Assembly (NCBI GenBank): GCA_018402305.1
Contig: JAGYJE010000006.1
Coordinates: forward strand, 116,949-180,948
DNA length: 64,000 nt
Reading direction: 5' to 3'
DNA from: Puniceicoccaceae bacterium
Lineage (GTDB): Bacteria > Verrucomicrobiota > Verrucomicrobiia > Opitutales > Coraliomargaritaceae
Shown: positions 1 through 64,000 of the stretch, piece by piece
Layout of the letters: each line of letters starts with the position of its first letter
How positions within the stretch are numbered: position 1 is the first letter of the stretch
Made by a program: the position numbers and the translations under genes
Notes under the pieces: model-generated
Seen by the model: only the letters and a program-made list of their open reading frames with translations
Told to the model about the DNA's origin: nothing
Databases searched by the model: none

Positions 1-1528
1 TGTTCAGCAGCTCAGCATTGCCCGACAGGTGGACCTGCCTGGCAATCAATTGGTCGAGTTCCTGACTCGCCCTTAACTCCAACCCGTGCGACTCAAGCCG
101 GCCGTGGGTGATTTCGTAAATAGCAAAACCGGCGGCGAATGCCAGCCCACAATAAGCCATTCGGAGCGGAAGCCCCCGACCCGGAGATGGCTGCTTTGGA
201 AAACTGGCCTTTGTCAGAATGGACAGAAGCAACACACCGTAAAGGAGCATCGCCGGCACATGAAGGACAAAGGTGGTCGCCATGCAAAGAGCAAAGCCGA
301 GAAAGCCCGTCAGCCCGAGCGTAAGAAAAAATCGCGTCGGGGGCATAACCACCGCCCCCTCGTTTTGCAGCTTCAAGCCAAAGGGCTGCTGACGCCATAC
401 CTGCCATGCTTTCCAGACGATAAAGAGCACCGGCAGTCCGAATAAAATGATCCCGGCGATCCCCAGCTGGCTGAGAATCAGCAGGTAGTCGTTGTGCGGG
501 CTCTCCGGCGTTTTCGCAAGCGAAACCCGCGGGCTTTGCTCAAATGCCGAACCGTACGCACCCGCCCCCACGCCCTGCAGCGGGTGCTCTGCTGCCATCG
601 CGAGGGCTTCCCCCCAAAGCACCAAGCGCAGGCCTTCGCCATCTTCTGCGAGGGCTCGGACGAGCCCGCGCTCAAAGAGTGGGTGGAAGGAGACCGTCAA
701 GAGCAGCGCCGCCCCAACAGCGGCTGCCCCAAGCGCCGAGAGCAGAAAACGCTGCCGAAGCTTCCGATAACAAAACCAGGGAACCGCGCCGACCAACAAA
801 ACCAAAAGCACCCCGGCCCAGTAAACCTGCGTCATAGCCACCGTGGCCATGACCACCAGTGCGATATAAAAAAACAAAACACGCAGAATCTTCGGCAAGC
901 GGCGGACGGCTGCTAAAGTTAACAGCACCGGAAGGAAGACCAGCAAGAAAGCCGCCAGGGTGAACGGATCCGCGAAGACGCCCGTAGCCTGTCCAAAGTA
1001 GCGCTCCGGCAAAACAAGCTGAAACTCCGTAAAGGCCCCCGTGATCCTGCCGGGATCATGAAAAAACTGGTAACAGCCGTTGAAAACAGCAAGCAGCACG
1101 GGAAAGAAACTGATGAGCAAAAGCGCCCAGAGATGCGCCCGCGTCTCCACATCATTACAGAGCACCCACAAGACAACGAAAGCCTGTAGCGCATAAATCA
1201 ACTCATGCCAGCCCAACCAAGGCACCGGCGTGATATAGAGGACACTGATCAGTAACCAAGCCAGCGCGGGAAGGAACCAGAGCGGCGTGAAACTTAGCCG
1301 ATGCGAGCGCTTGCGGTTAACGAGCAGCCGAATCCCATGCAACCCAAGCAACAAGCTATAGAGCGACAATAAAACGACTTGGGTGTCCGGCAGAACCCCT
1401 CCGAGGTGAACCGTCGTCAGGACAATGATGGCCCCCAGGCAAAACGTGATCAGCCAATCCAGAAAATTAGCCCAGCTGAGCTTACTGAAAAACCCTACGT
1501 TTCCTTTTTTATCAATGATTGTGGACAT
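1..1528 (-). CDS. O-antigen ligase / Wzy-type polysaccharide polymerase family protein, 3' end cut by window
   Basis: This gene is missing from the ORF track because it has no stop inside the window. Reading the minus strand from the ATG at 1528 gives an open frame of 509 codons to position 1. The protein starts MSTIIDKKGNVG and is a polytopic membrane protein with about ten hydrophobic segments. Near residues 335-350 lies SPHNDYLLILSQLG, matching the H-x-DYL...G signature of the O-antigen ligase (Wzy/WaaL, PF04932) family, after a large non-membrane loop typical of these proteins. Such enzymes polymerise or transfer glycans on the periplasmic face. The last visible part is a post-membrane tail. 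It is divergent from the EpsI-like gene, a pairing seen in exosortase-linked exopolysaccharide loci. Ligase versus polymerase cannot be decided from sequence. Confidence 0.82.
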   Translation of the reverse strand, partial: MSTIIDKKGNVGFFSKLSWANFLDWLITFCLGAIIVLTTVHLGGVLPDTQVVLLSLYSLLLGLHGIRLLVNRKRSHRLSFTPLWFLPALAWLLISVLYITPVPWLGWHELIYALQAFVVLWVLCNDVETRAHLWALLLISFFPVLLAVFNGCYQFFHDPGRITGAFTEFQLVLPERYFGQATGVFADPFTLAAFLLVFLPVLLTLAAVRRLPKILRVLFFYIALVVMATVAMTQVYWAGVLLVLLVGAVPWFCYRKLRQRFLLSALGAAAVGAALLLTVSFHPLFERGLVRALAEDGEGLRLVLWGEALAMAAEHPLQGVGAGAYGSAFEQSPRVSLAKTPESPHNDYLLILSQLGIAGIILFGLPVLFIVWKAWQVWRQQPFGLKLQNEGAVVMPPTRFFLTLGLTGFLGFALCMATTFVLHVPAMLLYGVLLLSILTKASFPKQPSPGRGLPLRMAYCGLAFAAGFAIYEITHGRLESHGLELRASQELDQLIARQVHLSGNAELLN

Positions 1529-1664
1529 GGATCACTCACGAGACGGGCGAATTTTTCCAGCCTAGGCAATAGACTGTTGCCACTCAGGCAACTCCTTAAT
1601 TTCCTTATATATTGACCATTCCCGATGAACTTATATCGCTCACCAAGGTCGCTTTCGTTCTGTT

Positions 1665-2360
1665 ATGAAAAAATCACTCCTCATTATTGCCGCAGCCATT
1701 CTGCTCAGCGCCCTCTCTTTGCGCGCTTACTTCGCACTCATCCCGCCCCCGGAGGCAAGCCTCGAAGCACCGATTGCCACCATTGTCCCCGAGGTTCTCA
1801 ACGGGTGGACAATCCGCGACCTTGACATGGCCGAGTCCCCGGAATCCAGCGCCCGCATCAGTGAGTTCCTGAATTTTGACGACGCTTTATTTCGCGTCTT
1901 TGAACGCGGCGACACCTTTATTGGCCTCTATATTGCCTACTGGACTCCCGGAAAAGCCTCCTACCGCTGGGCCGGTGCCCATACGCCGGACACCTGCTGG
2001 GTGCTCAACGGATGGACCTGCCTCGAACGCGAATACAGCATCCCTTTTGCTCATGAGGCGACCACCTTCCAGCCCGCTGAGTTTGGCGTCTACGTAAAAG
2101 ACGGCTCCGCACAAAACGTTTACTTCTGGCACCTGGTCGGCGGCGAGGCCTTTGGCTACGAGCAACAGGGCACACCCAATATTTTTGCGGCCCTCATCGA
2201 CATCCAGAAGCATGGCCTCAACCTGCGCGAAGAGCAGTTCTTTATCCGCCTATCCAGCAATAAAACACTCGATGAACTCAAGCGGATGGAGGGTTTTGAT
2301 GCGATTCTCGACAGCCTCAGCGAGCTCGGCTTGGCCAAGCAAAACCAGGTTCTTCCCTAA
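1665..2360 (+). CDS. epsI: EpsI family / exosortase-associated protein
   Basis: A 231-residue protein with an N-terminal signal-anchor (MKKSLLIIAAAILLSALSLRAYF) followed by a periplasmic domain. The central YRWAGAHTPDTCWVLNGW matches the H-x-P-x-x-C...GW signature of EpsI, the protein fused to or encoded beside exosortases in PEP-CTERM/exopolysaccharide systems. The family is thought to assist exosortase-linked sorting or polymer export; its reaction is unknown. The exosortase gene itself is not in the window and may lie beyond the left edge. ATG follows an AT-rich divergent intergenic region without a good Shine-Dalgarno. A nearly perfect 26-nt palindrome follows its stop codon. Confidence 0.75.
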   Translation: MKKSLLIIAAAILLSALSLRAYFALIPPPEASLEAPIATIVPEVLNGWTIRDLDMAESPESSARISEFLNFDDALFRVFERGDTFIGLYIAYWTPGKASYRWAGAHTPDTCWVLNGWTCLEREYSIPFAHEATTFQPAEFGVYVKDGSAQNVYFWHLVGGEAFGYEQQGTPNIFAALIDIQKHGLNLREEQFFIRLSSNKTLDELKRMEGFDAILDSLSELGLAKQNQVLP

Positions 2361-2362
2361 TA

Positions 2363-2388
2363 GCACTTCAAAGAATTCTTAGAAGTGC
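2363..2388. repeat. 26-bp near-perfect palindrome after epsI
   Basis: GCACTTC and GAAGTGC arms (7 bp, perfect) flank an inner AGAATTCT palindrome, three bases after the epsI stop. There is no T-tract, so it is a poor intrinsic terminator. It may be an mRNA 3' stabiliser or a protein-binding site. Confidence 0.5.
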
Positions 2389-2407
2389 GAGTACTCGGAC
2401 ATCAGGA

Positions 2408-2443
2408 ATAAAAAAACCGGCCACTCGCAGGGAGTGGCCGGTT
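2408..2443 (-). terminator. Rho-independent terminator of amt-glnB
   Basis: A perfect 12-bp stem (AACCGGCCACTC / GAGTGGCCGGTT, loop of 5 nt) is followed on the minus strand by TTTTTTTATT. It lies about 95 bp past the glnB stop and is oriented to end the minus-strand amt-glnB transcript. It also separates that unit from epsI, which converges on it. Confidence 0.9.
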
Positions 2444-2538
2444 CGTTTCGATCGATCTGAGAGGTGTTTTCCGCTCTATTGAGCCGATCAGCCCATTCTT
2501 TCAGCCCCGTCCCAGGGGGGGCTGAAAGGGGAGGGACT

Positions 2539-4385
<1,847 letters not shown>

Positions 4386-4658
4386 TATGTTGTTCTAGTT
4401 AGGTTGATTGCTTTGTCGTTTAGGAATTGAAATCGCAGCGTTTTAAAACCACGAGCGTTGCGCAGACGTGCGAACGTGTTTGAACCTAGCAGTCGCTATG
4501 CCAAATCAGTCGACTTACCTTAAACCCCTCTGAGCTTGCCTGCAGGTCAAACCCCTAAATTACGCTTATTAATCCCCATCAACACTTTAAGAAACTTGTG
4601 CTTTTTTGTAAAATTTGCACAACCTTGAAGTTTGAGCCAAATTACGAACCGAACGCAG

Positions 4659-5735
4659 CTAGTTTTCCTCTGTGGTCGACGTTCGCCGCTGCCCTGCCAC
4701 GCCACTGCCCACCTGGCCATTGCCGGAGAGAAGAACCGCCACGGGCCGGGTGGCCGGGAAGTAAGAGCAGACGATCATGATGATCACCGTAATCGGCACG
4801 CAGAGAAACATACCCGGGATACCCCAAATCGACCCCCACAGTCCCAGTGACAACAGTATCACGATGGGGCTCAGATTCAGCCGGTTCCCCATCAGCCGGG
4901 GCTCCAGCAGGCTGCCGATAGAGAACTGCACGGCTGTAAGCACGGAAATGGTCACGATGAAGGGCCCCAGAGTGTCGAACTGGACCAGTGTGAGGAGGGA
5001 GGGAAAGGCGGTCGCGATGATCGATCCGATGGTCGGAATAAAGTTCAGTAAAAAAATCAAAACCGCCCAGAAGCTGGCAAAATCAACCCCCACAATTTTC
5101 AAAACGAGATAACTGAGTACGCCGGTCGCGGCACTGGTCAGAACCTTGATCCCAACATAGGTGCGTATATCCGCACGCATTTTGCCGATCATCTCGAAGG
5201 CATCTGCCTGCCGCTGTGGATCCCGCACGATGGCCTTTATTTTATTGGGAAAGGTGCGCTGCTCCAAGAGGAGAAAAATGAGGTAGACGATGATGATTCC
5301 CGTATTACTCACAAGTGCCCGCACGGTTGCCCCAAAACTCTGCAAGTAGGCACCAAAATCAAGCCGCTTGAGAATCTCCTGGATATTGGGCACCTCTTCC
5401 ACACCGACCCAGCTGTACCACTGATAGATCAGCTTCTCCAGATTCTGCTGATAGTCGGGCGCGACGCGGATGACGCTTTGTATGTTGATCGTGATCAACT
5501 GAACGAGGTAGGTCAGCGAAAGTAAAATCACCGCGATGGCCAGAACCATCGCCACCGGCCCCGGCACGGTAAAGCGGCCCACCCGCAAAGCGCCGATGGC
5601 GTGGGCCAGTATGCTGATAAGGTAGGCCACCGCGCCGGCTATAACAAGCGGCAGGAGCAGGGATTGGCCGATGTAGAGGAGGAAGAAAGTCAGAAATACT
5701 ATGACCATCCCCATGGCGATTTTTTGAACTCTCAT
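4659..5735 (-). CDS. AI-2E family transporter (PerM/YdiK-like)
   Basis: A 358-residue membrane protein of the AI-2E transporter family (PF01594). It has a hydrophobic N-terminal hairpin, a central amphipathic region (residues about 90-140) and a C-terminal block of helices containing NFIPTIGSIIATAFPS and EPRLMGNRLNLSPIVILLSL, both hallmark motifs. Members include autoinducer-2 exporters and Na+/H+ antiporters, so the substrate is unknown. It lies 66 bp downstream of hisA on the same strand but has no obvious link to histidine synthesis. The C-terminal tail after SYFPATRPV is hydrophilic and likely cytoplasmic. Confidence 0.85.
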   Translation of the reverse strand: MRVQKIAMGMVIVFLTFFLLYIGQSLLLPLVIAGAVAYLISILAHAIGALRVGRFTVPGPVAMVLAIAVILLSLTYLVQLITINIQSVIRVAPDYQQNLEKLIYQWYSWVGVEEVPNIQEILKRLDFGAYLQSFGATVRALVSNTGIIIVYLIFLLLEQRTFPNKIKAIVRDPQRQADAFEMIGKMRADIRTYVGIKVLTSAATGVLSYLVLKIVGVDFASFWAVLIFLLNFIPTIGSIIATAFPSLLTLVQFDTLGPFIVTISVLTAVQFSIGSLLEPRLMGNRLNLSPIVILLSLGLWGSIWGIPGMFLCVPITVIIMIVCSYFPATRPVAVLLSGNGQVGSGVAGQRRTSTTEEN

Positions 5736-5801
5736 AATTTAAAATTTTTCGGAGCGCTTCGAGCCAGGACGCTTCACCCCGGTCAGCACAGCCACCGATC
5801 C

Positions 5802-6587
5802 TCAGCCGGCTCCCTCTCCAGCGCTTCGCCGATTCCACCCGACACAGTCCTCGTAGCGTACGCCCGCTCCGCCAAATAGATCCAGAGCGCTCCCAATCGT
5901 TAAATCAACGCGACCACCGCTGAGACTTTCGACCTGACCCAGAGCCGCCAGCGTCTGCGCGCCCCCTGCGTACGTCACCGGCCGCGGCGCATGTTGACCC
6001 AAAAACACCACCAGCTCAGCGTCAATCCCCGCACATTGGCCTTCAACATCGGCGGCATGCACTAAAAATTCGGCACAGGACCCGGAAAGTCTCTCCAGCA
6101 CCTCTGCTGTCAACCCGAGGTTCGTCAGAGTCTGCCAACGATTCATTGCAATCACCCACCCGCCAGCGACCGCCCGACAGCTCAAGTCGATCACAATCCG
6201 CTCAGCGCCAATTGCGGCGACGAGCGCATCCAGCCGTTCGGCAAGAAAGCTGCCCTCACTATCAAATAACCATGAAGTGACAATAACATGGCTGGCACCG
6301 GCCTCAAGCCACTCCCTCGCGTTACCGGGATGGATTCCACCGCCAACCTGCAAGCCCCCCGGATAAATGGAGAGTGCCTCCCGCGCCGCAGTGTCGTTGC
6401 CGGGCCCCAACTTAATGACGTGCCCCCCAAGCAAGGCATCTCGACGATAGATTTCGGCATAATAGCCCGCGGAATGCACACTCACGAAATTGGTTTGGAG
6501 CCCGTTGCCCTCATCACTCATGCTGGAACCCACAAGCTGTTTAACTTGGCCATGATGAAGATCAATGCACGGACGGAATTTCGTCAT
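5802..6587 (-). CDS. hisA: ProFAR isomerase, eukaryotic HIS6-type HisA
   Basis: A 261-residue (beta/alpha)8 enzyme converting ProFAR to PRFAR in histidine biosynthesis. The N-terminus FRPCIDLHHGQVKQLVG carries the catalytic Asp and closely matches the HIS6 form known from fungi and plants rather than the usual bacterial HisA. The second phosphate-site strand contains QVGGGIHPGNA, and VIDLSCRAVAGGW supplies the second catalytic Asp. HIS6-type HisA is known from scattered bacteria, so this is uncommon rather than unique. No other his gene is nearby, so it is transcribed apart from any his operon. Start ATG at 6587 places the catalytic strand at residues 4-12, as expected. Confidence 0.9.
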   Translation of the reverse strand: MTKFRPCIDLHHGQVKQLVGSSMSDEGNGLQTNFVSVHSAGYYAEIYRRDALLGGHVIKLGPGNDTAAREALSIYPGGLQVGGGIHPGNAREWLEAGASHVIVTSWLFDSEGSFLAERLDALVAAIGAERIVIDLSCRAVAGGWVIAMNRWQTLTNLGLTAEVLERLSGSCAEFLVHAADVEGQCAGIDAELVVFLGQHAPRPVTYAGGAQTLAALGQVESLSGGRVDLTIGSALDLFGGAGVRYEDCVGWNRRSAGEGAG

Positions 6588-6870
6588 AAAACGGCATTGC
6601 GCTCAATCAAACAAGGCTGGCAAGAATAATCAGCCAAAAGGAAAAAAATGCTTGAACCCGGCAGGCATCGAAGCATCCTTGGTTGAGACTCCCACAACAC
6701 CAATTATCACTACCAATCAGGATTTTACTATGAAACACGCTTCATCCAACTCGCCCGCAAGTCATATTTCTACTTCATCCGCTTCATCCACTCCCTTCCG
6801 TTCCTCCCTCTTTCCTTTTTTCAAGTTTGGGCTCGCAGGCGCGACGATGCTCCCGGCTTTGATCGCAGTT

Positions 6871-6918
6871 GTCTTGTCAGCCGTCTTGCCAGCCGTCTTG
6901 CCAGCCGTCATTCCAGGA
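6871..6918 (+). repeat. 12-bp tandem repeat in signal-peptide coding region
   Basis: Four 12-bp units (GTCTTGTCAGCC, GTCTTGCCAGCC twice, then a diverged GTCATTCCAGGA) encode successive VLxA/VLPA blocks of the signal peptide. Unit number would change signal-peptide length without changing frame. Confidence 0.8.
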
Positions 6919-6972
6919 GCTATCCCAGGGCTACATGCACAATCACCTGCTGCGGTCGAGGCTCTCGACGCC

Positions 6973-7020
6973 ACAGAGTCCTCCACAGAGTCCTCCACAG
7001 AGTCCTCCACAGAGTCCTCC
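6973..7020 (+). repeat. 12-bp tandem repeat, four perfect units (TESS linker)
   Basis: ACAGAGTCCTCC occurs four times in perfect tandem and encodes (TESS)4 just after the signal peptide of the Ala-rich protein. As the unit is a multiple of three, copy-number change would alter linker length only. Confidence 0.9.
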
Positions 7021-8364
7021 ACCCCGGGTGCCATTGATGCTGAAACCCTGCAAGCAATCGCAGCGGGAGACGAGGCCGCAGTGGCCAGTGCACTCGCTGC
7101 GCTGGGAGCTGACGCTGGTGACGCCGCTAGCTTCGCCGCCGCGGTGAATGCAATCATTACACAGGTTCAAGCTTCTGGTTTCGCCGCGCAGTCGACCTCT
7201 GAAATCAGCCAGCTTACGTTCGCGCTCGGTGCCGGCAGCACCCGTTTCGCTGCGGCATCCGCGCGGGCACGGCGGGCACGGCCGCAGCCGACGTCACGGA
7301 GCGGATCAGCTTGGCTGCCAATGCAGCCGCTACAGCGACATTTGAGGCGTCCTCGGGCGCCAATGCGACCAGCGAATCCCTCGCTGCTTCAGTCAGCGGA
7401 TTTATCGCCGGTTCGGCAAAAACCGCGTTGGAACTCAATCTCGACAAAAAGGTCGTGACCGGAACCTCCTCCGCCGGCGGTGCCAGTGTGACCCGCTTTG
7501 CCGCGCTCATTGGCGCGGATGCCGAACAGACGACTCAAATTGTAAAGGATGCCGCCTCGGCTACCGCGGCTGCCATCGCCTCAGCCACCGCTGCGGTCAC
7601 CCCAGAAGCCGAGGTCCGGCAAACCACCGAAGGGGCTTCCATTGTTGGATTTATTACAGGCGCTGCAAAAACGGCCAGCGAAAATAACATGGACGTCGCT
7701 TCGTTGACAAATGCTGCGGCATCGGGCTCCTCCCAAGGTGCTGTTTTGGCCGCCGCCGCATCGGGTTCTAACCCACGGCGGCGGCCGCCCAAACCGCGGC
7801 CGCTGGAGCTGCTCAAGGCGCCGTTGAAGCTGCTGAGGCAATTGGAATGGATCCGCTGTCACGGTGCAAGCAGCTGCGGCAGGCTCCGCGAACAGGTGCC
7901 GCAGGGCGACTCAAGCAGGCCTTTCCGCGGCAGCAACCGCGGCCGTCTCTGCGGCCTCTTCATCTGGTTCGCAACAAGGCGCAGCAGCAGGGGCGGCCAA
8001 CACTGGTATCAATCCGAGCTCTGTTATTGACGCGGCGGCGGAAGGTGCGGGCGAAGGAGATGGTGGAGGCGAACCCACCTTTACCCCTCCACCCGTAATC
8101 ACGCCAGAAGACGGTGATATCATTGTGGTGAGTCCGGAATCTGGCAGCTAAATTCGCCTGCAATTTCAGTTTTCTGGGCCGGCCCATGGCCACTCACAAC
8201 CGGCTTCTGGCCGAGCTTCAGTCAGTTCCAGCTCCTGCCCCTGTGCAACTGGCAGTCCATGGGTGCTGAAACCTCCCTACTGTGCCTCGGTTAGAGCACT
8301 ACCCCCTCCGGAGTACTGCATCAGTTAGCTGGGGCTTCTTTTTCTTGAATCACTTTGCGGCGAC

Positions 8365-9231
8365 ATGCGCTATCTTGCAATCGTTTCAGCCATCTGGGCT
8401 TTTTCCTTTGGTCTCATTGGCAATACGCTGAATGGAATCGATCCGTTTTTTATTGCCACGGCCCGGCTTGCGATTGCCAGTCTACTCTTCCTGCCCTTCC
8501 TTCGCTTTTCTGCAATGCCTTCGGGCTGTCATCTCAAATTGATCGCTTGCGGTGGATTGCAGTTTGGCCTGATGTCGGTGTGCTATCTCAAAGCGTTCCA
8601 GTACATCCCCTCGCATCTGGTTGCGCTCTTTTCGATTCTCACACCTGTCTACGTCATTCTTGTTCACGAACTGCGGGAGCGCCGTTTCAACCCCCGCTTG
8701 CTCTACCCTCCTCTTCTTTCTGTTTTGGGAGCGGCCATTATCAACGGCCAAGCCAGTCCCGCGGGCTCCATTTGGAGAGGCTTCCTTCTGATGCAAATTG
8801 CCGGCTTGTTTTTTGCGATTGGCCAGGTTGGCTATCGTGGATGGAAGCGTCGCCATCCTGAAACCAAAGATCATCAGGTTTTCGCCCTTCTCTTGATAGG
8901 CGGCTTCCTCGTGGCTGCCCCCGCCAGTGGCTTCTTTAGCGATTGGTCTGCGGTCCGCCTGGAAAGCCAACAACTCGCGGTCCTGGTTTACCTTGGTAGC
9001 ATTGCCTCCGGACTCGGTTTTTTTCTCTGGAACAAAGGTGCCGCCCTCACTCACCCAAGCACACTCGCGGTCTTCAACAATGCAGTCGTACCCCTCGCGA
9101 TGGCAGCCTCGCTTTTTGTATTCGGTGAAGTTGCCGATCTAAGCGCTGCAGCATTGGGTCGCTTGCTTCTGGGTGCCGCCTGTATCGGCGGAGCCATCCT
9201 CTTTGCCGAAAAAATGCAGTTCAAAAACTAG
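8365..9231 (+). CDS. EamA/DMT family transporter
   Basis: A 288-residue inner-membrane protein with ten predicted helices arranged as two EamA repeats (about residues 1-130 and 140-285). The second repeat holds SIASGLGFFLWNKGAALTHPSTLAVFNNAVVPL, typical of the drug/metabolite transporter superfamily. These proteins usually export amino acids, amines or other small metabolites; the substrate here is unknown. It stands alone on the plus strand, 77 bp before a peroxiredoxin. The 213 bp before it (8152-8364) contains GC-rich partial repeats but no gene or convincing terminator. Confidence 0.85.
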   Translation: MRYLAIVSAIWAFSFGLIGNTLNGIDPFFIATARLAIASLLFLPFLRFSAMPSGCHLKLIACGGLQFGLMSVCYLKAFQYIPSHLVALFSILTPVYVILVHELRERRFNPRLLYPPLLSVLGAAIINGQASPAGSIWRGFLLMQIAGLFFAIGQVGYRGWKRRHPETKDHQVFALLLIGGFLVAAPASGFFSDWSAVRLESQQLAVLVYLGSIASGLGFFLWNKGAALTHPSTLAVFNNAVVPLAMAASLFVFGEVADLSAAALGRLLLGAACIGGAILFAEKMQFKN

Positions 9232-9308
9232 GCAGTGCTTTACAAGTGCCGGCTGAAGGCCTTTATTCCTCTCCTTCTATTCCAGTACACCTACAACACT
9301 CAATAATC

Positions 9309-9779
9309 ATGGCACTGACACAGGGAAACCAAGCACCCGATTTTACTCTCAAAACCAAAACGGCCGACGGACTGAAGGACCTTACTTTAAGCGATAACTT
9401 CGGAAAAAAGAAAACAGTCCTCCTTTTCTTCCCGCTGGCCTTTACCAGTGTCTGCATGGATGAAATGTGCACCGTAAACTCCGGCTTGCAGGCCTACAAA
9501 GCTCTCAATGCGGAGGTCTACGGCATCTCGGTGGACAGCCCCTTCACGCAGGAAAAGATGGCGCTTGTCGACAACCTTCAATTTCCGCTGCTCAGTGATT
9601 TTAACAAGGAAGTCGCCGCGGCCTACGACGTGCTTTACGAGGAGCTCCTCGGTTTCAAGGGCGTCGCCAAACGCTCGGCCTTTGTGATCGATGAGAATGG
9701 GACCATCGTCTACAGCGAGTCTTCCGACGACCCCAAGCAAATGCCCGATTTTAATGCCATCAAAGCAGCCCTGGCTTAG
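9309..9779 (+). CDS. Peroxiredoxin (AhpC/TSA-type redoxin)
   Basis: The ATG at 9309 is preferred over the track start at 9246, because [14 protein letters not shown] is the normal family N-terminus and the upstream 21 residues are not protein-like. The 156-residue thioredoxin-fold protein has the peroxidatic motif PLAFTSVC (P42, T46, C49) and a second cysteine at C54. It reduces H2O2 or organic peroxides with thiol donors. The spacing C49-C54 resembles atypical or AhpE/BCP-like peroxiredoxins; whether C54 acts as resolving cysteine is unknown. It sits upstream of aconitase, an oxidation-sensitive Fe-S enzyme, separated only by a heptamer array. Confidence 0.9.
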
Positions 9780-9780
9780 C

Positions 9781-9864
<84 letters not shown>

Positions 9865-9868
9865 AAAA

Positions 9869-12640
9869 ATGAGCGATCCGTTCAACGTCATCAAAGAGCT
9901 CAACGGCTCGAAATACTACAGCCTCCCCGCACTCGAATCTCAGCCGGGCATGGGAAACATTTCACGCCTGCCCGTCAGCATCCGTATCGTGCTCGAATCG
10001 GTTCTGCGCAATTGCGATGGTAAAAAGGTCCTGGAGGCCGACGTTAAAGCGCTTGCCAACTGGAGCGCCACAGAGAAAAGCAGTAAAGAAATTCCGTTTG
10101 TGGTCTCTCGTGTTGTCTTGCAAGACTTCACGGGCGTCCCACTCCTCGTCGACCTCGCTGCGATGCGCGATGCCGTCAAGAAATTAGGCAAAGACCCGTC
10201 CGTCATTGAGCCGCTCGTTCCGGTCGATTTGGTTGTCGACCACTCCGTGCAGGTCGACCGCTCCGGCTCGGCCAATGCCTTCCTCGAAAATCTCAAGATC
10301 GAGTTTTCCCGGAACAAGGAGCGTTACCAATTCCTCAAATGGGGGCAGCAGGCCTTTGAAACTTTCAGCGTGGTTCCACCCGCCATTGGGATTGTCCACC
10401 AGGTCAACCTGGAATATCTGGCGAAGGTCGTCTTCGAAAAAGAGGGCGTGCTTTACCCGGATACACTCGTCGGCACCGACTCCCATACCACCATGATTAA
10501 CGGTTTGGGCATCGTTGGCTGGGGCGTGGGTGGTATCGAGGCGGAATCCGGCATGCTCGGTCAGCCGGTTTACTTCCAGACTCCAGAGGTGGTCGGCGTG
10601 CACCTCACCGGGGACCTGCCGGAAGGGACGACCGCCACGGACCTGACCTTGCGCATCACTGAAATGCTTCGCGAGGCGAAGGTCGTCGGTAAGTTTGTCG
10701 AGTTCTACGGCGAGGGTGCCGCTAAGCTCAGCCTGGCTGACCGCGCCACGGTCGCCAATATGGCGCCGGAATACGGTGCGACTATGGGCTTTTTTCCCGT
10801 TGATGAAAAATCGCTCGACTACCTCCGCCTGACCGGCCGCGACGAAGCGCAAATCGAACGGGTGAAAAGTTATTACGAGGCCCAAGGCATGTTCGGTATC
10901 CCCCGCAAGGGCGACATCGATTACTCAATCAATCTCGATCTCGATATCAGCAGTATTGTCCCGTGCGTCTCAGGCCCCAAACGTCCGCAGGACCGCATTG
11001 CCGTGCCCGCCCTGAAGGAGCGTTTCAACAGCCTACTGGAGATGCCCGCCGCTGAAGGCGGGTTTGGCATCCGCCGTGAAGATTTGCCCAAGCGGATCCG
11101 CGTCAAGGAGCCCGTCGCTGCGGGTGGCCGCGACGAACCCGACCGAGACAAGCGCGTGGGCGGCTTGTCAGAGCTTCCCGCAAACCAGGCAGCCGCCGAA
11201 AATGATCTCCCGGAGATCCGCCATGGCCAGGTACTCATCGCGGCCATTACGAGTTGCACCAATACTTCCAATCCTTCTGTCATGATCGCCGCAGGCCTCG
11301 TCGCCCGCAAAGCCCGCGAAAAAGGACTCAAGGTCAACGAGCTCGTTAAAACGTCGCTCGGCCCCGGCTCGCGCGTTGTCACCGACTATCTCGAAGAAAC
11401 TGACCTGCAAAAAGACCTGGATGCTCTCGGCTTCAACCTGGTTGGCTATGGCTGCACGACTTGCATCGGTAATTCAGGCCCACTGGACCCCGCTATCGAA
11501 GAAGCCCTCAAGGAGGGCAACATCGTCGGCGCCTCCGTCCTCTCGGGGAACCGTAATTTTGAAGCTCGCGTCCACGGGGCACTGAAGGCTTCGTTCCTCA
11601 TGTCGCCACCCCTGGTCGTTGCCTACGCGCTCGCTGGCACGGTCAATATTGACCTGGCCAGCGATGCCATCGGCACTGGCAGTGATGGGCAACCCGTTTA
11701 CCTGAAGGACATTTGGCCAAGCAACCATGAGATCGAATCACTCGTTCTCTCCGGCCTGAAGCCCGAGATGTTCCGTAAAAAATACGGCGATCTCAATGCA
11801 GCCAACCCGGAATGGAATACGATCCAATCCAGCACGGGCGCAATTTACGGCTGGGACGAGCAGTCCACCTATATCCAAAGCCCCCCCTTCTTTGAGGGCT
11901 TTGGTATGGAAGCCGGCAGCATTCGTGAACTTCTCGACCTGCGCCCCCTTGCCATTGCGGGTGATTCAATTACAACAGACCACATCTCCCCGGCTGGTGC
12001 CATCAAAGAAGACGGCCCCGCCGGACGCTTCCTCAAGGAAAGCAGCGTGGAGAAGAAAGACTTTAACAGTTTCGGCTCGCGCCGGGGTAACGACCGCATC
12101 ATGACGCGGGGCACCTTTGCCAATGTTCGCTTTAAAAATAAAATGGCTGCGGGCAAAGAAGGAGGCTTCACCAAGCTGATGCCGGAGGGCACACCGATGG
12201 ACATCTTTGATGCCGCCCGGGAATACAGAAATCGGGGCACCGGCCTCATCGTCATCGCAGGCGAGGATTATGGAATGGGCAGCTCACGGGACTGGGCTGC
12301 CAAAGGCACCGCCCTTCTCGGCGTGAAGGCCGTTGTCGCCAAAAGCTTTGAGCGCATCCACCGCAGTAATCTTATCGGTATGGGCGTCCTACCCTTCCAG
12401 TTTCCCGAAGGTGTCGGTGACGAAAGCCTCGGCCTCACCGGCGAAGAAACCTTTTCCCTGCTCGGCCTCTCCGACCGCATTCAACCGGGTCAGCAAATCA
12501 CCATGGAGATTGCTTCCCCCGATGGCAGCCGGCGAAGCGTTGACCTCACTCTGCGCATCGATACCGAGATCGAGATCGAATACTACCGCCACGGTGGCAT
12601 CCTTCAATACGTGCTTCGCGACATACTATCCGAATCCTGA
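9869..12640 (+). CDS. acnA: Aconitate hydratase A
   Basis: A 923-residue aconitase of the AcnA/IRP1 type that isomerises citrate to isocitrate in the TCA cycle. The [4Fe-4S] ligands are visible as SCTNTSN (C463) and [11 protein letters not shown] (C529, C532). Substrate-binding segments include [13 protein letters not shown] and, in the C-terminal swivel domain, [17 protein letters not shown] hydrophilic insert of about 40 residues (around 410-450) separates domains, somewhat longer than usual. The ATG at 9869 directly follows the heptamer array, so there is no normal ribosome-binding site. The STAS gene follows after 27 bp and could be cotranscribed. Confidence 0.97.
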
Positions 12641-12667
12641 ACCCAACCCGACCAGGAGCGCCCCGGC

Positions 12668-13171
12668 ATGAGTGATTCCCAACAGCCTACCTTTTTGGTA
12701 AATGCCTATTCCGAGCCCGTCGTGGTCAAAGTGCTGGGCAAGGCCAACTACCTTAATTGTAATTCCTTTAGGGAGTTTGTCGAAACCATCATCGCCGGGA
12801 GTTGCAGCCGAATTTTTATCGATTTTTCAAAGTGCACGGGCATGGACAGCACCTTCCTTGGAATTTTGGCTGGCTCCGCAATTGACTTGCAAAAAAAAAA
12901 TCCAATCGGCGAATTGATCGTCGGAAATCTTAGCGAACGAAACCACGAACTCATTTGTAATCTCGGTTTACACAACCTGCTAACCGTCGCCGATGAGGCG
13001 GAATCTTCAGAAGCTCATCTGGATGCGCTGGAAAATCGGGAAGTTTCCGAGGCGAAGCAAATTCTTGAGGCGCACCGAAACCTGACCAAGGCCGACAAAG
13101 AAAACGAAGCGAAATTTCAAGACGTCATCGCGTTCCTCCAAAATCAGGTTGAAGAAAAAAAGCCTACGTGA
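12668..13171 (+). CDS. STAS-domain anti-sigma factor antagonist
   Basis: A 167-residue cytoplasmic protein. Residues about 10-110 form a STAS domain; IFIDFSKCTGMDSTFLGILAGSA contains the Asp-Ser pair where anti-sigma antagonists of the SpoIIAA/RsbV class are phosphorylated. A charged helical tail (about 115-167, with EAKQILEAHRNLTKADKENEAKF) is an extension absent from small RsbV proteins. The next gene, 43 bp away, encodes a SpoIIE-type phosphatase, its natural partner: dephosphorylation of the serine would free the antagonist to bind an anti-sigma kinase. No such kinase or sigma factor is encoded in the window. Confidence 0.85.
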   Translation: MSDSQQPTFLVNAYSEPVVVKVLGKANYLNCNSFREFVETIIAGSCSRIFIDFSKCTGMDSTFLGILAGSAIDLQKKNPIGELIVGNLSERNHELICNLGLHNLLTVADEAESSEAHLDALENREVSEAKQILEAHRNLTKADKENEAKFQDVIAFLQNQVEEKKPT

Positions 13172-13214
13172 CGCGCCCCACCAACCCTAATGTACACGAG
13201 TTGAAATCCTACGT

Positions 13215-14651
13215 ATGCTTGCATTTACACTAGGCTTTATCGTCGGCGCCTTTCTCCTTTGGCTCCTCTCTGCGGGCAAGCTTCGGGAAATCAGGATTCT
13301 TGATGAACAGAAGCAACTACTCCAACAAGAGAAGCAAATTGTCGTCGAGTTCATGCACAACATGGTTGAGGCGGTCGCCGAAGGCAGCGACCGAACGTCC
13401 ATGTTTCAACGCATCATTCACGCCGCGATTCTTAGCACGGGGGCCATGAGTGCCTGTATCTTTGAAAAACGCTCGGATGGTAGCCTCCAGGGTGTCGCGG
13501 TTGAGGGCCTCTTTCCCCCTCAGAGAAAATTAATCAAGCCGGATACAGGTCAACCCGCTACGCGCTCACAGTTCCTGGAATCCGTCCTGAAGTCGGAAAA
13601 CTACAAAATGGGTGAGGGATTGATCGGTCAAGTGGCCAAATCCCGGCGCGCCCTCCTCATTGCCGATGCGCAAAACGATCCCCGCGTGGTGCACCATGAG
13701 GACTCCTCACTAACCGTGCGCTCCATCATTGTCGCGCCCATTATCTTTCAAGATGAACTGCTCGCCGTTCTGGCCGTCGCCAACCCATCTGACGGGTTGG
13801 CCTTTACGGAAACCGATTTTTCACTTGTTGAATCCCTCGCGGAACAGGTTGGACTCGCCCTCCACAACAGTGAGGCCATGCAACTTCAGATTGAAAAAAA
13901 TAAACTCGATCTCGATATCGAACTGGCCAGCAACATCCAAGGCCTGTTGTTACCCAGAGTATTTCCGCCCGCTGACCACATCGCCTTCGCGACACATTAC
14001 AAGGCAGCCCAAAAAGTAGGTGGCGATTTTTACGACGTCTTTGCCCTCGACGAGCGGCGTATCGCCTTTGCCATTGCCGATGTATCGGGCAAGGGTATCT
14101 CCGCCTCCATCCTCATGGCCATTTGCCAAACGCACCTCAGGCACTACGCCCAACAGCATTGCTCTCCCTCGGCGGTCCTCAGCTGTATCAATCGAGCAAT
14201 GGAGCCCACCATGCAGAGGGATATGTTTATCACCATGGTCTATGCCGTCATCGATTTAGACACCGAGCAACTCACCTTGGCCAGGGCCGGACATGAACTG
14301 CCACTCTTTTACGATTGTCACACCAAGGGCGGCTTGGATGTAGATCCAATCCAGTCTCCCGGAATGGCGGTCGGCATGGTGGCTCCGGAAATCTTTGATA
14401 GCATCATTAAAGACGTCTCAATCCACTTTGGTTCAAATGATGCACTCATCCTGTATACAGACGGCATCACCGAAACCGCAAACACGGAGGGTGAGGAATA
14501 CGGCAGTGAACGGCTCCTCCGCGTCCTCAAAAGGCACGGTGATCGCGAGGCCCAAGTCATTATTGATAAAGCTCTGGAAAGCGTCGATCGATTCAGTCGG
14601 GGCTCGGGGCAGTTTGACGACCTCACCCTCATCGCGGTCAAACACGCCTAA
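13215..14651 (+). CDS. Membrane-anchored GAF / SpoIIE (PP2C-like) protein phosphatase
   Basis: A 478-residue sensor phosphatase. One N-terminal membrane helix (residues 1-20) is followed by a short coiled coil, a GAF sensor domain (about 50-220, with MGEGLIGQVAKSRRALLIAD and SIIVAPIIFQDELLAVLAV) and a SpoIIE/PP2C catalytic domain (about 245-478). The metal-binding aspartates are visible in VGGDFYDVFAL, IADVSGKGISAS, LILYTDGITETAN and GQFDDLTLIAV. It probably dephosphorylates the STAS protein just upstream, as RsbU does for RsbV in partner-switching. The GAF ligand is unknown. It ends 7 bp before the convergent flavoprotein gene. Confidence 0.9.
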   Translation: MLAFTLGFIVGAFLLWLLSAGKLREIRILDEQKQLLQQEKQIVVEFMHNMVEAVAEGSDRTSMFQRIIHAAILSTGAMSACIFEKRSDGSLQGVAVEGLFPPQRKLIKPDTGQPATRSQFLESVLKSENYKMGEGLIGQVAKSRRALLIADAQNDPRVVHHEDSSLTVRSIIVAPIIFQDELLAVLAVANPSDGLAFTETDFSLVESLAEQVGLALHNSEAMQLQIEKNKLDLDIELASNIQGLLLPRVFPPADHIAFATHYKAAQKVGGDFYDVFALDERRIAFAIADVSGKGISASILMAICQTHLRHYAQQHCSPSAVLSCINRAMEPTMQRDMFITMVYAVIDLDTEQLTLARAGHELPLFYDCHTKGGLDVDPIQSPGMAVGMVAPEIFDSIIKDVSIHFGSNDALILYTDGITETANTEGEEYGSERLLRVLKRHGDREAQVIIDKALESVDRFSRGSGQFDDLTLIAVKHA

Positions 14652-14658
14652 GAATGGC

Positions 14659-16758
14659 CTAGCCTTCTTTCAGAAGATACTGCCCCCAGCCTTTTTCGAA
14701 GAACTCGCGCTTTACCTCAGGCTTTAAATCGACCGCGATTGCGCGGACCGCAATCCGCTCGCCATCCCGGCAGACAACTAACTTCTCTTCGCGGTCTTCC
14801 GAGCGCTCCTCCACAAAGCGGAAGCGGCTCAAATCCTCATGGCTCGCCTCTGGGCAGCGAGTTCCGGCCTCTGAGCAGATAGCACGCGCACCCCGACTTC
14901 CTCCGCCGTTTTTGATGTAGTGATCCAAGGCCGTAAGCACGGCCAGGGAGTTCCAAGCCATCTGCTGCCAGCGGAAGGCCTGCCCCACGAGTGAGGCAGA
15001 ACTGACCGACAGGCCCCGCTCCTCAATCTTCACGCTTAATTCCCGCGCATCAACCATCGCCAGTGCCACCCCCGCCTGCGAGCAGATGATGCCCGCGTAG
15101 TCGCTCATGCGCGCCTGGATCTCCGCCTTGACCACCTTGGGACTCAGCCCATTCGGGTTGCTTAGAAAACGGTTCGCATCATCCAACGCTTTGGCGATTT
15201 GCTTCGCTACATTGTCTTCGTTCGGGGAGAACTCCTCTCTTTCCAAGCGTGAGCGCTTGATCGCGATCGCCACACGCTTGCCAAAAACCTGTCCGGAGTT
15301 TAAGGCGGCACCTCCGGGACGAGTCACCCCATGGCTGCCAGCGGCTTCCCCGATGGCATAACACCCGGACAGACTGGTCTGCCCCCAATCGTTGATCAGG
15401 ATGCCACCGTTCATGTGTTGATTGTTCATCGTGAACTCGAGGGGCTCCTCGCGCACATCCGTACCGTGCATCTTGTAAAGCTCGATCGCCAGTGGATTCA
15501 TCCGCCGGAGGCGATCAATCGGCAGATCAAGGAGTGCGTCGTTATTCTCGAGGTAGCTGCGGACGTCGCGGTCGAGGTCGTCCAGGCTGAAGGCTTCACC
15601 TTCGTTGACCGGCTCCGGGTTCCGCAGGAAATCCAGATAGACTTTCCGTCCCGCCTGGCACTCCAGGAAGACCGCGAGATCAAATAAGCTGGAACCGTAG
15701 TCCAGCATGCGAGTGGAGTGAAATGGCCATTGGTAGCCCTTGCGAAAGGTATTCGAAACCATCTCTCGCGTTGTTCGATAGTAGCGCTTCAGGAAATGGA
15801 TCTCGTTACCAGCCTCATCCACCGAATAAACACGGGGCATCACCTGCACATAGGTCCCTGAAAGATTCCAGGGGAACTTTGTCCGTGGGGTCCCGATCCC
15901 AAACTGGCTCTCCGTCAGGTTGCATAGCTCGATGCCCGCCTCAAGCGCCAGCCCAAGCCCACCATAGCAGTGATGTGGATAGACGCTATCGCGGTAGAGC
16001 TCCCCCGGGCCGCCGGTCGCGATGATCAAGTTCTCACACTGAATGAAGATCAGCCCATAGTCATTGCGTTTTTCGTCACGATGCAGCGCAATCACTCCGC
16101 AAACACGCTCTTTGCCATGCACCGTTTCTTTAACAATTCGAATGCCGCTCGCGCCAGGCAAAATGCGGATACCCAAAGTCAGGGCCTCCTCAAAGAGCAC
16201 CTTGACCATGAGCTTTGATGTGCGTGGCCCGCAACTGGTGGCGCGGCCTGCCTCATCATGATCAGTTTGATAGCGCAGGATCGCACCCTGATCGTCATGC
16301 GGCAGAGGCAATCCCATAAACTGCAAACCACCCACCGCGTCGTTTGATCCAATCGCCTCAACGTACGCCGTCGAAAAATCCATGGCACCACCGGAACAGA
16401 GACTTTCCGCGTATTTCACAAAGTTATCTCCTCTGTAATCAGTGCTCGCGGTGTAGAGGGTTTGCTTGTCGGAACCAGAGCATGCCGATGTTCCGGAAAA
16501 GAGCCCCGTACTGGCAACCAGCACATCAATGCCCCGACGATACGCCTCCACGGCCGCACGCATACCAGCGGCACCGCTACCAAGCACGAGTGCCTCACAT
16601 TGGTAAACGGGAACGCGCGCACCCTCCAGATTAATACAGGTCTCTGCCGGACTGATACCCGCGACCCTCGGCATCTCAAAACGTGTTAGTTGATCAAGAA
16701 TCTCCTGGGGAATCGCGGCAAAGCTTTCAGACTGGGTGACTTCGGTTGGTAATTTCAT
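14659..16758 (-). CDS. FAD-dependent oxidoreductase of the succinate dehydrogenase/fumarate reductase flavoprotein family
   Basis: A 699-residue flavoprotein. The Rossmann FAD motif VLGSGAAGMRAAVEAYRRG lies at about residues 58-76, followed by a Ser/Cys-rich SGTSACSGSDKQTL segment. A second FAD-contact region near residues 480-515 reads GCYAIGEAAGSHGVTRPGGAALNSGQV, as in Sdh/Frd flavoproteins and L-aspartate oxidase. It lacks a clear quinone partner or Fe-S subunit gene nearby. It starts the minus-strand half of a locus that on the plus strand encodes sugar isomerases and dehydrogenases, so oxidation of a sugar-derived hydroxyacid is plausible but unproven. The EamA gene lies directly upstream (64-bp gap) and may share its transcript. 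Confidence 0.8.
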   Translation of the reverse strand: MKLPTEVTQSESFAAIPQEILDQLTRFEMPRVAGISPAETCINLEGARVPVYQCEALVLGSGAAGMRAAVEAYRRGIDVLVASTGLFSGTSACSGSDKQTLYTASTDYRGDNFVKYAESLCSGGAMDFSTAYVEAIGSNDAVGGLQFMGLPLPHDDQGAILRYQTDHDEAGRATSCGPRTSKLMVKVLFEEALTLGIRILPGASGIRIVKETVHGKERVCGVIALHRDEKRNDYGLIFIQCENLIIATGGPGELYRDSVYPHHCYGGLGLALEAGIELCNLTESQFGIGTPRTKFPWNLSGTYVQVMPRVYSVDEAGNEIHFLKRYYRTTREMVSNTFRKGYQWPFHSTRMLDYGSSLFDLAVFLECQAGRKVYLDFLRNPEPVNEGEAFSLDDLDRDVRSYLENNDALLDLPIDRLRRMNPLAIELYKMHGTDVREEPLEFTMNNQHMNGGILINDWGQTSLSGCYAIGEAAGSHGVTRPGGAALNSGQVFGKRVAIAIKRSRLEREEFSPNEDNVAKQIAKALDDANRFLSNPNGLSPKVVKAEIQARMSDYAGIICSQAGVALAMVDARELSVKIEERGLSVSSASLVGQAFRWQQMAWNSLAVLTALDHYIKNGGGSRGARAICSEAGTRCPEASHEDLSRFRFVEERSEDREEKLVVCRDGERIAVRAIAVDLKPEVKREFFEKGWGQYLLKEG

Positions 16759-16822
16759 AGTAGGATTCGTATTTGTAGATCAGGAAATTTTCGAGCGGAG
16801 CTGCGGTTTCAGTATCCAATCG

Positions 16823-17701
16823 TTAGGATTGAAAGAGAAGGGCGATCGCCAATGTCATTAAACTGGCGCCGGCAAGCCGGAGTATGAAAATTCTGCGCGG
16901 CGCTGCCAGTCGGCTTGAGGAAGCAAATAGTTGTATCGCAATCGCACCAAGCAAAACACTCCAAAGCCCTCGCGTTGTATAGATTACGTTGACGGCTGCC
17001 ACGTTTTGATAGGTGGCCAGCGTATAATTCAAAAGCAAGGCCTGAAACGCCATTACAAAAGAAGCGGCTAGTATCCATGGCCAGGCAACCCGAGGCATCT
17101 TACGAAACGAATCGCGAAAAAATGGCACCAACCCGAGAGAAAAGAATGCGTTCGCCAGCATTGCCAGAAACAAAAACATGGGGACACCAAAGTCGCTCGC
17201 GAAATACCCCACCATCGTATCCGATCCGGCAAAGAAAAAGGAACTTAAAAGCGCCAGGCAAAGCGTCCGCCCGACACGCTCCACCCCGTCACCGGAAAAC
17301 CCCAATAGCGCGATTCCGAGCATCGAGACCACCGCAGCGAGCGTCATCGGCAAGGTGACCACCTCAGTTCCAAGCAGCACGGCCAATAAAACTGCAAATA
17401 CCGCTTTAGTGCCCATGATCGGCGTCTGCAAACTGACATCGCCGAAGCGAATCGCTGTAAACGTGAACACCTGCCCTAGAAAAAAAAGAAAGCCGGTCAA
17501 AATTGGGTAGTGCAGCTTCGCCCAGGGAACAGCCCCCTCATGCCCCCAAAGTAGCGTGGCAAAGACAAGGACAAACAACCAGTTGATGACAAACGAAAGC
17601 CGTAACACACCCGCCCCCCGCGCGAGCGCCTGCTTCGCTAGAATAGCGGCAACTGCGTAGCCAAAGGCAGCGATCGCCGAATAGATGTGAAAAGGCTCCA
17701 T
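16823..17701 (-). CDS. EamA/DMT family transporter (sugar locus)
   Basis: A 292-residue polytopic inner-membrane protein with two EamA-like repeats; GDVSLQTPIMGTKAVFAVLLA and NVIYTTRGLWSVLLGA are the corresponding repeat ends. It is divergent from the XRE-cupin regulator (60-bp AT-rich gap) and upstream of the flavoprotein gene. This suggests control by the regulator and a role in moving the locus's substrate or product, but the substrate cannot be read from sequence. It is only distantly similar to the EamA protein at 8365. Confidence 0.8.
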   Translation of the reverse strand: MEPFHIYSAIAAFGYAVAAILAKQALARGAGVLRLSFVINWLFVLVFATLLWGHEGAVPWAKLHYPILTGFLFFLGQVFTFTAIRFGDVSLQTPIMGTKAVFAVLLAVLLGTEVVTLPMTLAAVVSMLGIALLGFSGDGVERVGRTLCLALLSSFFFAGSDTMVGYFASDFGVPMFLFLAMLANAFFSLGLVPFFRDSFRKMPRVAWPWILAASFVMAFQALLLNYTLATYQNVAAVNVIYTTRGLWSVLLGAIAIQLFASSSRLAAPRRIFILRLAGASLMTLAIALLFQS

Positions 17702-17761
17702 AATTTGTTTGTACGATAAAAAATTTGACCTTATTTATTTTCTGTTCAATAAAAAAGTCAA

Positions 17762-18298
17762 ATGAGCCCACACGAATTAACCCTGGATTTCTCCGTCGTC
17801 CGCGACCTGCGCAAGCGGGCTGGTCTGACGCTGGAGGCTGTTTCGCAGAAATCCGGTATCTCGATTGCAGGCCTTTCCAAGCTGGAGCGAAACCAGAATA
17901 TGATTGAGCTTGATACACTGTACCGGCTCGCGCGGGTGTTCGGTCTCTCCGCGACGGATCTTTTGAATCTCGTGGAATCCTGCTCGGCCACCCGCAAAAC
18001 AGCTGAAAGCTACAGCTCCGGTCCCTTCTTATTCGAAAAGTTTCGCTTTAAAGGAATCGATTGCTTCCAGGCAACGGCCCGTAAAGGCAGCGAACTTTCC
18101 AAGCCGGAGGCACATGGTGACGAGTTCGAAATCTGCTGGCTGCGCAAAGGCCATATCCGAATCACATTGCCACGCGAAATCCATGAATTAACCCCGGGGA
18201 CGGCTCTCAAGTTTGATGCCGCCCTTCCTCATCGCTATGAGATTCTGGAGAACAGTGAAATGACCATCCTTCACATCGAGAAAACCCACCGTTTTTAA
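17762..18298 (+). CDS. XRE-family regulator with C-terminal cupin domain
   Basis: A 178-residue transcription factor. Residues about 10-65 form a helix-turn-helix (LRKRAGLTLEAVSQKSGISIAGLSKLERNQ), and residues about 90-178 a cupin barrel (HGDEFEICWLRKGHIRITLP, GTALKFDAALPHRYEIL) that usually senses a small ligand. It is the first gene of the plus-strand sugar operon, only 6 bp before the first isomerase. It also faces the EamA gene across a 60-bp gap rich in A/T, so it probably controls both directions. The inducer is unknown. Confidence 0.88.
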   Translation: MSPHELTLDFSVVRDLRKRAGLTLEAVSQKSGISIAGLSKLERNQNMIELDTLYRLARVFGLSATDLLNLVESCSATRKTAESYSSGPFLFEKFRFKGIDCFQATARKGSELSKPEAHGDEFEICWLRKGHIRITLPREIHELTPGTALKFDAALPHRYEILENSEMTILHIEKTHRF

Positions 18299-18304
18299 GA
18301 GATT

Positions 18305-19075
18305 ATGCTCTACACAGGACTTTGCTCGATCACTTTCCGAAAATACTCCGTCGATGAAATCATCGAACTCGCTAAGCAAGGCGGGATCGACGGCATCGAA
18401 TGGGGCGGCGATGTCCACGTCCCGCCCGGTGCTCTCGAACTCGCGCGCGCCGTAGGTGAAAAAACGAAAGCGGCGGGCCTCGAAACCTGCTCTTATGGCG
18501 CCTACTACCGTTGCGATGAGGCATCGGAGGACTTCGCCGACGTCCTTGACACGGCAGTTGCCCTCGGGGCCCCGATCATCCGGGTTTGGCCGGGGCGGCA
18601 AGATTCGGAGACTGCCAGCGACGCCTATCGAGCGGAAGTCGTCGAACACCTGCGGCGGGCTGTGATCGCCGCGCGGGAACTGGATGTGACGATTGCACTC
18701 GAGTATCATGGGGGGACGTTTACCGACACCCAGGCATCCGCGCACCAACTTATCCGGGAGGTTAACCTTCCTGAATTAAAACTTTTCTGGCAACCGCGGA
18801 CCGGCGGCAGCTTTGCAAATGATTTGTTGGAACTCGACGCAGCCCTGCCTCACCTCGCTTACGTCCACTGCTTCAATTGGGGCCCGGAAGGCTTTAATGA
18901 TGCGCGTCCACTTCTGGATGGCGCTGCCCAGTGGCAGCAGTTTCTGGATCGTATTCGACAGGTCGAGGGCGACCGCTTTGTTATCCTTGAATTTGTCAAG
19001 GATGGCTCGCCGGAGCAATTCCTGGAAGACGCTCAAGTCCTGCGATCTCTGATCGCCAGTTCCGCCCAGTTTTAA
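18305..19075 (+). CDS. Sugar phosphate isomerase/epimerase-like TIM-barrel protein
   Basis: A 256-residue protein of the xylose-isomerase-like TIM-barrel superfamily (AP endonuclease 2 fold). Conserved pieces include GGIDGIEWGGDVHV near the N-terminus, VTIALEYHGGTFTDT mid-protein with a candidate metal-binding Glu, and FVILEFVKDGSPEQF near the C-terminus. Family members isomerise or epimerise keto-sugars or inositol derivatives with a divalent metal. It follows the XRE-cupin gene by 6 bp and is followed 31 bp later by a second, distinct TIM-barrel gene. The exact substrate is unknown. Confidence 0.8.
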   Translation: MLYTGLCSITFRKYSVDEIIELAKQGGIDGIEWGGDVHVPPGALELARAVGEKTKAAGLETCSYGAYYRCDEASEDFADVLDTAVALGAPIIRVWPGRQDSETASDAYRAEVVEHLRRAVIAARELDVTIALEYHGGTFTDTQASAHQLIREVNLPELKLFWQPRTGGSFANDLLELDAALPHLAYVHCFNWGPEGFNDARPLLDGAAQWQQFLDRIRQVEGDRFVILEFVKDGSPEQFLEDAQVLRSLIASSAQF

Positions 19076-19106
19076 GTCACCCGAGCCTACATCCCCACGC
19101 CTCACT

Positions 19107-19919
19107 ATGGACAATTTAGCACGCCTCGCCATACACTCCCAAACGACCAAGCCCTGGGACTTGCCCACGCTCTGCGCGAAATACTCCGCTGCGGGGGTAC
19201 CCGGAGTTGGCCTATGGCGCCAGTGGCTGGATGGCCGGCCGCTCGCCGAATCAAAGAGGATGCTGGACGACCATGGTCTCAAGGCAGTCTCACTGGTCCG
19301 AAGCGGTTTCTACCCTTACCTGACTGCCCCCGAAAAACTGGCTGCCTTCGATGATAATATCAAAGCTCTTGATGAGGCGGCCGCTGTCGGCGCGCCCCAG
19401 GTCGTCTTGGTCTGTGGAGCGAAACCAGAGCTCAGCTTGCCGGAAAACCGCCGACACATCACAGAAGGTATCGCCAACTTGATCGACCACGCCAGCCAAG
19501 TTGGCGTCAAACTTTCCATTGAGCCCCTCCATCCGATGTATGCCGACTGCCGCAGCGCCGTGAATACCATCGGGCAGTGTAACGACATCATCGATCAAAT
19601 CGGCGAAGAATGGGTTGGTATCGCGGCCGATGTGTATCATATCTGGTGGGACCCGCAACTGGAGGCGGAAATCAAGCGTGCCGGCAAGCGCATTATTGGT
19701 TTTCACGTTTGCGATTGGATGACGCCAACCGCCGATATGCTGAACGACCGCGGGCTAATGGGCGAAGGCTGCATCGACAACCGGGGCATCCGCCAGCTCG
19801 TCGAGGCCGCTGGCTTCGCCGACTGGATCGAGGTCGAAATTTTCTCCGCTCGCCACTGGGCGAGCGACCAGGACGAGTATCTCCAAAAAATTATCAACGC
19901 TTACCAACAACACGTTTAA
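19107..19919 (+). CDS. Sugar phosphate isomerase/epimerase-like TIM-barrel protein, second copy type
   Basis: A 270-residue TIM-barrel protein. [21 protein letters not shown] carries the metal-binding Glu expected after strand 5, [20 protein letters not shown] supplies an Asp/His pair, and a C-terminal [11 protein letters not shown] supplies another Glu, the usual pattern for Mn-dependent isomerases of this group. It is not a close copy of the preceding isomerase, so the two probably act on different intermediates or in sequence. It is followed 10 bp later by the Gfo/Idh/MocA gene, indicating one operon. Confidence 0.82.
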
Positions 19920-19929
19920 CCCAAATACT

Positions 19930-21081
19930 ATGAAAACACACACAATCGGCATCATCATGAACGGCGTCACTGGACGCATGGGCACCAACCAGCATCTGCT
20001 TCGCTCCATCGACGCGATCATTAAACAGGGCGGCGTAAAAATAAGCCCTACCGAATGCATCATGCCGGATCCAATACTGGTCGGTCGAAACGAAACCAAG
20101 CTCAAGGAGCTGATCGCAAAAACCAGTGTCGGAAAATACACCACCGACCTCGACAGCGTGATGACGGATCCCGCCTACCCGATCTATTTTGACGCACAGA
20201 CCACCCTCCGTCGCTTCGATGCCGTTAAATCCGCCGCTGCTGCCGGCAAACACGTTTACTGCGAAAAACCGACCGCAATCAAAACCGAGGATGCCTACGA
20301 ACTCTACAAAATCTGCCGTGATGCCGGGGTCAAAAATGGAGTTGTTCAAGACAAACTATGGCTGCCGGGTATGATCAAATTTAAACGCCTTGTTGAAAAT
20401 GGCTTTTTCGGCGATATTCTCTCGGTTCGCGGGGAGTTCGGCTACTGGGTTTTTGAAGGACACACCATCCCTGCCCAGCGTCCCTCATGGAACTACCGTA
20501 AGGAAGACGGCGGCGGCATGATCGTCGACATGCTCTGCCACTGGCGCTATGTTCTCGATAATCTCTTCGGCAGTGTGAAGGCTGTCTCCTGCCTTGCGGC
20601 GACGCATATTCCTGAGCGTGTGGATGAAGACGGTAAGCCCTATAAATGCACTGCCGACGATTCGGCTTACTCAACCTTTGAGTTGGATAATGGTGTTATC
20701 TGTCACTTCAATTCCTCTTGGAATGTCCGGGTGCGCCGCGACGATTTGCTGACCATGCAGGTCGACGGAACCAAGGGTTCGGCCGTGGTCGGCCTGCGCG
20801 ATGTCTGGATTCAGCACTACGGCAACACACCCCGTCCGGTCTGGAATCCCGACATTAAACAGCCCATTGATTTCTTCGAAGGCTGGCAGAAAGTGCCCGA
20901 ACAGGAAACCTACGACAACGCTTTCAAGATCCAGTGGGAACTCTTCCTCCGCCACATTGTTTTGGACGAGCCCTTCCCATGGGATCTTCTCGAAGGTGCA
21001 AAAGGCGTCCAACTAGCTGAACTCGGTATACAGAGCTCGGAGGAGCGTAAGTGGATCGATCTCCCCGAGCTGCAAGCCTAG
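19930..21081 (+). CDS. Gfo/Idh/MocA family oxidoreductase
   Basis: A 383-residue NAD(P)-dependent dehydrogenase. The N-terminal Rossmann motif is [10 protein letters not shown], and the [16 protein letters not shown] segment has the family's EKP motif. A C-terminal alpha/beta dimer domain follows ([21 protein letters not shown], with the catalytic-type Asp and His). The N-terminal loop between the Gly motif and the first helix is longer than in typical family members. It likely oxidises a sugar or inositol hydroxyl within the operon; the substrate is unassigned. An imperfect inverted heptamer array separates it from the SDR. Confidence 0.87.
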
Positions 21082-21092
21082 TCGCTTCGCTC

Positions 21093-21205
21093 GAACATCG
21101 AACATCGAACGTCCAACGCTGAACTTCGAATAAGGAGAACGCGGCTCCGCCGCCTAACTGGTTATTCAACGTTGGATGTTCAATGTTCAGCGTTCGATGT
21201 TCAAC
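21093..21205. repeat. Inverted degenerate heptamer array around a small hairpin
   Basis: The left arm has five units (GAACATC, GAACATC, GAACGTC, CAACGCT, GAACTTC); the right arm (21164-21205) has six reverse-complement-type units (ATTCAAC, GTTGGAT, GTTCAAT, GTTCAGC, GTTCGAT, GTTCAAC). Between them GCGGC-TCC-GCCGC (21141-21153) forms a tight stem. The arms can pair into a long imperfect stem. The element lies between the dehydrogenase and SDR genes and could slow or terminate transcription. The track's SDR start (21172) falls inside it and is not used. Confidence 0.88.
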
Positions 21206-21231
21206 AAGTGCTCAACCAAACCAACGATACC

Positions 21232-22020
21232 ATGACACATTCTACTTCAACTAAACCCGTCGCCCTCATCACCGGGGGTTCCCGCGGTATCGGCTTTGGC
21301 TGTGCCGGGCAACTCGCCAAACTGGGCTTTGATCTCGCTGTCAATGGGATGCGCGACGAGTCCGCCGTAGCCGAACCGATCGCCGCCCTTGAAAAAATCG
21401 GCGCAGAGGTGCTTTATTGCCAGGGCGATATTGGTTCGGCCGAGGCACGCACCGGGATGTTAGGAAGGATTAAAGAGCATTTCGGTCGTCTCAATGTCCT
21501 CGTTAACAACGCGGGCGTCGCGCCAAAAGAGCGCAAAGACCTCCTCGAAGCCACGGAGGAAAGCTTCGACTACGTCGTCGGGACGAATGTGAAAGGCCCC
21601 TACTTCCTGACTCAGTCAGCGGCCAACTGGATGATCGAACAGAAATCGTCGGATCCGGAGGGATTCTACACGATCATCAACGTCGGTTCGATCTCGGCCA
21701 CTGTCGTCTCCGTGAACCGTGGTGAATACTGTGTCTCCAAGGCGGGGGTCGCGATGTTGAGTCAGCTTTTTGCGGCCCGCCTCGGCGAATACGGTATTCC
21801 CGTGTATGAAGTTCGCCCTGGAGTCACCAAGACCGACATGACCAGCGGGGTCACCGACAAATACGATGCACTCATTGAGGGGGGGCTTTGCGTCACGAAG
21901 CGCTGGGGCTTTCCCGAGGATATCGGCAAAGCGGTCGGTTCTCTCGCCAAGGGCGACTTCCCCTACTCGACAGGGCAGGTCATCATGGTCGATGGTGGGC
22001 TGACCATGCCCCGGCTTTAA
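21232..22020 (+). CDS. SDR family oxidoreductase
   Basis: The ATG at 21232 (MTHSTSTKPVALITGG) is chosen over the track start, which lies in the heptamer array. The 262-residue classical short-chain dehydrogenase has the cofactor motif TGGSRGIG, the NNAG motif (VLVNNAGVAPKE), and the catalytic Ser and YxxxK (GEYCVSKAG). The C-terminal STGQVIMVDGG is characteristic of 3-ketoacyl-reductase-like SDRs acting on sugars or ketoacids. It is the last gene of the plus-strand sugar locus. The array in between may uncouple its expression from the upstream genes. Confidence 0.9.
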   Translation: MTHSTSTKPVALITGGSRGIGFGCAGQLAKLGFDLAVNGMRDESAVAEPIAALEKIGAEVLYCQGDIGSAEARTGMLGRIKEHFGRLNVLVNNAGVAPKERKDLLEATEESFDYVVGTNVKGPYFLTQSAANWMIEQKSSDPEGFYTIINVGSISATVVSVNRGEYCVSKAGVAMLSQLFAARLGEYGIPVYEVRPGVTKTDMTSGVTDKYDALIEGGLCVTKRWGFPEDIGKAVGSLAKGDFPYSTGQVIMVDGGLTMPRL

Positions 22021-22033
22021 TCCGGGCTCCGTA

Positions 22034-23313
<1,280 letters not shown>

Positions 23314-23384
23314 TTACAATAAATACACAGGCTATTTATTGGAAATCACCTTGCATCCGTGGATATTTCAAGCATTTTCGGGTT

Positions 23385-24419
23385 ATGAGTTTTCCAACAT
23401 CCTATCGTTTTCGGGGGCGTCATTTAGTGCTGGGGCAGGATGCGGTCTACCATGTGGTCAGCCGGACGGCATTTGGTCGCTTCTCCTTCAACGATCTAGA
23501 AAAGAGGCACTTCTTGCGCCTACTCCAGAAACAAGCGGGGTTCTGCGGCATTGAAGTCCTCGCTTACTGTGTGATGAGCAACCACTTCCACCTAATGATC
23601 AAGGTTCCCGAGCCACGCCCGATCGCCGACGATGAACTACTCCACCGCTACCGCCTGCTCTACGGCGGCAAGCATTGCCCACCCTCATCCCCGGACCCGA
23701 AGGTGTTGGAAGCCCTGCTCCACGAAAATGGCTCCGAGGGGCAGATACTACGTGAGCGCATTCTCTCCAGAATGCACAGCCTTGCTGTATTCATGCGGGA
23801 ATTGAAACAGCGCTTCGGCATTTGGTACAACCACAGGCACAACAACAAGGGCACCCTCTGGAGCGAACGCTTCCGCAGCACGATCGTCGAAGCCAGCGCG
23901 GAGGCTTTGTCCACAGTTGCTGCCTACATTGATCTCAATCCAGTTCGCGCTCAAATCGTGGACGATCCGGCAGGCTATCATTTCAGCAGTTTTGGTCGCG
24001 CTTCTGGCGGTTACCCTGCAGCCCGGCGCGGTTATGAGACCATCTTCCGCATGAAAAAAGGCTGGGAGCAACTATTGCCCAGCTACAACCTAATCCTCTA
24101 CGGCAAGGGCGAGGCAGCCAAGGGCACTCCAGGCAAAGATTTTGGGCGGATTGACCCGGAAAAAGCGGCCCGTGTGCTGGAGGCAGGCGGTCATGTTTCG
24201 GTCGCCGAGGCGCTGCGGATGCGGATCCGATACTTTAGTGCTGGAACGGCTCTCGGTTCAGAGGAGTTTTTGGATGCGCTCAGCGCGAAATGGAATGCGC
24301 AATTCGGCAGCCATCGCACGCGCAACGCCCACCGCATGCATGGAGCCGCCTGGGGCGATCTGCGATCCTACCGGAATCTGCAGCGTGAACCGGTTACACG
24401 CCCTTTATTGCCCGATTGA
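23385..24419 (+). mobile_element. REP-associated tyrosine transposase (RAYT1)
   Basis: A 344-residue Y1-type transposase of the RAYT/TnpA-REP family. The HUH motif is SNHFHLM (H67, H69) and the likely catalytic tyrosine is Y181 in AAYIDLNPVRA, matching the Y-x-x-x-NPV motif of E. coli TnpA-REP. It is nearly twice the length of that protein (165 aa): an insert of about 50 residues follows the HUH region and a C-terminal extension of about 130 residues follows the tyrosine. Both are shared with the copy at 40462. It is flanked by an 8-bp stem hairpin (23318-23340) upstream and a structured element downstream. RAYTs mobilise or maintain REP hairpins rather than act as classical IS elements. Confidence 0.88.
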
Positions 24420-24424
24420 AGGCG

Positions 24425-24474
24425 CCCCACTCAGATTCATGCGAAGTTCGACGTTGAATCTTTGGTCGGTGGGG
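24425..24474 (+). repeat. Stem-loop element between RAYT1 and ribH
   Basis: The outer arms CCCCAC/GTGGGG and inner arms AGATTCA/TGAATCT can form an interrupted stem, with a loop containing GTTCGACGTTGAA, two units similar to the heptamers at 21164-21205. It lies immediately 3' of a RAYT gene, where REP sequences are expected, and just upstream of ribH. Confidence 0.5.
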
Positions 24475-24493
24475 TTCTTAGTCTCCCCTTCTT

Positions 24494-24979
24494 ATGAGTC
24501 TCGATATTCCCAGCGTTCAGGAAATTGATGGCAGCGGCTTGCGCCTTGCCGTGCTCGCTTCGCGCTACAATGAAGCTTTGGTTGATTCGCTGGTGGGTCA
24601 CGCCTGCGCTGTGATCGAAGCATCCGGAGCCGATAAGCCGGTAATTGACCGGGTGCCGGGTGCCGCTGAGCTGCCCTTCGCCGCCGCAACTCTGGCAAAG
24701 CAAAATTTTTTCGACGCGATCATTTGTATCGGTGTGGTCATCGCGGGGGACACCAACCACCACGAAATTATCGGCGACAGCACTGCCACTGCCCTGCTCG
24801 ATATTAGTGTTTCCCAAGGAGTCCCCGTCATAAACGGGATCCTTGTCGTCAACAACCTCGCTCAGGCCGAAGCCCGGGCCGGCAGAACGATCAACCGCGG
24901 CAAGGAATTTGCCCACGCCGCGCTGGAAATGGCTCAATTTACAAAGAGATGGAAGCAGACGAATCAGCCAAACCCGTAA
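24494..24979 (+). CDS. ribH: 6,7-dimethyl-8-ribityllumazine synthase
   Basis: A 161-residue riboflavin enzyme that condenses the ribityl-aminouracil and the dihydroxybutanone phosphate. Conserved features are ASRYNEALVDSLVGHA (aromatic substrate pocket), the VPGAAELPFAAATLA loop, and GVVIAGDTNHHEII with the catalytic histidine. RGKEFAHAALEMA ends the fold. Members assemble as pentamers or 60-mers. The coding region overlaps nusB by 31 bp, an arrangement of ribH-nusB known from many bacteria. No FMN riboswitch is seen upstream. Confidence 0.96.
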   Translation: MSLDIPSVQEIDGSGLRLAVLASRYNEALVDSLVGHACAVIEASGADKPVIDRVPGAAELPFAAATLAKQNFFDAIICIGVVIAGDTNHHEIIGDSTATALLDISVSQGVPVINGILVVNNLAQAEARAGRTINRGKEFAHAALEMAQFTKRWKQTNQPNP

Positions 24980-25416
24980 AACGCAGCCCGCAGCGCCGCG
25001 AAAACCGCATGTGTGCCGTGCAATTCCTCTACCAGTGGGAGCTGAACAAGCCGGACCAACTGAACGACGCTCTCCGCGTCTTTCTCGAAACCCAGGATCA
25101 GGATCGCGACTACTATGCCTTTACCGAGGAATTGGTACATGGCGTGATCGAGCACATCGAGGCCGTCGACGCAGAGATCCAGGCACATGCCGCCAATTGG
25201 ACCTTCGCACGCATTGCCAAGGTTGAGCTTTCCATCCTACGCCTCGCTATTTATGAGCTGCTGCACCGGCGCGATATTCCACCGATCGTCAGTATCAATG
25301 AGGCGATCGAGCTCGGGAAGATTTTCTCAAACCCCGACTCCAAGCGCTTCATTAATGGCATTCTCGATCAGATGAAAAACAAGATCGACCGTCCACTCCG
25401 CAGCGCGGCGGATTGA
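24949..25416 (+). CDS. nusB: Transcription antitermination factor NusB
   Basis: A 155-residue all-helical NusB that with NusE (S10) binds boxA RNA in rRNA antitermination. Typical segments are RRENRMCAVQFLYQWEL at the N-terminus and ARIAKVELSILRLAIYELLHRRDIPPIVSINEAIELGKIFS. Translation is probably coupled to ribH, whose last 31 bp it overlaps. It ends only 27 bp before the chosen ftsY start. Confidence 0.95.
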   Translation: MEADESAKPVKRSPQRRENRMCAVQFLYQWELNKPDQLNDALRVFLETQDQDRDYYAFTEELVHGVIEHIEAVDAEIQAHAANWTFARIAKVELSILRLAIYELLHRRDIPPIVSINEAIELGKIFSNPDSKRFINGILDQMKNKIDRPLRSAAD

Positions 25417-25442
25417 CCCATCACCTAGCGAAACCACACAGA

Positions 25443-26366
25443 ATGCGCGGACTCTTCAGGAAATTCAAAGACGGGCTCAAACGCCAAACCCCGACTTTTC
25501 AAAAAGCGTTCAATGGGATTTTCGCGGCTGGTAAGCTGGACGACAATTCCCTTGAACAATTGGAGGAGGCCCTCTACACCGCGGACTTCGGCCATGAGAC
25601 GGTCGAAGAAATCATCGATGAAATCAAGGTGGCCTACAAAGCCGACAAGTCCATGCGCGGTCAGGATGCAGCCAAAATCGGCACCCAAGTCCTCGCCCGG
25701 GTGCTGGAAGGTGCCGAGGGCCGTGTCGAAGTTGGCCCGCACAAACCGGAGGTGATTTGTCTCATCGGGGTCAATGGCTCGGGAAAAACAACCACTTCCG
25801 CTAAACTGAGTCATTTGTATCAGAGCCAGGGCTACAGTCTACTTCTGGGCGCATGCGATACCTTTCGCGCGGCGGCTAACGAGCAGATCAAACACTGGGC
25901 CGAAAAGCTTGGCGTCGACCTTGTCGCCAGCCAGCACGGAGCTGATTCGGCGGCGGTCGCCTTCGACGCGTATGAAGCCGCCAAACGGCGGGGGCACGAC
26001 ATCCTGATCCTCGACACGGCCGGGCGCCTGCACACTAAGAGTAATTTGATGAAGGAGCTGGAAAAGCTGCGACGTGTTATCCAAAAACAAGATGCCGATG
26101 CGCCGCACCACAGTTGGCTGGTGGTGGATGGCAGCCTGGGCTCCAACTCGATTGAGCAGGCCCGCGTCTTCCACAAAAGCTTTCCATTGACCGGGCTGAT
26201 CATCACCAAACTCGACGGGACGAGTCGCGGGGGCGCTCTAGTCGGTATCTACCGCGAACTGAAGCTGCCGATCTACTTCGTCGGCCTCGGTGAACAGGCA
26301 GACGACTTGCAGCCTTTCTCGGCTGAAAACTACGCCGGGGCTATTTTTGGAACCAGCGAACGATGA
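25443..26366 (+). CDS. ftsY: Signal recognition particle receptor FtsY
   Basis: The ATG at 25443 (MRGLFRKFKDGL) is preferred over the TTG at 25413 listed in the track. The 307-residue protein consists only of the NG domain; the acidic A domain of E. coli FtsY is absent. GTPase motifs are GVNGSGKTTTSAKL (P-loop), DTFRAAA, LDTAGRLHTK, and TKLDGTSRGG. One deviation: the segment usually DA(S/T)TGQN reads DGSLGSN. It pairs with Ffh/SRP to target membrane proteins. It overlaps aroB by 4 nt (ATGA), indicating translational coupling in the ribH-nusB-ftsY-aroB operon. Confidence 0.95.
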   Translation: MRGLFRKFKDGLKRQTPTFQKAFNGIFAAGKLDDNSLEQLEEALYTADFGHETVEEIIDEIKVAYKADKSMRGQDAAKIGTQVLARVLEGAEGRVEVGPHKPEVICLIGVNGSGKTTTSAKLSHLYQSQGYSLLLGACDTFRAAANEQIKHWAEKLGVDLVASQHGADSAAVAFDAYEAAKRRGHDILILDTAGRLHTKSNLMKELEKLRRVIQKQDADAPHHSWLVVDGSLGSNSIEQARVFHKSFPLTGLIITKLDGTSRGGALVGIYRELKLPIYFVGLGEQADDLQPFSAENYAGAIFGTSER

Positions 26367-27469
26367 GCGAAAAAATGAAGACAGAAACGCTTACTGTGGA
26401 ACTTGAAAAACGTCGCTACCCCATTTATTTTGATGGGGTGGGTGGTGCTTTGAAAGCCGACTTGCTGGCCCTGCGGTCTGCCGGTCGCCGCGTTCAGGTG
26501 ATCAGCGATGCCCGGGTCCTGCATGCCCACCCAAAATACCTGGCGCAGGCTGGCTTTAAAGATGGCGAGATTCTCTCCCTTCCCGCAGGCGAACCGACCA
26601 AATCAATCCCTTACTTCAGTCAGGCACTGAGCGCCCTCGCCGGGCAGTCGGCCGGGCGCGATTGTGCCTTGTTTGCCTTCGGTGGCGGAGTGATCGGAGA
26701 CCTTGCCGGCTATGTGGCCGCGAGTTATCTGCGCGGGATTGATTTCTATCAAATTCCCACGACCTTGCTATCGATGGTGGATAGCTCTGTGGGCGGCAAA
26801 ACCGGCATCAACCTGCCCGAGGGGAAAAACCTCGTGGGCGCCTTTTGGCAACCCAAAGCGGTCTACATCGAGACCGCACTGTTGACGACGCTCCCGCCGC
26901 GCGAGTTTGCCGCTGGTATGGCCGAAATCATCAAATACGGGATGCTGGCCGACCGGGAGTTATTCGATGATCTCCTCGCGCTGGACGGCCTGCGGGCCGA
27001 CTCACCTGAGGTGCCCGCCATCGTGCGGCGTTGTTGCGCGATCAAAGCCCGGATCGTTGCCGAAGATGAAACCGAAACGGCGCAGTCGGGTGGCCGGGCA
27101 CTCCTTAATTTGGGGCACACCTTCGCACACGCGATCGAAAACGTGGCTGGCTACGGTGAATACCTTCACGGCGAAGCGGTTGGTATCGGCCTAAGCCTCG
27201 CCACCCGGTTGTCCGTCGCATTGGGCCAACTCCCGGTGAGTGAGCTCAAACGCGTCGACCAATTACTTCAACAATTCCAACTCCCCGTTTGCTTGCGGGC
27301 ACCGCTCGAGCTTGATGAGCTCATGGCAGCCATGCAGCGCGATAAGAAAAACCGTGCGGGTCGGCTGAGGTTTGTCACCATGAATGCACTCGGAAACGCC
27401 GTCACGACCAATGAAGTGGCAGCGGAATTAATCGAATCGCTCTGGCGCGAAGCGGGCGCCGGTTCTTGA
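26363..27469 (+). CDS. aroB: 3-dehydroquinate synthase
   Basis: A 368-residue NAD- and metal-dependent enzyme making 3-dehydroquinate from DAHP, the second shikimate step. Typical motifs are GGGVIGDLAGYVAASYLRG, PTTLLSMVDSSVGGKTGIN, EFAAGMAEIIKYGML and the metal-binding NLGHTFAHAIE with HGEAVGIG. It overlaps ftsY by four bases. A small transposable element is inserted 15 bp after its stop codon (TSD 7 bp after), so it is the last gene of the operon. It and pheA serve aromatic amino acid synthesis but are not linked. Confidence 0.97.
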   Translation: MSEKMKTETLTVELEKRRYPIYFDGVGGALKADLLALRSAGRRVQVISDARVLHAHPKYLAQAGFKDGEILSLPAGEPTKSIPYFSQALSALAGQSAGRDCALFAFGGGVIGDLAGYVAASYLRGIDFYQIPTTLLSMVDSSVGGKTGINLPEGKNLVGAFWQPKAVYIETALLTTLPPREFAAGMAEIIKYGMLADRELFDDLLALDGLRADSPEVPAIVRRCCAIKARIVAEDETETAQSGGRALLNLGHTFAHAIENVAGYGEYLHGEAVGIGLSLATRLSVALGQLPVSELKRVDQLLQQFQLPVCLRAPLELDELMAAMQRDKKNRAGRLRFVTMNALGNAVTTNEVAAELIESLWREAGAGS

Positions 27470-27475
27470 TTCCGG

Positions 27476-27484
27476 AAATCAGAT
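27476..27484. repeat. Left 9-bp target-site duplication of the 707-bp element
   Basis: AAATCAGAT, directly before the left terminal inverted repeat; the same 9 bp occur in the same orientation directly after the right one (28192-28200). This is the expected footprint of a staggered-cut transposition. Confidence 0.93.
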
Positions 27485-27508
27485 GGGTGCATAAAAAATT
27501 TTTTCCAA
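27485..27508 (+). repeat. Left terminal inverted repeat
   Basis: 24 bp starting GGGTGCATAAAAAATTTTTT; differs at one base (position 11, A versus C) from the reverse complement of 28168-28191. Confidence 0.93.
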
Positions 27509-27632
27509 AATTGCTTAGCAGAAATAGTTGTGCTTGCAGTATTGTCAAAATCGGCTGACAACCAAGAGCCGTTTCCAATAACGAGAATAGCATCGGCCCC
27601 CTTCTCAGATGGGAAAACATGCTCTGTGATTG

Positions 27633-27659
27633 TCGCGCAGAGGCGCAGTGGCGCAGAGG
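27633..27659 (+). repeat. Inner inverted repeat, left arm
   Basis: 27 bp built of 8-bp units GCGCAGAG-GCGCAGTG-GCGCAGAG; its exact reverse complement is at 28074-28100. The two arms enclose the GxxExxY frame and could form a very stable stem. Confidence 0.95.
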
Positions 27660-27679
27660 CTTCAAGAAGTGATCTGGAT

Positions 27680-28064
27680 TTATTCTGGCAGACCGTCCAC
27701 GCAGCGTGTGATCCCCGCCTTCATCACTTCGCCTCCAAAATTGAGTAAATATCCAAGCTTACTCCCGGACAGGCGCAGGTAGGTCTGAGTTTGTTTCTTG
27801 TTTGCGGGAGAGACTTTTTCAACAGACTTCAGCTCTGCAATAACTTTGCCCTCTATGATTAAGTCGGCTCGAAAGCCTTCATCAAAATGAATGCCTTTAT
27901 TAGTTGAGGGAAACAGGCACTTGGCGTTCTACGTGGAGCCCCATTTGCTTCAGTTCATAGGCAAGCGCCGCCTCGTACACAGATTCTAACAGGCCAGGCC
28001 CGAGCTCACGGTGAACTTCAATTGCAGCCTCGATCAACTTGGTTCCTATTGTATTTTCATCCAT
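27680..28064 (-). pseudogene. GxxExxY family protein, frameshifted
   Basis: From the ATG at 28064 the minus strand reads MDENTIGTKLIEAAIEVHRELGPGLLESVYEAALAYELKQ..., with the signature G-LL-E-SV-Y. After QVPVSLN the frame meets TAA; one extra base there restores the sense frame, which continues KGIHFDEGFRADLIIEGKVIAELKSVEKVSPANKKQTQTYLRLSG and ends at the TAA at 27680. The total of 385 nt is 128 codons plus one base. The conserved DE, D and E-x-K residues give this family a nuclease-like (PD-(D/E)xK) look, but its function is unknown. The gene is the only cargo of the 707-bp element. It is absent from the ORF track because neither half reaches 60 codons in a single call. Confidence 0.88.
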
Positions 28065-28073
28065 CCACTAAAA

Positions 28074-28100
28074 CCTCTGCGCCACTGCGCCTCTGCGCGA
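28074..28100 (-). repeat. Inner inverted repeat, right arm
   Basis: Exact reverse complement of 27633-27659. It lies 9 bp upstream of the GxxExxY start, where it would sit in the 5' untranslated region of that gene. Confidence 0.95.
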
Positions 28101-28167
28101 GACTGAATTCTCCAAATGTCTAGTTCCTCGCCATTTTTAATGCTCAAAATGAAGGCATTTATTCAGG

Positions 28168-28191
28168 TTGGAAAAAATTTGTTATGCACCC
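28168..28191 (-). repeat. Right terminal inverted repeat
   Basis: 24 bp ending TTATGCACCC; reverse complement of the left terminal repeat with one mismatch. Confidence 0.93.
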
Positions 28192-28200
28192 AAATCAGAT
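28192..28200. repeat. Right 9-bp target-site duplication
   Basis: AAATCAGAT, identical and in the same orientation as 27476-27484. It lies 15 bp downstream of the stop of the Fur-family gene, so the insertion spared both flanking genes. Confidence 0.93.
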
Positions 28201-28214
28201 CGTAGCAACCGGGT

Positions 28215-28580
28215 TTACTTGCAATCAGGGCAGGTCCCAGAGTAAATGATCTCGCCTCCGCTCACTTTGAAACCACTGGGCGCGTCGATTTTTGGTAATT
28301 GCATCTTAATCGGAAGGTCGAAGACCCGGTTACAGCGACGGCAGATGAAGTGCGGGTGCTCAGACTCGGCCGGCAACTCGTAGCGCCTCGGCTGACCGGG
28401 GAATTCCACGCCGATGATGTAGAACTCCGCCGTCATCTCACGAATCGCACGGTCAACCGTGGCCGAGCCAAGACGCTCGATGCGGTCACGTCCTTTATGC
28501 AAAATCTCTTCGCGCGTGAGGGGGCGGCCTGCCTCTTGGAGCACTGCCAGGATGACTTCGCGTTGGCGGGTTTGAATCAT
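28215..28580 (-). CDS. Fur-family transcriptional regulator
   Basis: A 121-residue Fur/Zur/PerR-type protein. The N-terminal winged helix (residues 1-70, with SATVDRAIREMTAEFYI as recognition region) leads to a dimerisation domain. Structural zinc ligands are probably C80/C83 (FICRRCNRVFDL) and C117/C120 (GTCPDC). Regulatory-site residues are few: HPH remains, but the C-terminal His-rich segment of Fur is missing, so iron, zinc or peroxide sensing cannot be chosen. It is the second gene after a TonB receptor with a 6-bp gap, and a Fur-like box precedes that operon, which suggests autoregulation. Confidence 0.9.
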   Translation of the reverse strand: MIQTRQREVILAVLQEAGRPLTREEILHKGRDRIERLGSATVDRAIREMTAEFYIIGVEFPGQPRRYELPAESEHPHFICRRCNRVFDLPIKMQLPKIDAPSGFKVSGGEIIYSGTCPDCK

Positions 28581-28586
28581 GTATGG

Positions 28587-30545
28587 CTAAAACTCCCAAA
28601 TCACCCCGATCCGGCCGCTGCGTCCTGTTCCGGGATAGAGCGCGTCGGGGGCAAATGCAGTGGATATGTATCTTTTATCAAACAGATTATCTGCAGTTAT
28701 AAAGAGCTCCAGGTTTTCACTCAATGCATAGCGTGCACTTAAATCAAACAGTATGTAATTATCGAGAGTTGCTGCCGTATTTGCAAAATCACCACCAACA
28801 AAGACAGCATCCGTATAGCTCGCGCCGAACGTTAGTGTTATGGGTGCGCTTGGACGATACTTCAATGCGAGACGCAATTTGTGCTCGGGCACCAGGGGAA
28901 CGAATGAACCATCGTAAGCGCCGCCGTTGAATTCAGCCTGCACCCATGTATAGCTAAACATCAACGAAAGCATTTCTGAAAATCTATATTTCATATCAAG
29001 GTCGGCGCCCACGCGGCGTGTTTGGTCCAAGTTGATATTCCCGCTCCCACCGTTGTAGATGATCTCGTCATTCATCCACTGATAGAACATGCGTCCGCCC
29101 AAAGACAGAGCCCCGTAGATCCAATCCGAACCAATCTCCAATTCATGCCCCTTTTCAGCATTCAAATCAAAATTGGTCGTTGGACTGTACGCAGGAGGCA
29201 GATACTGGATGAGTTCATCGGTGGATGCATACCGAAAAAAACGGCGCGCTGATCCATAAACACGCGCTTTATCGCCAATCTGCTGCACCAACCCCAGTGA
29301 CCATGCATAGTGTTCATCATCGACCTGCTCAAGCTTTACCCCGTTTTGGACTCCATCGGTCTGAGCAGACGCTAATCGAATACTAGCGGTGAGATTTAGC
29401 GCTTCGCTCAGGTCCATTCGCCAGGATCCGAAAACCGCCATGGTTTCCCGGTCGAAGTCGGCGTTACCGTAGCTGGCATTCACTTCAATAGCATCTTTAA
29501 AATAATCGAGTCCGGCAGAAGCCGTTATTATCTCCCCCGCATACCTTAGAACAGGATTGAATGCGTGCAGATCATAATCCGTCTGGCTTTCGGAAGAAAA
29601 GGGGTCTAAGTAAAGAGCATAAACCTCCTTGAATACAGAACCACCACTTAAATCGAGTGAAAATTGGTCATTCAAAGATAATCCGACGCCGAAACGAAAA
29701 TAGGCTGTTTTTTCCTCGCCGTAATTAGAGCCTTCCGTCGACTGCTTAAAATTCTCCGCCAACTCGGATCGAGTCAAGGGCCCGGGTAAACCGTATTCGC
29801 TCTCGACTGTACTAATCGAAACAAACCCGCTCAACCAATCTTCAGAAGCCCACGTTAGCTTCAACCCTCCGGCATCAGCTTCATACTGGCTGTTCTCACG
29901 GTAGCCAGCGGTCTCATCGTGCTCAGCATGTACGGAAAAACCAAGATTCCCTTCGCTTCCAGTCAATGCGACCCGCCCATTGTAACTATCGAAACTACCG
30001 AGGCTGACTTGAGTCTGCCCTGAAATTTCATCGGTCGGACGGCGTGTCTTAATCTTAATAACACCACCGGTAGCGTTGTTACCGTAGAGCGCCGATTGTC
30101 CGCCTTTGATTACTTCAACCGACCCAATCAATCCGAGAGGGATTGAAAGCCAATTAATTTGACCAAGATCCGCCGTATTCAGGCGCTGACCGTCCAGCAG
30201 AATGAGCACACGCTGGCCGCTGTTTTCACCGAATCCACCCATTGAAATCTCGGAATTTGCCGCGTTTCCCGAGGACGAACGGAAGTGCAGATTAGCTTCC
30301 GTTTTGAGCAGTTCAACCATATTGGTCGCCCCCGACTTTTCGATGGCGAGCTGATCGATGACCTGTACCCGTGAAGCGATGTTTATGTCCACGTCCATGA
30401 AGCGCGGTGCCGAGACTAACGTCGTGGGCAGTTGGCGCAGCAGCGGATCCTCGCTCTTCGCAGCAGAGCCAGCCGGAAGCAAGCAGAGACAAGCCTTTAG
30501 TGCGGTAATTACAATGGATTGTTTGATTCGAATACGGTTTCCCAT
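28587..30545 (-). CDS. TonB-dependent outer membrane receptor, Fur-linked
   Basis: The ATG at 30545 (MGNRIRIKQSIVITALKA) is preferred over the TTG at 30584, since the latter would leave only about 10 bp to the Fur-like box. The 652-residue receptor has a signal peptide, a plug domain (about residues 40-160; QRVLILLDGQRLN and IGSVEVIKGGQSALYGNNATGGVIKI), and a 22-strand-type barrel ending RSGRIGVIWEF with a terminal Phe. It resembles BtuB/FecA/FepA-type plugs for metal complexes or cobalamin. Cotranscription with a Fur-family gene points to metal or siderophore uptake; the ligand is unknown. No inner-membrane transporter is adjacent. Confidence 0.92.
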   Translation of the reverse strand: MGNRIRIKQSIVITALKACLCLLPAGSAAKSEDPLLRQLPTTLVSAPRFMDVDINIASRVQVIDQLAIEKSGATNMVELLKTEANLHFRSSSGNAANSEISMGGFGENSGQRVLILLDGQRLNTADLGQINWLSIPLGLIGSVEVIKGGQSALYGNNATGGVIKIKTRRPTDEISGQTQVSLGSFDSYNGRVALTGSEGNLGFSVHAEHDETAGYRENSQYEADAGGLKLTWASEDWLSGFVSISTVESEYGLPGPLTRSELAENFKQSTEGSNYGEEKTAYFRFGVGLSLNDQFSLDLSGGSVFKEVYALYLDPFSSESQTDYDLHAFNPVLRYAGEIITASAGLDYFKDAIEVNASYGNADFDRETMAVFGSWRMDLSEALNLTASIRLASAQTDGVQNGVKLEQVDDEHYAWSLGLVQQIGDKARVYGSARRFFRYASTDELIQYLPPAYSPTTNFDLNAEKGHELEIGSDWIYGALSLGGRMFYQWMNDEIIYNGGSGNINLDQTRRVGADLDMKYRFSEMLSLMFSYTWVQAEFNGGAYDGSFVPLVPEHKLRLALKYRPSAPITLTFGASYTDAVFVGGDFANTAATLDNYILFDLSARYALSENLELFITADNLFDKRYISTAFAPDALYPGTGRSGRIGVIWEF

Positions 30546-30594
30546 CGAGCCATCGAAAGGGCCTGGTGAAGCCACACGCAACACTTTTGATTTA

Positions 30595-30609
30595 AAAGAA
30601 TCATTCTCA
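30595..30609 (-). promoter_or_regulatory. Candidate Fur box
   Basis: Minus strand TGAGAATGATTCTTT matches 11 of 15 positions of the 7-1-7 Fur consensus TGATAATNATTATCA. It lies 50 bp upstream of the chosen receptor start and the operon encodes a Fur-family protein. Confidence 0.6.
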
Positions 30610-30811
30610 TTAAGTGGAACCGGGGTCCCTGTCCTGCCGAAGGGCTTTCGAGTTCTGAATTAAAAGCGGTACGCAAGCAGACTCTTGTTATCGAGATCGG
30701 TTCTCAATAATTAAATAGGATTGAATCTAATCTTGATCATAAGGCGCGCTTATTGACCCCGCCCCCCTCCCGGTCGGCAACGGAAACGAACATCCAGGGC
30801 AGAATCGGCCC

Positions 30812-31201
30812 TCAGACCAAAACGTCTTCGGCAATCAATATGTTATCCGCACGAATCACACGGCGGTTTCCGTCGGCGAGGACCAGGACTTTCGGCTTCC
30901 ACGAGCCAGCCTCAACCACGTCGAACTGGCCAAAAGCCATGATGACCAGTAAATCCCCCAGTTCCCCCTTGTGTGCGGCGGCTCCGTTGAGCGAGATGGT
31001 GTGCGAGCCCTTCGGAGACTCAATCGCATAGGTCTCAAAGCGCTCGCCGTTGGCGATATTCGCAACCAGAATTTTCTCGTAGGGCCGCAAGCCGACCTGC
31101 TCCATTAGGGCAGCGTCAATGGCGAGACTGCCCTCGTAATGGAGGGCCCGATCCGTGACCTCTGCACGAAGCAGCTTGGACTTGAGGAGTGTGATTTGCA
31201 T
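30812..31201 (-). CDS. panD: Aspartate 1-decarboxylase proenzyme
   Basis: A 129-residue pyruvoyl enzyme that makes beta-alanine from aspartate for pantothenate. The self-cleavage site is Gly24-Ser25 in [14 protein letters not shown]; Ser25 becomes the pyruvoyl group. Other conserved residues are in [20 protein letters not shown] and [12 protein letters not shown]. It is downstream of pheA on the same strand with an 82-bp gap. No other pantothenate gene is near. Confidence 0.96.
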
Positions 31202-31283
31202 AGGATCAGATTGGTGCCAATGAGAGGATTTGTCAAAGGTCCGACATCATTGCGGGAGAGGCCCGCCTTTGACAATTTCATTT

Positions 31284-32573
31284 TTAATGGGGCAGGTTTG
31301 GATAGCTGCCGATCCATTTCACAAAGGAGCAATGGGATTCCAGCTCCGCCAGTGCCTCCTGCACCAGCGGTTCCTCATAGTGCCCAATGAAATCGATGAA
31401 AAACAAGTAATCCCAAGCCTTTTTCCGGCTCGGGCGGGACTCTATTTTGCTCAAGTTGATACCCCGCTTGCCAAATGGGCGCAGGGTTTTCTCCAATGCG
31501 CCGGGTTCGTCTTTGAGCGATAGAATCAGGCTGGTCTTATCCCGGCCCTCGCCGAGAGGGCGCGCCCGGGTCTGACCAATCACGAGGAAGCGGGTCACGT
31601 TGTCATCACGGTCCTGGATACCCCGCGCCTGAATCGGCACCCCGTAGCGCTGGGCCGCTAGTGAGCTGGCGACGGCGGCCACTCCGGCTTTTTCCTGGGC
31701 CGTGCGGGCCGCCTCTGCCGTGCTGACCACATCCACGAGTTCGGCCTGCGGAAGGTTTTCGCGCAACCATTCACGACACTGCCCCAGAGCTTGGTCCTTC
31801 GAGTGCACTTCCCTTATTTCGGCAAGCGGTGACTGCGAAATGAGACAGTGCTCAATCGGCAAATAAACTTGCGAGCAGATGTGTAAATTGGACTCGACAA
31901 ACATGTCCATCGAGTGAAACACGGCGCCCTCGGTGGAATTTTCAATCGGCACCACACCATAATCCGCTCTGCCGAGTTCGACCTCCATGAAGACGTCGGG
32001 GATGGTTTTCATGGCCCGATAGTCGAGGCTGACACCAAAGTTGCGGATCGCTGCCTGCTGGGTAAAGGTCGCCTCGGGGCCGAGATAAGCGATTACCAAT
32101 TGCTTCTCCAGCGCGATCGAGCCGGAGATAACTTCGCGGTAGACGGATCGCAAGGTCGCATTCTTGACCGGCCCGGGATTTAGGGCGCAAACTTTGGCCA
32201 TGACCTGCGCCTCCCGCGTGGGATCGTAATAATCGGCCCCGCTGGCATGCTTGATCCGGCCAATCTCCCCGGCGTGCGTCACCCGTTGATTCAAATGTCG
32301 GACGATTGAGGCATCGAGCGCGTCAACCTCGTCCGCCTTCGTTGCCTGAGCAGACGGGTCCAGCCCGGCCAGCATGAGCGCCTGGTAAATCGCCTGCAGC
32401 GTGGCGACCGAGAGCGGACCTGGATTGATCCGTGCCACTTTGGCCAAGACGGCGGCTTCATCGTAGCCGCCGTCTTGGAGTACACGCTTGTTGAGCAACT
32501 CCACGATCTGGCGGTCGATGGCATCAATCGCGTCCCGGTTTTGCCGAAGTTTCTCGCTGATATCTTCAGGCAT
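31284..32573 (-). CDS. pheA: Chorismate mutase/prephenate dehydratase with duplicated mutase segment
   Basis: A 429-residue P-protein for phenylalanine synthesis, about 45-70 residues longer than usual. Residues 158-340 form the prephenate dehydratase domain (YLGPEATFTQQAA, IENSTEGAV and the catalytic DNVTRFLV). Residues 345-425 form the ACT regulatory domain (GALEKTLRPF, KIESRPSRKKAWDY) that binds Phe. The N-terminus holds two AroQ-like segments, residues 8-72 and 80-155, both ending in NPGP...TL..(I/V)Y. Copy 1 has the N-terminal Arg (R13) but lacks the K/R-E block; copy 2 has K108 and R120-E121 but no N-terminal Arg. The start overlaps the scpB stop (TGATG). Confidence 0.93.
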   Translation of the reverse strand: MPEDISEKLRQNRDAIDAIDRQIVELLNKRVLQDGGYDEAAVLAKVARINPGPLSVATLQAIYQALMLAGLDPSAQATKADEVDALDASIVRHLNQRVTHAGEIGRIKHASGADYYDPTREAQVMAKVCALNPGPVKNATLRSVYREVISGSIALEKQLVIAYLGPEATFTQQAAIRNFGVSLDYRAMKTIPDVFMEVELGRADYGVVPIENSTEGAVFHSMDMFVESNLHICSQVYLPIEHCLISQSPLAEIREVHSKDQALGQCREWLRENLPQAELVDVVSTAEAARTAQEKAGVAAVASSLAAQRYGVPIQARGIQDRDDNVTRFLVIGQTRARPLGEGRDKTSLILSLKDEPGALEKTLRPFGKRGINLSKIESRPSRKKAWDYLFFIDFIGHYEEPLVQEALAELESHCSFVKWIGSYPNLPH

Positions 32574-33367
32574 CAGGCGGGGTTTCCTTCGCTCTTGGGA
32601 GCCGCATCACTCTCCACGTTTTCCTTTTGCCAATCGATTTCGGCAAATCTTTCATCCAAGGGCAACTCATCCGATTTTGGCTCTCTCGATAGGCCAACAT
32701 CCTCATCCGAAATGTCCTCCGGCTCCTCTTCGCTGCGGCGCATCCATTCGTCGATCTGGTGATTGCTCAAAACATCAGACGCCGGTAGCTCATCCAGCTC
32801 TTTCATACCGGTAAATTCGAGGAATTTATCGGTCGTGCCATACTGGATCGGCCGCCCGGGCAATTCGGCCCGCCCGGTCACCTGCACCAATTCCAATTCG
32901 ATTAACTTGTTCAAGGCGCTGTCGACGGAAACACCCCGAATCGCCTCCATCTCAGCACGCGTCACCGGTTGGCGATAGGCGATAATGGACAGCGTTTCCA
33001 GCGCGGCAGGGCTCAGCTTCATCGGTCGTGGCTCACCCCGGAGGAGGCGCACAAACTCGGCAAACTGGGGCGCGGTCATCAGTTGATAGCCGTTGGGCCC
33101 CTCAACGATGCGATACGCCTTGTCCTGCACCTCTGCCTCATCCGTGAGTGCCCTTAGGGCATCCTGCAGCTGCACTTGTGTGACGAGGCTGGGCACGGAG
33201 GCTGCCTCGACCACTTCATCGGCATCCCCATCGTCTTCGGCCGCTTCGGTGGCCTCAAGCATTTCCTCGTGATAGCGGGCAAATAACTTGAGTACGTCCT
33301 TAATTGTAATCGGCTCAGCGGTTGAAAGCAAAAGAGCTTCCAGAGTCTTTTTCAGGTCAAAATCCAT
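32573..33367 (-). CDS. scpB: Segregation and condensation protein B
   Basis: A 264-residue kleisin-complex protein that with ScpA and SMC compacts chromosomes. Two winged-helix domains are seen: residues about 1-110 (LEALLLSTAEPITIKDVLKLF) with an acidic insert of about 25 residues, and 110-190 (KLSPAALETLSIIAYRQPVTRAEMEAIRGV, GRPIQYGTTDKFLEFTGM). A charged acidic tail of about 70 residues follows. It is the first gene of scpB-pheA, overlapping pheA by one base, and is divergent from ilvD. scpA is not in the window. Confidence 0.94.
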   Translation of the reverse strand: MDFDLKKTLEALLLSTAEPITIKDVLKLFARYHEEMLEATEAAEDDGDADEVVEAASVPSLVTQVQLQDALRALTDEAEVQDKAYRIVEGPNGYQLMTAPQFAEFVRLLRGEPRPMKLSPAALETLSIIAYRQPVTRAEMEAIRGVSVDSALNKLIELELVQVTGRAELPGRPIQYGTTDKFLEFTGMKELDELPASDVLSNHQIDEWMRRSEEEPEDISDEDVGLSREPKSDELPLDERFAEIDWQKENVESDAAPKSEGNPA

Positions 33368-33505
33368 ATTTCAGTCAGGCTAGACGGATGCGGTTCAGGT
33401 GTGAAAGCAAAAAAGGAGGTTGTCGTTTGCGCTGGACTCCATTGGAATTTCATCCTTTCCGCAACGAGAAATCAATTTTAGAAACCTTAAATCCGATCGC
33501 TCCTC

Positions 33506-35218
33506 ATGTCACAGATTAACCAACGCCCCCACTCCTCCATCATCGTCGACGGTAACGACCGCGCGCCGGCCCGCTCGATGCTGCGTGCCGTCGGCTTTAC
33601 GGATGAGGATTTCAAAAAACCGCAAATCGCCGTCGTGAGCTCGCCGACAAATATGACCCCCTGCAACGTGCATCTCGGCGAGCTCAGTGACCACGCCCAA
33701 AAAGGCATCGACGAGGCCGGCGGAAAGCCGGTTTATTTTAACACCATCTCCGTGACCGACGGTATCTCAATGGGAACCAAGGGGATGCGCTATAGCCTCG
33801 TCTCCCGGGATGTGATTGCCGATTCTATCGAAACATCCGTCGCTGCGGAGGGTTTTGATGGGTTGGTGGCAATTGGCGGATGCGATAAAAACATGCCCGG
33901 CTGCATGATCGCAATCGCCCGCCTGAATCGTCCCGCCGTCTTCGTCTACGGGGGCACCATCCTCCCGGGACTGATGCCTCACGATAAAGATGAATGTCAC
34001 CCTATGGACATCGTCTCCGTCTTTGAGGCCGTGGGTAAACACGCCAAGGGTGAATTGACCGACGAGGAACTGAAAGAGGTCGAGAAATACGCTATCCCCG
34101 GCCCGGGTTCCTGTGGGGGGATGTATACCGCCAATACCATGGCGAGTTCAATCGAAGCACTCGGCATGAGCCTCCCCGGTAGCTCCGCGCAGATCGCGGT
34201 GGGTGAAGCTAAACGCAAAGACTGCGAAATGGCGGGCGCTGCCGTGGTTAAGCTTCTTGAAAAAGGGATCAAACCGCGCGACATCATGACCCGCAAGGCC
34301 TTCGAGAACGCCATCATGACCTGTCTCGCTCTGGGCGGGTCGACCAATATGATTCTCCATCTCCTGGCCATCGCGTATTCGGCTGACGTTGAGCTGAGTA
34401 TCGACGACTTTGCCGAGATCGGCGCGCGCATCCCGCTGCTCGCCGATGTTAAGCCGTTTGGTAAATATAGCATGAATCACCTGATTCGCATTGGAGGCAT
34501 CCGCCCCATGATGAAGCTTCTACTCGATCGCGGCTTACTCCATGGCGATTGCCTCACGGTGACCGGTGAAACCATGGCGGATTCTCTCAAGGATGTACTA
34601 CCCTACCCGGAGTATCCGGAAAAGCAGGACATTATCCGCCCTTGGGATCAGCCCATCAAGACAAGCACCCACCTCCGCATTCTGCGGGGCAACCTCGCTC
34701 CCGGTGGTGCCGTCGGTAAAATTACCGGCAATGAAGGCGAGTATTTTAAAGGCACTGCCAAGGTCTATGAAGGCGAAGAGGAAGCCCTTGTTGGCATCCT
34801 GCGCGGCGATGTCGTCGCGGGCGATGTTGTCGTGATTCGTAATGAAGGTCCCGTTGGCGGGCCGGGCATGCGGGAGATGCTCTCACCTACCAGCGCCGTG
34901 GCTGGACGCGGGCTGATTAAGGAAGTCGCTCTTATTACGGATGGTCGTTTTTCCGGCGGCAGCCATGGCTTTGACGTCGGCCACATTACCCCGGAAGCGG
35001 CTAAGGGCGGCCCCATCGGTATCGTGAAAAGCGGCGACATTATCGAAATCGACGCAGTCAACAATACGATCGACCTGCTCATTGATGAAGCAGAGTTTAA
35101 AGCGCGCCTCGCTGCCTACCAACCCAGCGGCCCTGGAGAAAAGCGCGGTGTCCTGGGCAAATATGCCGCTCTCGTCGCCACTGCATCCGAAGGTGCCGTT
35201 ACCGATAAGTATCTCTGA
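33506..35218 (+). CDS. ilvD: Dihydroxy-acid dehydratase
   Basis: A 570-residue Fe-S dehydratase of branched-chain amino acid synthesis. Cluster cysteines are visible in TPCNVHL (C53), GGCDKNMPGC (C126) and GPGSCGGMYTANTM (C202), the three-Cys pattern of [2Fe-2S] DHADs. Other family blocks are SDGISMG-like TDGISMGTKGMRYSL and GRFSGGSHGF. It is divergent from scpB-pheA across 138 bp. No leader peptide or T-box is seen upstream. No other ilv gene is nearby. Confidence 0.96.
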   Translation: MSQINQRPHSSIIVDGNDRAPARSMLRAVGFTDEDFKKPQIAVVSSPTNMTPCNVHLGELSDHAQKGIDEAGGKPVYFNTISVTDGISMGTKGMRYSLVSRDVIADSIETSVAAEGFDGLVAIGGCDKNMPGCMIAIARLNRPAVFVYGGTILPGLMPHDKDECHPMDIVSVFEAVGKHAKGELTDEELKEVEKYAIPGPGSCGGMYTANTMASSIEALGMSLPGSSAQIAVGEAKRKDCEMAGAAVVKLLEKGIKPRDIMTRKAFENAIMTCLALGGSTNMILHLLAIAYSADVELSIDDFAEIGARIPLLADVKPFGKYSMNHLIRIGGIRPMMKLLLDRGLLHGDCLTVTGETMADSLKDVLPYPEYPEKQDIIRPWDQPIKTSTHLRILRGNLAPGGAVGKITGNEGEYFKGTAKVYEGEEEALVGILRGDVVAGDVVVIRNEGPVGGPGMREMLSPTSAVAGRGLIKEVALITDGRFSGGSHGFDVGHITPEAAKGGPIGIVKSGDIIEIDAVNNTIDLLIDEAEFKARLAAYQPSGPGEKRGVLGKYAALVATASEGAVTDKYL

Positions 35219-35330
35219 GGCTGCTTCTCCCAAAACCTTCTTTGGTATACGAGTTCATTGATTAACCCATAAAACGGGCCTGTCGGCTGATTCACTTTTC
35301 CGCCAATTTGGCTGCCCACTGTTTTCGATT

Positions 35331-36905
35331 ATGTCCTGGAGCAAATTCAACGAATACTATCTACCTATTGACGAACTGGACTTCGCGCTCGATATTAGTC
35401 GTATTGACTTCAGCGACGGATATCTCGCTGAGATGGAGCCCAGAATGCAATCCGCTTTCAGTGCTATGGACGCTCTCGAGGCAGGTTCGATTGCCAACCC
35501 GGATGAAGGCCGCATGGTTGGTCACTATTGGTTGCGCAATCCCCAACTCGCTCCAAACTCGGAACTGACCCGGGCAATCGAAGACTGCCTTCGCCAAATC
35601 AAGCAAATCACCGCCGATGTGCACGCTGGGATAATCGCCGGAGGCAACGGCCCGTTCAAGAACTGCCTCATTATCGGCATCGGCGGCTCGGCGCTGGGCC
35701 CCCAATTCGTTGCCGATGCACTTGGTTGCCCAAAGCATGATAAGATGCGGCTTTTCTTTTTTGATAATACCGACCCGGACGGGATGGACCGCACACTCGC
35801 AACGCTTGATGGGCAGCTTGGGCAAACCCTGGCCATTGTCATATCCAAGTCCGGTGGCACGCCCGAAACCCGTAACGGAATGCTCGAGGCACAGGCCGCT
35901 TATCAGGCCGCCGGTCTTGAGTTTCCCAAGCACGCTATCGCCATCACCGGCGAGGGCTCCAAACTCGACAAGGTCGCTGTTTCCGAAAACTGGATCACCC
36001 GTCTGCCCATGTGGGACTGGGTGGGCGGTCGGACCTCTGAGTTGGCTGCGGTTGGCCTGCTTCCGGCTGCGCTCCAGGGACTTGATATTGATCGGATTCT
36101 GGGCGGAGCCGCCGCCATGGATACCGCCACACGTGTTCATGAGACGGCTAAAAATCCTGCCGCCCTTCTCGCCCTCATGTGGTATTTCGCGACCGACGGC
36201 AAGGGATCTAAGGATATGGTTGTCCTGCCCTACAAAGATCGCTTGATGCTCTTTTCTAAATACCTCCAGCAACTTGTCATGGAGTCCCTCGGCAAGGAAA
36301 CCGACCTCGACGGCAACTGCGTCTACCAGGGCATTGCGGTCTACGGGAACAAAGGCTCGACCGATCAGCATGCTTATGTGCAGCAACTTCGCGAAGGCGT
36401 ACACAACTTTTTTGTCACTTTTATCGAGGTCCTCAAGGATCGCTCAGGTGACTCAATTGAGGTCGAACCCGGGGCCACTTCCGGTGATTTCCTTCAAGGC
36501 TTCTACCTCGGCACACGGGATGCCCTACACGAAAACGGTCGGCAGTCCATTACGATAACGATCCGGGACGTGACTCCCGAGGCAATCGGTCAACTTATCG
36601 CTCTTTTCGAGCGAGCCGTTGGTCTCTACGCCAGTCTGATCAATGTAAACGCCTACCATCAACCAGGCGTCGAGGCTGGTAAGAAAGCCGCCACAAAGGT
36701 GCTGGACCTGGAGCGAAAAATCATTACCTTCCTCCGGACGAAGCCAAAAAACCCGATGACTGTCTCTGATATCGCTCAAGATTTGAATCTTGAGTCCTAC
36801 GAGGAACTGATTTTTAAACTTCTGAATAGACTTACGGTTAATAATCGTGGCGTTAATATCACTCAACGTTCTCCAATCACCCAGTCGCTTTTCCACTCGG
36901 ACTAG
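35331..36905 (+). CDS. pgi: Glucose-6-phosphate isomerase with C-terminal helical extension
   Basis: A 524-residue isomerase interconverting glucose-6-P and fructose-6-P. Sugar-phosphate isomerase motifs are [28 protein letters not shown] and [16 protein letters not shown]; the catalytic Glu region is [17 protein letters not shown]. After the catalytic fold, residues about 455-524 ([30 protein letters not shown]...[14 protein letters not shown]) form a winged-helix-like extension, resembling what I recall of cyanobacterial and plastid-type Pgi. It stands alone between ilvD and a coiled-coil gene, 112 bp after ilvD. Confidence 0.95.
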
Positions 36906-36951
36906 CCCCCCAAGAATCAAATACACTCCCCCCTCAGAAACAATATACTAC

Positions 36952-37791
36952 ATGAATAATCTATCCCTCATTTTTCGAATCCTTGCTATTGTTGCCGCAG
37001 TTGCTGCTGGCGCCCTTTTCTACATGGGCCAAGGCAAACTGGCAGAGCAAAAAGCCGCGGTGGAAGCAGCTCAAAAATCCACTGCTATCGTGCAAGGTGA
37101 ACTCTCCGCGGCAAATGAGCGAGTCGCTGCCCTGGAGAGTCAACTCTCCTCAGAGCGAAACGCACTCAGCCAAGCCAAACGTGACTTGGAAAACACTCGC
37201 TCCGAGATGTATACCGCCCGCCAGGAGGTGAGCCGAACACAGCAGCAACTCATTCAAGCTCGGGATAAAATCGAGAATTTGGAAAATACTGCCAAACGCC
37301 TGCGGTCAGAATTAGTCGAAGTCGAGCAGAGTTTGGCTGACTCAAATCAGGCCACTGATGAAATTAATGTTGTTAATGAACGCGTAGTCAACCTGGAAAA
37401 ACGAATTAGCGAACTCTCAGCTGAATTGGAGGCAGCTCGAAATACCACTATTACGCGTCAACGTACAACCACCCCCAGCCACCTTCAATCAGGCGATAGC
37501 ACTTACAGCAGCGGCTTTGCTCCGACTCCCGCCCAACCACTGCCAACCGTTTCCATTGGTCCGGAAACAACGGTTCAATCAATCAGCTTGAAAAACGGCC
37601 TGATCGTTTTAGCGAATACTCCCGAAATCCAGCTTTCACCAGGGAATCAAATTACCCTTGTTCAGAACATGCAGGCTCTGGGTAAAATTTCCGTCACCCA
37701 AACGAACGATGATTTTATTGTCGCCAACATCCTTCCCGGTGCAAAAGCGCGGAGCCTTTCCCCTGGCAGTAGCATCCAGTTGCTTCGCTAA
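36952..37791 (+). CDS. Membrane-anchored coiled-coil protein of unknown function
   Basis: The ATG at 36952 (MNNLSLIFRILAIVAAVAAGALFYMGQGKLAEQ) is used; the track start at 36847 lies inside pgi. The 279-residue protein has one N-terminal membrane helix (about 7-24), a long coiled coil (about 25-165, heptad-rich with many Glu/Gln/Arg), a Ser/Thr/Pro linker and a compact C-terminal domain (about 205-279, TVQSISLKNGLIVLANTPEI...) of beta-rich character. It probably spans from the inner membrane into the periplasm. I do not recognise the family. It is followed 18 bp later by a small lipoprotein, and both end at a strong terminator. Confidence 0.8.
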   Translation: MNNLSLIFRILAIVAAVAAGALFYMGQGKLAEQKAAVEAAQKSTAIVQGELSAANERVAALESQLSSERNALSQAKRDLENTRSEMYTARQEVSRTQQQLIQARDKIENLENTAKRLRSELVEVEQSLADSNQATDEINVVNERVVNLEKRISELSAELEAARNTTITRQRTTTPSHLQSGDSTYSSGFAPTPAQPLPTVSIGPETTVQSISLKNGLIVLANTPEIQLSPGNQITLVQNMQALGKISVTQTNDDFIVANILPGAKARSLSPGSSIQLLR

Positions 37792-37809
37792 CTTCTGACG
37801 CTTAACCCT

Positions 37810-37962
37810 ATGATCATACGCAGTATCGCACTCTTCATTGCTCTTGCCGCCATGGCATTTATAACGAGCGGTTGCTTTAACAGTAGCCCGGATGAACAAT
37901 CGGTCCCGTGGAGTCGGCCGGCTGAGTGGGAGCGTGGTGCTCCAGGTTTTGGAGGCTACTAA
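37810..37962 (+). CDS. Small lipoprotein, 50 residues
   Basis: Too short for the ORF track. The ATG at 37810 gives MIIRSIALFIALAAMAFITS followed by GC, a lipobox (ITSGC) with the lipid-attachment Cys at residue 22. The mature 29-residue peptide is FNSSPDEQSVPWSRPAEWERGAPGFGGY-like after the Cys. It starts 18 bp after the coiled-coil gene and is followed 20 bp later by an intrinsic terminator, which together support a real gene. The W-S-R-P-A-E-W core looks conserved in character, but no function can be given. Confidence 0.85.
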   Translation: MIIRSIALFIALAAMAFITSGCFNSSPDEQSVPWSRPAEWERGAPGFGGY

Positions 37963-37982
37963 GCTAGTACCAATTTCCCGCA

Positions 37983-38010
37983 GGCCCATCCGACCGGATG
38001 GGCCTTTTTT
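37983..38010 (+). terminator. Rho-independent terminator
   Basis: A perfect 9-bp stem GGCCCATCC/GGATGGGCC with a GACC tetraloop is followed by six T residues. It ends the coiled-coil/lipoprotein transcript and insulates the riboswitch region. Confidence 0.95.
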
Positions 38011-38115
38011 ATGAGGTACCCGCTCGCAGAAGACCAAACGAAAAACTCAGACCGCGCGGCATCTGCTGAGCAACACGACGCACCCAGTCAACGATTCGGA
38101 TTTTCCGGGTAGAGC

Positions 38116-38144
38116 TTGACAACCCTACTTCAAACCCCTTTTTC
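38116..38144 (+). promoter_or_regulatory. Candidate promoter of the TPP-controlled receptor
   Basis: A perfect -35 hexamer TTGACA (38116-38121) is followed after 17 bp by a weak -10 (TTTTCT), placing a start site just upstream of the riboswitch. The -10 is poor, so confidence is moderate. Confidence 0.4.
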
Positions 38145-38152
38145 TTGAGGCC

Positions 38153-38253
38153 TTCCTTAGGGGTGACCTGGCATGGGTCTGAGACGTTTCCTTCATACGA
38201 CAGAGGCGATCCCTTCGAACCTGATCCGGTTGACACCGGCGTAGGAAAAGGAA
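38153..38253 (+). promoter_or_regulatory. TPP riboswitch (THI element)
   Basis: The aptamer core is plain: AGGGGTGACC near the 5' side, CTGAGA in the pyrimidine-sensor arm, then AACCTGATCCGGTT, ACACCGGCGTAGGAAA in the pyrophosphate arm. TTCCTT (38153) and AAGGAA (38248) close P1. It binds thiamin pyrophosphate and is 72 bp upstream of a TonB-dependent receptor gene on the same strand. No thi biosynthesis gene follows, so the receptor itself is the regulated gene. There is no T-tract terminator between aptamer and gene. Confidence 0.96.
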
Positions 38254-38295
38254 TGGATCGCTCTCTGAGCGGTACACCTTCAATCGCCCAAGGCC

Positions 38296-38322
38296 GGATC
38301 TCAAACCACACAATTGAGATCC
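38296..38322 (+). promoter_or_regulatory. Hairpin over the receptor's translation initiation region
   Basis: A perfect 9-bp stem GGATCTCAA/TTGAGATCC with a 9-nt loop ends three bases before the ATG at 38326. Its 3' arm contains TTGAG, the only Shine-Dalgarno-like sequence. It could be the expression platform of the TPP riboswitch acting on translation. Confidence 0.6.
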
Positions 38323-38325
38323 AAA

Positions 38326-40449
38326 ATGAAACATAGACTCTGCGCCCTCGCGTTACTCACAACCACCGCAGCTGTCTTCGCACAAGACGAAGAAGCCCCC
38401 GTCCCCACACTCCCTACCACCGTCGTGACCGGTGAACTCTGGGAGTCGGAACTCCAAAAAACCACCGCCAGTGTCACGGTAGTCGGTGCCGAAGCTCTCG
38501 AAAACAACGGTGTGCAGCACTTCGAAGATGTTATCAACACGATCCCGAACCTGACCTGGACCGGTGCCACATCGCGGCCGCGTTACATCCAAATTCGCGG
38601 GGTCGGAGAAAACTCACAATTTGAAGGTGAAACGCCAGATAGCTCGGTAAGATTCCTGATCGACGATCTGGACCTCACCGGTCTCGGCTCAGTCGGCAAT
38701 CTCTTCGACGTGGAACAAGTCGAAGTACTGCGTGGTCCACAGGCCGGTGCTTTTGGGGCCAACGCGGCGGGCGGAGTCGTGCGCATCGTGACCAAAGATC
38801 CCACTCCTTTCTGGACAGGCCAAGCAGAAGCCAGTGTTGGCAACGATAGTCTGCGAGCCGGAGGCGTCGCCGTCGGTGGCCCGCTCCTGCAAAACGACCC
38901 GGAACAACTCTCCTTCCGCTTTGCCCTGCACCGACTGGCACAGGACGGCTTTCGTGATAATGTCTTTTTGAACAAGGACGACACCAATCAGCGCGACGAG
39001 CTCACATCCCGATTCAAGCTCCGCTGGGTTGCGTCTGAGGATTGGGAACTTGACGGCCAGGTTTTCTACGCCGATGCCGAAAACGGCTACGACGAGTTCT
39101 CACTGGGGAATACCGGTTTCAAAACCGCTTCCGATGAGCCGGGTGAAGACGATCAGCAAACCACCGCCGGCAGTTTGAAAGTTCGCTGGTTTGGCAATGA
39201 CCGGTTCGAAGTGACGGCCACGACTGGCTTGGTTCAGACCGACTCAGTTTACAGCTACGACGCCGATTGGGCGGACCCAACCACTGATGGCAACTATGAT
39301 GGTTTTCTCGAAACAGAACGCGACCGCCAGGTTTTTACACAGGAACTTCGTATGGACTCAACCGGGCTCCGCGATTCCCTGGGGTGGATTGATCGTTGGA
39401 CATTAGGTGCCTATTTTAATCATCTGGAAGAAGATACCGATGTGCTTTACACCGAATTCGATGCCACCGCCGCCACTTATCAAAGCAACTATCAAGCGGA
39501 GACCTCTGCCTTTTATGGGCAGGCTGCACACGACTTCTCAGAAACGACACGGCTGATCCTCGGCCTTCGGCTCGAGCACCATTCCATTGAGGCACAATCC
39601 AGCGGCGCCAATTACGGAACCCCCGTCGGCGGAGGGAGCAAGCAATCTGATACACTCTGGGGGGGCAAGTTAACCCTTGAGCATGATCTGAACAAAGCGC
39701 AGACGGTATTTGCCAGCGTCACGCGCGGCTACAAAGCCGGCGGAGCTAACATCGCCAGTTTCACACAGCCCGGAGATCCACTAACGTATGAAAAGGAGAC
39801 ACTGTGGAACTATGAAGTGGGACTTCGCAGCAGTTGGCTGGACGGTGCCGTGGTCTCGCAATTGACCGCTTTCTATCTCCATCGAAACGATGCGCAACTG
39901 CGGGACTCCCAGGGCGCGGGCGGCTTTTTTCGCTACCTTACCGTCAACGGGGAAACGGCAGAGCACTTTGGACTGGAAGGCAGTGCGACGTATTATTTGA
40001 ACTCCGAATGGTCAATCAGCGCCGCCCTCGGCCTTTTAGAGACGAGCCGCGAGGCATACGACGATCCGGGTGGTCGCGTTGCCGCGAGAGATCTCGCAAA
40101 CGCTCCCAGCTTCAATTATAGTACACGCATCAATTACCAAGGCGCAAAGGGACTATTCGGCCACGTCGAACTTTCCGGGCGAGACGACTACTACGAATCG
40201 AACAGCCACAGCGAAAGGCGGGACGCGTTCGCCATAGTGAATGCCAGTATTGGATATCGCTATGAGAACTGGACCTTTACGCTTTGGGCCAGGAATCTTT
40301 TTGATGAATCCTATCAAAAACGGGTATTCTTCTTTGGCAATCGCTTCGACACAAGCACACCGGACCCTTTCGACTTTGAATCTGACCGTCGCTACGAAGA
40401 TCCTGCCAATCCACGTACCCTCGGGATAACGACGAATTATCGCTGGTAA
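38326..40449 (+). CDS. TonB-dependent outer membrane receptor under TPP riboswitch control
   Basis: The start ATG at 38326 (MKHRLCALALLTTTAAVFAQ) gives a clean signal peptide; the track's TTG at 38314 is not needed. The 707-residue receptor has a TonB box-like region (TTVVTGELW), a plug domain (about residues 45-160; ALENNGVQHFEDVI, RYIQIRGVGENSQFEG, VEVLRGPQAGAFGANAAGGVVRI) and a barrel ending TLGITTNYRW with a terminal Trp. The upstream TPP riboswitch indicates uptake of thiamin, a thiamin phosphate or a precursor. It resembles the large iron-receptor-like TonB family in the plug, so the assignment rests on regulation. No inner-membrane thiamin transporter is adjacent. Confidence 0.93.
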   Translation: MKHRLCALALLTTTAAVFAQDEEAPVPTLPTTVVTGELWESELQKTTASVTVVGAEALENNGVQHFEDVINTIPNLTWTGATSRPRYIQIRGVGENSQFEGETPDSSVRFLIDDLDLTGLGSVGNLFDVEQVEVLRGPQAGAFGANAAGGVVRIVTKDPTPFWTGQAEASVGNDSLRAGGVAVGGPLLQNDPEQLSFRFALHRLAQDGFRDNVFLNKDDTNQRDELTSRFKLRWVASEDWELDGQVFYADAENGYDEFSLGNTGFKTASDEPGEDDQQTTAGSLKVRWFGNDRFEVTATTGLVQTDSVYSYDADWADPTTDGNYDGFLETERDRQVFTQELRMDSTGLRDSLGWIDRWTLGAYFNHLEEDTDVLYTEFDATAATYQSNYQAETSAFYGQAAHDFSETTRLILGLRLEHHSIEAQSSGANYGTPVGGGSKQSDTLWGGKLTLEHDLNKAQTVFASVTRGYKAGGANIASFTQPGDPLTYEKETLWNYEVGLRSSWLDGAVVSQLTAFYLHRNDAQLRDSQGAGGFFRYLTVNGETAEHFGLEGSATYYLNSEWSISAALGLLETSREAYDDPGGRVAARDLANAPSFNYSTRINYQGAKGLFGHVELSGRDDYYESNSHSERRDAFAIVNASIGYRYENWTFTLWARNLFDESYQKRVFFFGNRFDTSTPDPFDFESDRRYEDPANPRTLGITTNYRW

Positions 40450-40451
40450 TA

Positions 40452-40470
40452 ATTGAATCATCTATTCAAT
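40452..40470. repeat. Hairpin at the 3' end of RAYT2
   Basis: A perfect 7-bp stem ATTGAAT/ATTCAAT with a 5-nt loop overlaps the RAYT2 stop codon and begins two bases after the receptor stop. It may serve the two convergent genes or be a RAYT-linked repeat. Confidence 0.5.
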
Positions 40471-41445
40471 CACCCGCTGTCGCAAAGCCTTCACCACAGC
40501 TAATCCGCCCCAATCAGCACCCTTCAAGGGGTGCCCGGCCTCTGGCAGCGGGCGTTTGCGCCCACGCTGCCAGAGATCGCGGAAGCCCCGCACGAATTCA
40601 GCCGAGCCAAAGATGGCACCATCGGTAAAATAGCGAATGCGGCAGCGCATGGCGACCGCCCTGGGCAGCACACCGCCCTCCTTCTCCAGGACCTGCAAGG
40701 CCTTTTCACGGCTGATGCGCCCACCCGCATCCGGCTCCGCCCCCTTGCCAAAAAGCAGCATCCGGTGCGCCTGCAGGGCACCGGCACCATCGACCGGGCC
40801 CCCGTAGGCCGACCAAATTCGTTGCAGCCCCCGCACCGCGAGGGCCGAACCGCCCACCGCCTCCGCATAGCCGCACCAGCGGTAGTCCTTCGGGTCTTCC
40901 ACCAACCCCGCCCGAACCGGGTTCAGGTCAATATAGGCCGCCATGGTTTGCAGTGCAAACCCCCGCCCCTCCACCAGGACCGACTTAAAGCGCTCCGCCC
41001 AAAGCGTGCCAAAACGCCCATGGTTCTGGTTGAACCAGATGGAAAAACGCTGTTTGAGCGTCTTCATAAACTCCGAGACATCCCCCATACGCGCCAGCAA
41101 CTGCTCGCGGATCTTTGCCGCATCCTCCCCTCCCGCAGCCAGCTTGCGCTCCAGAACCCGGGCCGAGGCCGTCTGATACTTGTTTGGCTTGGGATAAAGC
41201 ACACGGTAGCGCCGCATTAACTCCGCGTCCGCCAGCGGCCCTGACTCCGGAAAGTGGATCAGCACATGGAAGTGGTTGGACATCAGACAGTACGTCAGGA
41301 TCTCTCCACCCGAAAAGTCCGCCACCTGCCAAAGCATACGGCGAAGCATCTCCTTCTCACGATTTTTAAAAAGCCGCGCCCCACCTACCGCACGTGTCAT
41401 GCAGTGGTAAATCGCTCCCGAATATTTTATCCTGTGTTCACGCAT
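40462..41445 (-). mobile_element. REP-associated tyrosine transposase (RAYT2)
   Basis: A 327-residue paralogue of RAYT1. HUH motif SNHFHVLI (H58, H60) and catalytic-type Y171 in AAYIDLNPVRAG are intact. The insert after the HUH region (about 75-120) and the C-terminal extension (about 190-327, ending in KGADWGGLAVVKALRQRVIE) are shared with RAYT1 and absent from E. coli TnpA-REP. A third shared block, VAMRCRIRYFTDGAIFGSAEFV, recurs in RAYT1 as LRMRIRYFSAGTALGSEEFL. It ends in a hairpin and lies downstream of an AT-rich 19-bp palindrome. There are no terminal inverted repeats, as expected of RAYTs. Confidence 0.88.
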
Positions 41446-41481
41446 ACAAACAAACCAAACAAATCAGCTAAGACGTCAAAC

Positions 41482-41500
41482 AAAAAAGACTGTCTTTTTT
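41482..41500. repeat. AT-rich 19-bp palindrome upstream of RAYT2 and nupC-like gene
   Basis: AAAAAAGAC-T-GTCTTTTTT is a perfect 9+1+9 palindrome between the divergent RAYT2 and CNT-family genes. The A/T tracts could act as a weak bidirectional terminator or a protein-binding site. Confidence 0.5.
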
Positions 41501-41560
41501 ATTATTGTTTAAACAAGGAATGCTTGCCTTCGCTTCGTTCATCGAAATGACTCCCGGTCT

Positions 41561-42772
41561 ATGCTGATTAGTCTTCTCGGGTATTTTGTTTTAGTAGGTA
41601 TTGCTTGGCTTTGCTCCACTTCGCGAAAGGACGTCAACTGGCGGACAATACTGGGTGCAATCGCGATTCAGTTTGGCTTTGGAGCGCTGGTGCTTTATGT
41701 TCCGACTGGTAAAGTCGCCCTTGAATGGCTCTCGACTTTGGTTGCGGCCGTAATTGCCTTCGGAAACGAGGGCGCTTCGTTTCTCTTTGGAGGCCTGAAT
41801 GATCCTTCGCAAAGCCTGGGCTTTGTCTTCGCCTTTAAGGTGCTCCCGGTCATCATTTTTTTCTCTTCGCTGATTTCCGTTCTCTACTACGTCCGGGTGA
41901 TGCCCATGGTTGTTCAACTAATCGGCGGGCTGATTCGTAAGTTACTGAGTACCAGCCGAGCGGAGTCCCTCAGCGCGACGGCAAATATTTTTGTTGGACA
42001 GACTGAAGCACCGCTAGCCATCAAGCCCTATCTCGGGCGCATGACTCGATCTGAATTTTTTGCGGTGATGGTGGGTGGCCTGGCTTCGATTGCAGGTAGT
42101 GTCCTAGCAGGCTACGCAGCAATGGGGATTGAACTGCGTTTTTTACTGGCAGCCAGCTTCATGGCCGCACCCGCCGGACTGCTTTTTGCAAAATTACTCA
42201 TTCCGGAAACGGAAACCGCTGACAACAGCATCCTTGAGGAAAACCCGGATGATCGCCCCGCTAATATCTTTGATGCGGCAGCCGGGGGAGCCTTGGATGG
42301 ACTCAAGCTGGCCTTGAATGTAGGAGCTATGCTGCTGGCTTTCATCGGATTAATCGCACTTTTAAATGGAATATTGAGCTGGGTTGGTGGCCTTTTCAGC
42401 TACGATGCGCTCAGTTTGCAACTGATCCTTGGTTGGCTTTTCAGCCCAGTGGCATGGATGGTTGGCATTCCCTGGGAGCAAGCGACCATGGGCGGATCCT
42501 TTATTGGTCAGAAATTGGTGGTGAATGAGTTTGTGGCTTTTATTGAGTTTGGCGGTGTGCAGGATTCGATGAACCCACGCTCTCAAGCGATCATGATCTT
42601 TGCACTCTGTGGCTTTGCGAATTTCTCCTCGATTGCAATTTTATTGGGAGGTCTGGGTAGCCTGGTCCCTGCCCGTCGCCGAGAAATCGCCAAGCTTGGC
42701 ATAAAGGCCGTTATGGCCGGAACACTGGCGAATCTTTCCAGCGCGGCCATCGCCGGTATTCTGATTGTGTAA
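41561..42772 (+). CDS. Concentrative nucleoside transporter (CNT family)
   Basis: A 403-residue inner-membrane symporter of the NupC/CNT family, importing nucleosides with H+ or Na+. It has about ten helices; substrate-site motifs are [22 protein letters not shown] and, in the second half, [13 protein letters not shown] and [21 protein letters not shown]. It is shorter at the N-terminus than human CNTs, as bacterial members are. folD follows 51 bp after its stop on the same strand, possibly in one transcript. The coupling ion cannot be read with certainty. Confidence 0.93.
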
Positions 42773-42823
42773 GACAAACTTTCGGAGTTGCCAATTGAGC
42801 GAAGCTTTGAGTTGCTCGGACCC

Positions 42824-43699
42824 ATGCAAGTTATCGACGGCAACGCGATCGCAGAGGCGATCATCAAAGAACTGACCAAAGAGGTTAGCGCTTTTACCGA
42901 GCGCAAGCCTGTTGTCGCCTTCATTCGTGTTGGCGAAGACCCGGCATCTGTTTCCTACGTTCGCAAAAAACAAAAAACGGCTGAGCGGATCGGCATCGAG
43001 AGTCGGCTTCATCTTTTCCCGGAAGACGTGAGTGAACGTGAACTTTTTAATCAAATAGATACCTTGAACTCCGATAGTACGGTCAATGGAATTCTAATTC
43101 AGGCACCTCTACCACGGCACCTTAATGAAACGGCGACCTTTAATCGGGTCCATCCGGAAAAAGACGTCGATGGATTCAACACACTGAACATCGGTAAGCT
43201 CTGCCAGGAGGATGCCAGCGGCTTTGTTGCCTGCACGCCGGCGGGTATTGTCGAACTCATCAAACGCAGCCAAATTGAAACAGAGGGGCGACATGTGGTT
43301 GTCCTGGGCCGCAGCCAGATTGTGGGGAAACCTGCTGCGCTTTTGATGATGCGGAAGGGGCTCCCGGGCAACGCCACTGTGACGGTCTGCCATTCGCGAA
43401 CCAAGGATCTACCGAGTATTACGCGGCAGGCAGACGTTTTGATCGCGGCCATCGGTCGACCCAACTTCGTTACGGGCGATATGGTCAAAGAAGGCGTCGC
43501 TGTGATCGACGTCGGAATCAATCGGCTAGAGGACCGCAGCAAAAAGAGTGGCTACCGCTTGGTCGGCGATGTTGAATTTATTACGGTCGCCCCCAAGGCA
43601 GACTACCTAACGCCCGTCCCTGGCGGTGTCGGCCCGATGACCGTGGCAATGCTGATGCAAAACACGGTCCGCGCATTCCATTTAGCACAAAACAAGTAA
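42824..43699 (+). CDS. folD: Methylenetetrahydrofolate dehydrogenase/cyclohydrolase
   Basis: The ATG at 42824 ([17 protein letters not shown]) is chosen over the TTG at 42788; it gives 291 residues, close to the E. coli length. The bifunctional enzyme interconverts methylene-, methenyl- and formyl-THF. The catalytic Lys lies in [13 protein letters not shown], with [35 protein letters not shown] (Rossmann NADP site) and the C-terminal [16 protein letters not shown]. It overlaps the next gene by one base (TAATG), so translation is coupled to the RDD protein. Confidence 0.96.
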
Positions 43700-44346
43700 T
43701 GGGTTCCCCGGACATCGGAAAGAAGCCCACCGAAGGCAGGGCTTCAGGTGTGGCTATGGCCTCTTCTGAGGGTGCTCTCGACTCGATTTTCTCGGACGAC
43801 GGACGGATGCCACCGGCGGGCATTTGGTTGCGCGCATTTGCTTTTTTCCTGGATTTCATCCTCGTTTCGGCTGTAGCTTCGCTGCTAATTTGGAAAATTG
43901 TGCTGCCACAATCGCATCCAACAGCCTTTCTTGAGCTGACTGAATGGACGTCCGCTTTAGTGGACTGGCTCGACCAGCGTGCGGTTTCTCCAGAAACGTC
44001 AGTGCCAGAACCAGGTCTGAGCCTCCAAGAGGCTTTAAAGCGCGCCAATGAACTTCAACTGCTTTGTTTCTGGATTTATTTTGCATTTGGCGAAGCATTC
44101 TTTAACGGGACCTCACTCGGGAAGCGTATCTGCCGGATTCGTAGCGTAAGCACGGTGACGCTTGGTCGCCTGCCCATTTTAACGGGGATTGTGCGAGGAG
44201 GGATCAAGACGCTCACGATATTTTTCTTTTTTCCGATAGGCATGATTGCCACGCTCGCCCCGCTCTTATTCAACAAACGAAAGCAAATGGGCCACGACCT
44301 GATGAGTCGCTCTGCGGTGGTCGACGAAAAAAAAGCTGCCCACTAG
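43699..44346 (+). CDS. RDD family membrane protein
   Basis: A 215-residue protein with an N-terminal hydrophilic segment (about 1-38) and an RDD domain containing three helices. The family Arg/Asp residues appear in GIWLRAFAFFLDFILVS, and the second conserved block is NGTSLGKRICRIRSVS. KRKQMGHDLMSRSAVV closes it, as usual for RDD proteins. The large loop between helices 1 and 2 (about 65-115) is longer than average. Function is unknown; some RDD proteins have been linked to ion exchange. It overlaps folD by one base. Confidence 0.85.
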   Translation: MGSPDIGKKPTEGRASGVAMASSEGALDSIFSDDGRMPPAGIWLRAFAFFLDFILVSAVASLLIWKIVLPQSHPTAFLELTEWTSALVDWLDQRAVSPETSVPEPGLSLQEALKRANELQLLCFWIYFAFGEAFFNGTSLGKRICRIRSVSTVTLGRLPILTGIVRGGIKTLTIFFFFPIGMIATLAPLLFNKRKQMGHDLMSRSAVVDEKKAAH

Positions 44347-44470
44347 GGCAGAATCTGCTTTTACACGGAGCCGCGAGCTTGATTTGGTAAATAAAGCTGA
44401 AAAACTGTTCTTCGGGTGGATTGCGTTAACCCCGACCCGACCACTGAATTACATTCGTCTCCAGATCATT

Positions 44471-45277
44471 ATGCCAACAAAAATTGCTTTTATAGGAGCC
44501 GGCCGCATGGCTTCGGCCATCATCAGCGGGCTGCTCGAGCGCGAGCATTATGCAGCAGACGAGATTGCCTGCACGTGTGGGGGCGATTCAACGGGACCTG
44601 ATCTGGCGGAGGCCACCGGTATACACTATTTAGCTGACATAACCACCGCTTTGCATGAAGCCGACGCAATCGTGCTGGCATGTAAGCCTCAGCAGTTCGC
44701 CACGCTGAGTCCGCAACTCGCGGAGGCTGCGAGCGGGAAGCTAATCTTATCGATTTTAGCCGGCACGCCGCTCACACGACTCAGCAATACATTCAACCGT
44801 GCCCGCAATGTTGTACGAACAATGCCCAACACCCCGGGCCAAATAGGGGCAGGGGTAACCGCGTTTGCTCCGCTGCGAGAGCTCATCGAGAAGGATACTC
44901 TTATAGTCGAAAATATCTTGGGTTCTCTGGGTAACTTCCACGAAGTAGAAGAGGCGGACCTCGATGCTGTGACGGCGCTGAGCGGAAGTGGCCCCGCCTA
45001 CGTTTTCGAATTTGCCGCGGCGCTTCGCGATGCGGGGGTTCATTGCGGGCTCGACGAGGGGCTCGCTGAATCCCTTGCCATCGATACATTACTGGGTGCC
45101 GCCATGCTCCTCGCTGATAGCGGGGAGCACCCGGAGACCCTGCGCGACGCAGTGACTTCTCCCGGCGGCACAACCGCCGCCGCGCTGGGAGTCATGAAAG
45201 CAGCTGATTTTCGCGGTCTGATTGACCGGGCTTTGGCTGCCGCCAAGACTCGGTCGCTGGAACTCGCAGCGGATTGA
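44471..45277 (+). CDS. proC: Pyrroline-5-carboxylate reductase
   Basis: The ATG at 44471 (MPTKIAFIGAGRMASAII) places the NADPH-binding Rossmann motif at residues 7-14; the track start adds 29 unlikely residues. The 268-residue enzyme makes proline from P5C. Conserved blocks are VRTMPNTPGQIGAGVTAF, ALSGSGPAYVFEFAAAL and the C-terminal RDAVTSPGGTTAAAL motif that forms the P5C site. It stands alone, 124 bp after the RDD gene and convergent with the lipoprotein gene. No proA or proB is nearby. Confidence 0.96.
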   Translation: MPTKIAFIGAGRMASAIISGLLEREHYAADEIACTCGGDSTGPDLAEATGIHYLADITTALHEADAIVLACKPQQFATLSPQLAEAASGKLILSILAGTPLTRLSNTFNRARNVVRTMPNTPGQIGAGVTAFAPLRELIEKDTLIVENILGSLGNFHEVEEADLDAVTALSGSGPAYVFEFAAALRDAGVHCGLDEGLAESLAIDTLLGAAMLLADSGEHPETLRDAVTSPGGTTAAALGVMKAADFRGLIDRALAAAKTRSLELAAD

Positions 45278-45310
45278 ACCGGGGTTCCGCATTATTCCGA
45301 TAGAAACCGC

Positions 45311-46297
45311 TTACGGCTGACTTGGCATTGGCATAGCCGGAGCAGCCTGTTGGCCACCGCCCATATTTTGCTGCATCATCATGAGGCCCATCATCGGCAT
45401 CATGGCCCCCTGTAGCGCCTGATCAAATTGCTCCTGAGACTCAGCCGCTTCGATTTGGCTCAAGACGCCGTTCAGCATGCCAACGAGTTGCAAGATTTGA
45501 GTTTTATTTTGCGCAACTTGCTCCGCAGTGATCGCCTCCAACTGCCCTCTCGCATTGGCAATTGTTTCCTGCCAATCAGCTGCCATGCCTACCGGGACCC
45601 AGCGGCCGTCGACTCTGGTGAACGACTCTGTTTCAACGGTTCCGTCCGGAGCCGTCATCTCCAGTGTAGCGGCATTTTCACTGCTTTCGAGCGCCCGCAC
45701 CACTACATCTTTGAAAGAGGAAAGCGGCATCGCATCATCACTGAACGTGGAAAGTGCCTCGGAATGGCCCAACAACTCGGAAACTGTTTTACTAAAAAAG
45801 GCCTGGCCATCGAACGACTGAAGCCCGGCAGAGCTGGCGATCGAACTGCTTGCGATGGTTTGCACCAAACCGACAATAGAGGGCCAGGCCGCTTCTAATT
45901 TGGCGACCTGCTCTCCAGATTGAGCGCCGCCAAGCTCAGTATTCAGGATGAAATCCTTTTGTTTGTCAGCTACTTCAGCGAGACGCCCGAGGAGTGCAAA
46001 GCTCTGATCGTAGACCTCCGCATCGACCTTCAAGCCCGCCAGTTGGGCGATCGCGTTCACGTCCGTCTGGTAGGTAGCCGGCATAGCTTGCCAGAGCACG
46101 TCCCCATTCCCCGCGGCCAGTTCCTTGGCGATGGTTTCAATAGCCGCTGCCGGCTCATCGGGAATAGCGACGCCCGAGTTGGCGGCAGGGTCAGCGGCAG
46201 GGTCAACGGTAGCATCGCCGGACTGCTGACCGCAAGCTGCGAAGAGAAGGGCGCTGAGCGAAGCCGCCGAAACAAGGATTTTGTGGGAAATTATCAT
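45311..46297 (-). CDS. Lipoprotein of unknown function
   Basis: A 328-residue lipoprotein: MIISHKILVSAASLSALLFAAC has a lipobox (LFAAC) with the attachment Cys at residue 22. The mature N-terminus is an Ala/Asp/Pro-rich linker (DPAADPAANS). The body is helical (about 50-285), with a short region RVDGRWVPVGMAADWQETIANAR resembling periplasmic proteins that carry a WVPV segment. The C-terminus is a Met/Gln-rich low-complexity tail (AMMPMMGLMMMQQNMGGGQQ). I do not recognise the family. It is preceded by the cysK terminator and transcribed alone. Confidence 0.75.
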   Translation of the reverse strand: MIISHKILVSAASLSALLFAACGQQSGDATVDPAADPAANSGVAIPDEPAAAIETIAKELAAGNGDVLWQAMPATYQTDVNAIAQLAGLKVDAEVYDQSFALLGRLAEVADKQKDFILNTELGGAQSGEQVAKLEAAWPSIVGLVQTIASSSIASSAGLQSFDGQAFFSKTVSELLGHSEALSTFSDDAMPLSSFKDVVVRALESSENAATLEMTAPDGTVETESFTRVDGRWVPVGMAADWQETIANARGQLEAITAEQVAQNKTQILQLVGMLNGVLSQIEAAESQEQFDQALQGAMMPMMGLMMMQQNMGGGQQAAPAMPMPSQP

Positions 46298-46354
46298 AGT
46301 CTTGTGAGGTTAGTAGCGAAATCGTAACTGTAGACCAGGAGCATCGCAAAGGTA

Positions 46355-46390
46355 AACTAAAAAGCCCCGAAACGTGAAAGTTTCGGGGCT
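46355..46390 (-). terminator. Rho-independent terminator of cysK
   Basis: An 11-bp perfect stem AGCCCCGAAAC/GTTTCGGGGCT with a 6-nt loop is followed on the minus strand by TTTTAGT. It lies about 40 bp past the cysK stop. Confidence 0.92.
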
Positions 46391-46431
46391 ATCGGGAAAT
46401 TTCAACCCTGCTAATGGGGTGATTCAGCTAA

Positions 46432-47391
46432 CTAGCTGGCGGTCGCGGCCATCATCTCTTCGCGGGCCCTTTCGGCCAGCGGGGTGGAGAGGTAGCGCTC
46501 CCCGAAGCTACAGCCGATAGTGACAATTGTCTTGCCTGTCATTTCGGGGCGTTTGGCCAGTTGCATAGCGGCCCAAACATTCGCACCCGTTGAAATGCCC
46601 CCAAGAATGCCATCTTTTTCGGCCAATGCCTGGGCCGTAGCGAAGGCGTCCTCGTTGGAGACCTTAATGATATCGTCAATCACATCGACGTTACAGTTCT
46701 TTGGAATAAACCCGGCACCGATACCTTGAATTTTGTGCGGGCCCGGCTGACCTCCGGAAAGAACGGGGCTGGCCTCTGGTTCGACCGCTACCGTATAGAG
46801 ATCCTTACGCGATTTGATCACCTCAGAGACACCGGTGATCGTGCCACCCGTGCCGACCCCCGAGACGAATGCATCAATCTGGCCGTCCGTGGCGGCCCAG
46901 ATCTCCTCAGCAGTGGTTTTACGATGAATTTCCGGATTGGCGGGATTTTCAAACTGCTGTGGCATGAAGGCGCTTGGCCCGTATTGCTCGACCAACTCAC
47001 CCGCCCGGGCGATTGCACCCGGCATCCCCTTTGGTCCCGGCGTCAAAACAATTTCGGCACCCAGCATACGGAGGAGCACGCGGCGCTCAACAGACATGGT
47101 TTCCGGCATCGTAAGAATGAGCCGATAGCCCTTGGCAGCGCAGACAAACGCCAGTGCGATGCCGGTATTTCCAGACGTCGGCTCGATCACGATACTGTCG
47201 GCACTGAGTTTACCGGCGCGCTCGGCAGCCTCGATCATCGCTTTGCCGATACGGTCTTTCACGCTGGAAAGCGGATTAAAAAACTCGCACTTGAGGTAGA
47301 TATCGGCATCGAGTCCCTCTGCGGTGCGGTTGACTCTGACGAGGGGCGTGTTACCCACGGTGTCAACGATGGAAGCAAACTTTTTACTCAT
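46432..47391 (-). CDS. cysK: Cysteine synthase A
   Basis: A 319-residue PLP enzyme (O-acetylserine sulfhydrylase) making cysteine from O-acetylserine and sulfide. The PLP Lys is K45 in [11 protein letters not shown]; other conserved segments are [13 protein letters not shown], the PLP-phosphate loop [13 protein letters not shown] and [12 protein letters not shown]. It is a single-gene unit with its own terminator. A 14-bp tandem array separates it from infA upstream, both on the minus strand. Confidence 0.97.
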
Positions 47392-47482
47392 AATTTCAAA
47401 TGGTTGTAGTAGGATGTGAGAAAAACCGGAAGAATAAAAGCAGACTGCCGAGGGTCAAGCCTGACCATTGAAATACCGGCGA

Positions 47483-47552
47483 ACGAGGAGCCACTAGAAA
47501 GGAGCCACTCAAAAGGAGTCACTCAAAAGGAGTCACTCAGAAGGAGCCACTC
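47483..47552. repeat. 14-bp tandem array, five units
   Basis: Five contiguous 14-bp units (core AAAAGGAGTCACTC, with GGAGCCACT variants) lie between infA and cysK. Two units are identical and the others differ at 1-4 bases. The unit contains AGGAG, but the array is placed about 90 bp from the cysK start, so it is not a ribosome-binding site. Confidence 0.93.
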
Positions 47553-47559
47553 GGGTAAA

Positions 47560-47841
47560 CTAACGGCGACGCGGCCCGTAGCTTCGTTTTGGAGCATTCC
47601 GCTGAACCTGTGCGTTGCGCAGGCGATAAACAATACGCGCCTTATCCAGATCGTAGGGGCTCATTTCCATTTTCACAGTATCTCCCGTTGTGATCTTGAT
47701 AAAGTGCTTGCGAAGCTTACCCGAGATGTGAGCGAGCACTTGGTGGCCGTTTGCCAACTCGACCCGAAACATAGTGCCAGGGAGAACCGCTACAATTTTG
47801 CCTTCGACTTCGACGTATTCTTCGCTTTGTGCTTTTGCCAT
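47560..47841 (-). CDS. infA: Translation initiation factor IF-1 with C-terminal extension
   Basis: A 93-residue IF-1, about 20 residues longer than the usual 72. The OB-fold is intact: [65 protein letters not shown]. The extra tail [18 protein letters not shown] is basic and may contact rRNA or be disordered. IF-1 works with IF-2 and IF-3 at the ribosomal A site. It is transcribed alone, 14-bp array after it. Confidence 0.95.
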
Positions 47842-47983
47842 AGATAATTAAGAAACTCGGGAAAAAATCGCATTCCTCAAGAAAGTCAAGGACACTCTCA
47901 GCTTACAAACCCTTCAAAAAAGGATCGCGTCTCCCGTAGCGATTGGGAGCTACGCGACGCACAGTTCCATTTAACCACCAGCC

Positions 47984-48508
47984 ATGTCCTGTCCCTTTGA
48001 AAAACGCTACCCGTCCGAACTCAATCGGGACTCCGAGTATTTCATGACGCACGCTTACAACGAATCGCTTGCAGCGTGGGAAAAGGACGAAGTGCCCATT
48101 GGGGCCGTGATTGAGCACGAGGGCCGGATCATTGCCTCCGCACACAACCAGTCCCGGAGCACCAACGACCCCACGGCCCATGCCGAGATCCTCGCAATTT
48201 CCCAGGCGGCCAACACGCTCGGCGACTGGCGCTTAAACAACTGCACGCTCTACGTCACGAAGGAGCCCTGCCCCATGTGTTCGGGTGCCTTGGTCATCGC
48301 CCGCATAGGCAAAGTGGTCTATGGTCTGCCGGATCCAAAGATGGGCTGTGTGGGCGGGGCGGTGGATCTGGGAGCGCTTCCGGAGAGCAATCACAAATTT
48401 GAGTCCCAAGGCGGCGTCCTGGAGGCGCTGAATCACAGCGTGCTGAAAGCATTTTTCGAAAGAAAGCGGGACGCAAAGAAAAGCGTGAAACCTCCATCGA
48501 TCATTTGA
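47984..48508 (+). CDS. tadA: tRNA-specific adenosine deaminase
   Basis: A 174-residue zinc enzyme that converts A34 to inosine in tRNA-Arg(ACG). The zinc/catalytic motif is TAHAEIL (H66, E68) and PCPMC (C96, C99). The N-terminus has about 20 extra residues ([20 protein letters not shown]) before the domain starts at [14 protein letters not shown]21 is a possible alternative start. The C-terminal helix is Lys-rich. It is followed after 65 bp by sodA on the same strand. Confidence 0.92.
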
Positions 48509-48573
48509 CAGGGGCGGCGGGATTAACCAGTCTATGCTTTCTTTCACTCAATCAATCCAAGGAAAAACCAACT

Positions 48574-49200
<627 letters not shown>

Positions 49201-49220
49201 GGACTAGGATAGGATTTCGT

Positions 49221-49278
49221 CTGGGGGTCTCGCCTGGGCGTCTCACCTGGGCGTCTCACCTGGGCGTCTCACCTGGGC
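49221..49278. repeat. 13-bp tandem array between sodA and pyc
   Basis: Four 13-bp units (CTGGGCGTCTCAC three times exactly, first unit CTGGGGGTCTCGC) plus a partial fifth. It is followed by two small stems (ACCGCG/CGCGGT and GGTGAC/GTCACC) near the convergent pyc end. The unit is not a multiple of 7 or 3. Confidence 0.92.
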
Positions 49279-49316
49279 CGTCAAAACCGCGGATACAGAG
49301 CGCGGTGACTTTTGGG

Positions 49317-52300
49317 TCACCTCAATTTGACAAGCAAGTCCTTGCTTTCAACCTGATCACCAACTTGGACGTCGACTTGCTCGACGACGCCATCGGCGAG
49401 CGCGTAAACCGTGGTCTGCATCTTCATAGCCTCGAGGATGACGAGCTTCTCACCCTTCTTCACCTTGTGCCCGACGGTAGCGGTCACTGCACTAACCATT
49501 GCGGGGATGGGCGCGCCAATCTGCATTTTATCGGCGGAGTCGGCTTTAGTCCGCTTTCTGGTCTCGGTTTTGATCGACTTGTCAGCTATGACGCACTCTC
49601 GAGCACGCCCGTTCAGTTCAAAGGTGAGTGTACGCTCGCCCTCGGCATTTGGCTCGCTCACATAAATAAGTTTAATAATAAGGGTTTTACCCTCCTCGAT
49701 TTCGACGGAAATCTCCTCACCGGGCTTGAGGCCATAGAAAAAGGCAGGTGTGGGCAGCACGCGAGCGTGCCCGAACTCTTCAATATATTTGACCAGCTCC
49801 TTGAAGACCTCTGGGTACATGAGGTACGCGTAGAGGTCATCATCGCTGCATTCATTGCGCCGAGTGATTGCTTTGACTGTCTCACGTGCTTTGTCGAGGT
49901 CTACCTTTTCGGCACGGGCGCCGGGGCGTCCCTTAAAGGGCTTGCGATCGCCCAGCACAACACGCTGCACCTCCTTTGGCCAGCCGCCCTTCGGCTGGCC
50001 GAGCCCACCGGAGAGCATGTCGACAACCGACTCGGGGAATGCCGTCCCGGGATCGAGATTAACCACATCATGGGGTTCGACGCCCTTGGTTAAGAGGAAG
50101 ATGGCAAGGTCACCAACGACTTTGGAAGATGGGGTGACTTTAACGATGTCACCAAGCACCCGATTAACCTCGTGATAATAGCGGACAACTTCCGGCCATC
50201 GAGCGCCGAGGCCGAGGGCGCGGGCTTGCTCACGAAGATTCGTGTATTGGCCACCGGGCATTTCGTGACGATAAACTTCAGCCGAGCCAAACTTCGGGCT
50301 GGTATCGAAGGGCTCATAGTATTGGCGGATAGCCTCCCAGTAGATAGAGAGATCGTCGAAGAATTTCTGGTCCAGCTGCGTGTCGCGCTTATCACCCCGC
50401 AAGGCGTGAATAATTGAATTCAGATTCGGCTGAGCGGTGAGCCCGGAGAGCGAAGCGATGGAGAGATCCACCGCATCAACGCCCGCTTCGGCGGCCTTGA
50501 TGATGGAAGCGCCGGCAATACCACTGGAATCGTGGGTATGAAAGTGGACGGGGATACCGATCTCGGCACGCAGGGCTTTAATCAGGGTGTAGGCAGCGTT
50601 GGGGTAGCAAAGGCCCGACATATCTTTAAGAGCGAGGATGTGCGCGCCCATCTTCTCAAGATCCTTTGCCATGTCGACGTAGTATTGGAGCGAATACTTA
50701 TCGCGCCTCGGATCAAGAATGTCCCCCGTGTAGCAGATTGTGGCCTCGCAGACAGAATTCGTGTCTTGGCGGATGGACTCCATGGCAACTTTTAGGTTGG
50801 GCAAATAGTTGAGCGAATCAAAGACGCGAAAGATATCCATACCGCACTCCGCCGAGTGTTTAATGAAGCCACGAATAACATTGTCCGGGTAGTTGGAATA
50901 GCCAACGCCATTGGCACCGCGCAGAAGCATTTGAAAGCAAATATTCGGAATGCGTTCACGGAGGCGGCGGAGCCGTTTAAAGGGGTTTTCCCTGAGGAAG
51001 CGCATGGAGGTATCAAAGGTCGCTCCGCCCCAGCACTCGAGGCTATAGAGACCATACCCATGCTGCGCGATGGCGTCGGCCACTTCGAGCTGGTCATAGC
51101 TGCGCATACGGGCAGCGAGGAGCGACTGGTGGGCGTCTCGCATCGTCGTATCTGTGATAAGGAGGCGTTTCTGCCGGCGCGTCCACTCGGCAAACTTCTC
51201 CGGACCGTGCTCAACCAGATAGTTCCTGGTACCAGCCGGCTTGGGAGATTTGGGGTCATAACCCGGGCGAATAACGGGCAAGTCCATGAGCGGCACGGCA
51301 CGACCGGCGACTTGCTCATTCCCGTTCACAATGGTCTCCCCGAGGAGCTTGAGGAGCTTAGTGGCGCGGTCGCGGCGCCGCTTGAATTTAAAGAGCGCGG
51401 GCGTGGTATCGATCAGTGTGGTAGTGGCTTGACCGGACGAAAAGCTCTCTTGGTGGATAACGTTTTCGATAAAGGGAATATTCGTCTTCACCCCGCGGAT
51501 CCGAAACTCGCGAAGGGCACGGTCCATCCGCTGGATGGCCAGTTCAAAGCTGCGGGCGGAGGCGGTCAGCTTGACAAGAAGGGAGTCGTAAAAGGGTGTG
51601 ATAACCGCTCCGGTGTCCCCCATCGCACCGTCGAGCCGGATACCGAGACCTGCGGCGCTGCGATAATTGACGATCTTACCGTAGTCAGGGGCAAAATTCT
51701 TTTCCGGGTCTTCGGTTGTAATGCGAGCTTGGATGGCATAGCCATTCCTCGGGATCTCGTCCTGCTGTGGGATACCGACTTCATCGCTGAAAAGGCTGTG
51801 CCCCAAAGCAATGAGGCACTGACTGCGGACAATGTCGATACCGGTAATCACCTCAGTTACGGTATGTTCAACCTGAATACGTGGATTCATTTCAATAAAG
51901 AACCACTCGTGCGTATCCAGATCGAGGAGGAATTCGACAGTGCCTGCGCTGTAGTAGCCTATCGACTTGGCAATTTTAACAGCGGCCTCGCACAGTTGGA
52001 GACGGACGGCATCAGGCAGCCCCACAGAGGGTGCGATCTCAATTACTTTTTGGTGACGTCGCTGCACCGAGCAGTCACGCTCATGAAGGTGGACGACATT
52101 GCCCTGCTTATCGCCGAGGATCTGTACCTCAATGTGCTTGGCCCGGCCGATGTAGCGCTCGAGGAAGACAGCGGAGTTACCAAAGGCGCGCTCAGCCTCA
52201 CCCTGCGCCTCTTCGAGCAGTGGAATGAGGTCCTTTGGAGCCTTGACTACCCGCATGCCGCGCCCACCCCCGCCAAAGGCTGCTTTGATGATGAGCGGAA

Positions 52301-52763
52301 ACCCGATCTTCCGGGCAATTTTTGCGGCTTCCTTTGGATCGGCAACGGGATCCGCGGTACCGGGGAGTGTGGGGACTTTAGCTTCGTCGGCAATTTTTCG
52401 GGCTTCGATCTTATCGCCCATGCGGGCGAGCAGTTTGGCACTGGGACCGACGAAAGTAAGGTTATTCGCCTCACAGGCGCGGGCGAAGTCAGCGTTTTCG
52501 GACAAGAAACCGTAACCCGGGTGAATCAAGTCCACCTCCTTCTTTTTGGCCAGATCAATAATACCCGGGATATCGAGGTAGGCGGCGACCGGCCCCTTGC
52601 CTTGGCCAATCAGGTAGGCTTCGTCTGCCTTAAAGCGGTGGACACCAAAGCGATCTTCATTTGCATAGACCCCGAGGGTACGATAGCCGAGTTCGGTGGC
52701 GGAGCGGAAGATGCGGACAGCTATTTCGCTGCGGTTGGCGGCCAGAAGTTTCATCATAATCAA
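49317..52763 (-). CDS. pyc: Pyruvate carboxylase
   Basis: A 1148-residue single-chain biotin enzyme making oxaloacetate from pyruvate for anaplerosis. Domains in order: biotin carboxylase (about 1-450; IHPGYGFLSENADFA, the ATP-grasp glycine loop KAAFGGGGRGMRVV, EMNPRIQVEHTVTE), carboxyltransferase (about 535-840; DTTMRDAHQSLLAARMRS, ALKDMSGLCYPN, VHFHTHDSSG), PYC tetramerisation/allosteric part, and a C-terminal biotinyl domain with EAMKMQTTVYA (biotin Lys). Length is standard. It is divergent from trpC with about 120 bp between starts. The 658-aa antisense ORF across it is a shadow. Confidence 0.97.
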   Translation of the reverse strand: MIMMKLLAANRSEIAVRIFRSATELGYRTLGVYANEDRFGVHRFKADEAYLIGQGKGPVAAYLDIPGIIDLAKKKEVDLIHPGYGFLSENADFARACEANNLTFVGPSAKLLARMGDKIEARKIADEAKVPTLPGTADPVADPKEAAKIARKIGFPLIIKAAFGGGGRGMRVVKAPKDLIPLLEEAQGEAERAFGNSAVFLERYIGRAKHIEVQILGDKQGNVVHLHERDCSVQRRHQKVIEIAPSVGLPDAVRLQLCEAAVKIAKSIGYYSAGTVEFLLDLDTHEWFFIEMNPRIQVEHTVTEVITGIDIVRSQCLIALGHSLFSDEVGIPQQDEIPRNGYAIQARITTEDPEKNFAPDYGKIVNYRSAAGLGIRLDGAMGDTGAVITPFYDSLLVKLTASARSFELAIQRMDRALREFRIRGVKTNIPFIENVIHQESFSSGQATTTLIDTTPALFKFKRRRDRATKLLKLLGETIVNGNEQVAGRAVPLMDLPVIRPGYDPKSPKPAGTRNYLVEHGPEKFAEWTRRQKRLLITDTTMRDAHQSLLAARMRSYDQLEVADAIAQHGYGLYSLECWGGATFDTSMRFLRENPFKRLRRLRERIPNICFQMLLRGANGVGYSNYPDNVIRGFIKHSAECGMDIFRVFDSLNYLPNLKVAMESIRQDTNSVCEATICYTGDILDPRRDKYSLQYYVDMAKDLEKMGAHILALKDMSGLCYPNAAYTLIKALRAEIGIPVHFHTHDSSGIAGASIIKAAEAGVDAVDLSIASLSGLTAQPNLNSIIHALRGDKRDTQLDQKFFDDLSIYWEAIRQYYEPFDTSPKFGSAEVYRHEMPGGQYTNLREQARALGLGARWPEVVRYYHEVNRVLGDIVKVTPSSKVVGDLAIFLLTKGVEPHDVVNLDPGTAFPESVVDMLSGGLGQPKGGWPKEVQRVVLGDRKPFKGRPGARAEKVDLDKARETVKAITRRNECSDDDLYAYLMYPEVFKELVKYIEEFGHARVLPTPAFFYGLKPGEEISVEIEEGKTLIIKLIYVSEPNAEGERTLTFELNGRARECVIADKSIKTETRKRTKADSADKMQIGAPIPAMVSAVTATVGHKVKKGEKLVILEAMKMQTTVYALADGVVEQVDVQVGDQVESKDLLVKLR

Positions 52764-52883
52764 GGAGCGTTGTTTGCAGATCGAGTCGAAAGAAAAATCA
52801 TTGATCTATCCGCTGTCAATACGACTAAATGAGACAAAGTGTGGCTTGAATTTATTGATGCAGTCACCACTTTAAAAAGAGAC

Positions 52884-53699
52884 ATGGATACACTTTCCGA
52901 AATAATGGCCGCCAAGCGGCATGCCCTGCGTAATCAGATACGCCCGGTCCGCGATCAGGAGCTTCAGCGCCTCGGTCAAATGCAATCGCAAGGGGGCAGC
53001 TTTCTGAACGCTCTGGCCCGGGCCGACCGTCTATCCGTCATCGCCGAAATCAAGCGCAAGTCGCCCTCCGCCGGTGAAATCAGCGATGCCGCGCTGGATG
53101 CCGTCGAGCAGGCCCGCAAGTATCTCAATGCGGAGGCCGATTGCCTCTCCATACTAACCGACACCGACTATTTTGGCGGACAGCTTCAGGATCTTTGGGA
53201 TGTTGTCGAGTTTCTCGAATGCCACGGCCGCAAGACCCCCTGCCTTCGCAAAGACTTTATGGTCCACCCGATTCAGGTTGTCGAAGCCGCCGAGGCCGGC
53301 GCTCGGGCCATCCTCATCATCGTTCGCGCGCTCGAGGACGACGAGATCAAGGCCCTGCGGGATGCGGCGGAGGCCGCGGGGCTCGACACCCTTTACGAAA
53401 TTCACGAAGAGCGCGAACTGGAAAAAGCCCTGCGCTTCGGTCCGAAAATCATCGGTGTGAACAATCGTGACCTCAAGCGCTTCAAAACCGACTTGGCCGT
53501 ATCCGAGCAGCTCATACCACAGATACCCGAGGGTATCGTACGCATCAGCGAGAGCGGGATATTCGAACCGGAAGACGCCGCCCGGGCGCGGGCCTGCGGT
53601 GCCGACGCCATACTCGTGGGCGAGGCCCTCATGCGGGCAGAAGACCCCGAGGCCCTGGTCGAGGCCTTTCATAACTGCCAGGGGATCGAAACAGCGTGA
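52884..53699 (+). CDS. trpC: Indole-3-glycerol phosphate synthase
   Basis: The ATG at 52884 (MDTLSEIMAAKRHALRNQ) gives 271 residues, the normal length; the track start adds 15 residues. The TIM-barrel enzyme makes indole-3-glycerol-P in tryptophan synthesis. Conserved blocks are VIAEIKRKSPSAGEI, CLSILTDTDYFGG, TPCLRKDFMVHPIQVVEA, IGVNNRDLKRF and RISESGIF. It stands apart from other trp genes. rsmA follows 52 bp later on the same strand. Confidence 0.96.
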   Translation: MDTLSEIMAAKRHALRNQIRPVRDQELQRLGQMQSQGGSFLNALARADRLSVIAEIKRKSPSAGEISDAALDAVEQARKYLNAEADCLSILTDTDYFGGQLQDLWDVVEFLECHGRKTPCLRKDFMVHPIQVVEAAEAGARAILIIVRALEDDEIKALRDAAEAAGLDTLYEIHEERELEKALRFGPKIIGVNNRDLKRFKTDLAVSEQLIPQIPEGIVRISESGIFEPEDAARARACGADAILVGEALMRAEDPEALVEAFHNCQGIETA

Positions 53700-53751
53700 T
53701 TTCGAGACATTGAATTTTGACGACCGCTGTTCAACGACGCAACTGCTTCCT

Positions 53752-54585
53752 ATGCCGCTAAGCCCGACCAGCACCCGCGAGCTCCTTGAGGCGCTGGAAC
53801 ACTTTCCGAATAAGAAGCTGGGGCAGAACTTTCTGGTAGACGGAAATATCGTCCGCAAATCGATCGAACTCGCCGAGATTGGGTTGGGAAGTGCGGTGGT
53901 CGAGGTCGGCCCCGGTCTGGGCACCCTGACCCTCGCCATTCTAAACACCGGAGCCACGCTCTGGGCCGTCGAGCGCGATGCCACCCTCGTGCGCCACCTG
54001 CAAAGCCAGTTCGCCGCGGAGCCCCTGCCCTTTCATCTTCTCGAAGGCGACTGCCTGGATGCGCCCCTCGCGGCCTTGCCTGCTGAGGTTGCTGAGGGCG
54101 GATTTAAAATTGTTGCCAATTTGCCCTACGCCGTCTCAACACCTTGGATGGAGGCTGTGCTGGCGGGTGACCTTCCCGAGTGTATGGTGCTGATGCTGCA
54201 AAAAGAAGCCGCCGAACGCTATGCTGCCACGCACGGTCGAAAAACCTTTGGTGCCATTTCGATCTTTCTGCAATCGGCCTTCGAGGTTCACAGCAAGCAT
54301 CTGGTTGCCGCCCAGTGCTTCCACCCCGCTCCAAAGGTGGACTCAGTACTTCTCCGCCTCGATCGCCGCAGGGATGCGATCCGCTTCAGCCCGGTTGCCC
54401 GCGAATGCATCCGCCGTATCTTCACTCAACGCCGCAAACAACTCGGTGCCCTCTGCAAGCGCGAAGCTGTGCCGCAAGCGGCGCGGTGGTTCGACCAGCT
54501 TTTGAGCATTGGAGTCAGCCCGACCATACGCCCGGAGGAAGTGCCGATCGAGCGGTGGCAGGACTTGGCCAGACAACTGCCTTAA
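53752..54585 (+). CDS. rsmA: 16S rRNA dimethyladenosine transferase
   Basis: The ATG at 53752 (MPLSPTSTRELLEAL) is chosen; the track start at 53467 lies within trpC. The 277-residue methyltransferase dimethylates A1518/A1519 of 16S rRNA. Motifs: KKLGQNFLVDGNIVRKS, the SAM site VVEVGPGLGTLTLAIL, the LEGDCLDAPL loop, and the catalytic NLPYAVSTPWMEA. The C-terminal helical domain (AQCFHPAPKVDSVLLRL, FTQRRKQLGALCK) is present. It ends 43 bp before the symporter start. Confidence 0.95.
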   Translation: MPLSPTSTRELLEALEHFPNKKLGQNFLVDGNIVRKSIELAEIGLGSAVVEVGPGLGTLTLAILNTGATLWAVERDATLVRHLQSQFAAEPLPFHLLEGDCLDAPLAALPAEVAEGGFKIVANLPYAVSTPWMEAVLAGDLPECMVLMLQKEAAERYAATHGRKTFGAISIFLQSAFEVHSKHLVAAQCFHPAPKVDSVLLRLDRRRDAIRFSPVARECIRRIFTQRRKQLGALCKREAVPQAARWFDQLLSIGVSPTIRPEEVPIERWQDLARQLP

Positions 54586-54628
54586 ATTCAGTCTGGCATC
54601 CCGTGCTCGCTTCGACTTCGCTGGGGAG

Positions 54629-55954
54629 ATGACCACGAACCCAATCAAATGGCGCCTGCATTGGCAGATTCTGCTTTCACTCATTCTGGCCGTTTTGTTT
54701 GGGGCCTTGCTTTTGCCGAATGCCGGGGAGGGCTTTGGCGGCGGGTTCATTCGCTTTTGCCAATTCATCGGCACCCTTTTTATGAATGCCCTGAAGATGG
54801 TCATCGTGCCGCTCATCGTCGCCTCAATAATCAGTGGTGTCATGCACCTCGGCGCTGAAAAGGGCGTAGGGCGGATGGGCCTAAAAACCTTTCTCTACTA
54901 CACCCTGAGCGGCACTGCTGCGGTGATCATCGGTCTCATCATGGTCAACCTCATCCAACCGGGCAAGGTCGATGCCGAGATCGCGGCTGGTATGCTCGGC
55001 AGTGGGGCCGAGACCTCGCTTAGTCAGGGACTGATGGACAAGGTGGAGGGCCGCAGCTCCAGCGATCTCTTTGATATTTTCCTGCGCATGTTTCCACCCA
55101 ACATCATCGATGCCGCGACGAATAACGGGCAGTTGCTCGGGGTCATTACCTTTTCGATTCTCTTCGGGATCTTCATTGGAAAACTTCCCGAATCGCAACG
55201 GGCCACGCAGCAGGCATTCTGGGAAAGCGCGCAGAACGTTATGCTCAAGTTGACGGATTTCATCATCCGCTTCGCTCCCATCGGAGTCTTCGGCCTGGTT
55301 GTGCCGGTCATCTTCGATACCCGCCTCGGTGATCTCTTCGGGACGCTGGCCTGGTTCTTCATCACCGTCCTGCTCGCCCTGGCCATTCACTTTGCGATCA
55401 ACCTCGCGCTGGTCTTGAAGTTCGTTGCAAAGGTGAATCCACTGACCCACTACCGGGAAATGGCCCCCGTCCTTTTGACTGCATTTTCCACCGCCAGCTC
55501 CTCGGCCACCCTCCCCCTGACGATTGAGACAGTCGAGGACCGCGCCAAGGTCTCTAAAAAAGTCAGTTCCTTCACACTCCCGCTCGGTGCCACCGTTAAT
55601 ATGGACGGCACCGCGCTCTACGAATGCGTCGTGGTGCTCTTCATCGCCCAGCTCTACGCCTCGACCGGGCAGATTGCGCTCGGCCTGGGCGACCAGCTCC
55701 TCGTTGTTTTCCTCGCCCTGACCACCAGCATCGGCGTCGCAGGCATACCGGCCGCCAGTCTTGTGGCCATCGCTGTGATTCTCCCCGCCGTGGGTCTGCC
55801 AGTCGAAGCGATCGGGGTGGTCTGGCTGACCGACCGCGTCCTCGATATGTGCCGGACCAGTGTGAATGTTTTTTCTGATACCGTCGGTGCCGTCGCCATC
55901 GCCTCCACCGAGGGCGAACGGCCTTACGACGAAGACTATCATGCCTCTAGGTGA
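54629..55954 (+). CDS. Dicarboxylate/amino acid:cation symporter (DAACS family)
   Basis: The ATG at 54629 (MTTNPIKWRLHWQILLSL), with GGGGAG just upstream, is used instead of the track start inside rsmA. The 441-residue Na+ or H+ coupled transporter has eight helices plus the two re-entrant loops of the glutamate-transporter fold. Key segments are the serine-rich AFSTASSSATLPLT, the NMDGTALYECVVVLF loop, TTSIGVAGIPAASLVA and RVLDMCRTSVNVFSDTVGAV. Such proteins import glutamate, aspartate or C4-dicarboxylates; the conserved Asp-Cys-Arg in DMCRT resembles bacterial GltP/SstT types. Substrate and ion are not assigned. Confidence 0.93.
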   Translation: MTTNPIKWRLHWQILLSLILAVLFGALLLPNAGEGFGGGFIRFCQFIGTLFMNALKMVIVPLIVASIISGVMHLGAEKGVGRMGLKTFLYYTLSGTAAVIIGLIMVNLIQPGKVDAEIAAGMLGSGAETSLSQGLMDKVEGRSSSDLFDIFLRMFPPNIIDAATNNGQLLGVITFSILFGIFIGKLPESQRATQQAFWESAQNVMLKLTDFIIRFAPIGVFGLVVPVIFDTRLGDLFGTLAWFFITVLLALAIHFAINLALVLKFVAKVNPLTHYREMAPVLLTAFSTASSSATLPLTIETVEDRAKVSKKVSSFTLPLGATVNMDGTALYECVVVLFIAQLYASTGQIALGLGDQLLVVFLALTTSIGVAGIPAASLVAIAVILPAVGLPVEAIGVVWLTDRVLDMCRTSVNVFSDTVGAVAIASTEGERPYDEDYHASR

Positions 55955-56092
55955 GCAGTCGTTCGGAACCCGGGATACCTTTGTCGATGGTCAGTAGCGT
56001 GAGCTCATGACCACGCACCGACCGTGCCGCAAACGTGTGAATTCTTTCATTCTGGATTGGACTTGCAGACACCGGTCTCCAATAATCGACGC

Positions 56093-56554
56093 ATGAGTCA
56101 AACCGAACAACGTCTCGCCGAACTCGGCATCGAGCTCCCCAGCGCCCCGGCCCCCGCCGGAAATTACCTCGCCTGCATGCAGGTGGGCTCGCTCCTGTAT
56201 CTCTCCGGGGCCATCTGTCTGGTGGACGGTGCCATGACGCACACCGGCAAGATCGGTGAGACCCGCGACATCCCCTATGGCCAAGCCGCCGCCCGGGTCT
56301 GTGCGCTCAATCTTCTGGCCGTGGCCAAAGGACACTTGGGCGACCTTGATCGGGTGCAGCGAATCGTTCAGCTCAACGGCTTTGTTAACGGCGTGCCCGG
56401 CTTTGCCGACAGTCCTGCCGTGATCAACGGGGCCTCGGATACACTTGTTGAGATCCTTGGCGAACGCGGCCGCCACACCCGGGCCGCCGTCGCCGTGACC
56501 GGCCTCCCGAAAGACACGACCGTAGAGATTCAGGCGGTCTTTGAAGTCGCCTGA
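56093..56554 (+). CDS. RidA (YjgF/YER057c) family protein
   Basis: The ATG at 56093 (MSQTEQRLAELGIELPSAPAPAGNY) gives a 153-residue protein of the YjgF-like group with an N-terminal extension typical of the larger homologues. The fold motifs are GSLLYLSGAICLVDG, GQAAARVCALNLLAVAKGHLGDLDRVQRIVQLNGFVN, and HTRAAVAVTGLPKDTTVEIQAVFEVA. Canonical RidA has an Arg (R105 in Salmonella) that binds the imine substrate; the R of GRHTRAAVAV is a candidate. It may deaminate enamine/imine intermediates, but many homologues of this longer type lack a proven activity. Confidence 0.87.
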   Translation: MSQTEQRLAELGIELPSAPAPAGNYLACMQVGSLLYLSGAICLVDGAMTHTGKIGETRDIPYGQAAARVCALNLLAVAKGHLGDLDRVQRIVQLNGFVNGVPGFADSPAVINGASDTLVEILGERGRHTRAAVAVTGLPKDTTVEIQAVFEVA

Positions 56555-56657
56555 GCCGGCCGTTCATCATCGATCCCAGGGATGTATCTCTCGGTCGCTT
56601 TGAAGACCGGAATGAGTCAACAGCTACAAGGCTAGGGATTTGGCTGGGGATTTGAGG

Positions 56658-57257
56658 CTAAAACCGGTTTTCTTTGCCGGAAAACATGCGGACGATATTG
56701 GACCGGTGGCGCACTACGATGAAAATCGCCAGGACAATTCCAAGGTAGAAGCGCGGATCGCGCGGGTCCGGGCGGAAGTACAAAAAGTAGGCCGAAACCG
56801 GGAGGCTCAGGGCAAAAAGTACTGAAGCCAAGGCAACTACCTTTGACGTATAGAAAGTAACCAACCAGAAGGCTAAACCAATGAGCAGGACAGGCCACAT
56901 AAGAGCCAGCAAGCCTCCAATCGCCGTGGCCACTCCCTTGCCTCCGCGAAATTTCAGGAAGATAGAGAAGCTGTGGCCGAGAATGGCGGCGATCAGCCCG
57001 ATCACCGCCAGGCGGTCGTCACCGCCGTAGGCCAGAAGAGGCCAGCCCGCGGCGACGAAGCCCTTCAATGCATCCAGAGCAAAGGTCAGATTGCCCCACT
57101 TTTTTCCGAGCGCGCGCTTCACGTTGGTCGCACCCGGGTTACCGCTGCCCACCGTGAAAATATCCACACCCTGACTGCGGGCGATGATCACGGCAAAGCT
57201 AATAGCCCCAATCACATAACCGACCAGGGTAACGATTAAAATGGAAACAGCACTCAC
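56658..57257 (-). CDS. plsY: Acyl-phosphate:glycerol-3-phosphate acyltransferase
   Basis: A 199-residue inner-membrane enzyme that acylates glycerol-3-P with acyl-phosphate, the first step of phospholipid synthesis. It has five predicted membrane segments. Three conserved motifs are present: GSGNPGATNVKRALG, GHSFSIFLKFRGGKGVATAIG and VRHRSNIVRMFSGKENRF at the C-terminus. PlsX, its acyl-phosphate partner, is not in the window. The gene's upstream region contains the REP-like hairpin triplet that separates it from katG on the same strand. Confidence 0.96.
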   Translation of the reverse strand: MSAVSILIVTLVGYVIGAISFAVIIARSQGVDIFTVGSGNPGATNVKRALGKKWGNLTFALDALKGFVAAGWPLLAYGGDDRLAVIGLIAAILGHSFSIFLKFRGGKGVATAIGGLLALMWPVLLIGLAFWLVTFYTSKVVALASVLFALSLPVSAYFLYFRPDPRDPRFYLGIVLAIFIVVRHRSNIVRMFSGKENRF

Positions 57258-57322
57258 AGCTTTGACGTTACGAAACTAAAACTGCGGAGCGAGCCTTTTT
57301 GTCGGGTCCCCATCTTGCCAGC

Positions 57323-57469
57323 AGACCCGGCACAGACGAAGCCCGCGCGAGCGCGGACACCACAACAAACCAACGTGGCGTCCGAGCTTGCTCGGGCCCC
57401 AGCATTGTTGGCCGTCTGCCAAGCCAACAGACCCGGCACAACCGAAGCCCGCGCGAGCGCGGACACCAC
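57323..57469. repeat. REP-like hairpin triplet between katG and plsY
   Basis: Two 41-bp direct copies (57323-57363 and 57429-57469, differing at two bases) flank an inverted partial copy (57375-57397). All three share a 23-bp core: GTGG(T/C)GTCCG, then (C/A)GC(TC/TT)GC(G/T), then CGGGC. In the outer copies the hairpin stem is CCGCGC/GCGCGG; in the middle copy it is CCGAGC/GCTCGG, so a C-G pair is replaced by an A-T pair with the stem kept. The direct-inverted-direct order is like a BIME of REP elements. It begins just 3 bp past the katG stop and may shape the katG-plsY transcript. Confidence 0.88.
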
Positions 57470-57471
57470 GT

Positions 57472-60709
<3,238 letters not shown>

Positions 60710-60739
60710 GCCGTCCGACTGAATTGCAGCCGAGATGCC

Positions 60740-61036
60740 TCAGGATAAAACCGCATCGAGCTCGGACCGGACCTCTGCCACCGCCTCCAGATCGATCCAG
60801 TAGATCATATCGCGGCACTTTTTCTCGTAAGCGATGATGCCCGCTTGGCGGAGAATGCGGAGGTGGTGCGAGGTGCTGGGCTGGGAAAACCCGATACGCT
60901 CGGCGATTTTGGACACGTTGCAGGCGTTGTGGCAAGTCGGCTCAGTTGGAAGGATCTGGAGGATCTGGAGACGCACCGGATCCCCCAAAGCCCAAAGCTG
61001 CTTAGCGAGCTGATCTGTATCCGGATTTGTTTCCAT
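60740..61036 (-). CDS. ArsR-family (SmtB/ArsR-like) transcriptional regulator
   Basis: The track start at 61066 is a TTG, and the ATGs at 61051 and 61045 overlap a palindrome, so the ATG at 61036 (METNPDTDQLAKQLWALGDPVRLQILQIL) is preferred; it gives 98 residues. The winged helix is CNVSKIAERIGFSQPSTSHHLRILRQAGII, followed by a beta-wing (YEKKCRDMIYWID). Cysteines in PTCHNACN might bind a metal, but the pattern is not the ELCVCDL motif of ArsR, so the signal is unknown. It converges with oxyR and is divergent from kamA, which it may control. Confidence 0.85.
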   Translation of the reverse strand: METNPDTDQLAKQLWALGDPVRLQILQILPTEPTCHNACNVSKIAERIGFSQPSTSHHLRILRQAGIIAYEKKCRDMIYWIDLEAVAEVRSELDAVLS

Positions 61037-61043
61037 TGTAGCC

Positions 61044-61067
61044 ATTGACATATTTATGTATATCAAT
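61044..61067. promoter_or_regulatory. Palindromic operator at the ArsR-type gene start
   Basis: ATTGACATA-TTTATG-TATATCAAT: 9-bp arms match at 8 positions around a 6-bp centre. It lies immediately upstream of the chosen regulator start and about 63 bp before the kamA start, fitting a typical ArsR dimer site for auto- and divergent repression. Confidence 0.7.
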
Positions 61068-61129
61068 ACATGGTCTGGTCAACTCCCTAAGCGGCCAATT
61101 CGCCGACAATCTTAATCCCACGAATTTCT

Positions 61130-62313
<1,184 letters not shown>

Positions 62314-62317
<4 letters not shown>

Positions 62318-63426
62318 AAATAGACGACGAGCGCATTGCGCCACTGGGTGTCGTCCCGGGCATTCCCATCGCCGACATCGTTATCGAAGTTTTTATTAAA
62401 CGAAAACTCAAAACCCAGCAGGTCAGTCAGACGGACCCGAACAGCGGTCGTCAAGACGTAGTTGAATTGATCCGGTTCCTCCGGATTCCAGTAGTAGTTG
62501 AAGCGTTGCACCAAAGAAGTTCGCTTCATGGGCCTCCAGGTCGTTTCCTGGAAAATATTCATAACGGAATTGAAGCCCGAGCGGGTGTCCTCGAAGGCTA
62601 CCTCCAAATCTTCGACCCCACCGCCGCCGCCGAGGAGAACCTCCAGGGAGTTAGAGGGCTTGTATCGGTAGCCGATCCCTACGGTGTCCTGGATTTCATG
62701 CTCAATCCCCTTGATTTGGTCAACGCGCCCTCCAAGCGCATTTTGAAAAAACCAGGCACCTTCCCCAAAGTTGCGACGATAGGTGAACTCCGCATCGTAA
62801 CGATCCGTTGATTTGAAAGTGTCACCATTGTTGCGCTCCGTCTGACGGTAGGTGTAGGCGCCGGCGAACCGATAAAAATGCGGGCTTTGCTTGGGCTTGA
62901 TTTCGAGCTTTCCGCGGGCGTAGGTTTCCGTCCACCTCTGATCCCCGGAACTCAAATTGATTCCGAGACGCAGATCACCCGACCAAATTTCGGGCGCTTT
63001 CAACTCGCGCAGCGATTTCACGATCTCACGGCGTTTTTCTTCGGCGGCCTCGGTCTCGGGCTCATCCGGCTTGTGAGCCGCTGCGCTCTGCCCCTCGCTG
63101 GGGGCTTCGGCATCAGCCTCTTTTAAAGCAACCTGAGGCTTTTTCGTCTTTGGTTCCGATGCCTGCTCTGCGCGGGCGACGCCTGCTTCCGGTTTCGATG
63201 CGAGTTCCGTTCTAGCCTCTCTGGACTCGATTACCAAAACACGGCTGCGGGGCAATTCCACTTCTCCGAGCAAGTTCGACCGCAGCACGAGAACCGCATC
63301 GTTCGACTGTGGCAACACCTCACCCAGCAATTGCTCGCCGCTGTCCAGCTTGACCAGAGAGATGTTGGCCTGAGCCGAGATCACGCCGAGGAGAAATAAA
63401 AGGAAGTATTTGAGGAAGCACATCAT
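62314..63426 (-). CDS. DUF481 family outer-membrane beta-barrel protein (YdiY-like)
   Basis: A 370-residue protein. Residues 1-20 are a signal peptide (ending AQA). A short domain (about 22-70, [39 protein letters not shown]) resembles a small beta-barrel preceding the DUF481 domain in some proteins. Then comes a charged Ala/Glu/Pro linker (about 70-135), followed by the DUF481 barrel (about 150-370; [47 protein letters not shown]) ending in Phe. Function is unknown; E. coli YdiY is acid-inducible. It overlaps the end of rny by 4 nt. Confidence 0.85.
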
Positions 63427-64000
63427 ACGGCTGTTTCGGTGTAGCGTTGCTCCCGAATCACCGTGATTTCCACCGTGCCGGGATAGTTTAGCTGATCTTC
63501 AATGCGTTGGCGTATCTTCCGCGCCAACGCCCGGGCACCCTCGTCATCGATTAAGTCAGGTGCCACGATGACGCGAACCTCACGGCCCGCCTGCACGGCG
63601 TAGGCTTCGCTCACCCCGTGCTCCGCGGCAGCGATCTCCTCGATACTGCGGACTCGCTGGATAAAGCCGTCGATGGACGAAGCGCGTGCCCCCGGCCGCA
63701 CCGCAGAGAGGGCATCGGCCACCATGACCAGCCCGGCGTAAACACTCTCGGCCGGGACCTCCTGGTGGTGGGCCGCGGCGGCGTTGACCACGCGGGCATC
63801 CTCCCCGTACTGCTTGATCACGTCGGCCCCAACGGCTGCATGGCTGCCCTGGTAGTCCTCGTCCACCGCCTTCCCAATGTCATGGAAGAGGCCGGCGCGC
63901 TTGGCGATTTCCGGCTCAAGGCCGATTTCTGAGGCGATCAGCCCGCACAAATTCGCCACTTCAACGGAATGCGCCAGCGTGTTTTGGTTATTGGAGAGCC
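63423..64000 (-). CDS. rny: Ribonuclease Y, C-terminal part (5' end beyond the window)
   Basis: The track's GTG start at 63959 is internal: the frame continues to position 64000 as [14 protein letters not shown], matching the HD-domain entry of RNase Y. The HD residues are in [20 protein letters not shown], and HHQEVPAES and [28 protein letters not shown] are strongly conserved. The C-terminus ([24 protein letters not shown].. to EQRYTETAV) is the family's terminal domain. RNase Y is a membrane-anchored endoribonuclease for mRNA decay; the N-terminal membrane helix, coiled coil and KH domain lie outside the window. The stop overlaps the DUF481 start. Confidence 0.93.

Follow-up and report, generated by a model that had tools for sequence, protein, structure and literature searches.

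A TPP riboswitch and a conserved start-site hairpin precede a probable thiamin receptor gene in a Puniceicoccaceae-type bacterium

Overview

The DNA stretch analyzed here (64,000 nt, hereafter the window) carries a TPP riboswitch directly upstream of a gene for a TonB-dependent outer-membrane receptor, and control of this receptor by the riboswitch is strongly supported by conservation of the arrangement across families and phyla. The reading that we favor, and consider probable as a whole, is that the bacterium, of Puniceicoccaceae type and auxotrophic for thiamin, uses this receptor to scavenge thiamin or thiamin monophosphate, and that the riboswitch would control the receptor at translation by means of a leader strand able to pair either with the P4-P5 region of the aptamer or within a hairpin at the start codon. 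The nearest named relatives of the genome are Puniceicoccaceae and Opitutia (Verrucomicrobiota) metagenome bins.

The riboswitch and its promoter region

The riboswitch (RF00059; positions 38,149–38,264, plus strand) scored 71.1 bits in the Rfam scan against a gathering score of 54.3 (E 5.6e-12), and the match is of full length, model positions 1–105 of 105, with all helices present. The complete THI element that a sequence-only reading of this DNA had described, and for which it had proposed a covariance scan with the TPP model as a check, is thus borne out; its figure of 72 bp between riboswitch and receptor is also correct, as the aptamer proper ends with P1 near 38,252, about 73 nt before the ATG at 38,326. 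No other RNA family was matched in the window, and a search of the whole genome (3.1 Mb, 90% complete) gave no further TPP riboswitch. This RNA is predicted to bind TPP.

A −35-like promoter element, TTGACA, is located at 38,116–38,121 on the plus strand, at the very position where the region marked by the sequence-only reading begins. Each of the 35 receptor-linked riboswitches in the family has a TTGAC(A) motif upstream, in 33 cases at a distance of 30–33 nt from the start of the aptamer model; no −10 consensus was recognized in the promoter region of the unit. Further upstream, an intrinsic-terminator-like hairpin (37,982–38,010, plus strand; ten pairs followed by a T-run) parts the unit from the preceding gene. 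The terminator scan, which places this site at 37,982–38,005, gave no other nearby, and the site ends the previous unit.

The receptor gene and its surroundings

The receptor gene (38,326–40,449, plus strand) encodes 707 amino acids with a Plug domain (PF07715, 63.7 bits) and a beta-barrel domain (PF00593, 109.3 bits). A conserved TonB-box-like motif, LPxTVVTG, is found near the N-terminus, where the signal peptide and TonB box were read by eye. The protein scores under every specific NCBIfam receptor cut-off, and the solved siderophore, colicin and pesticin receptors are only distant relatives. Its domains, its motif and its linkage to the riboswitch mark it as a probable receptor for thiamin or thiamin monophosphate.

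No thi gene follows the receptor, as the sequence-only reading had stated: the next genes are a REP-associated tyrosine (IS200-like) transposase on the minus strand (40,462–41,445), directly downstream, and a NupC-type transporter. A second gene with the same N-terminal sequence as the transposase lies on another contig of the genome (contig C4, locus L180, 10,320–11,000), which indicates that the REP-associated transposase is multicopy. The downstream genes vary between genera; operon partners for the receptor were therefore rejected and the unit was taken as a single gene. Elsewhere in the window, which has no second TPP riboswitch, another open reading frame (28,590–30,584, minus strand) is related to the receptor by BLAST.

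Conservation of the riboswitch-receptor linkage

At a threshold of E <= 1e-60, members of the receptor clade were found in 44 of the 223 genomes of the order, and comparison of receptor coordinates with those of the riboswitch search placed a TPP riboswitch directly upstream in 42 of these 44 related receptors. One of the two exceptions, in genome G018, lacks adjacency because of a contig break: the receptor match starts 27 bases from a contig end, and the riboswitch of that genome runs to the end of another contig. The other, in G110, is a true exception. Within the family, 36 of 44 genomes contain TPP riboswitches, most of which precede the receptor and five of which precede thiC. Among further receptors from the order, the class and the phylum, other families included, 15 of 17 have a TPP riboswitch upstream. 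The genes neighboring the receptor change between genera while this linkage stays, which indicates that riboswitch and receptor are kept as one unit. In a near-complete relative (G037; locus L046, contig C3, from 305,216 onward) the receptor is broken by stops or frameshifts and the riboswitch is intact; the broken gene is either a pseudogene or an assembly error.

The best plasmid relative outside the phylum, with 37.5% identity, is encoded in Sulfurovum mangrovi and also has a TPP riboswitch upstream; it is followed in one operon by pnuC and a choline-kinase-family gene, an arrangement which suggests an operon for thiamin uptake and phosphorylation. In the plasmid record (NZ_CP087125.1, locus L175, 2,250–6,560) the receptor is annotated in pieces, and a second TPP riboswitch lies beyond the choline-kinase-family gene. 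Four other plasmid homologues with 27–29% identity (from Chroococcidiopsis, Trichormus, Pseudoalteromonas and Sphingobium) have no TPP riboswitch nearby and were set aside as evidence for that reason. By these counts within the order (42/44) and beyond (15/17), together with the Sulfurovum case, the link between riboswitch and receptor is more than chance, and the sequence-only proposal that a TPP riboswitch governs a TonB-dependent receptor gains support.

A conserved hairpin at the start codon

Between the riboswitch and the gene lies a hairpin, H2 (38,296–38,322, plus strand), with the structure GGATCTCAA-N9-TTGAGATCC. Its nine perfect pairs (−12.1 kcal/mol, z = −4.28 versus shuffles) and its end 3 nt before the ATG agree with the perfect hairpin noted from the sequence alone. 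The same hairpin is kept in four families: genera g1, g4, g5 and g9 of the bacterium's own family, f3, f4 and part of f13. Its loops vary in length and sequence. In 31 distinct leaders, 97.5% of cells are paired and five of the nine pairs show changes on both sides; none of 500 shuffles reached any of these measures, and structures slid along the alignment paired in at most 54%. The double changes amount to six cells, mostly in two divergent leaders (G005 and G020), so they represent few events. H2 is real and is conserved by structure.

The sole bases resembling a Shine-Dalgarno sequence, GAG, sit in the 3′ arm of H2, so that the earlier statement that the hairpin covers the only such sequence is right as to position, but these bases are not what is conserved: in G020 the stem has become GGATTTCAA/TTGAAATCC, by which GAG is lost and the stem kept. 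Across relatives the 3′ arm ends 0–4 nt before the ATG, a near-fixed spacing, and in G045 it overlaps the ATG. Because G020 keeps the stem without GAG and the G045 arm overlaps the start codon, what H2 seems to block is the start region, not the Shine-Dalgarno bases as such. In G007, of genus g2, an unrelated stem (GTGTGATTCT/AGAATCACAC) occupies the position of H2. Many other leaders of family f13 (L104, L112–L118, L166–L172) have a conserved arm of GGGAGT type with the potential to pair with the codons that directly follow the ATG; it is moderately supported that the sequestor of this variant would enclose the start codon.

Conservation and covariation of H2 support translational control by a start-site hairpin, as the sequence-only reading had suggested in preference to transcriptional control. 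The terminator scan gave no terminator-like site after H2, where the sequence AAAATGAAAC has no T-run, and no intrinsic terminator was found before the gene. Could the riboswitch nevertheless act on transcription, with H2 or the OFF fold causing Rho-dependent termination, or a pause, close to the start codon? The E. coli thiC riboswitch offers a precedent, in that its translational effect is joined by a transcriptional one and pausing occurs close to the start codon (PMC5234074); the missing intrinsic terminator and the near-fixed spacing between H2 and ATG, as expected of a start-site block, speak against such a mechanism here, and we regard it as unlikely.

Predicted alternate pairing between aptamer and leader

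Under the translational mechanism that we propose, the nascent leader would, without TPP, pair GATCCGG of the aptamer (38,223–38,229, plus strand: the last base of P4, J4/5 and the 5′ strand of P5) with the switch strand CCGGATC (38,294–38,300, plus strand), which consists of part of the H2 5′ arm and the two C's before it. GGCG (38,238–38,241, plus strand: 3′ side of P5 and J5/4) and AAGG, both of the 3′ half of the aptamer, would pair with the linker, GGCG being the predicted partner of its CGCC (38,285–38,288, plus strand), the inner part of the antisequestor stem. A small hairpin after P1, H1 (38,257–38,273, plus strand), forms the loop end of this stem in a constrained fold; hairpins are visible at the same place in relatives, seen without a count. 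This would undo the aptamer and leave the 3′ arm TTGAGATCC free, along with the start codon (ON). With TPP, the aptamer would be locked and CCGGATC released, whereupon GGATC together with TCAA would pair with TTGAGATCC and close the start region (OFF). The sequence-only reading had proposed a search for alternate pairing between P1 and H2. Complementarity for such an alternate pairing was found, with the P4-P5 strand and the linker as the predicted main partners; P1 was rejected as the main partner of H2, since only AAGG of its 3′ strand joins, through the linker.

The complementarity is conserved. Every one of the 31 leaders allows all seven pairs of the anti-P5 helix, CCGGATC with GATCCGG (100% of cells), and the second helix, GGCG with CGCC, is paired in 88.7% of cells in the same leaders; in slid controls the two antisequestor helices together pair in 11–55%. 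In G005 the aptamer reads GATCCAG and the leader CTGGATT, a co-change that retains the pairing of CCAG with CTGG. Covariation of the anti-P5 helix is by itself thin (one double change; 32 of 500 shuffles did as well), since TPP binding leaves the aptamer side no room to vary.

The start-site hairpin and the overlapping anti-P5 helix were also scored jointly, both being required together, with dinucleotide shuffles as the null. The joint score of the bacterium's own leader was reached by none of 3000 shuffles; of the same number, 0–8 reached it in six other leaders, 27 in a variant from f13, and 133 in a leader from f21. Several leaders of genus g2 of family f1 and of f11, f13, f21 and f22 gave no significant joint score. 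For four leaders linked to thiC in the bacterium's own family, p values were 0.63–1. The joint score was used in place of a pair-count metric on nascent minimum-energy folds, which was dropped as too permissive (single-leader p 0.02–0.41).

When RNA from P4 to the H2 5′ arm was folded in the ten leaders in which the script found its anchor motif, the alternate stem or a variant of it was the minimum-energy structure; these ten come from several genera and families. For the nascent form of the bacterium's own leader, ending before the H2 3′ arm, the alternate stem reaches −53.8 kcal/mol versus −41.4 to −42.1 for the aptamer, a gap of about 12 kcal/mol; in the full-length leader without ligand the ON and OFF forms are near balance (−54.2 and −51.7). 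The unconstrained fold (−67.6) holds neither the full aptamer nor the antisequestor, but contains H2 and a third pairing, of GCGATCC with GGATCGC of H1, which is absent from some genera. Because of this third pairing, the energies of the own leader alone cannot decide the mechanism, and it is the comparative evidence, not single-sequence energies, that carries it.

The same free fold bears on the idea of H2 as a constitutive element acting at the start site or on mRNA stability, with regulation proceeding without the antisequestor. H2 is present in that minimum-energy fold of the full leader and is strongly conserved on its own, as this idea would have it. The two bases preceding H2 (38,294–38,295), however, have no partner in the hairpin; 29 of the 31 leaders read C-C there, and the other two C-T. 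These columns pair with P5 of the aptamer in 31 of 31 leaders, the G005 co-change included, and the nascent RNA holds the alternate stem at minimum energy in diverse lineages. A purely constitutive H2 is accordingly quite unlikely in our estimation.

Thiamin metabolism and the likely cargo

Searches of the bacterium's own genome gave no match for ThiC, ThiE or thiamin pyrophosphokinase (TPK), and across the 44 family genomes ThiC was not found in 38, ThiE not in 37 and TPK in none. With ThiC, ThiE and TPK undetected, the organism is probably a B1 auxotroph unable to join precursors, and the cargo of the receptor is likely thiamin or thiamin monophosphate, not a precursor. Of the sequence-only description of a thiamin or precursor receptor, the first part is thus kept, extended to thiamin monophosphate, and the second is disfavored by the missing ThiE. 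That the receptor takes up HMP, thiazole or some other compound is very unlikely: riboswitch linkage by itself leaves the substrate unfixed, but where ThiE has no match the known enzyme would not be there to join precursors, and the Sulfurovum operon combines its receptor with pnuC and a kinase gene.

ThiL is present in 42 of the 44 family genomes, including that of this bacterium, where it is located on contig C23 (82,840–83,757; locus L174). Retention of ThiL where ThiE, TPK and ThiK were not detected, a pattern common to most of the family, is the basis for a narrower reading, in which the imported compound is thiamin monophosphate and not thiamin itself; we consider this possible, if on the unlikely side. 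If true, these bacteria would be specialists for phosphorylated B1.

No thiamin kinase was found in the genome: ThiK and the Sulfurovum kinase were tried as the missing enzyme and rejected, as neither search gave a match. Nor was a TPP-linked inner-membrane carrier found. The PnuC-family gene of this bacterium was rejected as a thiamin carrier because the kinase gene next to it looks, in relatives, like NadR, and it more likely serves nicotinamide riboside uptake.

Relation to known systems

Riboswitch-linked receptors are already known in other bacteria, and the present case is a well-supported new one. OMthi of Bacteroides thetaiotaomicron (BT2390), likewise a TonB-dependent receptor, has a TPP riboswitch, and there is genetic evidence that it serves thiamin uptake: when it is deleted along with the biosynthetic operon, the cell needs more thiamin. 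Its riboswitch-linked transcript shows no significant response to thiamin (PMC5613172). This insensitivity of the transcript is compatible with translational control, without proving such control. OMthi and the receptor described here are likened by riboswitch linkage and receptor class. They differ in that OMthi belongs to Bacteroidota, often shares an operon with pnuT and tnr3, and has a host that also makes thiamin, whereas the present receptor stands alone in an apparent auxotroph.

A putative B1 receptor, omr1, has been described for SAR86, Flavobacteriales, Cellvibrionales and Opitutales (PMC10881298, PMC12442306); in the first two of these groups a TPP riboswitch lies near it (PMC10881298). 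Here the likeness is one of receptor class and riboswitch linkage; the passages on omr1 describe neither an anatomy of the leader nor a mechanism. The remark in the sequence-only reading that outer-membrane thiamin uptake is little described in the group is only partly true, as omr1 transcripts of Opitutales were already reported in 2025 (PMC12442306). In having a riboswitch directly upstream across its orthologues, the receptor clade appears, from genome comparison, to be of the OMthi or omr1 kind. It also touches the PnuT-containing TPP-regulated operons, in that its Sulfurovum relative sits in such an operon; the PnuC-family gene of our bacterium differs in lying elsewhere, beside the NadR-like-looking kinase gene.

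The proposed switch follows a known logic. In E. coli thiC, sequestration of the start site is opposed by an alternate pairing, the anti-P1 stem, that unmakes the aptamer (PMC5234074), and thiM uses the same opposition of sequestration and alternate pairing (PMC3280964). The likeness lies in ligand-OFF regulation, a stem that sequesters the start site, and a mutually exclusive pairing in nascent RNA that unmakes the aptamer; the difference is that thiC employs an anti-P1 stem, whereas the P4-P5 strand and the linker would be the main partner here. A partial literature search returned no description of an anti-P4/P5 platform conserved across these families; such a platform is a detail of a known mechanism.

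In summary, the riboswitch linkage ties to B1 a receptor clade that extends across the order and into other Verrucomicrobiota. It also exposes a gap after the receptor, in the carrier and kinase, that is, in the route from imported vitamin to thiamin monophosphate that is missing in these apparent auxotrophs. Together with the leader described above, it provides a specific anatomy for how B1-auxotrophic Verrucomicrobiota may control their outer-membrane B1 uptake.

Follow-up and report, generated by a model that had tools for sequence, protein, structure and literature searches.

Hairpins downstream of katG in a Puniceicoccaceae bacterium belong to a REPIN family linked to a single RAYT

Three closely similar hairpins lie between a katG-like and a plsY-like gene in a Puniceicoccaceae bacterium, and the locus raises the question of what they are and how they came to be there. 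The window examined (the whole stretch of DNA analysed, 64,000 nucleotides) is part of a MAG that is 90% complete. The sequence GTGGYGTCCGMGCTYGCKCGGGC occurs three times in the window, at 57339-57363 (-), 57375-57399 (+) and 57445-57469 (-), and exact matches to its core, GTGGYGTCCGMGC, are found at three positions only (57351-57363 (-), 57375-57387 (+) and 57457-57469 (-)). The first-pass annotation had described a direct-inverted-direct triplet, and this order is what direct reading and the exact core matches in the window give. The stems were also read correctly, with CCGCGC/GCGCGG in the outer copies and CCGAGC/GCTCGG in the middle copy. The outer copies sit in 47-nt direct repeats that are 94% identical and 106 bp apart, the second of which spans 57423-57469. 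When folded with DNA parameters, the 176-nt region surpasses 200 of 200 dinucleotide shuffles (z -4.1).

The cluster is intergenic since it is placed between the gene for a plsY-like glycerol-3-phosphate acyltransferase (Pfam PF02660; 56658-57257 (-)) and that for a katG-like catalase-peroxidase (Pfam PF00141; 57472-59682 (-)). The two genes are neighbours on the same strand, and the hairpins are thus downstream of katG and upstream of plsY, with 2 bp between the katG stop codon and the first hairpin pair. The sole Rfam match in the window is a TPP riboswitch at 38149-38264 (+) (RF00059, 71 bits).

The hairpins can be assigned to the GTAG superfamily of REPs, palindromes of 20-40 bp that bear a GTAG-like tag at one end, and they add a member to a kind that is already known. 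Each consists of a 4-nt tag (GTGG in the window), one pyrimidine and the hairpin GTCCGMGC-TY-GCKCGGGC; across the genome the tag follows GTRG, mostly as GTGG, with GTAG copies present. The 13-mer core has 65 exact copies in the 3.1-Mb genome compared with one for a reversed-pattern control. The unit is thus not unique to this locus; uniqueness is what the first-pass annotation had named as refuting its reading. A covariance model derived from 13 variants recovers at least 95 copies, a lower bound because scoring was confined to the best 150 of 5197 first-look candidates. Most copies form convergent pairs (REPINs), with 96-97 bp from tag to tag in 22 of 28, and the two arms of nearly every genomic REPIN differ at the fourth variable stem pair, one arm being of an A-T subtype and the other of a C-G subtype. 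REPINs also occur in tandem arrays with periods of 105-108, 115-118 and 138-139 bp and with homologous interiors.

The layout at katG is the same as that of the other REPINs of the genome, and the triplet is thus a piece of an ordinary REPIN array, half a REPIN followed by a whole one with a period of 106 bp. The complete REPIN (57375-57469 (+)) is 95 bp long and has the architecture of the others, with convergent REPs of the left-arm A-T subtype (57375-57399 (+), 43.3 bits in the covariance model) and the right-arm C-G subtype (57445-57469 (-), 43.5 bits). The remaining REP (57339-57363 (-)), also a right-arm C-G copy scoring 43.5 bits, is the orphan half of a truncated REPIN; what is left of its interior reaches to about 57317, and this right half spans 57317-57363. 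All three have exact core matches, and the orphan shares the 47-nt repeat.

The genome-wide search proposed in the first-pass annotation bears out the REP-like nature of the unit, with many copies, inverted pairs, a tag and hairpin, stem covariation and copies beside a RAYT gene. On intergenic placement the picture is mixed: 22 of 31 REP clusters lie between ORFs and 9 of 31 fall within ORFs that were called mechanically with a minimum of 100 aa, several of which are probably spurious. These nine clusters count against the REP reading, as does a tag that is mostly GTGG instead of GTAG. One group 3 enzyme cuts nearer to CC than to the usual CT when its tag is GTGG, and for such a tag cleavage at CC or CA in place of CT is predicted (PMC8266576). 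Exact copies number 1-8 in a few relatives versus 60 in the host genome, and the family has therefore expanded in the host lineage. A search across genome contigs with the long exact REP pattern gave no match; a shorter pattern matched 12 stretches, in MAGs of Opitutales and other Verrucomicrobiota.

Conservation of the fold was assessed in a non-circular manner using stretches that carry the tag, GT and the GCTYGC centre, with the four variable stem pairs left free. Watson-Crick pairing is perfect at all four of these pairs in at least 132 of 143 copies, which represent eight different stems. The 39 distinct sequences give 96.8% paired cells and their shuffles 81.1%. Covariation scores 0.372, as opposed to 0.109 for shuffles, and none of 500 shuffles reaches 0.372; slid registers score at most 0.135. 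All four variable pairs have changes on both sides of the stem, and independent compensatory changes emerge from the comparison with other copies and other species. Because the copies of one genome share ancestry, the cells are not independent, and so the covariation is evidence for the fold rather than a count of events. A T.G pair is kept as a wobble in 36 of the 39 copies and recalls the conserved mismatch required in the REP bound by Escherichia coli TnpA-REP (PMC8266576). The first-pass annotation had attributed the base-pair change within the triplet to selection on a folded element. The change is real, and the stem does covary across copies and species. The A-T/C-G change in the window is the same in nearly every REPIN, so it goes back to one inherited difference between the arms rather than to recent selection at this locus.

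The enzyme proposed for these REPs in the first-pass annotation was either of two RAYT-like genes of the window. They are Y1 transposase genes with a match to Pfam PF01797, one of 344 aa (23385-24419 (+)) and one of 327 aa (40462-41445 (-)), and their presence in the same window as the REPs is what speaks for them. Neither has a copy of this REP within 1.5 kb, and both fall below the cut-off of 80 bits for NCBIfam NF047646 (REP-associated tyrosine transposase), with 49.2 and 59.5 bits, respectively. Y1_Tnp matches number 35 in the genome, and 30 loci were scanned together with about 1.5 kb on either side. The sole locus with these REPs in its flanks is a 187-aa gene on contig C67 (L063:8043-8606), which sits inside a REP array with at least nine REPs upstream and at least seven downstream. 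This gene matches PF01797 and passes the NF047646 cut-off (82.5 bits), and its product finds its best PDB match in TnpA-REP (4er8), in an alignment that covers the HUH and Tyr regions (E 9e-5). Orthologues in the same family of genomes are 67% (G006, which is the MAG Verrucomicrobia bacterium GSL.Bin9, with identical sequence and the same coordinates), 59% (G004) and 45% (G029) identical, and their flanks contain hairpins of the same design with different but compensated stems. Transposase and REPs have thus diverged together in the relatives. To judge from these sequences, the partner of the window REPs is the 187-aa RAYT, and it is extremely unlikely that the two window genes mobilise them.

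Other Y1 transposases of the genome and of the order have features of their own. The 327-aa window gene has a nearly identical paralogue on another contig (L042 on C4), and L038 and L039 form a second such pair, with 99% identity across about 1.07 kb; these pairs suggest mobility of the transposase genes themselves. About ten loci (L047-L060) encode very similar Y1 transposases of 375-413 aa with a variable tandem peptide repeat of the RDAGGE type in the middle of the protein; their DNA is about 89% identical between loci and looks recently expanded. More distant homologues of the RAYT are accompanied by quite different GTAG hairpins, again usually of two subtypes. Eight such loci in Opitutales (L097, L099, L105, L106, L113, L114, L117 and L118) each have their own GTAG/GTGG hairpins, mostly in two subtypes, and constitute a ready data set for the coevolution of RAYTs and REPs.

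The triplet is therefore very probably one REPIN plus half of another, and these REPINs would be non-autonomous mobile elements that the single C67 HUH tyrosine RAYT spread in this Opitutales genome. Each REPIN is built of two convergent REP hairpins, each headed by a GTRG tag. By analogy with TnpA-REP, the RAYT would bind tag and hairpin as single-stranded DNA, the tag would select the dinucleotide at which it cuts, and the REPIN would then be copied or moved into intergenic DNA, in this case landing just after katG. The position 2 bp past the katG stop codon and the quality of the fold would also suit hairpins that arose locally and serve mainly as an intrinsic transcription terminator for katG or as a structure that stabilises its mRNA. 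That explanation is very unlikely: the unit is found again at dozens of unrelated sites and surrounds its own transposase gene, and no T run follows the hairpins in the katG direction. Local origin as such is refuted by the genome-wide copies. A secondary effect is compatible with the REPIN reading, and as RNA the element may in addition act on the katG transcript, by stabilising it or by ending it.

Several known systems resemble this family. One is the GTAG-20 REP family of Opitutus terrae, most members of which have a tag mutated to GTGG (Di Nocera et al. 2013, PMC3733652); the two are alike in phylum, in the GTGG tag, in hairpin REPs and in a REP-rich genome. The REPINs of Pseudomonas fluorescens SBW25 (Bertels and Rainey 2011, PMC3116915) have the same unit of an inverted REP pair with characteristic spacing, and likewise include singlets as decay products and a RAYT flanked by REPs. 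They differ in tag and stem sequence, and the arms of the present REPINs are of fixed, different subtypes (A-T and C-G). The REP/BIME system of E. coli with TnpA-REP (PDB 4er8; PMC8266576) has in common a tag and hairpin, a conserved imperfect stem pair and a homologous HUH/Tyr transposase, but its tag is strictly GTAG whereas GTGG or GTAG is found here, on a short stem with a 2-nt loop, and the C67 RAYT is only distantly similar to TnpA-REP.

Elsewhere in the genome, REPs occur in an arrangement that calls for a separate explanation; the window copies have normal REPIN spacing and lie outside this question. Four loci (L067:2631-2780, L069:2744-2832, L062:14045-14134 and L075:2852-3001) contain two or three REPs each in the same orientation, spaced by exactly 61 bp in six of six intervals. 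From the first base of the tag, identity extends over exactly 28 nt in five of the six repeat pairs (29 in two loci, with an extra base G), and the sixth matches at 26 of 28 positions. The shared 28-29 nt include 5-6 nt of locus-specific sequence past the REP, after which the repeats diverge immediately. In five of six comparisons, the 33-nt inserts resemble neither each other nor the sequence that follows, whereas adjacent units in true REPIN arrays agree at 23-32 of 33 positions. Pairs at 61 bp with a GTGG tag are confined to the host genome among 373 genomes of the order, and a GTAG search over 132 of the 373 agrees.

Spacer acquisition by type I-E CRISPR systems has as its signature a 33-bp insert flanked by a 28-bp duplication, and we know of no transposon that leaves one. 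Non-canonical spacer integration by type I-E is reportedly the subject of work by Nivala and coworkers from 2018. Over-expressed Cas1-Cas2 has been described to integrate spacers off target (PMC11788318). Compared with type I-E arrays, the four loci have the same repeat length (28-29 nt), 33-nt insert, 61-bp period and insertion at a leader-like end, but differ in that the repeat is a REP, that there are only two or three repeats, that no cas genes are adjacent and that no protospacer was found.

The host genome contains what are probably the remains of such a system. A congener (G001) has a type I-E locus with Cas1e, Cas3, Cas5e, Cas6e, Cas7 and Cse1 and an array with the repeat GCATTCCCCACTCGCGTGGGGATGAACCG at a period of 61. 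Beside its cas1e, a protein with a DnaQ-like exonuclease domain is encoded (L167:8170-8925), possibly a Cas2-DnaQ fusion. A search of the 90% complete host MAG for Cas1 and Cas7e detected neither. The host has one isolated I-E repeat, at C25:3641-3669. With about 90% identity to the repeats of the congener, it directly adjoins a C-terminal fragment of a WYL-domain regulator (relic, L179:3641-3872). The same regulator borders the cas operon of the congener in the same relative orientation. The simplest reading of these sequences is that a type I-E locus once lay at C25 and that a deletion with one end within the array and the other within the regulator gene removed it.

Together, the footprint and the relic suggest that a since-lost type I-E Cas1-Cas2 probably used REP hairpins as off-target sites. 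The integrase would have inserted 33-bp fragments at four REPs, each insertion duplicating 28 bp that begin at the tag, and would so have turned them into mini-CRISPR arrays of two or three repeats. The REP and the I-E repeat show a weak likeness (11-13 of 29 matches, p 0.05-0.17), and sequence mimicry is therefore not claimed; the comparison is limited to the dyad and the footprint that they have in common. Convincing protospacers for the six inserts were not found in phages, in IMG/VR (22-nt cores), in the genome itself or in 56 relatives, and a literature search that lacked the main paper on non-canonical integration returned no report of CRISPR spacers in REPs.

That the searches gave no source for any spacer and that the assembly has no cas1 are points in favour of tandem duplication or RAYT activity, rather than CRISPR adaptation, as the origin of the 61-bp arrays. 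Short tandem duplications of REPs do exist, with spacings of 36, 41, 46 and 55, but their inserts are homologous whereas those of the 61-bp arrays are mostly dissimilar. The exception is on C75, where the first insert slightly resembles the second (p 0.004, one of six comparisons) and is partly like a REPIN interior, with a 12-nt match to other REPINs, in phase and noted by eye; this resemblance makes C75 the weaker locus. An origin by duplication or RAYT activity would also have to produce the uniform 61-bp interval and repeats shared for 28-29 nt from the tag, and we regard it as rather unlikely. Insertion by Cas1-Cas2 remains the preferred reading of these arrays.

The REPIN at katG extends a known family and provides a clean case in the Verrucomicrobiota of a transposase and its hairpin diverging together between species. 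The wider interest of the 61-bp arrays lies in how CRISPR arrays come to arise at a distance from cas genes. If the reading of these arrays is true, REPs would serve in nature as seeds for new CRISPR loci and so connect two kinds of repeat in a new way, and the type I-E footprint on natural REPs would make dispersed palindromes landing sites for spacer integration in nature.
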